DNA of 38,962 nucleotides from positions 10,301 to 49,262 of the forward strand of contig DCFC01000039.1 in assembly GCA_002314325.1 (NCBI GenBank), written 5' to 3'. A program made the translations under genes and the position numbers. Shown here piece by piece: positions 1-38,962 of the stretch. The first letter of the stretch is position 1, and each line of letters opens with the position of its first letter. The notes under the pieces were generated by a model. That model was not told the DNA's origin. It did no database searches and worked only from the letters and a program-made list of their open reading frames with translations. This DNA is from Megamonas hypermegale (GTDB lineage: Bacteria; Bacillota; Negativicutes; Selenomonadales; Selenomonadaceae).

Positions 1-300
1 CGCTCAAACATTTAAACTAAAAACAGAGCTAAAAAACTATTTTCTTAATAGCTAAAGCTACCGTAAAAATCTCCAACGCAGACAAAATTCTAGCATGAAT
101 AACAGATTATAGTGTCAACAGCTCATAATCTTGTTATCAGCTGAAACCGAAAGGCACGAGCCAAATTCCAAACATTTCGAGCCGTTGTAGTGGCTGTATT
201 TAGAGAAGGGCTGCGAAGGCTCGCCCAGTGCAGCGTAAGCGAAACGTCAAAAAGTTTCTTTTTGGTTCGTTTTTCTTTGCTTCAAAGAAAAATGAACACC
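1..300 (+). repeat. Left copy of a ~300-bp dispersed repeat (inverted relative to the right end)
   Basis: Blocks of this stretch recur at 38642-38939 in reverse complement and in the same relative order. They include the end CGCTCAAACATTTAAAC (1-17; 16 of 17 match), AATAGCTAAAGCTACCGT near 48-65, a block reading GCACGAGCCAAATTCCAAAC near 153-172, GGCTCGCCCAGTGCAGCG near 218-235, and a hairpin-like GTTCGTTTTTCTTTGC arm near 265-280. No convincing ORF lies in it. It looks like a non-coding interspersed repeat or the degenerate end of a mobile element. The window edges fall in it, so the true outer limit is not visible. Confidence 0.75.
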
Positions 301-321
301 CTCCTTGCTCATTTATTATTA

Positions 322-349
322 TTGTGATATTATATCATTTGTATATAAT
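322..349 (+). promoter_or_regulatory. Probable promoter of the ileS T-box leader
   Basis: TTGTGA (322-327) and a perfect TATAAT (344-349) are 16 bases apart. Transcription would start near 356, just before the first T-box stem. This is a sequence match only. Confidence 0.55.
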
Positions 350-355
350 AAAGAC

Positions 356-584
356 GATGATGAAGACAGTAAACTGAAAAAGAACGCTACAGAGAGCCGA
401 GCCAGCTGAAAATCGGCGCCAGTATTTTTCTTTTGAACATCACTTCGAAGTTGCAGGCTGAAATTTTTATTAAGATTAAGCTGTGTCGGGTCCCTCCGTT
501 AAAGGGGTTGCATATGTTGGTATGTGAAATAGGTGGTATAATGACAGCTAGGCTTTCATCTTATTTTAGATGAAGGCTTTTTTT
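356..584 (+). promoter_or_regulatory. T-box riboswitch leader, isoleucine specific
   Basis: The stretch has the order of parts expected of a T-box leader. An ACAGAGAGCCGAG block (about 390-402) and a GCGCCAGTA block (about 416-424) form the stem I apical region. A specifier ATC (Ile codon) lies at 439-441. A diverged T-box motif AGGTGGTA lies at 531-538. A terminator hairpin ends in a T run at 552-584. Uncharged tRNA-Ile would read the specifier, pair with the T-box bulge, and let transcription pass into ileS. The T-box sequence departs from the AGGGTGGNACCGCG consensus, but position, specifier and downstream gene all agree. Confidence 0.85.
552..584 (+). terminator. T-box regulated intrinsic terminator
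   Basis: A ten-pair stem, GCTTTCATCT (552-561) with AGATGAAGGC (568-577, one G-U pair), is followed by a T run (578-584). It lies directly after the T-box motif and would be the terminator that competes with the antiterminator. Confidence 0.8.
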
Positions 585-597
585 ATTATATTGCACA

Positions 598-627
598 GCT
601 CTCTCCTATTTTGGACGGAGCTTTTTT
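598..627 (+). terminator. Second hairpin with T run before ileS
   Basis: GCTCTCTCC and GGACGGAGC can pair with one mismatch and one G-U pair, and TTTTTT follows. It lies between the T-box terminator and the ileS ribosome site. It may be a second weak terminator or only an mRNA 5' structure. Confidence 0.4.
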
Positions 628-668
628 CATATGCTGAAAAAGTTTTATTTTGAAGGAGGATATGCTCT

Positions 669-3600
669 GTGTACAACAAGGTAGATACCAATCTTAATTT
701 CGTGGAACGCGAAAAACAGATTGAAAAATTCTGGGAAGAACACGATATATTCAAAAAACAGGTTCACCAGCATGAAGATGCTGATGTATTCACATTTTAC
801 GACGGCCCGCCGACGGCTAACGGCAAACCGCATATCGGACACGTTCTGACACGTGTAATCAAAGATATGATACCGCGCTATCAGGCGATGAAAGGCCATA
901 AGACAATCCGCAAAGCCGGCTGGGATACGCACGGTCTGCCGGTTGAGCTGGAAGTGGAAAAATTACTCGGCATCAACGGCAAGGAACAGATTGAAGCTTA
1001 CGGTATTGAACCGTTCGTGGAAAAATGCAAGGAAAGCGTCTGGAAATACGAAGGCATGTGGGAAGAATTTTCCAAAGCCGTAGGTTACTGGGCGGACATG
1101 AAAGACCCGTACGTAACGTATCATAATGATTATATTGAATCCGTATGGTGGGCGCTCAAGGAAATCTGGAACAAGGGTCTGCTCTACAAAGGTCATAAAA
1201 TTGTGCCGTACTGCCCGCGCTGCGGAACGCCGCTGTCTTCGCACGAAGTGGCACAGGGTTATAAAGACGTAAAGGAAAAATCGGCATTCGTCCGCTTTAA
1301 AGTAAAAGGCGAAGACGCATATTTTCTCGCATGGACGACGACGCCGTGGACGCTTCCGTCCAACCTAGGTCTGTGCGTAAATCCGGAAATCACTTACGTA
1401 AAAGTACAGCAGGGCGATTACACTTATTACATGGCGAAAGAACTCTGCGACAAAGTTCTCGGCGAAGATTACACCATTGTGGAAGAAATGCCGGGCAGGG
1501 CGCTTGAATATAAAGAATATGAACCGTTGTATCCGTATGCTGTCGGCAAATTGAACGGCAAAAAAGCATTCTTCGTAACGTGCGACGATTACGTAACGAC
1601 GACGGACGGTACAGGTATCGTTCATTTGGCGCCGGCATTCGGTGAAGATGACTCCCGCGTCTGCCATAAATACGATATCGGCTTCGTTCAGTTCGTTGAT
1701 GCTAAAGGCTGCATGACGGAAGATACGGACTGGCCGGGCGTATTCGTTAAGAAAGCCGACCCGAAAATTTTAAAAGACCTCGAAGAAAAAGGTCTGTTAT
1801 TCTCCGCTCCTGTTTTCGAACACAGCTATCCGCACTGCTGGCGCTGCGATACGCCGCTTCTTTACTACGCGCGCGAAACATGGTTTATCCGCATGACGGC
1901 CGTACGCGACAAACTGATTGCCAACAACAATACAATCAACTGGATACCGCCGACAATCGGCAAGGGCCGTTTCGGCGACTGGATTGAACACGTGCAGGAC
2001 TGGGGTCTTTCCCGCAACCGTTACTGGGGTACACCGCTCAACGTCTGGGAATGTGAATGCGGTCATCAGCACGCTATCGGTTCCATTGAAGAATTGAAAT
2101 CCCTGTCCGATAACTGCCCGGACGATATCGAACTGCACCGTCCGTTCATCGATGCCGTAACGATTAAATGCGAAAAATGCGGCAAACAGATGCACCGCGT
2201 GCCGGAAGTTATCGACTGCTGGTTCGACTCCGGCTCCATGCCGTTCGCGCAATGGCACTACCCGTTTGAAAACAAGGAACTCTTTGAAGAACAGTTCCCG
2301 GCGGACTTCATTTCCGAAGCCGTTGACCAGACGCGCGGCTGGTTCTACTCGCTGCTCGCCATCTCCACGCTTTTATTCGACAAAGCACCGTATAAAAACG
2401 TTATCGTACTCGGACACGTACTTGACGCGCAGGGACGCAAGATGAGCAAATCGAAAGGCAACGCCGTAGAACCGATGAAAGCTCTCGCCAAACACGGCGC
2501 GGACGCAATCCGCTGGTACTTCTATGAAAACAGCGCGCCGTGGCTGCCGAACCGCTTCCATGACGCAGCCGTGCAGGAAGGTCAGCGCAAATTCATGGGC
2601 ACGCTCTGGAATACGTATGCGTTCTTCGTGCTCTATGCCAACATTGACAAATTCGACGTATCCAAATACATGCTGGAATACGATAAATTATCCGTTCTCG
2701 ACAAATGGTGCCTGTCCCGCCTTAATACGGTAATTAAAACGGTTGATGAAGACCTCAACGATTACAAAATCACCGAAGCGGCTAAAGCACTTGAACAGTT
2801 CGTCGATGAACTTTCCAACTGGTACGTAAGAAGAAGCCGCGAACGCTTCTGGGCGAAAGATACTGACCAGAACAAAATCAACGCTTATCTGACACTGTAT
2901 ACGGCGCTTACAACCGTTATCAAACTGGCAGCGCCGATGATACCGTTCATGACGGAAGCGATTTATCAGAACCTCGTGCTCAATACGGAAAAAGACGCAC
3001 CGGAAAGCGTTCATCTGTGCGCTTATCCGACGGCAAACGAAGCGCATATCGACACTGAGCTGGAAAAAACAATGGATTTAGTGCTCAAAGCCGTAGCTCT
3101 CGGCCGCGCAGCCCGCAATGATGCCAACATCAAAAACCGTCAGCCGATTGCGCTCATGTACATCAAAGCACCGTTTGAGCTCAACGAATATTATACGAAA
3201 ATCGTGGCGGAAGAACTCAACGTGAAGAAAATCGAGTTCAAGGACGATATGGATGAATATCTGAACTACGAAATCAAACCGCAGTTTAAAGTTCTCGGTC
3301 CGAAATACGGCAAACAAATGAAAGAAATTGCCGCAACGCTTGCCAAACTGAACGGCCATGAAGCAAAAGCGCAGCTGGATAAAGACAAATGCTTGAAACT
3401 TGCGCTGTCTTCCGGTGAAGTAACGCTCGTTCCGGAAGATTTGGACGTAAAAATGACGCAGACGGAAGGCTTTGCAGCACAGCGCGATGGCGGCGTAACG
3501 GTAGCTATCTCCACCGTATTGACGCCGGAACTTATTGAAGAAGGCTTCGTGCGCGAAATCATCAGCAAAGTTCAGACCATGCGCAAGGAAAACGGCTTTG

Positions 3601-3782
3601 AAGTAACCGACCGCATTACCGTATTCGCTCAGGGCAACGACACGATTGCAAAATACATGCAGGATAACGCTGAAATAATCAAGAAAATCACTTTAGCCGA
3701 TGAACTCGTTTATGACAATATGGACGGTTTCACGAAAGAATGGAACATCAACGGCGAAAAAGTAACACTCGGCGTAAAATAA
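669..3782 (+). CDS. ileS: Isoleucyl-tRNA synthetase (long, type 2-like)
   Basis: This cytoplasmic class Ia synthetase charges tRNA-Ile. The GTG start at 669 has a clear GAAGGAGGA site 8 bases upstream. The protein has 1037 residues. The ATP-binding HIGH motif is at 55-58 (after GPPTANGKP), KMSKS is at 591-595, and GWDTHGLPVELEVEK follows the HIGH region. CxxC pairs (CPRCG, CECG, CEKCG) mark metal-binding insertions. Length and motif wording resemble the clostridial and eukaryote-like IleRS group (type 2, about 1030-1050 residues) rather than the roughly 930-residue type 1. Members of that group are often naturally tolerant to mupirocin, but this is inferred from the group. The gene is monocistronic between its T-box leader and a terminator at 3803-3832. 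Confidence 0.97.
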   Translation: MYNKVDTNLNFVEREKQIEKFWEEHDIFKKQVHQHEDADVFTFYDGPPTANGKPHIGHVLTRVIKDMIPRYQAMKGHKTIRKAGWDTHGLPVELEVEKLLGINGKEQIEAYGIEPFVEKCKESVWKYEGMWEEFSKAVGYWADMKDPYVTYHNDYIESVWWALKEIWNKGLLYKGHKIVPYCPRCGTPLSSHEVAQGYKDVKEKSAFVRFKVKGEDAYFLAWTTTPWTLPSNLGLCVNPEITYVKVQQGDYTYYMAKELCDKVLGEDYTIVEEMPGRALEYKEYEPLYPYAVGKLNGKKAFFVTCDDYVTTTDGTGIVHLAPAFGEDDSRVCHKYDIGFVQFVDAKGCMTEDTDWPGVFVKKADPKILKDLEEKGLLFSAPVFEHSYPHCWRCDTPLLYYARETWFIRMTAVRDKLIANNNTINWIPPTIGKGRFGDWIEHVQDWGLSRNRYWGTPLNVWECECGHQHAIGSIEELKSLSDNCPDDIELHRPFIDAVTIKCEKCGKQMHRVPEVIDCWFDSGSMPFAQWHYPFENKELFEEQFPADFISEAVDQTRGWFYSLLAISTLLFDKAPYKNVIVLGHVLDAQGRKMSKSKGNAVEPMKALAKHGADAIRWYFYENSAPWLPNRFHDAAVQEGQRKFMGTLWNTYAFFVLYANIDKFDVSKYMLEYDKLSVLDKWCLSRLNTVIKTVDEDLNDYKITEAAKALEQFVDELSNWYVRRSRERFWAKDTDQNKINAYLTLYTALTTVIKLAAPMIPFMTEAIYQNLVLNTEKDAPESVHLCAYPTANEAHIDTELEKTMDLVLKAVALGRAARNDANIKNRQPIALMYIKAPFELNEYYTKIVAEELNVKKIEFKDDMDEYLNYEIKPQFKVLGPKYGKQMKEIAATLAKLNGHEAKAQLDKDKCLKLALSSGEVTLVPEDLDVKMTQTEGFAAQRDGGVTVAISTVLTPELIEEGFVREIISKVQTMRKENGFEVTDRITVFAQGNDTIAKYMQDNAEIIKKITLADELVYDNMDGFTKEWNINGEKVTLGVK

Positions 3783-3802
3783 ATATGATATAATCTAAAA
3801 CG

Positions 3803-3832
3803 AAAAGCAGGCATTAATTGCCTGCTTTTTTA
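3803..3832 (+). terminator. Terminator shared by ileS and the convergent minus-strand gene
   Basis: GCAGGCA and TGCCTGC form the core of an A/T-flanked stem (AAAAGCAGGCA...TGCCTGCTTTT) with a short loop. A-rich and T-rich sides make it likely to work in both directions between convergent genes. Confidence 0.85.
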
Positions 3833-4312
3833 TAAGTCGATTATGCGTATTTCATTGCCGTGCGGCAGCAGCAGATTATATAAATCTGCAAATTTCATAA
3901 AAATTGTCGTCGTGTTTTCCATCGGGTGCATGCCGATTGTCTGATTTTCCAGTTCCTTATCAAAAATCATCAGGATATTTTTATCCGTATTGTTCAAAAT
4001 AGCCAGCGGCGTTACACTGCCCGGCTTAACGCCCAGCATTTCTTCCATAGCGTCCTGTTTGGCAAAACTCAGACGCTTGCTCGGAATTTTGGCGCTGAGC
4101 TCTTTAAGGTTTATTTGTTTGTGTACGAACAGCGATACGAGATAGTAGTTTTTCTTTTTCGCATCGCAGAGAAACAGATTGCGGATGACTTTGTCGTGAT
4201 TGGGCAAGTCGGACTTGTCGCCTTCCTCCACCGAAAAAATCGGCGCATGTTCATATTTAATGAAGTCAATATGTTTATCAGTGAGATATTGCAGTATTTC
4301 AGCCTTGTTCAA
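3830..4312 (-). CDS. ProX/PrdX-type aminoacyl-tRNA deacylase (YbaK fold)
   Basis: This 160-residue protein matches the stand-alone editing-domain family related to the ProRS INS domain. Proteins of this family hydrolyse mischarged tRNA-Pro (Ala- or Cys-type) in the cytoplasm. Supporting sequence includes the N-terminal YEHAPIFSVEEG, the lysine-rich KVIRNLFLCDAKKKNYYLV strand pair, and GVKPGSVTPLAILN near the middle, which is the family's typical glycine-rich substrate loop. The start appears to be TTG at 4312-4310, with AAAGGAG upstream on the minus strand. The gene is alone, with a hairpin on each side. The exact substrate cannot be read from the sequence. Confidence 0.85.
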   Translation of the reverse strand: MNKAEILQYLTDKHIDFIKYEHAPIFSVEEGDKSDLPNHDKVIRNLFLCDAKKKNYYLVSLFVHKQINLKELSAKIPSKRLSFAKQDAMEEMLGVKPGSVTPLAILNNTDKNILMIFDKELENQTIGMHPMENTTTIFMKFADLYNLLLPHGNEIRIIDL

Positions 4313-4342
4313 GATAAAAACTCCTTTGCAGTGTAATGCAAA

Positions 4343-4377
4343 ATAACCTGAAGAAAAATCTTCAGGTTATTTTTTTG
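4343..4377. terminator. Strong hairpin between the deacylase gene and the CRISPR island
   Basis: A perfect 12-pair stem (ATAACCTGAAGA, 4343-4354; TCTTCAGGTTAT, 4359-4370) has a four-base loop. Seven T follow on the plus strand, and a shorter T run follows on the minus strand. It could end a minus-strand transcript coming out of the island (the crRNA-like RNA) before it enters the deacylase gene. The plus-strand reading has no obvious gene to terminate. Confidence 0.75.
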
Positions 4378-4422
4378 CGTAAATGCCAGATTAGCGACTT
4401 TCTATCGGATATATATAATAGA

Positions 4423-4563
4423 AAGCCAAAACAACGTTTGTTGAGGTTAAATTCCTTTGAATAGTTAAAACTAACAAATATTCAAATACAACTAATGTTG
4501 AGGTTGATATATATGTTAAACATATATAGTTGTTAGCTGAAAGATATTTAAATGTAACCTATG
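4423..4563 (-). ncRNA. Predicted crRNA-like RNA (CreA/CreR-like) made of degenerate CRISPR repeats
   Basis: On the minus strand, 4509-4480 matches the array repeat at 25 of 30 bases and keeps the 3' handle TATTTGAAT exactly. 4452-4423 matches at about 21 of 30, including GGTT/AACC core blocks. Between them lies a 27-base spacer-like segment (4479-4453). A third, weaker repeat-like stretch (4575-4546, about 20 of 30) lies one array period (66 bases) upstream and overlaps the promoter. A hairpin-forming stretch (about 4396-4424) and the hairpin at 4343-4370 follow. The arrangement repeat-spacer-repeat in antisense orientation next to cas6 fits known CreA antitoxin or cas-regulating RNAs. The RNA ends are estimates. 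Confidence 0.7.
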
Positions 4564-4569
4564 TTTAAG

Positions 4570-4598
4570 ATTATATATAATTATTGCAATAAAAACAA
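4570..4598 (-). promoter_or_regulatory. Promoter for the crRNA-like RNA (minus strand)
   Basis: Read on the minus strand, TTGTTT (4598-4593) and TATAAT (4575-4570) are 17 bases apart. Transcription would start near 4563 and run through the degenerate repeats. AT richness raises the chance of false matches, but the spacing and the -10 box are ideal. Confidence 0.55.
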
Positions 4599-4650
4599 TT
4601 AAAAGTATAAAAATTGTTAGATAATTTATATTAATAATAGTGAAAAGGTA

Positions 4651-4679
4651 TTGCATATTCTTTAATTTCGTTCTATAAT
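4651..4679 (+). promoter_or_regulatory. Strong promoter of the small peptide gene
   Basis: TTGCAT (4651-4656) and TATAAT (4674-4679) are exactly 17 bases apart, with a start expected at about 4685-4688. The 14 bases at 4683-4696, across that start, are identical to the spacer-like segment of the crRNA-like RNA. The promoter is therefore placed where Cascade binding would block it. Confidence 0.75.
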
Positions 4680-4711
4680 ATATAAAACTAACAAATTGAG
4701 AGGTAAAAACA

Positions 4712-4786
4712 ATGGTAGCTTTTAAAAATTTTTTAAAAGTTATCGAGTTGGTTATTAAGTTAATTAACACGATAGCTAAATTATAG
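4712..4786 (+). CDS. 24-residue cationic amphipathic peptide, candidate CreT-type toxin
   Basis: The ATG at 4712 has GAGAGGT (4698-4704) upstream and the frame ends with TAG at 4784-4786. The peptide begins MVAFKNFLKV and ends NTIAKL. Lys at 5, 9, 16 and 23, Glu 12, and polar Asn/Thr at 6, 19 and 20 recur every three to four residues among Val, Ile, Leu and Phe, so one helix would have a sharp polar face. The predicted net charge is about +3. Such peptides commonly act on membranes, as type I toxins or phenol-soluble-modulin-like peptides do. It sits in the island between antisense degenerate repeats and cas6, under its own strong promoter. Its role as a toxin held in check by Cascade is inferred from context. 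It has no recognised homolog by eye. Confidence 0.6.
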   Translation: MVAFKNFLKVIELVIKLINTIAKL

Positions 4787-4815
4787 GTAACAGGGCTAAT
4801 ATGTAGCCCTGTTAC
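4787..4815 (+). other. Perfect 12-bp hairpin directly after the peptide stop codon
   Basis: GTAACAGGGCTA (4787-4798) pairs with TAGCCCTGTTAC (4804-4815) across a five-base loop. It begins on the base after the peptide stop. There is no T run, so it is not a classical terminator. It may protect the 3' end of the peptide mRNA or slow polymerase. Its 3' arm is shared with the palindrome at 4810-4834, so only one of the two can form in RNA. Confidence 0.7.
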
Positions 4816-4840
4816 AATGATAGCTATTGTAACATATAAA
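4810..4840 (+). promoter_or_regulatory. cas operon promoter with embedded palindromic operator
   Basis: TTACAA (4812-4817) and TATAAA (4835-4840) are 17 bases apart and would give a roughly 20-base leader with GAAAGGA before cas6. The -35 box and the whole spacer lie in a perfect palindrome, TGTTACAAT (4810-4818) and ATTGTAACA (4826-4834) around seven bases. This is the usual place for a repressor operator. The regulator is not in the window. Confidence 0.6.
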
Positions 4841-4866
4841 CAAAAAATAAGAAAGGAAAAATTTTT

Positions 4867-5559
4867 ATGAAAGTATATCAAATACGAATGCAGATTTTCT
4901 TGCTACAAGATGTCAGCGCAAACAGAATACAGGAAAAAATCACGGCATTCATTGATGCAGGTTTTAGTCGTAGTGAAAAACTTATAACCTTTCATGAAGA
5001 AAACAAGTATAAGAATTATTGCTACGATTTGCCGTTTCCGCTAGAAGCGGATAAGATTTACAAAAAAGGTAAAATCTATACGCTGACTATTCGGACGATT
5101 GATATGGAACTGGCCAAGTATTTTAAAAATGTATGCGTCAATAATTACACTATGGAAATTAAAGGGTTGATAGCAGATATTAAGGTTTTGCCGAAGAAAA
5201 TGCTGGAAACGGTGTACACGCTGACTCCTCTGATAGTGAAGACGCATGAGGGATATTGGCGTGCAGTTATGGATTTATCTGAATGGGAAGAACGGGTCAA
5301 AGTAAATTTGATAAAAAAATGGAACAGGTTTAATAATGAAAAGATTAATGAAGATTTTGACCTGTATACTTCTATTGAGTTTAAAAACAAAATTCCTGTT
5401 GCTGTAACGTACAAGAATGTTAAATTGCTCGGCGACAAAATTCAGCTGATGGTTGCTGATAATGAAAGGGCGCAAAATCTCATGTATATGGCACTGGGAA
5501 CGGGAATCGGCGAGATGAATTCGCGCGGCTTAGGATTTCTGAGTTATCGTTGGTTATAA
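4867..5559 (+). CDS. cas6: Cas6, crRNA-processing endoribonuclease (type I-B)
   Basis: Cas6 cuts the precursor CRISPR transcript inside each repeat and leaves the 5' handle on the crRNA. The 230-residue protein ends with the family's glycine-rich loop, GTGIGEMNSRGLGFL (about 212-226). His43 in LITFHEENKYKNY is a plausible catalytic histidine, because one is usual near this place in Cas6b. The ATG is preceded by GAAAGGA. It is the first gene of the operon and cas8b starts 17 bases after its stop. The protein is also expected to process the degenerate-repeat RNA at 4423-4563 if its repeats still fold. Confidence 0.93.
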   Translation: MKVYQIRMQIFLLQDVSANRIQEKITAFIDAGFSRSEKLITFHEENKYKNYCYDLPFPLEADKIYKKGKIYTLTIRTIDMELAKYFKNVCVNNYTMEIKGLIADIKVLPKKMLETVYTLTPLIVKTHEGYWRAVMDLSEWEERVKVNLIKKWNRFNNEKINEDFDLYTSIEFKNKIPVAVTYKNVKLLGDKIQLMVADNERAQNLMYMALGTGIGEMNSRGLGFLSYRWL

Positions 5560-5576
5560 TGAAAGGAGGCTAAGGT

Positions 5577-7409
5577 ATGTTTGAAGAATGTTTAGAGGTA
5601 TTTGAAAAGCAACTGCAGAAAAAAGGTGAAGGTATTATTCTTGATGAATATATACCGGCTGACGGCTCTTATATTATTGTGAAAAAGGATGGCAGTGTAA
5701 AATGTGTAGAAATTAAGATAGATAAGAAAACAAAAACACTGGAAAAATTGGATAAATCAGATGAAAGTTTTTCTGATATCCGTCTTTATGACTATCACAG
5801 CAAACTTATTTCCATGAATAAGCCGGTAGACCCGAAAAAAGTTATTCATTCTAATAATTATTTTTCTTTTGCGGTAAAGAAAGACAGTGTTGTGAGCGGA
5901 AAATTAACGGAAGGTATAATTGACGGATATTACCGTATTTTGTCTGACCCGCTGGAGAATAAATACAAGAAATCGAAAGAAGCCAGCAGAATTTACAAGG
6001 ATTTCGAGCAGAAAAACGGTACGGTTGATTTAGGGCTTTTAGAGAATAATAAAACATGGATAAAAGAGAATATTTTCAAGATAGATGAAGTAGCTGAGAT
6101 TGATATGACGAAGAAGGATTATCTGAAAATATTCTTTGAAGCGGATGAAACTGATTATGTGCGGGAAGACAATCGTTATATACTGCCGCATATTTATAAC
6201 AGCAACGATTATAATGTAGAAGTTGAAGGTGAAATCCGAGGAATACCTGATAATAATTACGGAATGAATGCCAAGAAACCTTTTTTGTCGATAAAGACGC
6301 GTAAAGTTCCGGCAGGTTATTTGCTGAATGGTGAAGAAGTTTTATTGCAGAAGCAGTTCTTTGATTATTTGATGAATTTAGCTTCTACTGGCAGAAATAA
6401 TGTATATATTGATACAGAACGATTAAAAATAAAGGCGCTAGAAGAAGCAGATAATAGAGATAAAAACTTAAACATTCGTTCTGGTTATTATCTGCGCTTG
6501 CGTAAAGGTAAAGAATTGGAAATACAAACGCAGGATAATATTGTTGATTATAAAAATGAACTGCATAAAAGTCTGCATTTTAGAGATATATTAGGTATAA
6601 AATTTGATAAAGTGCCAGATTATGCTCAAAATTATAAGGATTGTTTTACCAGAATGGAAACTGCCGGTTTAATAAATGAAATATTCTTTTCAAAGTTCTT
6701 GCATAACAATTATTTTACGGATGTTAGCGATATCAATATTAATGACAGTATATTGAAGTTTAATATCATTACGTATAGAAATGTAATTTTTGATTGGGCT
6801 TATAAAGGCATCGATAAAGATTTTGCCAGTGCTGTAGATAAGTTTTCTTTAAATATGATAAAGAATTCTCTTTTGAAGAATAATAAAATAAGAGCTGTTT
6901 TGCAGTTAAATTTGAGATGGTGCTTGAAAGATAGATTTGCTGTAAAGGAAGGAGATAAAGAAATGGCAACTATAGCAACGGAATTGAGAAAGACTGTAAA
7001 AGAAAAAATTTTGCAGAGAAAGGAAGGAGTGGAAAATATTCGTTTGGAAAATGATGCGGAGTATTATTATGTTGTCGGTCAGCTTGTTAAGTATTTTATC
7101 TTTTTAAGCCGGGCAAGCAAAAAAACGCAATCGATGATTAATCCGTTTATTAATGCGAAGAATGGTACGGTTGTTATGGATAGACTATTTAAGTTCTATA
7201 CTAAATATAATTATGATATCTATGATAATAGTAAAACATTCAATGCTTTGTTGGCTATGGCTATTGAATATGGAAAAGTAAAGAATGTAAATCAGGAAAT
7301 GTTAATTTTTGGATATCTTGATGATAACTTGATTTTAGAAAAGAGTAAAAAAGACAATACAGTAGTTACAAAAAATGATGTAGATAAAAATATTGAGGAG
7401 GAAAAATAA
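5577..7409 (+). CDS. cas8b: Cas8b, large subunit of type I-B Cascade (Csh1/TM1802-like)
   Basis: Cas8b recognises the PAM and opens target DNA within Cascade. The 610-residue protein follows cas6 behind a strong AAAGGAGG site. It has the lysine-rich, low-complexity N-terminal half and the DYHSKLISMNKPVDPKK block typical of the Csh1/TM1802 family. No zinc finger of the CxxC type is evident. The last 148 residues form a mostly helical domain with its own in-frame ribosome site and ATG (see cas11b). Its family place rests on operon position, length and family resemblance, because Cas8 proteins vary greatly. Confidence 0.88.
   Translation: MFEECLEVFEKQLQKKGEGIILDEYIPADGSYIIVKKDGSVKCVEIKIDKKTKTLEKLDKSDESFSDIRLYDYHSKLISMNKPVDPKKVIHSNNYFSFAVKKDSVVSGKLTEGIIDGYYRILSDPLENKYKKSKEASRIYKDFEQKNGTVDLGLLENNKTWIKENIFKIDEVAEIDMTKKDYLKIFFEADETDYVREDNRYILPHIYNSNDYNVEVEGEIRGIPDNNYGMNAKKPFLSIKTRKVPAGYLLNGEEVLLQKQFFDYLMNLASTGRNNVYIDTERLKIKALEEADNRDKNLNIRSGYYLRLRKGKELEIQTQDNIVDYKNELHKSLHFRDILGIKFDKVPDYAQNYKDCFTRMETAGLINEIFFSKFLHNNYFTDVSDININDSILKFNIITYRNVIFDWAYKGIDKDFASAVDKFSLNMIKNSLLKNNKIRAVLQLNLRWCLKDRFAVKEGDKEMATIATELRKTVKEKILQRKEGVENIRLENDAEYYYVVGQLVKYFIFLSRASKKTQSMINPFINAKNGTVVMDRLFKFYTKYNYDIYDNSKTFNALLAMAIEYGKVKNVNQEMLIFGYLDDNLILEKSKKDNTVVTKNDVDKNIEEEK
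6963..7409 (+). CDS. cas11b: Predicted Cas11b small subunit from an internal start within cas8b
   Basis: An in-frame ATG at codon 463 of cas8b is preceded by an AAGGAG core (6949-6954) eight bases away, inside a purine run AAAGGAAGGAGATAAAG. This site is as good as any in the operon. The product, starting MATIATELRKTV, would be 148 residues and helical. Separate translation of the Cas8 C-terminal part as Cas11 is established for several type I-B, I-C and I-D systems. Here it is predicted from the ribosome site, reading frame and size. Confidence 0.75.
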   Translation: MATIATELRKTVKEKILQRKEGVENIRLENDAEYYYVVGQLVKYFIFLSRASKKTQSMINPFINAKNGTVVMDRLFKFYTKYNYDIYDNSKTFNALLAMAIEYGKVKNVNQEMLIFGYLDDNLILEKSKKDNTVVTKNDVDKNIEEEK

Positions 7410-7410
7410 G

Positions 7411-8373
7411 ATGGATAAAAGCATGAATAAGAGAGTATACGGTATTTTGGGAATTTCTTCGATTTGGGCAAACTGGAATGCGGACTTTTCCGGCTATCCG
7501 AAATCTTTAAGCGACGGCAGAGTATTCGGCAGTGATAAAGCTTTGAAATACCCTATGAAAAAAATGTGGGATAATGAAGGACAAAAAGTGCTTTATATAA
7601 AATCTATGAAACTTGTTGAAGGTAAAAAAGGAGAAACTACTTTTGTTCCTAGAAGTTTGCGGGAACGGTATGAATTTTTGTACGGTGCAAGTGATTTAAA
7701 AGATGTAAAAGAAGTTTTGACGAATTTAATGAACTCCGTTGATGTAAAGAATTTCGGTGCGACATTTGCTGAAGCAGGTTGTAATATTGCCATTACTGGA
7801 GCTGTGCAGGTAGGACAGGGCTTTAATAAATATGAAAATACGACAGCTGAAGAACAGCAGATTTTATCGCCATTCCGTGATGCAACAGCTACGAAGAAAA
7901 ATGAGAATAATGAAGATGAAGAAGCGAAAAATTCCACGCTCGGTACGAAAATCGGCAGCAGTGAAGCACATTATTTTTATCCGTTCGTAATTAATCCGCT
8001 TGCATATAAAGAGCTGGTAAGTTTGGATGTAACAGAAGGCTATACGGATGAGGATTACCAGAATTTCAAACGTACAGCGCTTGTATCGGCGACAGCTTTT
8101 GCCACGAATTCTAAAATCGGTTGTGAAAATGAATTTGCCGTATTTGTTGAAACGAAAGTCGATACGTATCTGCCAAATTTATCCGAATATGTGGATTTCA
8201 GCAAGAATGAAGACAAAAATTATATTGATATGGAAAAAATGGCTGAACTTTTAAATACAATGGCAGATAATATCAGTAGTGTGGAAATTTATTACAATCC
8301 GTATACAACAATTTTAAAGGGAGAAATAAAAGACGCTAAATATTTCAATATTTTAACCTTAAAAGAGGTGTAA
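7411..8373 (+). CDS. cas7: Cas7, Cascade backbone protein (Csh2 family)
   Basis: Cas7 forms the helical filament that holds the crRNA spacer. The chosen ATG at 7411 follows GAGGAGG (7395-7401), which lies in the end of cas8b. The stop of cas8b and this start are one base apart, so they are coupled. The product has 320 residues and starts MDKSMNKRVYGILGISSIWAN, then NADFSGYPKSL, features of the Csh2/Cas7b family. An upstream TTG would add six residues but lies within the ribosome site. Bases 7523-7555 (codons 38-49) recur exactly in the MITE-like insert before murE (18946-18978). Confidence 0.93.
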   Translation: MDKSMNKRVYGILGISSIWANWNADFSGYPKSLSDGRVFGSDKALKYPMKKMWDNEGQKVLYIKSMKLVEGKKGETTFVPRSLRERYEFLYGASDLKDVKEVLTNLMNSVDVKNFGATFAEAGCNIAITGAVQVGQGFNKYENTTAEEQQILSPFRDATATKKNENNEDEEAKNSTLGTKIGSSEAHYFYPFVINPLAYKELVSLDVTEGYTDEDYQNFKRTALVSATAFATNSKIGCENEFAVFVETKVDTYLPNLSEYVDFSKNEDKNYIDMEKMAELLNTMADNISSVEIYYNPYTTILKGEIKDAKYFNILTLKEV

Positions 8374-8376
8374 TTT

Positions 8377-9198
8377 ATGGAAATTTTGCGATTTAAACTG
8401 AGCGGTAAAAATGCGTTCTTTAAAAAGCCGGAAGTGAATACGTATTGTTATTTTACCTATGGTAATATTCACAAGGTGGCTCTTCTCGGGATTTTCGGCG
8501 CGATATTGGGTTACAGCGGTTACACGCAGATACAGGATATGATAAAGCCGAAAAAGAAAAAAACGAAACTGGAGCCGTCTTATCCGGAGTTTTATGAACG
8601 CTTGAAAGATTTAAAAGTAGCGATACTGCCGCTTAATGAAAAAGGAAATATTCCTAAGAAGATACAGGCGTTTAATAATTCCGTAGGATATGCTTCCAGA
8701 GAGCAGGGCGGAAATCTGATTGTCAAAGAGCAGTGGCTGGAAAATCCTGCTTGGGAAATCTGCGTGCTGATTGATTGTGAAGAAGCAGAAAAACTGAAAG
8801 ATGCCATTCAAAATCATAAATGTGTGTATTATCCGTATCTGGGAAAAAATGACCATTTGGCGGATATAGAATTTATTTCCGTAGATGAAGCGAAATTAGC
8901 AGATGGTAAAGAATATATAATAAATAGCTTTATAAAAAAAGGCGATTTTTCCTTTAGTGACTATGATGAAGAAGAACTTGAGGAAGATAAACATTTGTCG
9001 GAAGAAGAAATAGCGGCATATAATGAATTTAAATACGAAGAAGCTTTACCGTATACTATAGATGAATATGTAAATAATTATAAATTGGAAAGATTTGTAT
9101 ATACAGGTAGCTTTGTAAAGATAAAAAACAAGGAAATTTATTGCTTGAGCCAGCAAAAAGAAAACAAGAAAGAAAGAAAATATATTGTTTTCTATTAA
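8377..9198 (+). CDS. cas5: Cas5, crRNA 5'-handle binding subunit (Cas5h-like)
   Basis: Cas5 caps the 5' handle of the crRNA in Cascade. The 273-residue protein begins MEILRFKLSGKNAFFKKPE and continues with a glycine-rich helix, KVALLGIFGAILGYSGY, which is the usual start of Cas5 (RAMP fold plus a PAM-side loop). The ATG lies three bases after the cas7 stop, with AGAGGTG before it. An acidic stretch near 190-205 is variable in the family. The assignment rests on order, N-terminal motif and size. Confidence 0.88.
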   Translation: MEILRFKLSGKNAFFKKPEVNTYCYFTYGNIHKVALLGIFGAILGYSGYTQIQDMIKPKKKKTKLEPSYPEFYERLKDLKVAILPLNEKGNIPKKIQAFNNSVGYASREQGGNLIVKEQWLENPAWEICVLIDCEEAEKLKDAIQNHKCVYYPYLGKNDHLADIEFISVDEAKLADGKEYIINSFIKKGDFSFSDYDEEELEEDKHLSEEEIAAYNEFKYEEALPYTIDEYVNNYKLERFVYTGSFVKIKNKEIYCLSQQKENKKERKYIVFY

Positions 9199-9260
9199 GA
9201 AATAAGTAATTAATAATAACAGATGCTGTTAAGATTTTTTATAATTGGGAGGCGAATTTT

Positions 9261-11819
9261 ATGGAAACTATAAATCTGACTAATTTGATAAAAAATTTAA
9301 ATATGTACAGAGCACACAGCAGATGTCTTGATGAAAATGCGGAAAATAGAGAATATGTATATGAAACATTACAGGAACATACAGATAGAACATCTAAATA
9401 TTTTAAAAAGTTCTGGCAAGCTAAAAAATGCGATATTGTCTTTGAAAAATTTTGTGATAACATTTGGACAGAAATTGATGATAATGATAAGAATTATATT
9501 AAGAAAATTTTAAAAGAAATGATTTTTGCTATACCTATTTTTCATGATACCGGTAAAATAAATCCTGTTTTTCAGAAAGAAGTAATGAAAAATGTAAAAT
9601 TTACGGGAATTAACGATTTTAGCAGTAAAAATCACGCAATGATATCGACAGTAATTTATATTGATTATTTTAGATATAATGTTGTGGGAAAAATAAAAGA
9701 TAGAAAACTAAGAGATTTATTAAAACCGTTTATTTTATATAATGCTTATGTAATTTTCAGACATCACAGTGATTTATGTGATTTTAATAAATTTATCGGA
9801 AGATTAGAAACTGTACGAGAAAAAATTATAGAAGCTATAAATAAAAATGAAATTTGCACAGAAAAATTAAAATGGCGTGAAAATACGATTAAAAAGATAA
9901 TGGAAAATATTACAACGGATAGAAAAAATTTTTCCACAAAACAGAATTTATACGTATATATTTATGAGAGATTATTATATTCATTGTTAGTGGCCAGTGA
10001 TTATTATGCGACCGGTGAATTTGAAAACGGAGCGGAATTCAAGCAGGATGGAGATATAGATGATATAAGCAAATGGAAAGAGGTTTATGAGAGCACATCA
10101 TTGATGAAAAGTATACGTGCTTATCAGCAGAATAATTTTCCGCAAGATGAACAGAAATTACAAGAAGTTAGAGATATAAACGTTCTGCGCAGTGAGATTT
10201 TTTGCGAAGCGGAAGCGGTGCTTAATGATGAATATAAGAATAACATATTTTATCTGGAAGCGCCGACCGGTAGCGGCAAGAGCAATACGGCGATTAATTT
10301 GAGCTTTAAACTGATGGAATTGGATAGAAGATTAAAGAAAATATTTTATGTATATCCGTTTAATACACTTGTTGAACAGAATACGGAAACTTTAGAGAAT
10401 ATATTTGCTCAAAATCAGTCTATAATGCAAAGTATCGCTGTGCTCAATTCATTGACACCGATTAAAATAGATAAACAAAGTGAAAATGAAGATAATGTAT
10501 ATCAGCAGGCGTTGTTTGACCGGCAGTTTTTGAATTATCCTATGGTTCTTACAACACATGTGAATTTATTCGAAACATTATTCGGTAATAAGCAGAAGGC
10601 TGTATTCGGTTTTTATCAATTAGCAAACAGTGTGATTGTACTGGATGAAATTCAGAGTTATAAAAATACGCTTTGGCAGAGGATTATAAGCTATTTAAAA
10701 GCTGCAGCAGAATTGTTAAATATGAAAATCATCATCATGTCCGCTACTTTACCTGATTTTGATAAATTTTCGCATCATCAGAATGCTGCTTCGGTATTAT
10801 TGAAAAATACACGCAAATATTTCAACAACAGTATTTTTAAAAATCGAGTGGAAGTATCGTATGAAATTCTAGATAAAACGGATTTAAAGGGCGAACAGTT
10901 GGAAGATTATTTGCAGGAACACGTAAAACAGCAGATACAAGACGGCAGGCACATAATGATTGAGTTTATAAAAAAATCAACAGCGCATCGTTTTTGGGAA
11001 AAATTAAAAGAGGATGAAAATATAAATTGTGCTATAGAACTTCTTTCCGGTGATGACAGTATGGCAGAACGCAAGCGGATTTTGCAGAGAGTAAAAACGA
11101 GCAAAGAGGCTTTAATTCTGGTTTCCACTCAAGTTATTGAGGCAGGTGTCGACATTGATATGGATTTGGGCTATAAGGATATTTCTAAGCTGGACAGTGA
11201 AGAACAGTTTATGGGGCGCATAAACCGTTCATGCAGAAAATCGGGCAAAGTATATTTCTTTAATTTGGACAAAGCCAGAAGTATTTATAAAAATGATGTT
11301 AGAAATAATACGGAATTAACGTTGGCTGATGAAGCAATGCGAAAAGCGTTGGCAGAAAAAGATTTTAGTGAATATTATAATAGAGTGTTAGCTATACTCG
11401 AAAGAAATTATAGAGCAGAATATAACACATTTTTTGATAGTATACAAAATTTAGAGTGGGAAAAAATAGCAGAACAGATGAAATTGATAGATGATGATGC
11501 TTGGAGTATGACGGTATATCTGGCTAGACAAATTAAGAATGAACAGGGAGATGTTATTGACGGCGCAGAACTTTGGGAAAAATATAGAGAACTGTTGCAG
11601 GATTATTCGATGAGCTATGCAGAAAATAAAGTAAAACTTTCGTACGTTACAGCGCAAATGGCGGAATTTATGTATCAAGTTAAGAAGGTTTTATTAAACC
11701 ATGATGAAAAAATAGGTAGTATTACTTATATTGAAGATGGCGATAAGTATTTTGATGGAGGAAAATTAAATCGTGCCAGAATTCAAGGCGAAGAGAGTGA
11801 TTTTATAGATTTTGTTTAA
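9261..11819 (+). CDS. cas3: Cas3, HD nuclease and superfamily 2 helicase
   Basis: Cas3 is recruited by target-bound Cascade to unwind and shred DNA. The HD domain comes first: His40 (LQEHTD), His95-Asp96 (FHDTGK), His125 (KNHAMIS) and His168-His169 (FRHHSD) are metal ligands. The helicase part has Walker A APTGSGKS (334-341), DEIQ (462-465), SATLP (494-498), the motif V region VIEAGVDID (625-633) and motif VI QFMGRINRSCR (649-659). All key residues are present, so the effector looks active. Length is 852 residues. The ATG follows GGGAGG. A 62-base gap with a weak AACAG/CTGTT hairpin and T run separates it from cas5, so cas3 may be made at a lower level. Confidence 0.96.
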   Translation: METINLTNLIKNLNMYRAHSRCLDENAENREYVYETLQEHTDRTSKYFKKFWQAKKCDIVFEKFCDNIWTEIDDNDKNYIKKILKEMIFAIPIFHDTGKINPVFQKEVMKNVKFTGINDFSSKNHAMISTVIYIDYFRYNVVGKIKDRKLRDLLKPFILYNAYVIFRHHSDLCDFNKFIGRLETVREKIIEAINKNEICTEKLKWRENTIKKIMENITTDRKNFSTKQNLYVYIYERLLYSLLVASDYYATGEFENGAEFKQDGDIDDISKWKEVYESTSLMKSIRAYQQNNFPQDEQKLQEVRDINVLRSEIFCEAEAVLNDEYKNNIFYLEAPTGSGKSNTAINLSFKLMELDRRLKKIFYVYPFNTLVEQNTETLENIFAQNQSIMQSIAVLNSLTPIKIDKQSENEDNVYQQALFDRQFLNYPMVLTTHVNLFETLFGNKQKAVFGFYQLANSVIVLDEIQSYKNTLWQRIISYLKAAAELLNMKIIIMSATLPDFDKFSHHQNAASVLLKNTRKYFNNSIFKNRVEVSYEILDKTDLKGEQLEDYLQEHVKQQIQDGRHIMIEFIKKSTAHRFWEKLKEDENINCAIELLSGDDSMAERKRILQRVKTSKEALILVSTQVIEAGVDIDMDLGYKDISKLDSEEQFMGRINRSCRKSGKVYFFNLDKARSIYKNDVRNNTELTLADEAMRKALAEKDFSEYYNRVLAILERNYRAEYNTFFDSIQNLEWEKIAEQMKLIDDDAWSMTVYLARQIKNEQGDVIDGAELWEKYRELLQDYSMSYAENKVKLSYVTAQMAEFMYQVKKVLLNHDEKIGSITYIEDGDKYFDGGKLNRARIQGEESDFIDFV

Positions 11820-11833
11820 AAGAGGGTGAAATT

Positions 11834-12325
11834 ATGCAGATTAATGGAACATTGGTAAATTATTATTTTCATTGTAAAAGGCAGTGTTATTTATTCGGCA
11901 ACCGCATAAATTTTGAGGACAATAGTGAAGATGTGAATATCGGTAAGGCTTTGCATGAAGAAAGAGCTACACAGGATAATAATGAACTTGCTTTAGAAAA
12001 TATCAGATTAGATAAGATTACGGAAGAATATGTAACGGAAACAAAAAAATCCGATGCTGATGTAGAAGCAGCAAAATGGCAGCTTATATTGTATTTGAAG
12101 ATATTGAAAGATAAGGGTATTGTGCGGAAAGGAAGATTGGAATTTATTGAAAAAAAGAAAACGAACAAGGAAGTAATAATTATTGAGCTTACAAAAGAAT
12201 TAGAGCAGCAGTTGGAAAAACATATTAAAGAAATTGAAAAATTATTGGAACAAGATGAAATCCCAGCAGTATTAAATAAAAGAAGCTGTAAAAAATGTGC
12301 GTATTATGAATTTTGTTATATTTAA
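11834..12325 (+). CDS. cas4: Cas4, Fe-S exonuclease for spacer PAM processing
   Basis: Cas4 trims prespacers and selects the PAM before integration by Cas1-Cas2. The 163-residue protein has the iron-sulfur cysteines Cys14 (with Cys18 nearby), Cys152, Cys155 and Cys161 (CKKCAYYEFC). The RecB-like nuclease residues are His41, Asp60, the ETKK stretch at 69-72, and Gln83/Tyr87 in WQLILYL. The start lies 14 bases after the cas3 stop. A complete Cas4 suggests spacer acquisition is PAM-selective in this strain. Confidence 0.93.
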   Translation: MQINGTLVNYYFHCKRQCYLFGNRINFEDNSEDVNIGKALHEERATQDNNELALENIRLDKITEEYVTETKKSDADVEAAKWQLILYLKILKDKGIVRKGRLEFIEKKKTNKEVIIIELTKELEQQLEKHIKEIEKLLEQDEIPAVLNKRSCKKCAYYEFCYI

Positions 12326-12342
12326 ATTAAGGAGAAAATATT

Positions 12343-13344
12343 ATGAATGGCGAAGTGCAATATATTAGTTCGATGGGTGAACTTGTTCGTAAAGATAATA
12401 CATTACAATTTAGAAATAATGAAAAACATAAAAATTTACCTGTTGAAATAATTAAAGAGATTTATTGCTTGAATGAAATAACTGTAAATAGTAAGTTGTT
12501 GGATTTTCTTGCTCGTAAAGGTATTATATTGCATTTTTTTAACTATTATGGTTATTATAGCGGCACTTTTTACCCGAAAGATAAATATCGAAGCGGAAAA
12601 TTACTAATAAAACAAGTAAATAAATTTCAAAATAACAGATTAGATATAGCTAAAACTATTGTGCGCGGGATAGGAATTAATATTTATGAAGTGCTGTACC
12701 ATTATTATAAGCATGGAAAATCGGGAGTAAAAGAAACGGTAGATTGGATACGTAAAGAGTTTTATACCAATGTGGAAAAAGCAGATAATATAAAAGTTTT
12801 GCTCGCTGTTGAAGGTGAATTATGGCTTAAATTTTATGCTGCGTTTAAATATTTTTTGCCGGAAGATTTTATTATGAGCAAAAGAGTGAAAAGAAAACCG
12901 GATAATCCGATAAATGCCTTGATATCTTTTGGCAACAGCCTTTTATATGCTAAGACTGTCGCAGTGATATATGAAACACATCTTGATCAGCGTATAAGTT
13001 TTTTACATGAACCGACAGAAACGAGATTTTCACTGAGTTTGGATATCAGTGAAATTTTTAAGCCGGTAATTGTATTCAGGACGATTTTTGATTTAGTAAA
13101 TAATCGAAAAATACAAGTAGAAAAACATTTTGATCAAAAAATGAAATACTGTTTATTAAATGAGGAAGGCAGAGAAATTTTTATTAGAGCTTTTGAAGGC
13201 CGTCTGGAAAGTACATTTCAGCATCCAACATTGAAAAGAAAAACCTCTTATCGTAACGCTATAAGGCTGGATTGCTATAAATTAGAGAAATATATTATGG
13301 ATGAACAGGAGTTTATACCATTTAGTTTGAAGGCGGGATATTAA
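12343..13344 (+). CDS. cas1: Cas1, CRISPR integrase
   Basis: Cas1 integrates new spacers at the leader end of the array as a complex with Cas2. The 333-residue protein carries the metal-site residues Glu157 (AVEGEL), His222 (SFLHEP) and Asp234/Glu237 (LDISEIFKP). The fold order, N-terminal beta domain then helical domain, and the length fit type I-B Cas1. The ATG follows AAGGAG. Its stop overlaps the cas2 start by one base (TAATG), so translation is coupled. Confidence 0.96.
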   Translation: MNGEVQYISSMGELVRKDNTLQFRNNEKHKNLPVEIIKEIYCLNEITVNSKLLDFLARKGIILHFFNYYGYYSGTFYPKDKYRSGKLLIKQVNKFQNNRLDIAKTIVRGIGINIYEVLYHYYKHGKSGVKETVDWIRKEFYTNVEKADNIKVLLAVEGELWLKFYAAFKYFLPEDFIMSKRVKRKPDNPINALISFGNSLLYAKTVAVIYETHLDQRISFLHEPTETRFSLSLDISEIFKPVIVFRTIFDLVNNRKIQVEKHFDQKMKYCLLNEEGREIFIRAFEGRLESTFQHPTLKRKTSYRNAIRLDCYKLEKYIMDEQEFIPFSLKAGY

Positions 13345-13634
13345 TGGCTAAAAACTATAATTACAATTATGCTTTTGTATTTTATGATGTGAGTGAAAAA
13401 CGGGTACAAAAAGTTTTTAAAATATGCAAAAAATATCTATTCCATTTTCAAAACTCGGTATTCAGAGGAGAAATAACTCCTTCTAAATTGATACGGTTGA
13501 AAAATGAATTGAAAAGTGTAATTGTTGATGAGGAAGATTTTGTTTGTATTATAAAACTGATGAATGATAATGTTTTCGGTGAAGAATTTATAGGCCAAAA
13601 AGGCGTAGAAAAAGGAGATTTCTTGTTCATATAA
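13344..13634 (+). CDS. cas2: Cas2, structural partner of Cas1
   Basis: The 96-residue ferredoxin-like protein begins with a beta strand ending in Asp15 (AFVFYDVSEKR), the conserved acidic residue of Cas2. It then has the FHFQNSVFRGEIT segment usual for the family. It bridges two Cas1 dimers in the adaptation complex. It is the last gene of the cas operon and stops about 180 bases before the first repeat. Confidence 0.95.
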   Translation: MAKNYNYNYAFVFYDVSEKRVQKVFKICKKYLFHFQNSVFRGEITPSKLIRLKNELKSVIVDEEDFVCIIKLMNDNVFGEEFIGQKGVEKGDFLFI

Positions 13635-13815
13635 GTAGTAAAATTACCAGGCGGAAATCTTGTCAAACGAGAGAAAACCCTTATAAATAAAGGAGTTATC
13701 GCAAATCGTATCAGCTACAAGGAGAAGCAGGTTTCCGCCTGGTAAAAATAGAGAAAAAACTTGTAATATCAAGCTTTTTAAAGTATAGTATTGACATAAA
13801 GCCTTTAAATACGTA
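13635..13815 (+). promoter_or_regulatory. CRISPR leader with array promoter and a long-range inverted repeat
   Basis: The AT-rich leader lies between cas2 and the first repeat. A promoter TTGTAA (13761-13766), 17-base spacer, TATAGT (13784-13789) would start transcription about 20 bases before repeat 1. Further up, two perfect 14-base arms, TTACCAGGCGGAAA (13644-13657) and its complement (13732-13745), enclose 74 bases. They are much richer in G and C than the surroundings. The arms could form a long hairpin at the end of the cas mRNA or mark a protein-binding region for spacer integration. Confidence 0.75.
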
Positions 13816-14650
13816 GTTTAACCTTAACATTGGTTGTATTTGAATCTAAAAGCGGCTATTTAGATTGTCCGCATTTCGGACGTTTAACCTTAACATTGGT
13901 TGTATTTGAATGCGTGCTGGAATAAATGCACCAAATCCGCTTTTTTTGTTTAACCTTAACATTGGTTGTATTTGAATTCTGCAAGAGCTTTCACTGCAAC
14001 AGCAAACGGCACATTGTTTAACCTTAACATTGGTTGTATTTGAATAGAAGTTAAAGACAAATACCAAAAAACCTACGGCAAGTTTAACCTTAACATTGGT
14101 TGTATTTGAATTAGAAGATTATAACAGAGAAATAAGGAGAAATAAAAGTTTAACCTTAACATTGGTTGTATTTGAATACCGCCAGCAAATCCGAAATCTG
14201 GCTGACCTGCCCGAACAGGTTTAACCTTAACATTGGTTGTATTTGAATGTAGCTGAAGCCTTTTCCGCATTTAGGGCAATATACGTTTAACCTTAACATT
14301 GGTTGTATTTGAATACGATAAAAAGAATAATTGCAAGCCTTGAAAAAAGAGTTTAACCTTAACATTGGTTGTATTTGAATCGAGGATAATTAAGGCAGAT
14401 TGTTACTGTATCGCCGTTTAACCTTAACATTGGTTGTATTTGAATGTAAAACGGGGCAACGATGAGAGAACGAAAGAACAGGGTTTAACCTTAACATTGG
14501 TTGTATTTGAATGCGCGGCTCGATTTTGCTTCGGGTAAAGCTGGCTTTTTTGTTTAACCTTAACATTGGTTGTATTTGAATAAGGAAGCCCAAACATGGC
14601 AGACACTAGAACACTAACTAGTTTAACCTTAACATTGGTTGTGTTTAAAA
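13816..14650 (+). CRISPR. Type I-B CRISPR array: 13 repeats of 30 bp, 12 spacers
   Basis: The repeat starts GTTTAACCTTAACATTGG and ends TTGTATTTGAAT. Repeats begin at 13816, 13882, 13948, 14016, 14082, 14148, 14219, 14285, 14351, 14416, 14483, 14552 and 14621. Spacers are 35-41 bases, most of them 36. The first twelve repeats are identical. The last has a changed 3' end (GTGTTTAAAA), as expected for the oldest, leader-distal repeat. This and the leader promoter fix the direction as left to right. All 12 spacers differ from one another by eye. Read in reverse, spacer 7 would encode VYCPKCGKGFSY, which looks like part of a zinc-ribbon protein. Confidence 0.99.
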
Positions 14651-14735
14651 GAAGTAAGATATTTTGGAAGTGGAAGATTAGTTAATGGTCAATATCGATA
14701 TTGAGGTCGATTATTTTATATGTAATGAGTATATA

Positions 14736-14773
14736 AAAAAGCTCTGATTGTTATATAGCAATCAGAGCTTTTT
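14736..14773. terminator. Bidirectional terminator after the array
   Basis: GCTCTGATTG (14741-14750) pairs perfectly with CAATCAGAGC (14759-14768). An A run before and a T run after make it work for the array transcript and for the convergent minus-strand deacylase gene. Confidence 0.88.
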
Positions 14774-14777
14774 GCAT

Positions 14778-15242
14778 TCAGTTTTTGCTGATATCTATCC
14801 ATTCAACGGCTTGGGAATATTTTTCCAGTTCCGGAATGGTGAGTTCGATGGCACTGTTTCGGCTGCCACAGGCGGGATATACTTTTTCAAATCGTTTTAA
14901 GGATTCATCAAGATATACTTTTACGCCGTCTTTGGAAGCAAACGGGCAGACACCGCCGATAGGAAATCCGGTAAGAGCTTCCACTTCATCGCCTTTCAGC
15001 ATGGTGGCTTTTTTGTGAAATTTTTCCTTGAATTTGCGATTGTCGATGCGGACATCGCCTGCCATTACGACGAGAATGGCTTTGTCATCTAATTTGAAAG
15101 ACATTGTTTTGGCGATATGGGCTTCTTCGCAGTGAAGCGCTTGCGCAGCTTCTGCAACGGTAGCACTGGAAACGGGAAATTCCATGACTTTGTCTTCCAT
15201 GTTGAACTGTTTGAAATACGTTTTCACTTTATCGATTGACAA
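14778..15242 (-). CDS. YbaK/EbsC family aminoacyl-tRNA deacylase
   Basis: Members of this family clear mischarged tRNA-Pro (often Cys-tRNA-Pro) or related species. The protein has the family's KTMSFKLDDKAILVVMAGD segment with its conserved lysine, GFPIGGVCPFA in the middle, and VYPACGSRNSAIELT near the end. The first ATG (15251) touches its ribosome site AAGAAGGA, leaving no spacing. A TTG three codons later (15242) is eight bases away and is the likelier start, giving 154 residues beginning MSIDKVK. It is only distantly similar to the deacylase at 3830-4312. Both lie on the minus strand and flank the CRISPR island. Confidence 0.87.
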   Translation of the reverse strand: MSIDKVKTYFKQFNMEDKVMEFPVSSATVAEAAQALHCEEAHIAKTMSFKLDDKAILVVMAGDVRIDNRKFKEKFHKKATMLKGDEVEALTGFPIGGVCPFASKDGVKVYLDESLKRFEKVYPACGSRNSAIELTIPELEKYSQAVEWIDISKN

Positions 15243-15292
15243 AATAATCATTCCTTCTTATTGTAATATTGTAAACACTATGATACCATAGA

Positions 15293-15327
15293 GAAAATAA
15301 AAAAGCCACTAACTGGCAGTCAGTGGC
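15293..15327 (-). terminator. Terminator of the DUF1858 gene
   Basis: On the minus strand GCCACTGACT pairs with AGTTAGTGGC (one G-U pair, three-base loop) and a T-rich run follows. Confidence 0.85.
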
Positions 15328-15341
15328 ATAATTTATGAAGA

Positions 15342-15545
15342 TTAAGCTTCTTTGCTGATAGCGGCATTTAAATCTTCCATGAGTTGGTCAACGTCGATAC
15401 CGTGAGCCGTAGCACCCTGTTCGATGTTTTCAAAGTGAGCGGCAGCACAGCCGAGGCAGCCCATACCGGCATTTATAAATACTTCTACAGTTTCAGGGTA
15501 GTTGCTTACAACTTCCATGATACCCATGTCTTTTGTTAAAGTCAT
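15342..15545 (-). CDS. DUF1858 small CxxC redox-type protein
   Basis: The 67-residue protein has the domain seen alone or fused to hybrid-cluster and other redox proteins in anaerobes. The pattern is GMGCLGCAAAHFENIEQGA, with Cys at 30 and 33, then a short helical tail. The two cysteines probably form a redox disulfide or bind metal. The function of the family is not known. The ATG has AAAAGGAG at a normal distance. It stands alone with its own terminator. Confidence 0.88.
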   Translation of the reverse strand: MTLTKDMGIMEVVSNYPETVEVFINAGMGCLGCAAAHFENIEQGATAHGIDVDQLMEDLNAAISKEA

Positions 15546-15619
15546 TTTAAAAGTCTCCTTTTAGATTAATTTATTTACAGGGGAATTATACCATATTTTT
15601 TTTCGTTTGAATATAGTAA

Positions 15620-15648
15620 TTGATAATTTTTATACTTAGAGTTAAAAT
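15620..15648 (+). promoter_or_regulatory. Probable promoter of the lgt-like operon
   Basis: TTGATA (15620-15625), a 17-base spacer, and TAAAAT (15643-15648). It lies about 45 bases before the first gene of the plus-strand group. Confidence 0.45.
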
Positions 15649-15695
15649 AAGGAACTGTGTTAAAGTTTGGAAGATGAACTAAAGAGGGAATGGAT

Positions 15696-16496
15696 ATGGA
15701 TTTTGTAGCATTTTCGTGGGAAAGTGTAAATGTTTATTGGTATGGTATAGCGATAGGAATTGCCGTGATTGCCGGTCTTGCAATCTGCCGAGTTAATGTA
15801 TGGCTGTATAAAGAGAATTTTGATACGGTCGTAAAAATTATGGTATGGGCAATTCCAAGCAGTATCATCGGTGCAAGGCTTGTTTATGTATTGCAGAATA
15901 TGGAATATTTTGTTGGTAGTCTTGCCGATATTTTTTGTCTATGGCAAGGCGGATTGTCCGTTTATGGTGCATTACTGGCGTTTTTTGCCGTTTGTATCGT
16001 TTATTTACGTCGGCAGCGTTTATCCGTGTTATACTGGCTGGATTTGATTATGCCGTCTGTCGTATTCGGTCTGATGATTTTGCAGCTGGTTAATTTTATG
16101 ATGCAGTTTTCCGTCGGCATGCCGCTGGGCATTGATTTGCCGAACGACCATACTCCGGCGGAATATATCGAGTATAAGTTCAGACCGTCCGGTTTTGAAG
16201 GATATCTGTATTTTCAGCCGGTGGCTTTTTACCAGGCGGTTGTTCATTTTTGCATATTTATTTTGACGGTGTTGTTGACATTTGTAAATAAGTTCTTTAA
16301 ATTATTGAATAACGGCACGATTTTTTTGCTGGCGCTGTTTCTGGTCGCCCTGTCGCGGTTTACGCTGGGCTTTCTGTATTTCAGCGTGGATAGGGACGTT
16401 TTATTGTATCCCGTGCAGTGGATTGCGCTGGTTGTGATGATATTGAGCATTTTATTTTATATAGGAAAGAACTTTTACAGAGCAAAGAGATTTTAA
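15696..16496 (+). CDS. Divergent Lgt-family membrane protein, probably not a standard prolipoprotein transferase
   Basis: The 266-residue protein has about seven hydrophobic segments and the Lgt order of motifs: WYG near 15-17, GARLVYVL (59-66), WQGGLSVYG (83-91), NF (133-134), QPVAFYQ (174-180) and RF near 221. In active Lgt the motifs read GGLSxHGG, GRxxNF and RFxxExxR. Here the His is Tyr90, the GR before NF is Leu-Gln (129-130), and the Glu and Arg after RF are Gly225 and Tyr228. By this hand alignment both arginines that are essential in E. coli Lgt are absent. It may have lost the reaction or use another lipid or protein. The ATG at 15696 fits the AGAGGGA site better than one six bases earlier. 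Confidence 0.7.
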   Translation: MDFVAFSWESVNVYWYGIAIGIAVIAGLAICRVNVWLYKENFDTVVKIMVWAIPSSIIGARLVYVLQNMEYFVGSLADIFCLWQGGLSVYGALLAFFAVCIVYLRRQRLSVLYWLDLIMPSVVFGLMILQLVNFMMQFSVGMPLGIDLPNDHTPAEYIEYKFRPSGFEGYLYFQPVAFYQAVVHFCIFILTVLLTFVNKFFKLLNNGTIFLLALFLVALSRFTLGFLYFSVDRDVLLYPVQWIALVVMILSILFYIGKNFYRAKRF

Positions 16497-16517
16497 GGAA
16501 AGAGAGTAGAAATATTC

Positions 16518-17327
16518 ATGCTAAAGAAAAGTATCTGGTATAAATTGATTTTGGTTATGATGATTTTATGCCTGCCGCTTTTGGTATCAAGCCCTAAAAT
16601 CATACCGGCTGCGGCTGCGGAAAATGAGGACAATATTTCCATTACCGTTTTGAATTACCATAAAGTGGATGATATGAATATAGCATTGTCCGTTCTGCCG
16701 AATGATTTTGACAGGCAGATGGCATATTTGAAGGAACACGGCTATAATACCATCAATAGCCAGCAATTGTATGAATATCTGGCAAACGGTGCGCCGCTTC
16801 CGCCTAATCCGATTATGATAACGTTTGATGACGGTTATGAGGATAATTACCGCAATGCGTATCCGATTTTACAGAAATACGGTTTTACTGGCACGATTTT
16901 CGTTATAACGGATTTTGTGAGTGCGCAGCCGAATTATCTGACTTGGGAACAGATTAAGGAAATGAAGGCACACGGCATGGATTTTCAGTCGCATACGGCT
17001 ACACATCAGTCGATGACAGGGCTGAGTGAGGAACAGCTGCGTCAGGAGCTTACGAAATCGAAACAGACGCTTGATGCGCAGTTAAATCAGGATACTTTGT
17101 TTGTAGCTTATCCGACCGGCACGTATAATCTGTATATAGCAAAGCTGGTTGATGAAGCGGGATACAAGGGAGCATTCACGATAAAATACGGCAATATTGA
17201 CAAAGACAGCAATATTTACGCTTTGGAGCGCGTGCCGATTTTTCATACGGAAAATACGTTCCTGTCCTTTTATGAACGAATGCATTATATACCTGTTTTT
17301 GAACGGTTGGGCTGGTACAAGAGCTGA
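16518..17327 (+). CDS. Secreted polysaccharide deacetylase (NodB domain)
   Basis: The enzyme probably removes acetyl groups from a surface or wall polysaccharide outside the membrane. The 269-residue protein has an N-terminal signal peptide or anchor (basic 1-9, hydrophobic 10-24, then AAAA at 31-34). The NodB domain has TFDDGYEDN with Asp104 and Asp105, then SHTATHQSM with the zinc ligands His159 and His163. The motif set is complete, so it is likely active. The gene starts 21 bases after the Lgt-like gene and is probably co-transcribed with it. The substrate could be peptidoglycan N-acetylglucosamine or a capsule, and the sequence does not decide. Confidence 0.88.
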   Translation: MLKKSIWYKLILVMMILCLPLLVSSPKIIPAAAAENEDNISITVLNYHKVDDMNIALSVLPNDFDRQMAYLKEHGYNTINSQQLYEYLANGAPLPPNPIMITFDDGYEDNYRNAYPILQKYGFTGTIFVITDFVSAQPNYLTWEQIKEMKAHGMDFQSHTATHQSMTGLSEEQLRQELTKSKQTLDAQLNQDTLFVAYPTGTYNLYIAKLVDEAGYKGAFTIKYGNIDKDSNIYALERVPIFHTENTFLSFYERMHYIPVFERLGWYKS

Positions 17328-17409
17328 TATTTTCTATTGAAATAAAGTTCATTGCCTGTTAAAATTATAAATAATAATTATCGGGCTATAAAATAGGGGT
17401 GGTTAATTC

Positions 17410-18345
17410 GTGGAATTTGAACATGTCAGTGTTCTGCCGCAGGAAGTTATTGCCGGTCTGAATATAAAGCCGGACGGCACGTATGTGGATTGTACGCTGG
17501 GCGGCGCCGGTCATGCTTCACGCATTGCGGAAAAACTGAATGAGAACGGTCATTTAATCGGTATTGACCAGGACGATGACGCAATAGAGGTAGCTTCGTC
17601 AAGGCTCAAACCGTATAAATGTAAAATAGATATTGTACACAGTAATTTTAAAAATTTGGAGCAGGTCTTAAAAGATTTGCAGATAGAGTTTGTTGACGGA
17701 TTTCTGTTTGATTTGGGCGTATCATCGTATCAGCTGGATGAAGCGGACAGAGGTTTTTCGTATATGCACGATGCGCCGCTTGATATGCGCATGGACAAAG
17801 CGGGAAAGTTTTCGGCATATGATGTAGTCAACGGGTATGATGAGGAGAAACTCAATTATATTTTCAAGACGTACGGAGAAGAACGCTGGTCAAAGCGCAT
17901 TGCGCAGTTTATCGTGGAGTATCGCCGGGAAAATCCGATTGAAACAACGGGTCAGCTCGTGGATATCATCAGAAGAGCTATACCAGCGGCAGTGCGCAAG
18001 AAAGCTACGGGTCATCCGGCCAAAAGAATTTTTCAGGCCATCCGCATTGAGGTAAATAATGAACTCGGCATACTGGAAGATACGTTCCGCACGGCTGTTA
18101 GTCATTTAAACTGCGGCGGGCGCATTGCCGTGATAACGTTCCATTCGCTGGAAGACCGGATAACGAAAAACGTATTTAAGGAAATGGCGAGAGGCTGTAT
18201 CTGTCCGCCGCAGCTGCCTGTGTGTGTCTGTCATCACAAGGCGCAGATAAAACTGTGCGGCAAGGCGATTAAACCGTCGAATGAGGAAATGGAAGAAAAT
18301 TCCCGTTCCAAGAGTGCTAAGCTGAGAATAGCTGAGAAATTGTAA
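17410..18345 (+). CDS. rsmH: 16S rRNA (cytosine-1402-N4) methyltransferase
   Basis: RsmH (MraW) methylates C1402 of 16S rRNA with S-adenosylmethionine. The 311-residue protein begins EHVSVLPQEVI and carries GGAGHA at 31-36 (SAM binding), DLGVSSYQLD, and a C-terminal TFHSLEDRI. It is the usual second gene of a division and cell-wall cluster, but mraZ, which normally comes first, is not upstream. The GTG start at 17410 follows AGGGGTGG. ftsL begins 19 bases after the stop. Confidence 0.96.
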   Translation: MEFEHVSVLPQEVIAGLNIKPDGTYVDCTLGGAGHASRIAEKLNENGHLIGIDQDDDAIEVASSRLKPYKCKIDIVHSNFKNLEQVLKDLQIEFVDGFLFDLGVSSYQLDEADRGFSYMHDAPLDMRMDKAGKFSAYDVVNGYDEEKLNYIFKTYGEERWSKRIAQFIVEYRRENPIETTGQLVDIIRRAIPAAVRKKATGHPAKRIFQAIRIEVNNELGILEDTFRTAVSHLNCGGRIAVITFHSLEDRITKNVFKEMARGCICPPQLPVCVCHHKAQIKLCGKAIKPSNEEMEENSRSKSAKLRIAEKL

Positions 18346-18364
18346 TTTCAGGAGGAATAATAAT

Positions 18365-18739
18365 ATGGTGGCGCAGCGTAAAGAGGTTGAATGGGAGAGT
18401 GAACAGGCTCTGCCGCGGCGAAATAAAATAAGAAAAACAGTACAACAGAGAAGGCAGGAAAAGAATTTGAACAATGCGTTGCGTACCAGATGTATGATAT
18501 TATTTGTTATTACGACAGTATTGGCGGTCTTTTTCATTTTGCGCAGCGGCATGGCGGCAAGTGAAGCGTATCAGCTAAATCAGATGAAAGGACAGGCAAC
18601 CGTGCTGGAAACGGAAAATGCCCGGCTGCATCTGGAAATAGCCCATTTGAAATCGCCGGAGAGAATTCAGCAGATTGCTCAGCAGGAGCTCGGTATGATA
18701 CTGCCGGACAAGTTTTTCTTTTCAACTAAAAATAACTGA
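18365..18739 (+). CDS. ftsL: FtsL-like division protein
   Basis: This bitopic protein would join FtsQ and DivIC/FtsB at the septum. The 124 residues consist of a basic cytoplasmic tail (1-41), one membrane segment (about 43-59), a heptad-like coiled coil (about 64-97, LNQMKGQATVLETENARL) and the typical SPERIQQIAQQELGM tail. The ATG follows CAGGAGGAATAATA. A strong terminator follows directly, so the next gene, murE, is not simply read from the same transcript. The label is from position and topology, because FtsL sequences vary. Confidence 0.85.
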   Translation: MVAQRKEVEWESEQALPRRNKIRKTVQQRRQEKNLNNALRTRCMILFVITTVLAVFFILRSGMAASEAYQLNQMKGQATVLETENARLHLEIAHLKSPERIQQIAQQELGMILPDKFFFSTKNN

Positions 18740-18741
18740 TG

Positions 18742-18790
18742 ATTAAGCCATATTTTTCTTTAATTTGAAAATTTATGGCTTAATTTTTTT
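18742..18790 (+). terminator. Terminator after ftsL
   Basis: ATTAAGCCATA (18742-18752) pairs perfectly with TATGGCTTAAT (18774-18784), followed by a run of T. It splits the cell-wall cluster just where ftsI usually starts. Confidence 0.8.
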
Positions 18791-18857
18791 ATAGTATACA
18801 TTAATACATAAGTGAGCTATAATATAGGTTGATTTATATAGTCATTTAAGAATAATA

Positions 18858-19054
18858 CCTGTTGCGCTAGTTAATTTTCTAAAGCAGTATAATACTTTAT
18901 ATTTAGTGAGGTTAACTGCTAACAGGCAGCGAATATAAAGATGGATATTCGGCAGTGATAAAGCTTTGAAATACCCTAGTTAAATGCCAATATCGAACGA
19001 ATATAAAGTATTATACTGCTGTCTAGAGGCTCAATGTCTTACTAGCACAATAGG
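18858..19054 (+). mobile_element. MITE-like element, copy 1, with an inserted segment
   Basis: The ends CCTGTTGCGCTAGT and ACTAGCACAATAGG are imperfect terminal inverted repeats (12 of 14). Inside are the subterminal arms shared by all copies: AGCAGTATAATACTTTATAT before, and its complement after, the centre. Compared with the copy at 22955, the central eight bases are replaced by about 76 bases that include a 33-base exact copy of cas7. GAATAAT occurs just outside both ends (18850-18856 and 19056-19062), which looks like a worn target duplication. It encodes no protein. The rest of the 342-base ftsL-murE gap holds the terminator before it and the murE ribosome site after it. Confidence 0.8.
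18946..18978 (-). other. 33-bp exact copy of a cas7 segment inside MITE copy 1
   Basis: These 33 bases are identical to 7523-7555 in cas7. At the cas7 site the minus-strand sequence just 5' of the match is TTTCA, a PAM-like pentamer. In the MITE the corresponding 5' neighbour is GGCATTTAAC, loosely like the repeat end TGTATTTGAAT. It could be a spacer-like unit, an antisense element or an accidental copy. The strand given is that of the spacer-like reading. Confidence 0.6.
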
Positions 19055-19081
19055 TGAATAATCGTTTTGGGAGGATATAAA

Positions 19082-20575
19082 ATGACCATAAAGCAGCTGG
19101 TGTCTGTATTAAAAGATGTGGAAGTGTTCGGAGATATGGATAAGGAAATAGAATTTATCGCGCACGACTCGCGCCGTGTACGCAACAATACTTTATTCGT
19201 ATGTATTTCCGGCACGAGAGTAGACGGAAATAAATTTATTCCGCAGGCTGTCAAGGCGGGAGCATGTGCCGTTATGACGGAAGCGGATGTACAGGCTCCG
19301 GAAGGCGTTACTGTTATAAAGGTAAAAGATATTCATAAAGCTATGGAACTTTGCGTGCCGTATTTTTACGGCTATCCGGGCAAAAAAATGCGCATGATAG
19401 GCGTAACGGGAACGAACGGCAAGACGAGCAGCACGTATATGCTCCGCGACATTCTGCGCCGTGCAGGCTACAAAGTCGGCGTTATCGGCACGATTAAAAT
19501 CATGATTGAAGATGAAGAGCTGCCAATTCACAATACGACGCCGGACGTAGTTGATTTGCAGGAAACGCTGCATAATATGTATCAAAAAGGCATGGATTAC
19601 GTCGTGATGGAAGTTTCTTCCCATGCACTCGATATGAACCGTGTTGCCGGCTGTGAATACGATACGGCGATATTCACGAATTTGACGCAGGACCATCTGG
19701 ATTACCATAAAACGATGGAAAATTATGCTTTAGCTAAAGCAAAACTGTTTGAAGGTCTGTCTGCTTCCGGCTCGGTAAAAACGGGCAAGACGGCCGTTAT
19801 CAATATAGATGATGAATTGGGCAGCAAGACAATGCTGGAGCATACGCACTGCAATCTGATTACGTACGGCATAAAGCGCAAAGATGCCGCACTGAAAGCG
19901 GAAAATGTGGAAATAAAAGCTTCGGGTGCCTCCTTTGATGTGGAATATAATAATGAAGCAATTCATTTTGATTTAAAAGTAACGGGTATGTTCAACGTAT
20001 ACAACATTCTGGGCGTAATCGGCGCGGCTTTGGCGGAACATATCGCTCCAGCCGTTATCCGTGAAACGCTGGAAAATTTTGAAGCGGTAGCAGGCCGTTT
20101 CGAGCTGGTGCGACAGGGACAGGATTTCAGTGTAATCGTCGATTATGCGCATACGCCGGACGGTTTGGAAAATGTGCTTAAAACGGCACGCGAAATTGCG
20201 AAAAAACGCCTGATTGTTGTATTCGGCTGCGGCGGCGACCGTGACAGAACAAAACGTCCGATTATGGGACGCATTGCGGCGCAGTTGGCGGATGTGGTAA
20301 TCGCAACTTCGGATAATCCGCGCACGGAAGATCCGGAATTTATTTTATCGCAAGTGGAAGAAGGCGTGCTTCCGGCACTGCACGGCAATTTCCATGAAAA
20401 AATCACGGACAGACGGCAGGCGATTTTCCGCGCGGTTGAATTGGCGCAGAAAGACGATATCGTCCTGATAGCCGGTAAAGGCCACGAAAATTATCAGATT
20501 TTGAAAACGGGAACAATTCATTTTGACGATAAGGAAGTTGCAATTGAAGCAATTAGGAGGAAGTTAAATGGCTGA
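19082..20575 (+). CDS. murE: UDP-MurNAc-tripeptide synthetase, meso-DAP adding
   Basis: MurE adds the third amino acid to UDP-MurNAc-L-Ala-D-Glu in the cytoplasm. The chosen ATG (19082) lies behind GGGAGG, and an in-frame TTG at 19067 overlaps that site and is unlikely. The 497-residue protein has the ATP loop GVTGTNGKTSS near 105-115, and DNPR in TSDNPRTEDP near 405, the motif that selects meso-diaminopimelate over lysine. FGCGGDRDRTKRP marks the C-terminal ligase domain. It overlaps murF by eight bases. In many relatives an ftsI-type transpeptidase gene stands between ftsL and murE, but here a MITE does. Confidence 0.96.
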   Translation: MTIKQLVSVLKDVEVFGDMDKEIEFIAHDSRRVRNNTLFVCISGTRVDGNKFIPQAVKAGACAVMTEADVQAPEGVTVIKVKDIHKAMELCVPYFYGYPGKKMRMIGVTGTNGKTSSTYMLRDILRRAGYKVGVIGTIKIMIEDEELPIHNTTPDVVDLQETLHNMYQKGMDYVVMEVSSHALDMNRVAGCEYDTAIFTNLTQDHLDYHKTMENYALAKAKLFEGLSASGSVKTGKTAVINIDDELGSKTMLEHTHCNLITYGIKRKDAALKAENVEIKASGASFDVEYNNEAIHFDLKVTGMFNVYNILGVIGAALAEHIAPAVIRETLENFEAVAGRFELVRQGQDFSVIVDYAHTPDGLENVLKTAREIAKKRLIVVFGCGGDRDRTKRPIMGRIAAQLADVVIATSDNPRTEDPEFILSQVEEGVLPALHGNFHEKITDRRQAIFRAVELAQKDDIVLIAGKGHENYQILKTGTIHFDDKEVAIEAIRRKLNG

Positions 20576-21959
20576 TTATCAATTTAATTTGACGCAGGTT
20601 ATGCAGGCGACGAACGCTGTTTTGAAAAAACTGACTTCGGCGGCTGTTTTCGGCGGCGTTACGACGGATACGCGCAAAGTGGAAGAAGGCATGCTTTTCG
20701 TTGCCTTGAAAGGTGAAAAATTCGACGGGCATGATTTTATCGCGCAGGCGGCGCAAAAAGGCGCAATCGGCGCGATTGTAAATAAAGATTACGATGTATC
20801 GCTTTTGGAAGATGTGGATATTGATATTTTGGCCGTAGACGACACGCTTAAGGCTTATCAGGATTTGGCGAAATTCTGGCGCAGCAAGTTCTCTATTCCG
20901 GTAATCGGCATTACTGGCTCGAACGGCAAAACGACGACGAAGGATTTGACGGCGGCCGTGCTTTCCGGTAAATGGAACGTACTAAAAACGCAGGCTAATT
21001 TCAACAATGAAATCGGCTTGCCGATGACACTTTTGCAGCTCAATAAAACGCATGATGCCGCCGTAGTGGAAATGGGTATGCGCGGTCTCGGTCAGATTAA
21101 AGCACTGACGGAGATTGCCAAACCGACAATCGGTGTTATCACCAATGTCGGCGAGACACATTTGGAACTGCTCGGCACGATAGAAAATATCGCTAAAGCG
21201 AAAAGCGAGATGGCGCAGGCGATTGAAATCAACGGCAAGGTTATTTTAAACGCCGATGATGAACACGTGGCGAAAATGCGGGAAGTAACGAAAGCGCGCG
21301 CTGTGTATTTCGGCATAAATCACATGGCTGACGTGAAAGCTTTCGACATTAAAACGGTTGAAGGCGGCAGAACGGAATTTGAGGCGATTGTCGGTGAAAA
21401 TACGGCGCATTTCACTTTGAATATGCTCGGCATTCACAATGTGTACAACTGTCTGGCAGCGCTTGCCGTAGGGTATGCGTGCGGCCTCACGATTGAGGAA
21501 ATGCAAAAGGGTTTAGCTTCGTTCAAGCCGACGGCAATGCGTTTTGAATATAAGAAAATCGGTGATTTTAACATTATCAACGATGCGTACAATGCCAGCC
21601 CGATGTCGACGGAGGCGGCGCTCAAAAATCTGGCGCAGGTGGCGCAGGGCCGCAAAATTCTCGTGATGGGCGATATGTTTGAGCTGGGCAGCGTAGAGAT
21701 TGCAGCGCATGAAAATGTGGCGCAGCAGGCAAAGCAGGCAGGTGTTGATGTGCTTATCACGCGAGGCGGTCTTACGAAAAATACGGCACGCAAAGCGCGT
21801 GAATTGGGCATTGCAGATGTTTATGAATGTGAAAGCCATGAAGAAGCCGCAGCCGTCCTGCAAAAAATTCTGCAAAAAGGCGATACGGTTTTATTCAAGG
21901 GGTCGCACGGTATGCACATGGAAAAAATAATTGAATTACTGGAGAATGAATATAAATGA
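20568..21959 (+). CDS. murF: UDP-MurNAc-pentapeptide synthetase
   Basis: MurF adds D-Ala-D-Ala to the UDP-MurNAc-tripeptide. The 463-residue protein has the loop GITGSNGKTTTKD near 110-122 and the central NDAYNASPMS motif near 342-351, both typical of MurF. The ATG overlaps the end of murE by eight bases, with AGGAGG just before it, so the two are translationally coupled. It overlaps mraY by four bases (ATGA). No residue of note is missing. Confidence 0.95.
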   Translation: MADYQFNLTQVMQATNAVLKKLTSAAVFGGVTTDTRKVEEGMLFVALKGEKFDGHDFIAQAAQKGAIGAIVNKDYDVSLLEDVDIDILAVDDTLKAYQDLAKFWRSKFSIPVIGITGSNGKTTTKDLTAAVLSGKWNVLKTQANFNNEIGLPMTLLQLNKTHDAAVVEMGMRGLGQIKALTEIAKPTIGVITNVGETHLELLGTIENIAKAKSEMAQAIEINGKVILNADDEHVAKMREVTKARAVYFGINHMADVKAFDIKTVEGGRTEFEAIVGENTAHFTLNMLGIHNVYNCLAALAVGYACGLTIEEMQKGLASFKPTAMRFEYKKIGDFNIINDAYNASPMSTEAALKNLAQVAQGRKILVMGDMFELGSVEIAAHENVAQQAKQAGVDVLITRGGLTKNTARKARELGIADVYECESHEEAAAVLQKILQKGDTVLFKGSHGMHMEKIIELLENEYK

Positions 21960-22930
21960 TGGAGATTTTTAATCTTAACATGCTTTGGGCAGCGATTGCA
22001 GCTGCCCTTGTGGTTTTGGTGACGGGACCGTTTCTGATACCGGAGCTGCACAAGCTGAAATTCGGACAGAGTATCCGCGAGGAAGGGCCGAAAAGTCATC
22101 AGGCGAAATCCGGCACGCCGACAATGGGCGGCATCATGATTATCGCCGGTATAACGATTGCCACGCTGATTTTTGCCGATTGGAGCATTGAAATCGGTCT
22201 GGCGCTGTTTGTCATGCTTGGCCATTTTGTTCTCGGCTTTCTGGATGATTATATTAAAGTTGTCTTAAAGCGTAATCTGGGGCTTAAAGCAAAGCAGAAA
22301 TTTTTAGGACAGCTCATCATTGCACTTATCGTAACGTATATCGGCATAAATTATACGGGACTTACGCAGGACGTATGGATACCGTTTATCGGCAAATCGT
22401 ACGATATCGGCTGGTTTTACTACGTACTTGTAATCGGCGTGCTGGTCGGAACGACGAATGCCGTAAATCTCACGGACGGACTGGACGGATTGGCGGCAGG
22501 CTCGATGGCGGTGGCTTCGCTCGGCTTTGTGGCTGTCTGCCTTTATTTCGGTAAAGTAAATCTGGCGATATTCAGCTTTGCCTGCTTCGGCGCGTGCGTT
22601 GCATTTTTAAAATTTAACTATCATCCGGCTAAGGTGTTCATGGGTGATACGGGTTCGCTGGCGCTCGGCGGCGTGTTGGCGGCGCTGGGGATTTTGACGA
22701 AAACGGAACTGCTGCTGATTATCCTTGGCGGACTGTTCGTTATTGAAACGCTGTCCGTTATAATTCAGGTAACGTCGTTTAAGACGACAGGCAAACGCGT
22801 ATTTTTGATGAGCCCTATTCATCATCATTTCGAGCTTAAAGGCTGGTCGGAAACACGCGTAGTCTGGTCGTTCTGGACAGCGGAGCTGGTGTTCTGCGTA
22901 CTGGCGATGCTTACACTGCATTTCAGTTAA
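21956..22930 (+). CDS. mraY: Phospho-MurNAc-pentapeptide transferase
   Basis: MraY transfers phospho-MurNAc-pentapeptide to undecaprenyl phosphate in the membrane and makes lipid I. The 324-residue protein has about ten membrane segments and the family motifs FLDDYIKV, NLTDGLDGLAAG, GDTGSLALGG and SPIHHHFELKGW. These carry the aspartates and histidines of the active site. It overlaps murF by four bases. It is followed by MITE copy 2 rather than directly by murD. Confidence 0.97.
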   Translation: MMEIFNLNMLWAAIAAALVVLVTGPFLIPELHKLKFGQSIREEGPKSHQAKSGTPTMGGIMIIAGITIATLIFADWSIEIGLALFVMLGHFVLGFLDDYIKVVLKRNLGLKAKQKFLGQLIIALIVTYIGINYTGLTQDVWIPFIGKSYDIGWFYYVLVIGVLVGTTNAVNLTDGLDGLAAGSMAVASLGFVAVCLYFGKVNLAIFSFACFGACVAFLKFNYHPAKVFMGDTGSLALGGVLAALGILTKTELLLIILGGLFVIETLSVIIQVTSFKTTGKRVFLMSPIHHHFELKGWSETRVVWSFWTAELVFCVLAMLTLHFS

Positions 22931-22954
22931 TAATTTTAAATTAGATTAAGTATA

Positions 22955-23083
22955 CCTGTTGTGTCAGTTGATTTTCTGAAGCAGTATAATACTTTATATT
23001 TAGTGAGGTTAAGTGACAACATCGAACAAATATAAAGTATTATACTGCTGCTTGCAGGCTCGATGTTTTACTGACATAACAAA
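22955..23083 (+). mobile_element. MITE-like element, copy 2
   Basis: This is the cleanest copy, about 129 bases. The ends CCTGTTGTGTCAGT and ACTGACATAACAAA are imperfect inverted repeats. AGCAGTATAATACTTTATAT starts one 22-base inner arm, whose perfect complement follows after the centre (AGTGAGGTTAAGTGACAACA plus a few bases). As RNA it would form a long hairpin between mraY and murD. No clear target duplication was found. Confidence 0.8.
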
Positions 23084-23111
23084 TTAAAATTTGTATTTTG
23101 GAGAAGATAAA

Positions 23112-24476
23112 ATGGATTTGAACAGCAAAAAAGTCATTGTAATCGGTGCCGGTATCAGCGGTTTTGCGGCGGCAAAGCTGGCGAAAAAGCTCGGCGCAGA
23201 CGTAATCATGAGCGATGCCAATGAAAAAGTGGAGGAAAAACACGATTTGAAACCGCTGCGCGAAGCAGGGATAAAAATAGTTCTGGGCAAACAGACGGAA
23301 GAATTGTTCGAAGGGGCGGATTTGGTGATTATCTCTCCTGCCGTACCGCGTCATATTCCTATTCTGGAAAAAATCGGTCAGAAAGTACTGGTTATCAGCG
23401 AAGTTGAATTTGCCTACAAGTTGGCGAAAGCGCCTATTTTCGCCGTAACGGGCACGAACGGCAAGACGACGACGACCATGCTGCTCGGCGAACTGATGAA
23501 AACGGTTTACGGTCCGTACAATGTCGGTGTCGGCGGCAATATCGGCACGCCGCTGTGCGAAGAATGCTATCGTATCGGCAAGGACGGCTGTATCGTGGCG
23601 GAAATTTCCAGCTATCAGATGGAGGCTTCCAGCGAATTTACGACGAAGGGCGCTGCCATTCTGAACGTAACGCCGGACCATCTGGCTCGTCATAAAACCA
23701 TGGATGTTTATCAGGCGGAAAAGGAAAAAGTATTTGCACATCATACAAAAGACGATTTTCTCGTACTCAACTATGATGATGAACGCACCCGTTCCATGGC
23801 GCAGCGAGCCAACAGCACCATCTGCTTTTTCAGCAGCAGCCAGGAACTGGAAGAAGGCGCTTTCGTCAAGGACGGACAGCTGGTCATCCGCTGGCACGGT
23901 ATGCTGCATATAATCTGCAAAGTCGATGAAATGCAGATAAAAGGTTCGCATAATGTGGAAAATGCGCTGGCTGCTTTGGCACTGGCGTTTCTGGCGGGCG
24001 GCGATACGGCGAAAATGGCGCAGGTGCTGAAAAATTTTGCACCGGTGGAACATCGCATTGAACCGGTTAGAACATTAAACGGCGTGACATATTACAACGA
24101 CTCTAAAGCGACCAATCCGGAAGCGGCCAATAAAGCTATCGGCACATTCCATCATATTATACTGATTGCCGGCGGCGACGATAAGAAAACACCGCTCGAC
24201 GAATTTTACGCGCTCGTCAATGAACGGGTGGACAAACTGATTTTAGTCGGCGACGGAGCGGCGCGTTTTAAAGAGGAAGCGCTGAAACACGGTTATTCGG
24301 CGGAAAATATTCTCGAAGCGGGCTATTCCATGGAAAAAGCGGTCGAAATGGCTTATAATGAAGCAAAAGCTCCGCAGGTGGTGCTTTTATCACCGGCTTG
24401 CGCAAGTTTCGACATGTATGACGGTTATGAAGCGCGCGGTCGTGATTTTAAACGCATCGTTAATGAATTGAAATAA
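23112..24476 (+). CDS. murD: UDP-MurNAc-L-Ala:D-Glu ligase
   Basis: MurD adds D-glutamate to UDP-MurNAc-L-alanine. The ATG at 23112 follows TTTGGAGAAG, and an upstream in-frame start would fall within the ribosome site. The 454-residue protein has the nucleotide-binding GAGISGFAAAKLA at the N-terminus, the ATP loop TGTNGKTTTTM near 114-124, YNDSKATNPEAA and a C-terminal LSPACASFDMYDGYEARG, the usual MurD end. murG follows 18 bases later. ftsW, which often lies between murD and murG, is absent. Confidence 0.96.
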   Translation: MDLNSKKVIVIGAGISGFAAAKLAKKLGADVIMSDANEKVEEKHDLKPLREAGIKIVLGKQTEELFEGADLVIISPAVPRHIPILEKIGQKVLVISEVEFAYKLAKAPIFAVTGTNGKTTTTMLLGELMKTVYGPYNVGVGGNIGTPLCEECYRIGKDGCIVAEISSYQMEASSEFTTKGAAILNVTPDHLARHKTMDVYQAEKEKVFAHHTKDDFLVLNYDDERTRSMAQRANSTICFFSSSQELEEGAFVKDGQLVIRWHGMLHIICKVDEMQIKGSHNVENALAALALAFLAGGDTAKMAQVLKNFAPVEHRIEPVRTLNGVTYYNDSKATNPEAANKAIGTFHHIILIAGGDDKKTPLDEFYALVNERVDKLILVGDGAARFKEEALKHGYSAENILEAGYSMEKAVEMAYNEAKAPQVVLLSPACASFDMYDGYEARGRDFKRIVNELK

Positions 24477-24493
24477 GCGAAAGAGGAAATCAG

Positions 24494-25606
24494 ATGAGAA
24501 TAATTGTATCCGGCGGCGGCACGGGCGGCCATATTTACCCGGCAATTACTTTGATAAACAATATAAAAAAATTGGTACCGGATGCACAGTTTCTGTATGT
24601 CGGTACGAAAAAAGGACTGGAAGCGGACATCATTCCGCGCGAGCAGATACCGTTTGCCACGCTGGAGATAAGCGGCTTTGAACGCCATTTGACGGCAAAG
24701 AACTTCGTCGTACTGGGCAAGGCACTCGGCTCGCTGGTCAAGGCGCGCAGCATTATAAAGAAATTCAAGCCGGATGTCGCTATCGGTACGGGCGGCTACG
24801 TGTGCGGCCCTATTTTGATGGCGGCGGCGCTGATGGGCGTTCCGTCGCTCATTCAGGAACAGAATGCCATTCCGGGCGTTACGAACAAAATTCTGGCTAA
24901 ATTCGTCAATAAGATAGCCGTCGGTTACGAACGTGCCGCAAAATATTTTCCGGCGGGAAAAACGGTGTTTACGGGCAATCCTATCCGCGACGATATTCTG
25001 CTCAGCACGCGCGATGAGGGATTGATGGAATTTTCGCTCGACCCGGCGAAAAAGACGGTTCTCGTTTCCGGCGGCAGCCGCGGCGCGCACAGCATTAATA
25101 AAGCCATGCTTGAAGTGCATAAGCATTTTGCCAATAATTACCGGGTGCAGATTATGCACGTTACGGGCAAGACGGAATACGATTTTGTCAAAAATGGTCT
25201 GGAACAAATGGGGCTTGATTTGCAGAAAGCCGATAATCTCGCCGTATATCCGTATCTGTATGATATGCCGAAAGCATTGGCGGCGACAGATATAGCCGTT
25301 TTCCGTTCTGGCGCGACGAGCCTTGCCGAGCTTACGGCGCGCGGCGTTCCGTCGGTGCTCATTCCGTATCCGTTTGCGGCGGAAAATCATCAGGAGTTCA
25401 ATGCGCGCGAGTTGGAGAAAAACGGCGCGAGCCGCGTAATTCTCAATAAGGATTTGACCGGCGGCAAATTGATTGAAACGCTGGAACAGATGCTCTCCAG
25501 TGAAAATACATTGCAGGAAATGGCGCAGGCAAGCCGCGCTATGGGCAAGCCGAATGCGGCGCAGACGATTGCGGAAATGATTGTGGCTTTGGCTGAAAAG
25601 AAATAA
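24494..25606 (+). CDS. murG: Lipid II synthase (GlcNAc transferase)
   Basis: MurG adds N-acetylglucosamine to lipid I on the inner face of the membrane. The 370-residue GT-B glycosyltransferase has the donor loop GGGTGGHIYP at 7-16, the second glycine-rich loop SGGSRGAHSIN near the middle, and FRSGATSLAELTARGVPSVL followed by HQEFNA in the UDP-GlcNAc site. The ATG follows AGAGGAA. The spacing to murD is short, so it is in the same operon. Confidence 0.96.
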   Translation: MRIIVSGGGTGGHIYPAITLINNIKKLVPDAQFLYVGTKKGLEADIIPREQIPFATLEISGFERHLTAKNFVVLGKALGSLVKARSIIKKFKPDVAIGTGGYVCGPILMAAALMGVPSLIQEQNAIPGVTNKILAKFVNKIAVGYERAAKYFPAGKTVFTGNPIRDDILLSTRDEGLMEFSLDPAKKTVLVSGGSRGAHSINKAMLEVHKHFANNYRVQIMHVTGKTEYDFVKNGLEQMGLDLQKADNLAVYPYLYDMPKALAATDIAVFRSGATSLAELTARGVPSVLIPYPFAAENHQEFNARELEKNGASRVILNKDLTGGKLIETLEQMLSSENTLQEMAQASRAMGKPNAAQTIAEMIVALAEKK

Positions 25607-25629
25607 AAACAGATGAGGGGTGTCCTTAG

Positions 25630-27006
25630 GTGCTTGAAAATATAAGAAAATTACATTTTGTCGGCATTGGCGGCGTGGGCATGAGCGCCATTGCGGAAGT
25701 TATGCTGGATAAAGGTTATGAGATTTCCGGTTCCGATTTGAGCGAGTCGGAGGTTGTGCAGAAACTGCGCGCCAAAGGTGCGGTTATTTATAAAGGGCAT
25801 GCTGCCGCTAACGTGGAAGGAAAAGACGCTATCGTGCTTTCTTCCGCTATTCATCAGGATAATCCGGAGCTGGTGCAGGCGAAAAAACTGGGACTTAAAA
25901 TATTTCACCGTTCTGACATTTTGGCGTTTCTGCTCAATGCGGCAAAAGGTATCGCTGTAGCCGGTGCGCACGGCAAAACGACGACTTCTTCCATGATAAG
26001 CGTTGTGCTGGAACATGCCGGCGTCGACCCGACGATTTTAATCGGCGGTTTTGTCGATTACTTAAACGGCAATGCGAAACTGGGCAAATCGGATTATCTC
26101 GTGGCGGAAGCGGACGAAAGCGACGGTTCATTCCTGAAATTCTATCCGCATATAGCCGTTGTTACGAATATTGAAGATGACCATATGGACCACTACGGTT
26201 CGATGGAAAATATCATTAAGGCGTTTATCCAGTTCGTACAAAATCTGGATAAGGAAAACGGTCTTGCCGTACTGTGTTTTGATAATGAGAATATCAGAAA
26301 CATCGCGCCGCAGCTTGACCGCCGTTATATTTCCTATGCACTGGAACACGAAGCCGATTATACGGCTGCGGATATCGTTGCGGACGGACCGCAGACGACT
26401 TTCACTGTAGTATATAAAGGCGAAAAGCTCGGCGCCGTTACACTCAATATTCCGGGCAGACACAATGTGCTGAATGCACTGGCAACGATTGCCGTATGTC
26501 ATAAACTCGGCTTGTCTATCGAAGCGATTGCGGCAGGTTTTGCCGTATTTACGGGAACAAAACGCCGTTTTCAGACGAAATTCCGCAATGATGATGTATG
26601 GATTGTCGACGATTATGCACATCATCCGACGGAAATTCAGACGACGATAAAAGCGGCCCGCCAGACTAATCCTAAGCGTCTTGTCGTGGCCTTTCAGCCG
26701 CACCGTTATACGAGAACACAGCTTCTGCGCAAGGAATTCGGTTCTTGCTTTAAAGGTGCGGATGTGCTGATACTGACCGATATTTATGCGGCAAGTGAAG
26801 AGTCGATACCGGGCGTCAGCGGCAGAACGATAGTTGATGAAGTGAAAGCGCAGACGGGCGTTGATGCTGTATATATCGAGAAATTGGCGGACATCGCTCC
26901 GTGGCTGGAACAAAACAGACGCAAGGGCGATTTAATCATCACTATGGGCGCAGGCAATATTTACACTGTCGGTGAAACTTTGGCTGACGGACTTAAACAC
27001 GAGTAG
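25630..27006 (+). CDS. murC: UDP-MurNAc:L-alanine ligase
   Basis: MurC starts the stem peptide by adding L-alanine to UDP-MurNAc. The GTG start at 25630 has GAGGGGTG ahead. The 458-residue protein has GIGGVGMSAIAEV at 12-24, the ATP loop GAHGKTTTSS near 113-122, EADESDGSF and DDYAHHPTEI, which are MurC signatures. In many bacteria murB follows, here or fused, but no MurB domain is seen here and ddl comes next. Confidence 0.96.
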   Translation: MLENIRKLHFVGIGGVGMSAIAEVMLDKGYEISGSDLSESEVVQKLRAKGAVIYKGHAAANVEGKDAIVLSSAIHQDNPELVQAKKLGLKIFHRSDILAFLLNAAKGIAVAGAHGKTTTSSMISVVLEHAGVDPTILIGGFVDYLNGNAKLGKSDYLVAEADESDGSFLKFYPHIAVVTNIEDDHMDHYGSMENIIKAFIQFVQNLDKENGLAVLCFDNENIRNIAPQLDRRYISYALEHEADYTAADIVADGPQTTFTVVYKGEKLGAVTLNIPGRHNVLNALATIAVCHKLGLSIEAIAAGFAVFTGTKRRFQTKFRNDDVWIVDDYAHHPTEIQTTIKAARQTNPKRLVVAFQPHRYTRTQLLRKEFGSCFKGADVLILTDIYAASEESIPGVSGRTIVDEVKAQTGVDAVYIEKLADIAPWLEQNRRKGDLIITMGAGNIYTVGETLADGLKHE

Positions 27007-27019
27007 AGGAGTTTTAAAG

Positions 27020-27952
27020 ATGAACTTTGGTAAAATTATTGTATTGATGGGCGGACCGTCCAGCGAAGCGGAAATTTCCCGGCTAACCGGCAATGCGATT
27101 TTAAAAGCGCTGAAAAGTAAAGGTCATAATGCCGAAGGCATGGAATTCGTGCCAGCAACAATGATAGAAGATATCAAGCGCAGCGGCTGTGATATCGTAT
27201 TTAATGCCGTACATGGAAAATACGGCGAAGACGGCAGAATTGCCGCGGCGCTCGAAATGATTGACATGCCGTATACGAGCAGCGGTGTACTGTCAAGCGC
27301 CGTGACGATGGATAAAGTGGCGACGAAACATCTGTTCCGTTCCGCCGGAATATCCACGCCGAAAAGCAGATTTCTGCACAAAAGAGACGCAGACAGTAAT
27401 TCGGCGGCGCAAATCATTGCGGAATTTTCCTTGCCGGTCGTGGTAAAAGCTGCTTCACAGGGCTCGAGCATCGGTGTGGAAATCGTGGAAAAAGCCGATG
27501 ATTTAGAGGCGGCGCTGAAAAATTCCTTCAAGTATGATGATGTGATACTGATTGAAGAATTTATTAAAGGCAGAGAGTTGTCCATTCCGGTTTACGGCAA
27601 TGAAGAAAAGAAAACGCTGCCGATTATTGAGATAACGACAAATTCCGGCAGATACGATTATAAAAGTAAATATACGAAAGGTGAGTCGCACCATATAATT
27701 CCGGCACCGCTTGACGACGAAGTTACAAAACGGGTGCAGAAGCTCTGCATTGATGCATGTACAGTAGCGGACTGCAAGGGCATGGTGCGTGTCGACGTAA
27801 TGCTCAGCGAGGATAATGTGCCGTATGCGCTGGAAATCAATTCTGTGCCGGGCATGACGGAAACTTCTCTCGTGCCGGATGCCGCTCAGTCGGTAGGTAT
27901 TGATTTCGGCACTTTGTGTGAAATGATTTTGCAGATGGCGGTGGAAAAATAA
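27020..27952 (+). CDS. ddl: D-alanine:D-alanine ligase
   Basis: Ddl makes D-Ala-D-Ala for MurF. The ATG at 27020 follows AGAGGAG. A start 16 codons earlier would lie in the end of murC and is not supported. The 310-residue ATP-grasp enzyme has VLMGGPSSEAEIS at the N-terminus, AVHGKYGEDG, the VVKAASQGSSIGV loop and ALEINSVPGMTETSLVP at the Mg-ATP site. All known key motifs are kept. It lies 13 bases after murC. Confidence 0.95.
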   Translation: MNFGKIIVLMGGPSSEAEISRLTGNAILKALKSKGHNAEGMEFVPATMIEDIKRSGCDIVFNAVHGKYGEDGRIAAALEMIDMPYTSSGVLSSAVTMDKVATKHLFRSAGISTPKSRFLHKRDADSNSAAQIIAEFSLPVVVKAASQGSSIGVEIVEKADDLEAALKNSFKYDDVILIEEFIKGRELSIPVYGNEEKKTLPIIEITTNSGRYDYKSKYTKGESHHIIPAPLDDEVTKRVQKLCIDACTVADCKGMVRVDVMLSEDNVPYALEINSVPGMTETSLVPDAAQSVGIDFGTLCEMILQMAVEK

Positions 27953-27968
27953 TAAGGGGCGCTTTATT

Positions 27969-28709
27969 ATGGCAAGAAAACCGAGTAAATCAGGAAGTTT
28001 CATTTCAAGGCGCAATATAGTAAGAGGTCTAATAGGCCTCTTTTCTGTATTATTGCTGATATTCATCATAAATTCGCCGCTGTTAAAAATCGGTTACGTG
28101 AAAGTCACTGGCAATTCGTATCTGCCGCGCGAAGATGTACTGGAAATTGCGCGCATAAAAGAACCGCTCAATATTTTCTCCGTGCAGACGGACGTTGTGC
28201 AAAATTATCTGCAAAGTGATTTGCGTATCGATACGGCGAAAGTCTGGCGGGATTTCCCGAACTGCCTGAATATCGAAATTACGGAAAGGCTGCCGGTAGC
28301 TGTGATGAACTGCAATTACGGTTATATCAATCTGGATAAGAACAGTGTTGTCATTGACGTATATACCGATGTCAAAAAAATACAGAAACCGGTGATAACG
28401 GGGGTTATTTTACAAGACGTTTATATCGGTGATAATATAAATAATGACACAGTGAAGAAAGTGTTAGTTTATTTGGGCTTATTGAGCAATGACGTTTTGG
28501 GGCAGGTCAGACAGATTAACATAGCCGATAAGGAGCATATTGAATTATATACTGTAAAAGGGACAAGAATTATTCTGGGGAATTTGAATGATGCCGAAAA
28601 ACTGGCAGGTAAGACGCAGGAAATTTTTAATGACATGAATTCGACAGCTATTCCGCTTGAATATATAGATTTGAGTTATTCAAGACCGGTGCTGAAGATT
28701 AAACAATGA
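27969..28709 (+). CDS. ftsQ: FtsQ/DivIB division protein
   Basis: FtsQ/DivIB is a bitopic septal protein that pairs with FtsL and DivIC/FtsB. The 246 residues comprise a basic cytoplasmic tail, one membrane segment at about 19-36 (GLIGLFSVLLLIFII), a POTRA domain starting YVKVTGNSYLPREDV, and the beta domain with a terminal YIDLSYSRPVLKIKQ. The ATG follows AAGGGGCG. It runs into the DUF881 gene, whose first possible start overlaps its stop. Confidence 0.93.
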   Translation: MARKPSKSGSFISRRNIVRGLIGLFSVLLLIFIINSPLLKIGYVKVTGNSYLPREDVLEIARIKEPLNIFSVQTDVVQNYLQSDLRIDTAKVWRDFPNCLNIEITERLPVAVMNCNYGYINLDKNSVVIDVYTDVKKIQKPVITGVILQDVYIGDNINNDTVKKVLVYLGLLSNDVLGQVRQINIADKEHIELYTVKGTRIILGNLNDAEKLAGKTQEIFNDMNSTAIPLEYIDLSYSRPVLKIKQ

Positions 28710-28717
28710 GGAATTTT

Positions 28718-29395
28718 ATGATGCCAAATAAAAGAGTTTTTTCGATAATTTTCATATGTTTCCTGCTCGGTTTCATGATAGCAGTGCAGCTGAAAACGAC
28801 GCAGGACAATTTGAAATCATCCACGCAGTATCAGCGCATAGAACAATTATCGGACATACTGCTTCGTACGGAGAGGGAGCGCGATGCCTTAAAGCTGGAG
28901 ATTGCCCGCCTGAAGGAAGACGCAAATCTGCATGATAATTTTCCGGATAAAATCAATTTTATGGCGGGAACTACGGCTCTGAAAGGACCGGGCGTGGTGC
29001 TTACGATAGAGGACAGCAAGAAAGAGATATCTTCATCCGAGAATACGAATTTGTACATTATTCATGACGAGGACGTGCTGAAAGTCATCAATGAACTGCG
29101 CGCGGCAGGAGCGGAAGCCATCGCCATAAACGACCAGAGACTGACGGCAAACTCGGAGATACGCTGCGCCGGGCCGACGATTTCCATAAACAATACGCGC
29201 ATATCGGCGCCGTATGAGATAAAAGCCATCGGCAATGCGCAGAATATGGAAAATGCCGTCAAAATGCGCGGCGGTGTGGCGGAAAGTCTCAGTGTCTGGG
29301 GAATACGGCTCGACGTCCGCAAGGAATTGAATATAATTATTCCGGCGTATAAGGGCGCGGTGCAGTTTAAGTATGCCACTCCGTTGGAACAGTGA
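28718..29395 (+). CDS. DUF881 membrane-anchored protein
   Basis: The DUF881 family lies beside ftsQ and sbp in many Gram-positive clusters, and its role is unknown. The protein has an N-terminal membrane segment (about residues 5-21 after the start), a coiled coil near 35-70 (RIEQLSDILLRTERERDALK), then the DUF881 core with GPGVVLTIEDS, LRAAGAEAIAINDQRL and IKAIGNAQNMENAVKMRGG. Starts at 28706, 28718 and 28721 are possible. The GAGGA at 28708-28712 suits the later two. It is thought to act at the membrane with the division or wall machinery. Confidence 0.9.
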   Translation: MMPNKRVFSIIFICFLLGFMIAVQLKTTQDNLKSSTQYQRIEQLSDILLRTERERDALKLEIARLKEDANLHDNFPDKINFMAGTTALKGPGVVLTIEDSKKEISSSENTNLYIIHDEDVLKVINELRAAGAEAIAINDQRLTANSEIRCAGPTISINNTRISAPYEIKAIGNAQNMENAVKMRGGVAESLSVWGIRLDVRKELNIIIPAYKGAVQFKYATPLEQ

Positions 29396-29422
29396 GCAGG
29401 CATGTATGGGAGATTTGTATGA

Positions 29423-29764
29423 ATGAATAAGATTTTTGTTTTGTGCGTGATTGCCGGACTGCTTGGCGGTGTGGCAGGCTATTTTGCACCGGTAGTTATT
29501 CCGGCGGAGTACAATAAACTTTTTTCCGTCGCTATTTTAGCCGGTATGGAAACAGTATTTAATGGTATAAAAATGCTGATAAAAGACAGATTTAACAGCC
29601 GGTTATTCATCTGCAACTTTTTTGTAAATGTGTTTATCGCTGTAGCGTTCGTCTTTGTGGGCGACAGTTTGGGATTGGACTTATATTATGTAGTTTTACT
29701 GGCGTTGGGATTTAGACTGTTGCAGGATTTGGATATAATAAAGCTGTGTCTGTTTAATAAGTAA
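29423..29764 (+). CDS. sbp: Small basic protein (DUF1290)
   Basis: The 113-residue integral membrane protein has about four hydrophobic segments and the family core PAEYNKLFSVAILAGMETVFNG. DUF1290 proteins stand between DUF881 genes and ftsA/ftsZ in many Firmicutes and have no assigned function. The ATG follows GGGAGA. The gap to ftsZ (132 bases) holds a strong promoter, so ftsZ need not depend on this transcript. Confidence 0.9.
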   Translation: MNKIFVLCVIAGLLGGVAGYFAPVVIPAEYNKLFSVAILAGMETVFNGIKMLIKDRFNSRLFICNFFVNVFIAVAFVFVGDSLGLDLYYVVLLALGFRLLQDLDIIKLCLFNK

Positions 29765-29795
29765 TGTTGTTTTTTGTAAATAACATACTAAAATA

Positions 29796-29824
29796 TTGGC
29801 TAATCGTTTATTTTGGTATATAAT
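29796..29824 (+). promoter_or_regulatory. Promoter of ftsZ
   Basis: TTGGCT (29796-29801), a 17-base spacer and a perfect TATAAT (29819-29824), about 70 bases before the ftsZ start. Confidence 0.65.
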
Positions 29825-29896
29825 TAATAATTAAGCAAATTATTTCTGAAATAAATGTCGCATGACTTAAAATAGCGGGTATTGGAGGTTACTATA

Positions 29897-30952
29897 GTGT
29901 TTGAATTAGACCAAGAGATGGAGCCGATTGCCAAGATAAAAGTAGTTGGCGTAGGTGGCGGTGGGAATAATGCCGTTAACAGAATGATTGCATCCGGCCT
30001 GAAAGGCGTGGAATTCGTAGCGATAAATACAGACGCGCAGGCACTGGTGCACGCAATGGCGCAAAATCGCATACAGATAGGTGAAAAACTGACGCGCGGT
30101 CTGGGGGCAGGTGCAAGACCGGAAATCGGTGAAAAGGCGGCGCAGGAAAATCGCGACGACATTATGAAGGCTTTGCAGGGTGCAGACATGATTTTCGTTA
30201 CGGCCGGCATGGGCGGCGGTACCGGTACAGGCGGTGCGCCGATTGTAGCCGAATGTGCCCGCGAAGTAGGCGCTTTGACTGTAGGCGTTGTTACGCGTCC
30301 GTTCATATTTGAAGGTAAGAAGCGTTTAAAACAGGCTGAAGCAGGTATTAAAAATTTAAAAGCCAATGTCGATACGCTGATTACAATTCCGAATGACAGA
30401 TTGCTGGATATCATTGACAAGAAAACGTCCATGATTGATGCGTTCCGTATCGCCGACGACGTTCTCCGTCAGGGCGTGCAGGGTATTTCCGACCTTATAA
30501 CCGTTCCGGGTGTTATCAACCTGGACTTTGCCGATGTTAAAACGGTTATGAGCAATGCCGGTTCGGCACTGATGGGTATCGGTGAAGGACACGGCGACAA
30601 TGCGGCTGTCGATGCGGCGAAAATTGCCGTAAACAGTCCGCTGTTGGAAACGTCCATTCAAGGAGCAAAGGCTATTCTGTACAACGTTACGGGCGGTCCG
30701 AACCTCGGCCTCATGCAGATAAGCGAAGCTTCGGAAATCATCAGCGGTGCGGCGCATGAAGATGCGAACATCATTTTCGGTACGGCTATCGATGAAACGC
30801 TGGAAGATACAGTAAGAATAACGGTTATTGCTACCGGCTTTGATGAAGAAGGCGCAGAAGACATTCCGGAATTTCCATCTATGCCGAAGCAGACAACGGA
30901 TACCAATGATTTAGACGGTTTCCCGAGCTTGCCGACTTGGATGCGCAGATAA
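29897..30952 (+). CDS. ftsZ: FtsZ, tubulin-like division GTPase
   Basis: FtsZ polymerises into the septal ring. The GTG at 29897 has TTGGAGG at 29883-29888 before it; a TTG five codons earlier lies in that site. The 351-residue protein has [14 protein letters not shown] at the N-terminus, the tubulin signature [11 protein letters not shown] near 103-113, NxDFADVK (T7 loop) and the C-terminal peptide near LPTWMRR, which matches the family's FtsA/EzrA/SepF-binding tail. No ftsA lies next to it. The linker before the tail is short (about 20 residues). It has its own promoter and terminator. Confidence 0.98.
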
Positions 30953-30975
30953 GTAAACTACGGCAAAAATATATG

Positions 30976-31008
30976 ACAGGCAGTCAGAAAGATGATTGCC
31001 TGTTTTTT
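30976..31008 (+). terminator. Terminator after ftsZ
   Basis: ACAGGCAGTC (30976-30985) pairs with GATTGCCTGT (30994-31003, one G-U pair), followed by TTTTTT. Confidence 0.88.
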
Positions 31009-31033
31009 ATGACAGAATTAGGCAGGTGAAATT

Positions 31034-32080
31034 ATGCGCCGTTATATACCATTATTACTAGTTGGGCTATGTATTTTATTCGTAATATTAGCGTTGCTGC
31101 TCTATACAACGCAGATTGTAGGGCAGAAAAATCAGAAAGAGAAATTTATACCGGTGACGAAAACCCTGACGGTTTATACGACAATGCCTGCCGATATGGC
31201 GATGATAATTGCGCAGCAGTATAAACAGGAAAATAACATTCAGATAAATTTCGTGCAGCTCAATTCGGAGGAACTGCAGCAGAAAATAGCTGATGGGAGC
31301 AATGCGGGCGAAGCCGATTTAATCGTAGCCGACTCGCAGCTTTTAGAAAAAATAGCGCAAAAAGGCGTGTTGGCAGGCAATATTTCCGAGCAGGAGGATA
31401 TTGTGGCGGAGCGGTTTAAAAGTCCGGTCAATCAGTGGATTGGCATATGGTACGACCCGATAGTATTCTGTTATAATCTCGATTATGTAAAAAACAACTG
31501 GTATGTGCCGACAAGCTGGGAAAAAGTAGCGCAGACGCCGCAGCTGAAAATCGCCATGACGGATTTTACCGTGGCTTCGGCCAGCAGTAATGTATTGTAT
31601 TCCCTGATTGAGAATAAAGGGGATGAATATACGTTTGTACTGCTCAAAAATATGCACGCTAAGGTAGAACGTTATGCAAAATATCTGTCCACGCCGGTGC
31701 GTATGGTCGGCATGGCGGAAGCCGATGTGGCGATAGCGGTGCAGAGTGAGGCACTGCGCTATATTCACGATGGTTATCCGCTGACGATTATCTATCCTGC
31801 GGACGGAACGACATACCGTCTGACGGCCGCCGGTATTTTGACCGCTAGCAGGCAGCAGGAAGAGTCAGCCGATTTCATCAAGTGGCTTTTGGGGGACGAA
31901 GTTCAGCTGGAACTGCAGCGCCACCAGTATTATTACGTGCCGACGAATTACGGTTCATTAACGTATAAGGAATTTGCAGGAAAAAACATTGCGTTTATGG
32001 AAAAATACACGATATTGGATGATATTAACAAAAAGATATATCTGGACAGATGGGTGAAGGATATCCGATTGGCAAATTAA
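31034..32080 (+). CDS. Orphan extracellular solute-binding protein
   Basis: The 348-residue protein has the type 2 periplasmic binding fold of the iron/polyamine-type family: KTLTVYTTMPADMAMIIAQ near 43-61, ADLIVADSQ, GIWYDPIVFCYN and AADFIKWLL-like ends. The N-terminus has a basic start and one long hydrophobic segment (about 5-26) without a lipobox cysteine, so it is either anchored or cleaved by signal peptidase I. No permease or ATPase gene is near, so its transporter is elsewhere or it acts as a sensor. The ligand is unknown. The ATG follows GCAGGTG. It starts 26 bases after the terminator of ftsZ. Confidence 0.8.
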   Translation: MRRYIPLLLVGLCILFVILALLLYTTQIVGQKNQKEKFIPVTKTLTVYTTMPADMAMIIAQQYKQENNIQINFVQLNSEELQQKIADGSNAGEADLIVADSQLLEKIAQKGVLAGNISEQEDIVAERFKSPVNQWIGIWYDPIVFCYNLDYVKNNWYVPTSWEKVAQTPQLKIAMTDFTVASASSNVLYSLIENKGDEYTFVLLKNMHAKVERYAKYLSTPVRMVGMAEADVAIAVQSEALRYIHDGYPLTIIYPADGTTYRLTAAGILTASRQQEESADFIKWLLGDEVQLELQRHQYYYVPTNYGSLTYKEFAGKNIAFMEKYTILDDINKKIYLDRWVKDIRLAN

Positions 32081-32105
32081 ATAAACGAGTTAGGGAGTTG
32101 ATTTT

Positions 32106-33440
32106 ATGTTGAAAGCAGGTTTTATAAGTCTGGGCTGTTCCAAAAATCTGGTGGATACGGAAGTAATGCTGGGTATTCTGGCGAAAAACAATGTGGAGAT
32201 TACGCCGGAACCGGCTAAAGCCGATATTTTAATTGTAAATACATGCACGTTTATTCAGTCGGCAAAGGAAGAGTCCATTACGACGGTTTTGAATATGGCT
32301 GAATATAAGCAGAGCGGCAAATGCCGTTCGCTGATTATCGCAGGTTGTATGGGTCAAAGATACGGCGAGGAACTTTTGAAGGAATTTCCGGAAGTCGACG
32401 CGATTGTCGGCACCGGTGCATGGAGCCGTATTATGGAAGCTGTCGATGCGACGGTGAATGAACATAAGCGCGTGCTCATCACGGGCGAGTCGAAGGAAAT
32501 ATATACGGCCGCCTCGCCGCGTATTTTTACGACACCGTTTTATACGGCGTATATAAAAATCGCTGAAGGCTGCAATCACCGCTGTGCTTACTGCGCTATA
32601 CCGTATGTGCGCGGCAATTACCGCAGCCGCACGATTGAGGATATCAAGCAGGAAGTAGAACATTTAGCACAGCAGGGTGTGAAGGAATTTAACATCATCG
32701 CGCAGGATACGACATATTACGGTCAGGATATTTACGGCAAGCCGTCTTTGGTGGAATTATTAAAAGAACTCGTTAAAATCGACAAAGTGAAATGGCTGCG
32801 TATTCAGTATGCTTATCCGCATACATTCAGCGATGAACTGATTGACCTCATTGCCAGCGAGGACAAAATCTGCAATTACGTCGACTTGCCGCTGCAGCAC
32901 GCGCATAATGCCGTTTTGCGTAGCATGCGCCGCACTGATACGCGTGAGAGCATTGAAATTCTGCTGGATAAACTGCGCAAGCGCATACCGAATGTTGTCA
33001 TTCGTTCCAGCTTTATCGTCGGTTTTCCGGGCGAAACGGCTTCGCAGTATGCGTCGCTGCGCGATTTTCTGGAAAAACAGCGTTTTGACAAAGTGGGTAT
33101 CTTCTCTTACTCGCGTGAAGAAGGCACACCGGCTTATGATATGCCAAACCAGGTTCCGGAAGATATCATGCAGGAACGCTATCATGATTTGATGAGCTTG
33201 CAAAGCAAGATTTCCGAAACAATCAATATATCTATGGAAGGCAAAATCGTGGACGTGCTCATAGAAGGCCGCGATGATGAACAGCATATAGCGTACGGCC
33301 GTTCCTACCGTGAAGCACCGGAGGTGGACGGTCAGGTATTTGTGGAAAACGACGATACCAGCCAGCCGGGCGATATTATCAAAGTGAGAATATTGCAGGG
33401 CTTTGACTATGATGTTGTCGGTGAACGTGTAGAAGATTGA
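32106..33440 (+). CDS. rimO: Ribosomal protein S12 methylthiotransferase
   Basis: RimO is a radical-SAM enzyme that adds a methylthio group to an aspartate of ribosomal protein S12. The 444-residue protein has the N-terminal UPF0004 domain with GFISLGCSKNLVDTE, NTCTF and GCMGQRYG (the three cysteines of the second cluster). The radical-SAM motif Cys156, Cys160, Cys163 (CNHRCAYC) follows, and a C-terminal TRAM domain ends it. The start GFISLGCSKN and the IPYVRGNYRSR context fit RimO rather than MiaB. cinA follows closely. Confidence 0.94.
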   Translation: MLKAGFISLGCSKNLVDTEVMLGILAKNNVEITPEPAKADILIVNTCTFIQSAKEESITTVLNMAEYKQSGKCRSLIIAGCMGQRYGEELLKEFPEVDAIVGTGAWSRIMEAVDATVNEHKRVLITGESKEIYTAASPRIFTTPFYTAYIKIAEGCNHRCAYCAIPYVRGNYRSRTIEDIKQEVEHLAQQGVKEFNIIAQDTTYYGQDIYGKPSLVELLKELVKIDKVKWLRIQYAYPHTFSDELIDLIASEDKICNYVDLPLQHAHNAVLRSMRRTDTRESIEILLDKLRKRIPNVVIRSSFIVGFPGETASQYASLRDFLEKQRFDKVGIFSYSREEGTPAYDMPNQVPEDIMQERYHDLMSLQSKISETINISMEGKIVDVLIEGRDDEQHIAYGRSYREAPEVDGQVFVENDDTSQPGDIIKVRILQGFDYDVVGERVED

Positions 33441-33463
33441 TTGAGGCTGAGAGGAAATTTTTT

Positions 33464-34714
33464 ATGAAAGTTGAAATTGTAACAACGGGCAGTGAGCTTT
33501 TATTAGGACAGATTGTCAATACGAATGCGGCATACATGTCACAGCGTCTTAACGATTTGGGCTTTGACGTGATTTATCAGACGACGGTTGGCGACAATCA
33601 CGACCGCATGAAGGAAGTGCTGGAACATGCGCTGTCGCGTGCAGATATCGTTATCACCTCGGGCGGGCTCGGGCCGACGCAGGGTGATATTACAAAGGAA
33701 GTATCGGCGGAAATTTTCGGCCGCAAGATGAAACTTCATGCGGAAAGCAAACGCCGCATGGAAGAGAGATTTGCGCAGCGTCATGTTGTCTGGACCGATA
33801 ACAATCTGCGGCAGGTAACGCTGCCGGAAGGTGCGGAAGTATTTTTGAACTACAACGGTATCGCTTCCGGCGTGGTTTTGGAAAACAACGGCAAATATTT
33901 AATCAATCTGCCGGGACCGCCGAGCGAAATGAAGGACATGTTTGAACGCAGTCTGAAACCGTTTTTGCAGCGCAAATTCGGCTTTAAGCACGTTATCGTT
34001 TCCAAAGTGCTCAATACGATGGGACTGGGCGAGTCCCTTTTGGAAACGGAGATTAAGGATTTGATTTTGGCGCAGTCCAATCCGACTTTGGCGCTTTTAA
34101 TCCGTCCTGCCGGTGTAATTATCCGCATTACGGCGAAAGCCGACACGCGCGAGCAGGCGGAAGAGATGATTGCGCAGATGGAGGAAAGAATCCGTCAGCG
34201 CGTCGGTTCGTATATATATGCCGCCAATGATGAAAATCTGGAGGAAATCGTGGCAAAACTGCTGCGGGACAACTGCATAAAAGTTTCCTGCGCCGAATCG
34301 TGCACAGGCGGTATGCTGGCGCAGCGCCTGACTTCCATTTCCGGCAGTTCGTCCTATCTGGACGGCAGTATTGTGACATACAGTAATGACGTTAAAACAA
34401 AATTCTTAAGCGTGGATGAAGACCTGCTCTGCGCCAAAGGTGCTGTCTGCGCCGAAGTGGCTGGTCATATGGCGGAAGGCGTCGTACAGATGTTCAACTC
34501 CGATATCGGTGTCGGCATAACGGGCATAGCAGGACCTACGGGCGGCACAAAGACGAAGCCGGTCGGTCTGGTGTATATTGGTGTTTCCGGTAAATACGGC
34601 ACGGAAGTTACGGAAAATCATTTCGGCGGCACAAGAGACGAAGTGAGATACCGTGCTACGCAGCAGGCGCTGTTCATGCTTCGCCAGTATATACTGAAAA
34701 ACATTAAGAAATAA
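33464..34714 (+). CDS. cinA: CinA-family protein (MoaB-like domain plus PncC amidase)
   Basis: The ATG at 33464 has GAGAGG ahead of it. An in-frame TTG at 33437 overlaps rimO and is unlikely. The 416-residue protein has the N-terminal molybdopterin-like domain (EIVTTGSELLLGQIVNTNA; TSGGLGPTQGDITKE; LPGPPSEM) and the C-terminal PncC domain (SCAESCTGGMLAQRLTSISGSS; GITGIAGPTGGTKTKPVG). Together they hydrolyse ADP-ribose-type nucleotides and deamidate nicotinamide mononucleotide. In many Firmicutes recA follows cinA, but here a MITE and an RNA helicase do. Its stop codon lies in the duplication that flanks MITE copy 3. Confidence 0.95.
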   Translation: MKVEIVTTGSELLLGQIVNTNAAYMSQRLNDLGFDVIYQTTVGDNHDRMKEVLEHALSRADIVITSGGLGPTQGDITKEVSAEIFGRKMKLHAESKRRMEERFAQRHVVWTDNNLRQVTLPEGAEVFLNYNGIASGVVLENNGKYLINLPGPPSEMKDMFERSLKPFLQRKFGFKHVIVSKVLNTMGLGESLLETEIKDLILAQSNPTLALLIRPAGVIIRITAKADTREQAEEMIAQMEERIRQRVGSYIYAANDENLEEIVAKLLRDNCIKVSCAESCTGGMLAQRLTSISGSSSYLDGSIVTYSNDVKTKFLSVDEDLLCAKGAVCAEVAGHMAEGVVQMFNSDIGVGITGIAGPTGGTKTKPVGLVYIGVSGKYGTEVTENHFGGTRDEVRYRATQQALFMLRQYILKNIKK

Positions 34715-34721
34715 CGACTAT

Positions 34722-34836
34722 TCGTTGTGCTGGCAAGACATCGAGCTATAATACTTTATATTTGTTCGATGTTGTCACTTAACCTCACTAAATATAAAGT
34801 ATTATACTGCTTTCGGAAATTGACTGGCATAACAGG
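34722..34836 (-). mobile_element. MITE-like element, copy 3, with 10-bp target duplication
   Basis: On the minus strand this repeats the copy at 22955 closely: CCTGTTATGCCAGTC start, the AGCAGTATAATACTTTATAT arm, AGTGAGGTTAAGTGACAACA centre, the complementary arm, and an end CCAGCACAACGA. TAACGACTAT occurs directly on both sides (34712-34721 and 34837-34846), a perfect ten-base target-site duplication. The left duplicate includes the cinA stop codon. This shows the family moves by transposition. The transposase must be supplied from elsewhere. Confidence 0.9.
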
Positions 34837-34884
34837 TAACGACTATAATTAAGGTCATTTATATAATATACAGGAGGATTTTTT

Positions 34885-36474
34885 TTGGAAGACAATATTA
34901 TTAAATTTGAAGATATGCAGCTTAGCAAAAAAGTATTGAACGCGGTAAAGGATATGGGTTTTGAAGAACCGTCTCCAATACAGGCCAAAACGATACCGTT
35001 AGCGCTGGAAGGACACGATGTAATCGGACAGGCGCAGACTGGTACGGGCAAAACGGCGGCATTCGGCATTCCGACGATTGAACAGATAGATGAAAAAAAT
35101 AAATACATTCAGGCGCTCGTACTGACGCCGACACGCGAACTTGCTATTCAGATTGCGGAAGAATTCAACAAAATCGGTAAGTATAAAAAAATAAAGACAT
35201 TGCCGGTTTACGGCGGCCAGATGATTGACCGTCAAATCCGCGCACTGCGCTTCGGCGTAAAAATTGTTGTCGGCACGCCGGGCAGATTGATTGACCATAT
35301 CCGCCGCAATACGATTAAGCTCGACCATGTGAGAATGCTGGTGCTCGATGAAGCGGATGAAATGCTGGATATGGGCTTTATCGAGGATATCGAGGAAATT
35401 ATGTCCAATCTGGCGCAGAAAGAGGACAGACAGACCTTGCTGTTTTCCGCGACTATGCCGGCGCCGATTGAACGTCTTGCCAGAAATTATATGAATGACC
35501 CGCAAAAAGTCATGATTAGCCGCGAACAGCTCACTGTTCCGTCCGTTGACCAGCTCTATTTCGAAACGCGCGACAAATTTGAAGGTCTGTGCCGTGTGCT
35601 CGATATCGAAGACAGCGGCAAATACATCATTTTCTGCCGCACGAAGAAAAATGTTGATGATTTGCAGGCATCGCTTCAGGTGCGCGGTTATATGGCAGGC
35701 AGTCTGCACGGTGATATGAGTCAGGCGCAGCGCGACAGAGTTATGCGCCGCTTCCGCGAAGGCAAGCTGGAAATTCTCATCGCGACGGATGTAGCGGCGC
35801 GCGGTATCGACATTGACGATATCAGCCACGTTATAAACTTCGATATACCGCAGGACCCGGAATCGTACGTGCACCGCATCGGCCGTACGGGCAGAGCGGG
35901 CCGCACCGGTATCGCCGTAACGTTTATCGAACCGAAGGAATACCGCCAGCTCAAGCTGATTGAACGCACGACGAAATCCCGCATGATACGCGGTGAGTTG
36001 CCGACACCGGCGGACGTTATCGAACGCCAGCGCGAAGCGATAAAGGAACGCCTCTTAAAAACGCTCGCCAACAATACGTATTCCGATTATCACCTGATTA
36101 TTTCCGATATTGCCAACGAAGGCTATGATTATGTGGATATCGCAGCGGCTGCATTGCAGCTTTCCGTCGAAGGCGTGAAGGAAAAAGAAGACAAACCGCT
36201 CGACGAACGTTTTGAAAATACGGGCGGCGCACCGGGCATGGTTCGCCTGTTCCTCAATATTGGTCGCAAGCAGGGTATCCGCCCGCAGGATATCGTGCGC
36301 AGTTTTGCTTCCGAAGTCGATATTCCGGGAAGCGTCATCGGCGTGATAAATATCTATGATAAATTCACTTTCGTGGAAGTGCCGAAGGATATTGCGGAAA
36401 AAGTAATCTCTGTAATGCACCGCAACACGATTAAAGGATATAAACTCAATATAGAACCGGCAAAAGGTAAATAA
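34885..36474 (+). CDS. DEAD-box RNA helicase with DbpA-type RNA-binding domain
   Basis: The TTG start at 34885 follows CAGGAGGA. The 529-residue ATP-dependent RNA helicase has the Q motif near PSPIQAKTIP (29-38), motif I AQTGTGKT (50-57), DEAD at 155-158, SAT, and HRIGRTGRAGRTG. A C-terminal DbpA-like RRM (about 448-525, GMVRLFLNIGRKQGIRPQD) follows. This architecture is shared by DeaD/CsdA, DbpA and CshA types, which act in ribosome assembly, RNA decay and cold growth. The exact member cannot be settled by eye, and CsdA/DeaD is the closest in length. MITE copy 3 lies between it and cinA. Confidence 0.93.
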   Translation: MEDNIIKFEDMQLSKKVLNAVKDMGFEEPSPIQAKTIPLALEGHDVIGQAQTGTGKTAAFGIPTIEQIDEKNKYIQALVLTPTRELAIQIAEEFNKIGKYKKIKTLPVYGGQMIDRQIRALRFGVKIVVGTPGRLIDHIRRNTIKLDHVRMLVLDEADEMLDMGFIEDIEEIMSNLAQKEDRQTLLFSATMPAPIERLARNYMNDPQKVMISREQLTVPSVDQLYFETRDKFEGLCRVLDIEDSGKYIIFCRTKKNVDDLQASLQVRGYMAGSLHGDMSQAQRDRVMRRFREGKLEILIATDVAARGIDIDDISHVINFDIPQDPESYVHRIGRTGRAGRTGIAVTFIEPKEYRQLKLIERTTKSRMIRGELPTPADVIERQREAIKERLLKTLANNTYSDYHLIISDIANEGYDYVDIAAAALQLSVEGVKEKEDKPLDERFENTGGAPGMVRLFLNIGRKQGIRPQDIVRSFASEVDIPGSVIGVINIYDKFTFVEVPKDIAEKVISVMHRNTIKGYKLNIEPAKGK

Positions 36475-36480
36475 ATAAAG

Positions 36481-36518
36481 AAAAGGGCTTGAAACTGTTT
36501 ATGGTTTCAGGCCCTTTT
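36481..36518. terminator. Bidirectional terminator between the helicase gene and uvrB
   Basis: AAAAGGGCTTGAAAC pairs with GTTTCAGGCCCTTTT (one G-U pair) around a short loop. Both genes end here. Confidence 0.88.
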
Positions 36519-36528
36519 TGCTGTCAAA

Positions 36529-38556
36529 TTATTTTTTTGTATCGCTCAGTTCGAAAATGATGTCGCGAAGCTGCACCGCCCGTTCAAATTCAAGATTGCG
36601 CGAAGCTTCCTGCATTTCTTTGGTGAGTGACAGTATGAGTTTTTTCTTTTCTTTCGCCGTCATTTTCGGTTTTTTCTTCGTTGGTTTTGCACTGTAGTCG
36701 GCTTTTTCTTCCGCCACCATTGTCGTTTCGATGAGGTTTTTCACTTTTTTCTTTATCGTCTGCGGAATGATGTGATGTTTTTCATTGTATTCATGCTGCA
36801 CGGCGCGGCGGCGGTTCGTTTCGTCAATCGCCTTTTGCATGGAGTCCGTAATCCGGTCGGCATACATGATTACCTTTCCGGCGGCATTGCGCGCCGCGCG
36901 CCCTATCGTCTGTATCAGTGACGTTTCCGAGCGCAAAAAGCCTTCTTTGTCCGCGTCCAGTATGGCGACGAGCGAAACTTCCGGCATGTCCAGCCCTTCA
37001 CGCAGCAGATTTATGCCGACGAGCACGTCGAATTTGCCCATACGCAGGTCGCGGATAATTTCCGCGCGTTCAATCGTGGCGATATCCGAGTGGAGATAGC
37101 GCACTTTTACGCCCATTTCTTTTAAATAGTCGGTCAGATTTTCCGCCATTTTTTTCGTGAGTGTCGTAATCAGCACACGCTCGTCTTTTTTCACACGCAG
37201 TTTGATTTCGCCGAGCAAATCGTCAATCTGCCCTTCCAGCGGGCGCACCTCTATTTCCGGGTCCAACAGGCCCGTCGGGCGGATAATCTGTTCCACAATC
37301 TGATTGGCTTGCTCTAGTTCATACTGGGCAGGCGTTGCCGATACGTAAACTATCTGGTTGATATGCTGCTCGAACTCCTCAAAACGCAGCGGGCGGTTGT
37401 CAAATGCCGAAGGCAGACGGAACCCGTTGGCGACGAGCGACTCCTTGCGCGAGCGGTCGCCGGCGTACATGGCGCGTATCTGCGGAATTGTCACATGCGA
37501 TTCGTCAATCACAATCATGAAATCGTCAGGAAAATAATCGAGCAGCGTATACGGCGCTTCGCCTTTCTTTCTGCCTGTCAGATGGCGCGAATAGTTTTCA
37601 ATGCCGGAGCAGTAGCCCATTTCCTCCATCGTTTCCAAATCGTAATTTGTGCGCTGCTCGAGGCGCTGCGCTTCCAGCAGTTTATTATCATCGCGGAAAA
37701 TTTTCAGCTGCTCTTGCAATTCTTTCTGAATGGAGTCGAGTGCATTTTTCATATGCTCTTTGGAAGTAACGTAATGAGAAGCCGGATAAATCAGAACGTG
37801 TTTGCGCTCGCCGTAGACCTGCCCCGTAATCGTATCCACTTCCAGAATACGGTCAATCTCATCACCGAACAGCTCGATGCGCACGGCTCTGTCACTGTAT
37901 CCCGCCGGAAAAATTTCAATCACGTCGCCGCGTACTCTGAATTTGCCGCGGTCAAAGTTGATATCATTGCGTTCGTATTGAATAGAAACGAGTTTGCGCA
38001 GGATTTCATCGCGCGGATATTCCTGTCCTTCGCGCACTGACAGCACCAAATCGTAGTAATCCTCCGGTGAACCGAGACCGTATATGCACGAAACACTGGC
38101 AACGATAATCACATCGCGCCGTTCAAACAATGAACATGTCGCCGAATGGCGCAGTTTATCAATTTCATCGTTGATGGACGAGTCTTTTTCGATATACGTA
38201 TCCGTTTGGGCAATATATGCTTCCGGCTGGTAGTAATCATAATAGCTGACAAAATATTCCACCGCATTGTGCGGGAAAAATTCCTTGAACTCACTGGCAA
38301 GCTGCGCGGCAAGCGTTTTATTGTGCGCAATGACCAAAGTAGGTTTTTGCACTTTTTCAATCAGTTTGGCAATCGTGAACGTCTTGCCCGTTCCCGTAGC
38401 GCCCAGCAGAACCTGCGCCGTCTGCCCGTTTTCAATACCGCGCGCCAGCTTTTCAATCGCCTGCGGCTGGTCGCCCGTCGGCTCAAAGGGAGCTTCCACT
38501 TTAAACGGTATTTTCTGTTCTATTTGCAATGTATTCAATTTAGGTATACTTACCAT
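36529..38556 (-). CDS. uvrB: UvrB, excision repair damage recognition
   Basis: UvrB verifies DNA damage delivered by UvrA and loads UvrC. The full-length 675-residue protein has the P-loop GATGTGKT at 52-59, the beta-hairpin [15 protein letters not shown] near 98-112 that inserts into [36 protein letters not shown], and the C-terminal UVR motif ([18 protein letters not shown]) for UvrC contact. No uvrA or uvrC is adjacent in the window. The gene faces the helicase gene and shares its terminator. Confidence 0.98.
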
Positions 38557-38641
38557 AAAATCATCCTTTTATTTTAATAAATTGCACTTCGAGCAGATTG
38601 CCCCGTGCAAAATAATTATATCATATTAAACATCTGATATT

Positions 38642-38939
38642 GTTCGTTTTTCTTTGCTGCAAAGAAAAACGAACCAAAAAGAAACATTGTTTAACGTTTC
38701 GCTATCGCTGCACTGGGCGAGCCTTTGTGGCTCTCGAATATGAAGAAGCGGTACAAAAGGCTCGAAGCGTTTGGAATTTGGCTCGTGCCTTCTGTTTCCA
38801 GCAGGAGCTTAAATTGAGCTGTAAACGTATATTTCGCTAGTTATGCTAAAACTTTATTCCACTTTTGAGATTTTCACGGTAGCTTTAGCTATTAAAAATA
38901 AAATTTATTAGATGTGCCTTTAGTTCAAATGTTTGAGCG
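38642..38939 (-). repeat. Right copy of the dispersed repeat
   Basis: This is the reverse complement, block for block, of 1-300. It begins with a perfect palindrome, GTTCGTTTTTCTTTGC, one T, and its complement (38642-38674). CTGCACTGGGCGAGCC, CGTTTGGAATTTGGCTCGTGC and ACGGTAGCTTTAGCTATT follow, and it ends GTTCAAATGTTTGAGCG (38923-38939). A 66-codon frame in it has no sign of being real. The window ends 23 bases further on. Confidence 0.78.
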
Positions 38940-38962
38940 AAGCGAGTTTTTGAACGTTACAG

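Follow-up and report, generated by a model that had tools for sequence, protein, structure and literature searches.

A creA-like guide gene lies upstream of the type I-B cas operon in a 38,962-base stretch of Megamonas DNA (the window), and the first 14 bases of its guide match, beside a TCA, a site in front of a 24-codon open reading frame (ORF). Judging from the sequence, we consider that Cascade loaded with this guide likely sits on the predicted promoter of the peptide and blocks its transcription without Cas3 cutting (probability of about 0.7), and that a CreTA-type module with a likely toxin peptide is likely the best reading of the locus. Across related loci, 29 seeds each track their own target, which provides sequence evidence for Cascade as a gene regulator in a gut bacterium as well as in many Clostridia.

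Guide gene and target upstream of cas6

The DUF881 protein of the window shares 98-100% identity with its five nearest database proteins, one of which (99%) bears the name Megamonas sp., and this places the window in Megamonas. The type I-B locus in the window is complete (cas6-cas8b-cas7-cas5b-cas3-cas4-cas1b-cas2), and the guide gene is linked to it, as expected of a CreTA module. The features are as follows:

4423..4452, minus strand: psiR2, a second and more degenerate repeat, degenerate at its end, which closes the guide (alignment to the array repeat)
4453..4479, minus strand: spacer-like guide of 27 nt between psiR1 and psiR2, its end set by the psiR2 alignment
4480..4509, minus strand: psiR1, a degenerate CRISPR repeat that would give the guide its 5' handle, predicted as ATTTGAAT (aligned with the array repeat)
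4510..4545, minus strand: 36-nt spacer-like stretch between psiR0 and psiR1
4546..4576, minus strand: psiR0, a third repeat-like sequence with one inserted base, overlapping the predicted guide promoter (alignment to the array repeat)
4570..4598, minus strand: predicted guide promoter, TTGTTT-17 nt-TATAAT (identified by consensus alone, with criteria less strict than those of the stock scan)
4651..4679, plus strand: predicted promoter of the peptide ORF, TTGCAT-17 nt-TATAAT (consensus match only)
4683..4696, minus strand: target, identical at 14 of 14 bases to the start of the guide, with guide bases 17-20 matching at 4680-4677
4697..4699, minus strand: TCA, the predicted PAM (of the 30 comparative pairs, 28 have TCA and 2 have TCG)
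4712..4786, plus strand: 24-codon ORF MVAFKNFLKVIELVIKLINTIAKL, net charge +3, predicted amphipathic helix, putative toxin
4787..4815, plus strand: strong 12-bp hairpin between the peptide ORF and cas6, with no U run on the plus strand
4867..5559, plus strand: cas6 (TIGR01877 over cut-off)
5577..7409, plus strand: cas8b (PADLOC Cas8b, E value of 2e-169; no NCBIfam match)
7393..8373, plus strand: cas7 (PADLOC Cas7b, E value of 6e-36; NCBIfam matches below cut-off)
8377..9198, plus strand: cas5b (TIGR02592 over cut-off)
9261..11819, plus strand: cas3, with helicase and HD domains (TIGR01587 and TIGR01596 over cut-off)
11834..13634, plus strand: cas4, cas1b, and cas2
13816..14650, plus strand: CRISPR array of 13 repeats GTTTAACCTTAACATTGGTTGTATTTGAAT, the last of them degenerate

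CreTA guide genes are distinct from the array and carry one or two degenerate repeats, as psiR1 and psiR2 are when set against the array repeat. The final 13 bases of psiR1 are those of the array repeat, and its handle has no mismatch. The array itself holds 12 spacers of 35-41 nt each, and the leader between cas2 and the array contains a 17-nt inverted repeat (13644-13745, 94% complementary, arms 68 nt apart). Genes for aminoacyl-tRNA editing domains (PF04073) are found on both flanks of the CRISPR-Cas locus (3830-4312 and 14778-15251, both on the minus strand). A comparison with Rfam returned no family at the gathering score anywhere in the window, and the spacer-like stretch that follows psiR0 (4545-4510) had no target within it.

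Positions 4466-4479 and 4683-4696 both read TAAAACTAACAAAT. This identity of 4479-4466 with 4696-4683, at 14 of 14 bases, had been described in the initial annotation and was confirmed; it starts directly after the last base of psiR1. The plus strand reads TGA at 4697-4699, so that TCA stands 5' of the match on the target strand, again as had been claimed. The remark that only scattered bases match beyond base 14 proved slightly too pessimistic: guide bases 15-16 do mismatch, but bases 17-20 match contiguously and base 23 matches as well, for a total of 19 of 27. Among 20,000 dinucleotide-preserving shuffles of 4313-4866, the 14-mer was found on either strand in 1, the first 11 guide bases in 55, and TCA together with those 11 bases in none. 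In the entire window, the target was the only site that fits guide bases 1-5 and 7-11, besides the guide itself.

The target spans the expected transcription start of the 24-codon ORF. Its placement over the start that follows the TATAAT stands as first proposed, with the predicted promoter at 4651-4679 assigned by consensus. Since the -35 hexamer of this promoter is weak (3 of 6 bases), it is not listed by the stock scan, which demands at least 4 of 6 bases per hexamer. Between 4300 and 4900, that scan returned a single promoter-like site, which lies on the opposite strand, whereas shuffled sequence gave 4.8 on average; with so many expected by chance in an AT-rich stretch, single consensus matches to a promoter weigh little here. 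The partial pairing of a spacer-like part with a toxin promoter beside a PAM, a further feature of CreTA, was thus found at a predicted promoter, with a predicted PAM that is taken from the comparative set and related systems.

A likely toxin peptide and a probable shared promoter

The ORF is preceded by a ribosome-binding site (RBS; GAGAGG) 8 nt ahead of its ATG, and the hydrophobic moment of the encoded peptide is 0.535, a value reached by only 0.1% of its own shuffles. We consider the peptide a likely membrane-active toxin. It matched no Pfam family, so that where CrePA would have a KilA-N protein toxin under the guide, the window has a 24-aa peptide outside the Pfam families. A comparison with solved structures returned two weak matches to designed proteins (E values of 0.042 and 2.7), to which we give no weight.

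On the plus strand of the window, neither a promoter (under a loose consensus rule) nor a terminator was found between the ORF and cas6, which suggests that the same promoter probably drives the cas operon too, in a CreR-like manner. This probable sharing of one promoter by the peptide and the cas genes is a point that was absent from the initial annotation.

Seeds and targets change together across related loci

Relatives of Cas6 were drawn from genome contigs (31 loci) and whole genomes; a scan of viral contigs returned no Cas6 relative. The proteins most similar to the window's Cas6 are encoded on metagenome contigs (97, 84, 78, and 77% identity). The first set comprised 58 loci with a Cas6 match, or 45 after removal of duplicates, with the window included. 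A looser look at this set, which covered 1300 nt upstream and allowed up to 2 handle mismatches, preceded the fixed rule, whereby a repeat-like handle must lie at most 800 nt upstream of cas6 and guide bases 1-5 and 7-11 must occur exactly elsewhere in the stretch. The rule was thus shaped on the first set, and 30 new loci served as a fresh test.

Under the fixed rule, 17 of the 45 loci in the first set (window included) were positive, with 18 pairs (17 TCA and 1 TCG); when guides were swapped between loci, a match beside TCA arose in 1 of 2332 trials and any seed match in 50. The same rule was satisfied by 12 of the 30 new loci, with one pair each (11 TCA and 1 TCG), and with swapped guides, 2001 trials yielded 1 TCA match and 66 matches of any kind. 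Sites preceded by AAT, which are the own spacers of other repeats, were excluded from the own-guide matches in both sets; they were also excluded from the swapped control of the second set and kept in that of the first. Four rows of the second set were left uncounted, with flanks of ATG (L075), CTA (L082), and AAA (two rows of L094), and owing to these the raw listing names 14 loci against 12 counted. The L075 row is a tandem ATG run overlapping itself, and the "guides" of L082 and L094 look like reverse-complement repeats.

Collectively, we found an ectopic guide upstream of cas6 with a nearby target in 29 of 75 loci (window included). Together they make 30 pairs, two of them contributed by L028, and the flank is TCA in 28 and TCG in 2. 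No pair was counted in 46 of the 75 loci; some have a real array at this place, and some are distant or cut short. A TCA pair seen in the looser look at L014 was left out of the count, its guide lying beyond the 800-nt limit.

The seeds are distinct in all 29 loci. Some of them are alike (L087 and L024 agree at 10 of 11 bases), and the loci share ancestry, so these 29 loci are not 29 independent trials. Co-variation in relatives was a check set beforehand, and its outcome agrees with the proposal: across 29 loci with 29 seeds, seed and target change together, each seed having its own target. With distinct seeds and next to no matches after swapping, the two do not vary independently; independent variation is the result that the initial annotation had named as speaking against its claim.

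Pairing rhythm and PAM

An unpaired base at every sixth position is the mark of Cascade, and base flipping is the reason for this rhythm. Across the 30 pairs, guide positions 13, 14, 15, 16, and 17, which lie outside the search rule, match in 30, 28, 27, 23, and 25 pairs, respectively; positions 12 and 18 match in 12 each, position 6 in 14, and those from 22 onward in 5-13. When the best TCA or TCG site was chosen over bases 1-12, positions 6 and 12 matched in 13 of 29 and the others in 28-29, and swapped guides under the same best-site choice showed no dip at 6 or 12, the test being partly shaped by how the loci were chosen. The pair in the window matches at positions 6 and 12 as well. The six-base mismatch rhythm is what Cascade-type pairing would leave. 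Indeed, nucleotides 6 and 12 are described as taking no part in pairing, and in Halobacterium hubeiense, positions 6 and 12 are the two among the first twelve guide bases whose change left repression intact (PMC8501985).

The comparison of the window's array with annotated phages yielded 10 records (best E value of 0.006) and no usable protospacer from which to read a PAM. The exact 22-base starts of 6 of its 12 spacers had 0 matches each in viral contigs, and the arrays of L029 and L011 matched no phage. TCA has been confirmed in vivo as a PAM of the type I-B system of Clostridium autoethanogenum, a result that bears out the earlier statement that TCA is a working clostridial I-B PAM, and TCG is named as an alternative PAM in C. 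tyrobutyricum (PMC10328091). One survey gives CCN, not TCA, as the I-B PAM of Clostridium, and TCA for Campylobacter (PMC8482600).

Close relatives of the window

Two loci, L001 and L002, are filed under other taxa, and both are probably misbinned or transferred: the window's flanking aminoacyl-tRNA-editing gene is also present at L002 (87% identical), and the end of L001 resembles the first codons of that gene. By its cas proteins, which are 52-76% identical to those of the window, L001 probably comes from a close relative, as L002 likely does.

The L001 guide, on the minus strand and 26 nt long by eye, has a different seed and makes a 17-base match beside TCA. A TTGACA-17-TATTAT promoter sequence, a 24-codon ORF, a hairpin, and then cas6 repeat the window's layout. 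The two peptides share K-[IV]-[IV]-E-L-V-I, with weak similarity overall (shuffle p of 0.019); an amphipathic pattern is not clear in that of L001 (p of 0.17). In addition, the best-spaced ATG of L001 (by eye) starts a three-codon ORF, and weak plus-strand promoter candidates appear between its ORF and cas6 under the loose rule. The genomes searched round L001 gave the known locus only (1 of 288 and 1 of 145); among those searched round L002, 8 of 243 were positive, 7 of them distant.

In L002, a 75-codon ORF replaces the peptide, and its product, run minus the first residue, had no match in Pfam or PADLOC; about 23 nt lie between the hairpin and cas6. The strict rule fails for this locus: two sites beside TCA match its guide except at base 11, and the rule so relaxed was passed by 1 of 29 other guides in the same stretch. 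The predicted promoter of the guide and the promoter of the ORF diverge (6108-6234), each with a -35 hexamer (TTGACA) that contains one near-match TCA. From this arrangement, the L002 guide may also repress itself.

Targets of the guides in the wider set

Between target and cas6, 7 of the 29 loci have an ORF of 24 codons or more that is preceded by an RBS motif, namely, the window (24 codons), L001 (24), L017 (29), L019 (36), L028 (72), L078 (67), and L005 (146). In 14 other loci, the target is at most 150 nt from cas6 with no RBS-bearing ORF of at least 20 aa between them, as in CreR, which indicates that such a guide needs no toxin; with the second target of L028, the same applies to 15 of the 30 pairs. 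The target lies farther from cas6 in 8 loci, where no such ORF was found.

L028 (9540-9893) combines both arrangements: the seed of its single ectopic guide fits two TCA-flanked targets, of which the first precedes the 72-codon ORF and the second lies 108 nt ahead of cas6. The product of that ORF matches the PADLOC candidate-defence family PDC-M13C, with DUF3791 below the Pfam cut-off. The ectopic guide of L005 (9275-9989) has a TCG-flanked target before the 146-codon ORF, which matches the PADLOC candidate-defence family PDC-M10B (E value of 4e-68).

Some further arrangements were observed alongside these. In L017 (9712-9829) and L019 (9689-9839), from Clostridium beijerinckii and C. tertium, the lysine-rich 29- and 36-codon ORFs stand between a TCA target and a downstream guide, giving the CreTA-like order of toxin, guide, and cas6. 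In L078 (about 359 to 118 nt upstream of cas6), the target precedes the 67-codon ORF, which by eye resembles a helix-turn-helix regulator.

Proposed mechanism and alternative explanations

In the mechanism that we propose, Cas6 would process the minus-strand transcript at both degenerate repeats, and Cascade carrying the short guide would occupy the DNA leftward from 4696, across the TATAAT and the transcription start. The guide has 27 nt, where about 36 would be usual, and pairs at bases 1-14 and 17-20; its R-loop would cover the TATAAT and the start and stop short of what Cas3 needs, a view that draws on published work with shortened guides. The Cas3 encoded in the locus has both domains; no cutting is expected with partial pairing. 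In the type I-B system of Parageobacillus, guides of at most 26 nt repress and a 27-nt guide cleaves at a full match, and 24 nt is the switch length in Haloarcula hispanica (PMC10551041). Under the Parageobacillus rule, a 27-nt guide is too long, so that mismatches, and not length alone, would spare the DNA. If Cascade were lost or inhibited, the promoter would open and the likely membrane-active peptide would be made. Where the promoter is shared with the cas operon, repression would double as feedback control of Cascade.

The guide might instead only tune cas expression, as a CreR does, with the 24-codon ORF encoding an innocuous leader peptide or not being a gene. Such a role would suit the 15 of 30 pairs whose target is no more than 150 nt from cas6 and separated from it by no RBS-bearing ORF of at least 20 aa, the lack of a plus-strand terminator between the window's ORF and cas6, and the report of CreRs for types I-B, I-E, and V-A (PMC13131331). 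We consider it unlikely, however, for an ORF that has a well-spaced RBS, an amphipathic pattern, and a likely counterpart in L001, and given that 7 of the 29 loci place an RBS-bearing ORF of 24 codons or more between target and cas6. Still less probable is that the toxin acts as an RNA and not as a peptide: the window ORF has 24 codons with no rare-codon run visible (one ATA), and the CreT of Citrobacter needs in-frame translation (PMC12055562), even though the toxins of Haloarcula, Halobacterium, and Acinetobacter are all RNAs (PMC8501985, PMC10097628) and the best-spaced ATG of L001 (by eye) opens an ORF of three codons.

A functionless, decayed mini-array with an accidental self-targeting spacer is hardly credible, and nothing was found here in its favor. 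A self-matching spacer can be captured from the cell's own locus, but it would match fully, whereas the 27-nt guide matches at 19 bases; moreover, a partial match with a six-base rhythm is common to loci of unrelated seeds. The CreTA-type module with a likely toxin peptide may be part of something broader, which we put forward tentatively and at somewhat under even odds: a single promoter under Cascade repression would serve the cas operon as well as a membrane-active toxin peptide, making addiction (CreTA) and feedback (CreR) one switch, and across Clostridia and Megamonas, toxin or defence genes would dock interchangeably at this promoter slot, with the guide re-evolving to keep up with it. 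If this single-switch reading is true, loss or block of Cascade would at once raise the toxin and attempt to rebuild Cascade.

Comparison with known systems

CreTA and CreR already provide examples of such guides that target cas loci. The literature searched, with most subscription papers outside reach, described no recognizable Megamonas module, nor one promoter common to peptide and cas genes under one guide. CreTA and CreR modules are hard to find because they share little sequence (PMC8501985, PMC10097628), and the seed-plus-PAM rule is a route to finding them. If the peptide is toxic, deletion or inhibition of Cascade in strains of this kind would be costly, which is relevant to anti-CRISPR phages and to genome editing with native type I-B systems.

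The CreTA of Citrobacter rodentium resembles the window in several ways: its putative creA, situated within the cas locus, precedes a short ORF of 96 bp and is read from the other strand, and the target is in the toxin promoter region beside a PAM (PMC12055562). Cascade is required there and cas3 is not, and toxicity requires translation; unlike the window, the system is of type I-E, with ATG as its PAM and a position between cas3 and casA (PMC12055562). Toxicity has been demonstrated for C. rodentium, whereas the window peptide is a putative toxin, and the two systems are compared here by description, not by sequence.

CreTA modules with RNA toxins are known from haloarchaea and Acinetobacter (PMC8501985, PMC10097628). 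Those of the haloarchaea H. hubeiense and H. hispanica are of type I-B, like the window, and in one of them the pairing with the promoter, beside a PAM, involves bases 1-5 and 7-11 of the guide, as here. Unlike the window, creT and creA of H. hubeiense form one operon and the PAM is TTC, and the haloarchaeal toxins act as RNAs that sequester tRNA, their ORFs having four and six codons (PMC8501985). CrePA resembles the module proposed for the window in having a Cascade-repressed protein toxin with an RNA guide as the antitoxin, but CreP typically has a KilA-N domain (PMC12737573), and the window encodes a 24-aa peptide without a Pfam family.

CreR is the RNA-based autorepression of cas genes (Liu et al. 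2023, as described in PMC12737573 and PMC13131331). In it, a crRNA-like RNA takes Cascade to the cas promoter via a partial match; the layout of 14 of the 29 loci, and the second target of L028, agree with this. CreR is generally uncoupled from toxin genes (PMC12737573), whereas the window has a peptide ORF between the target and cas6.
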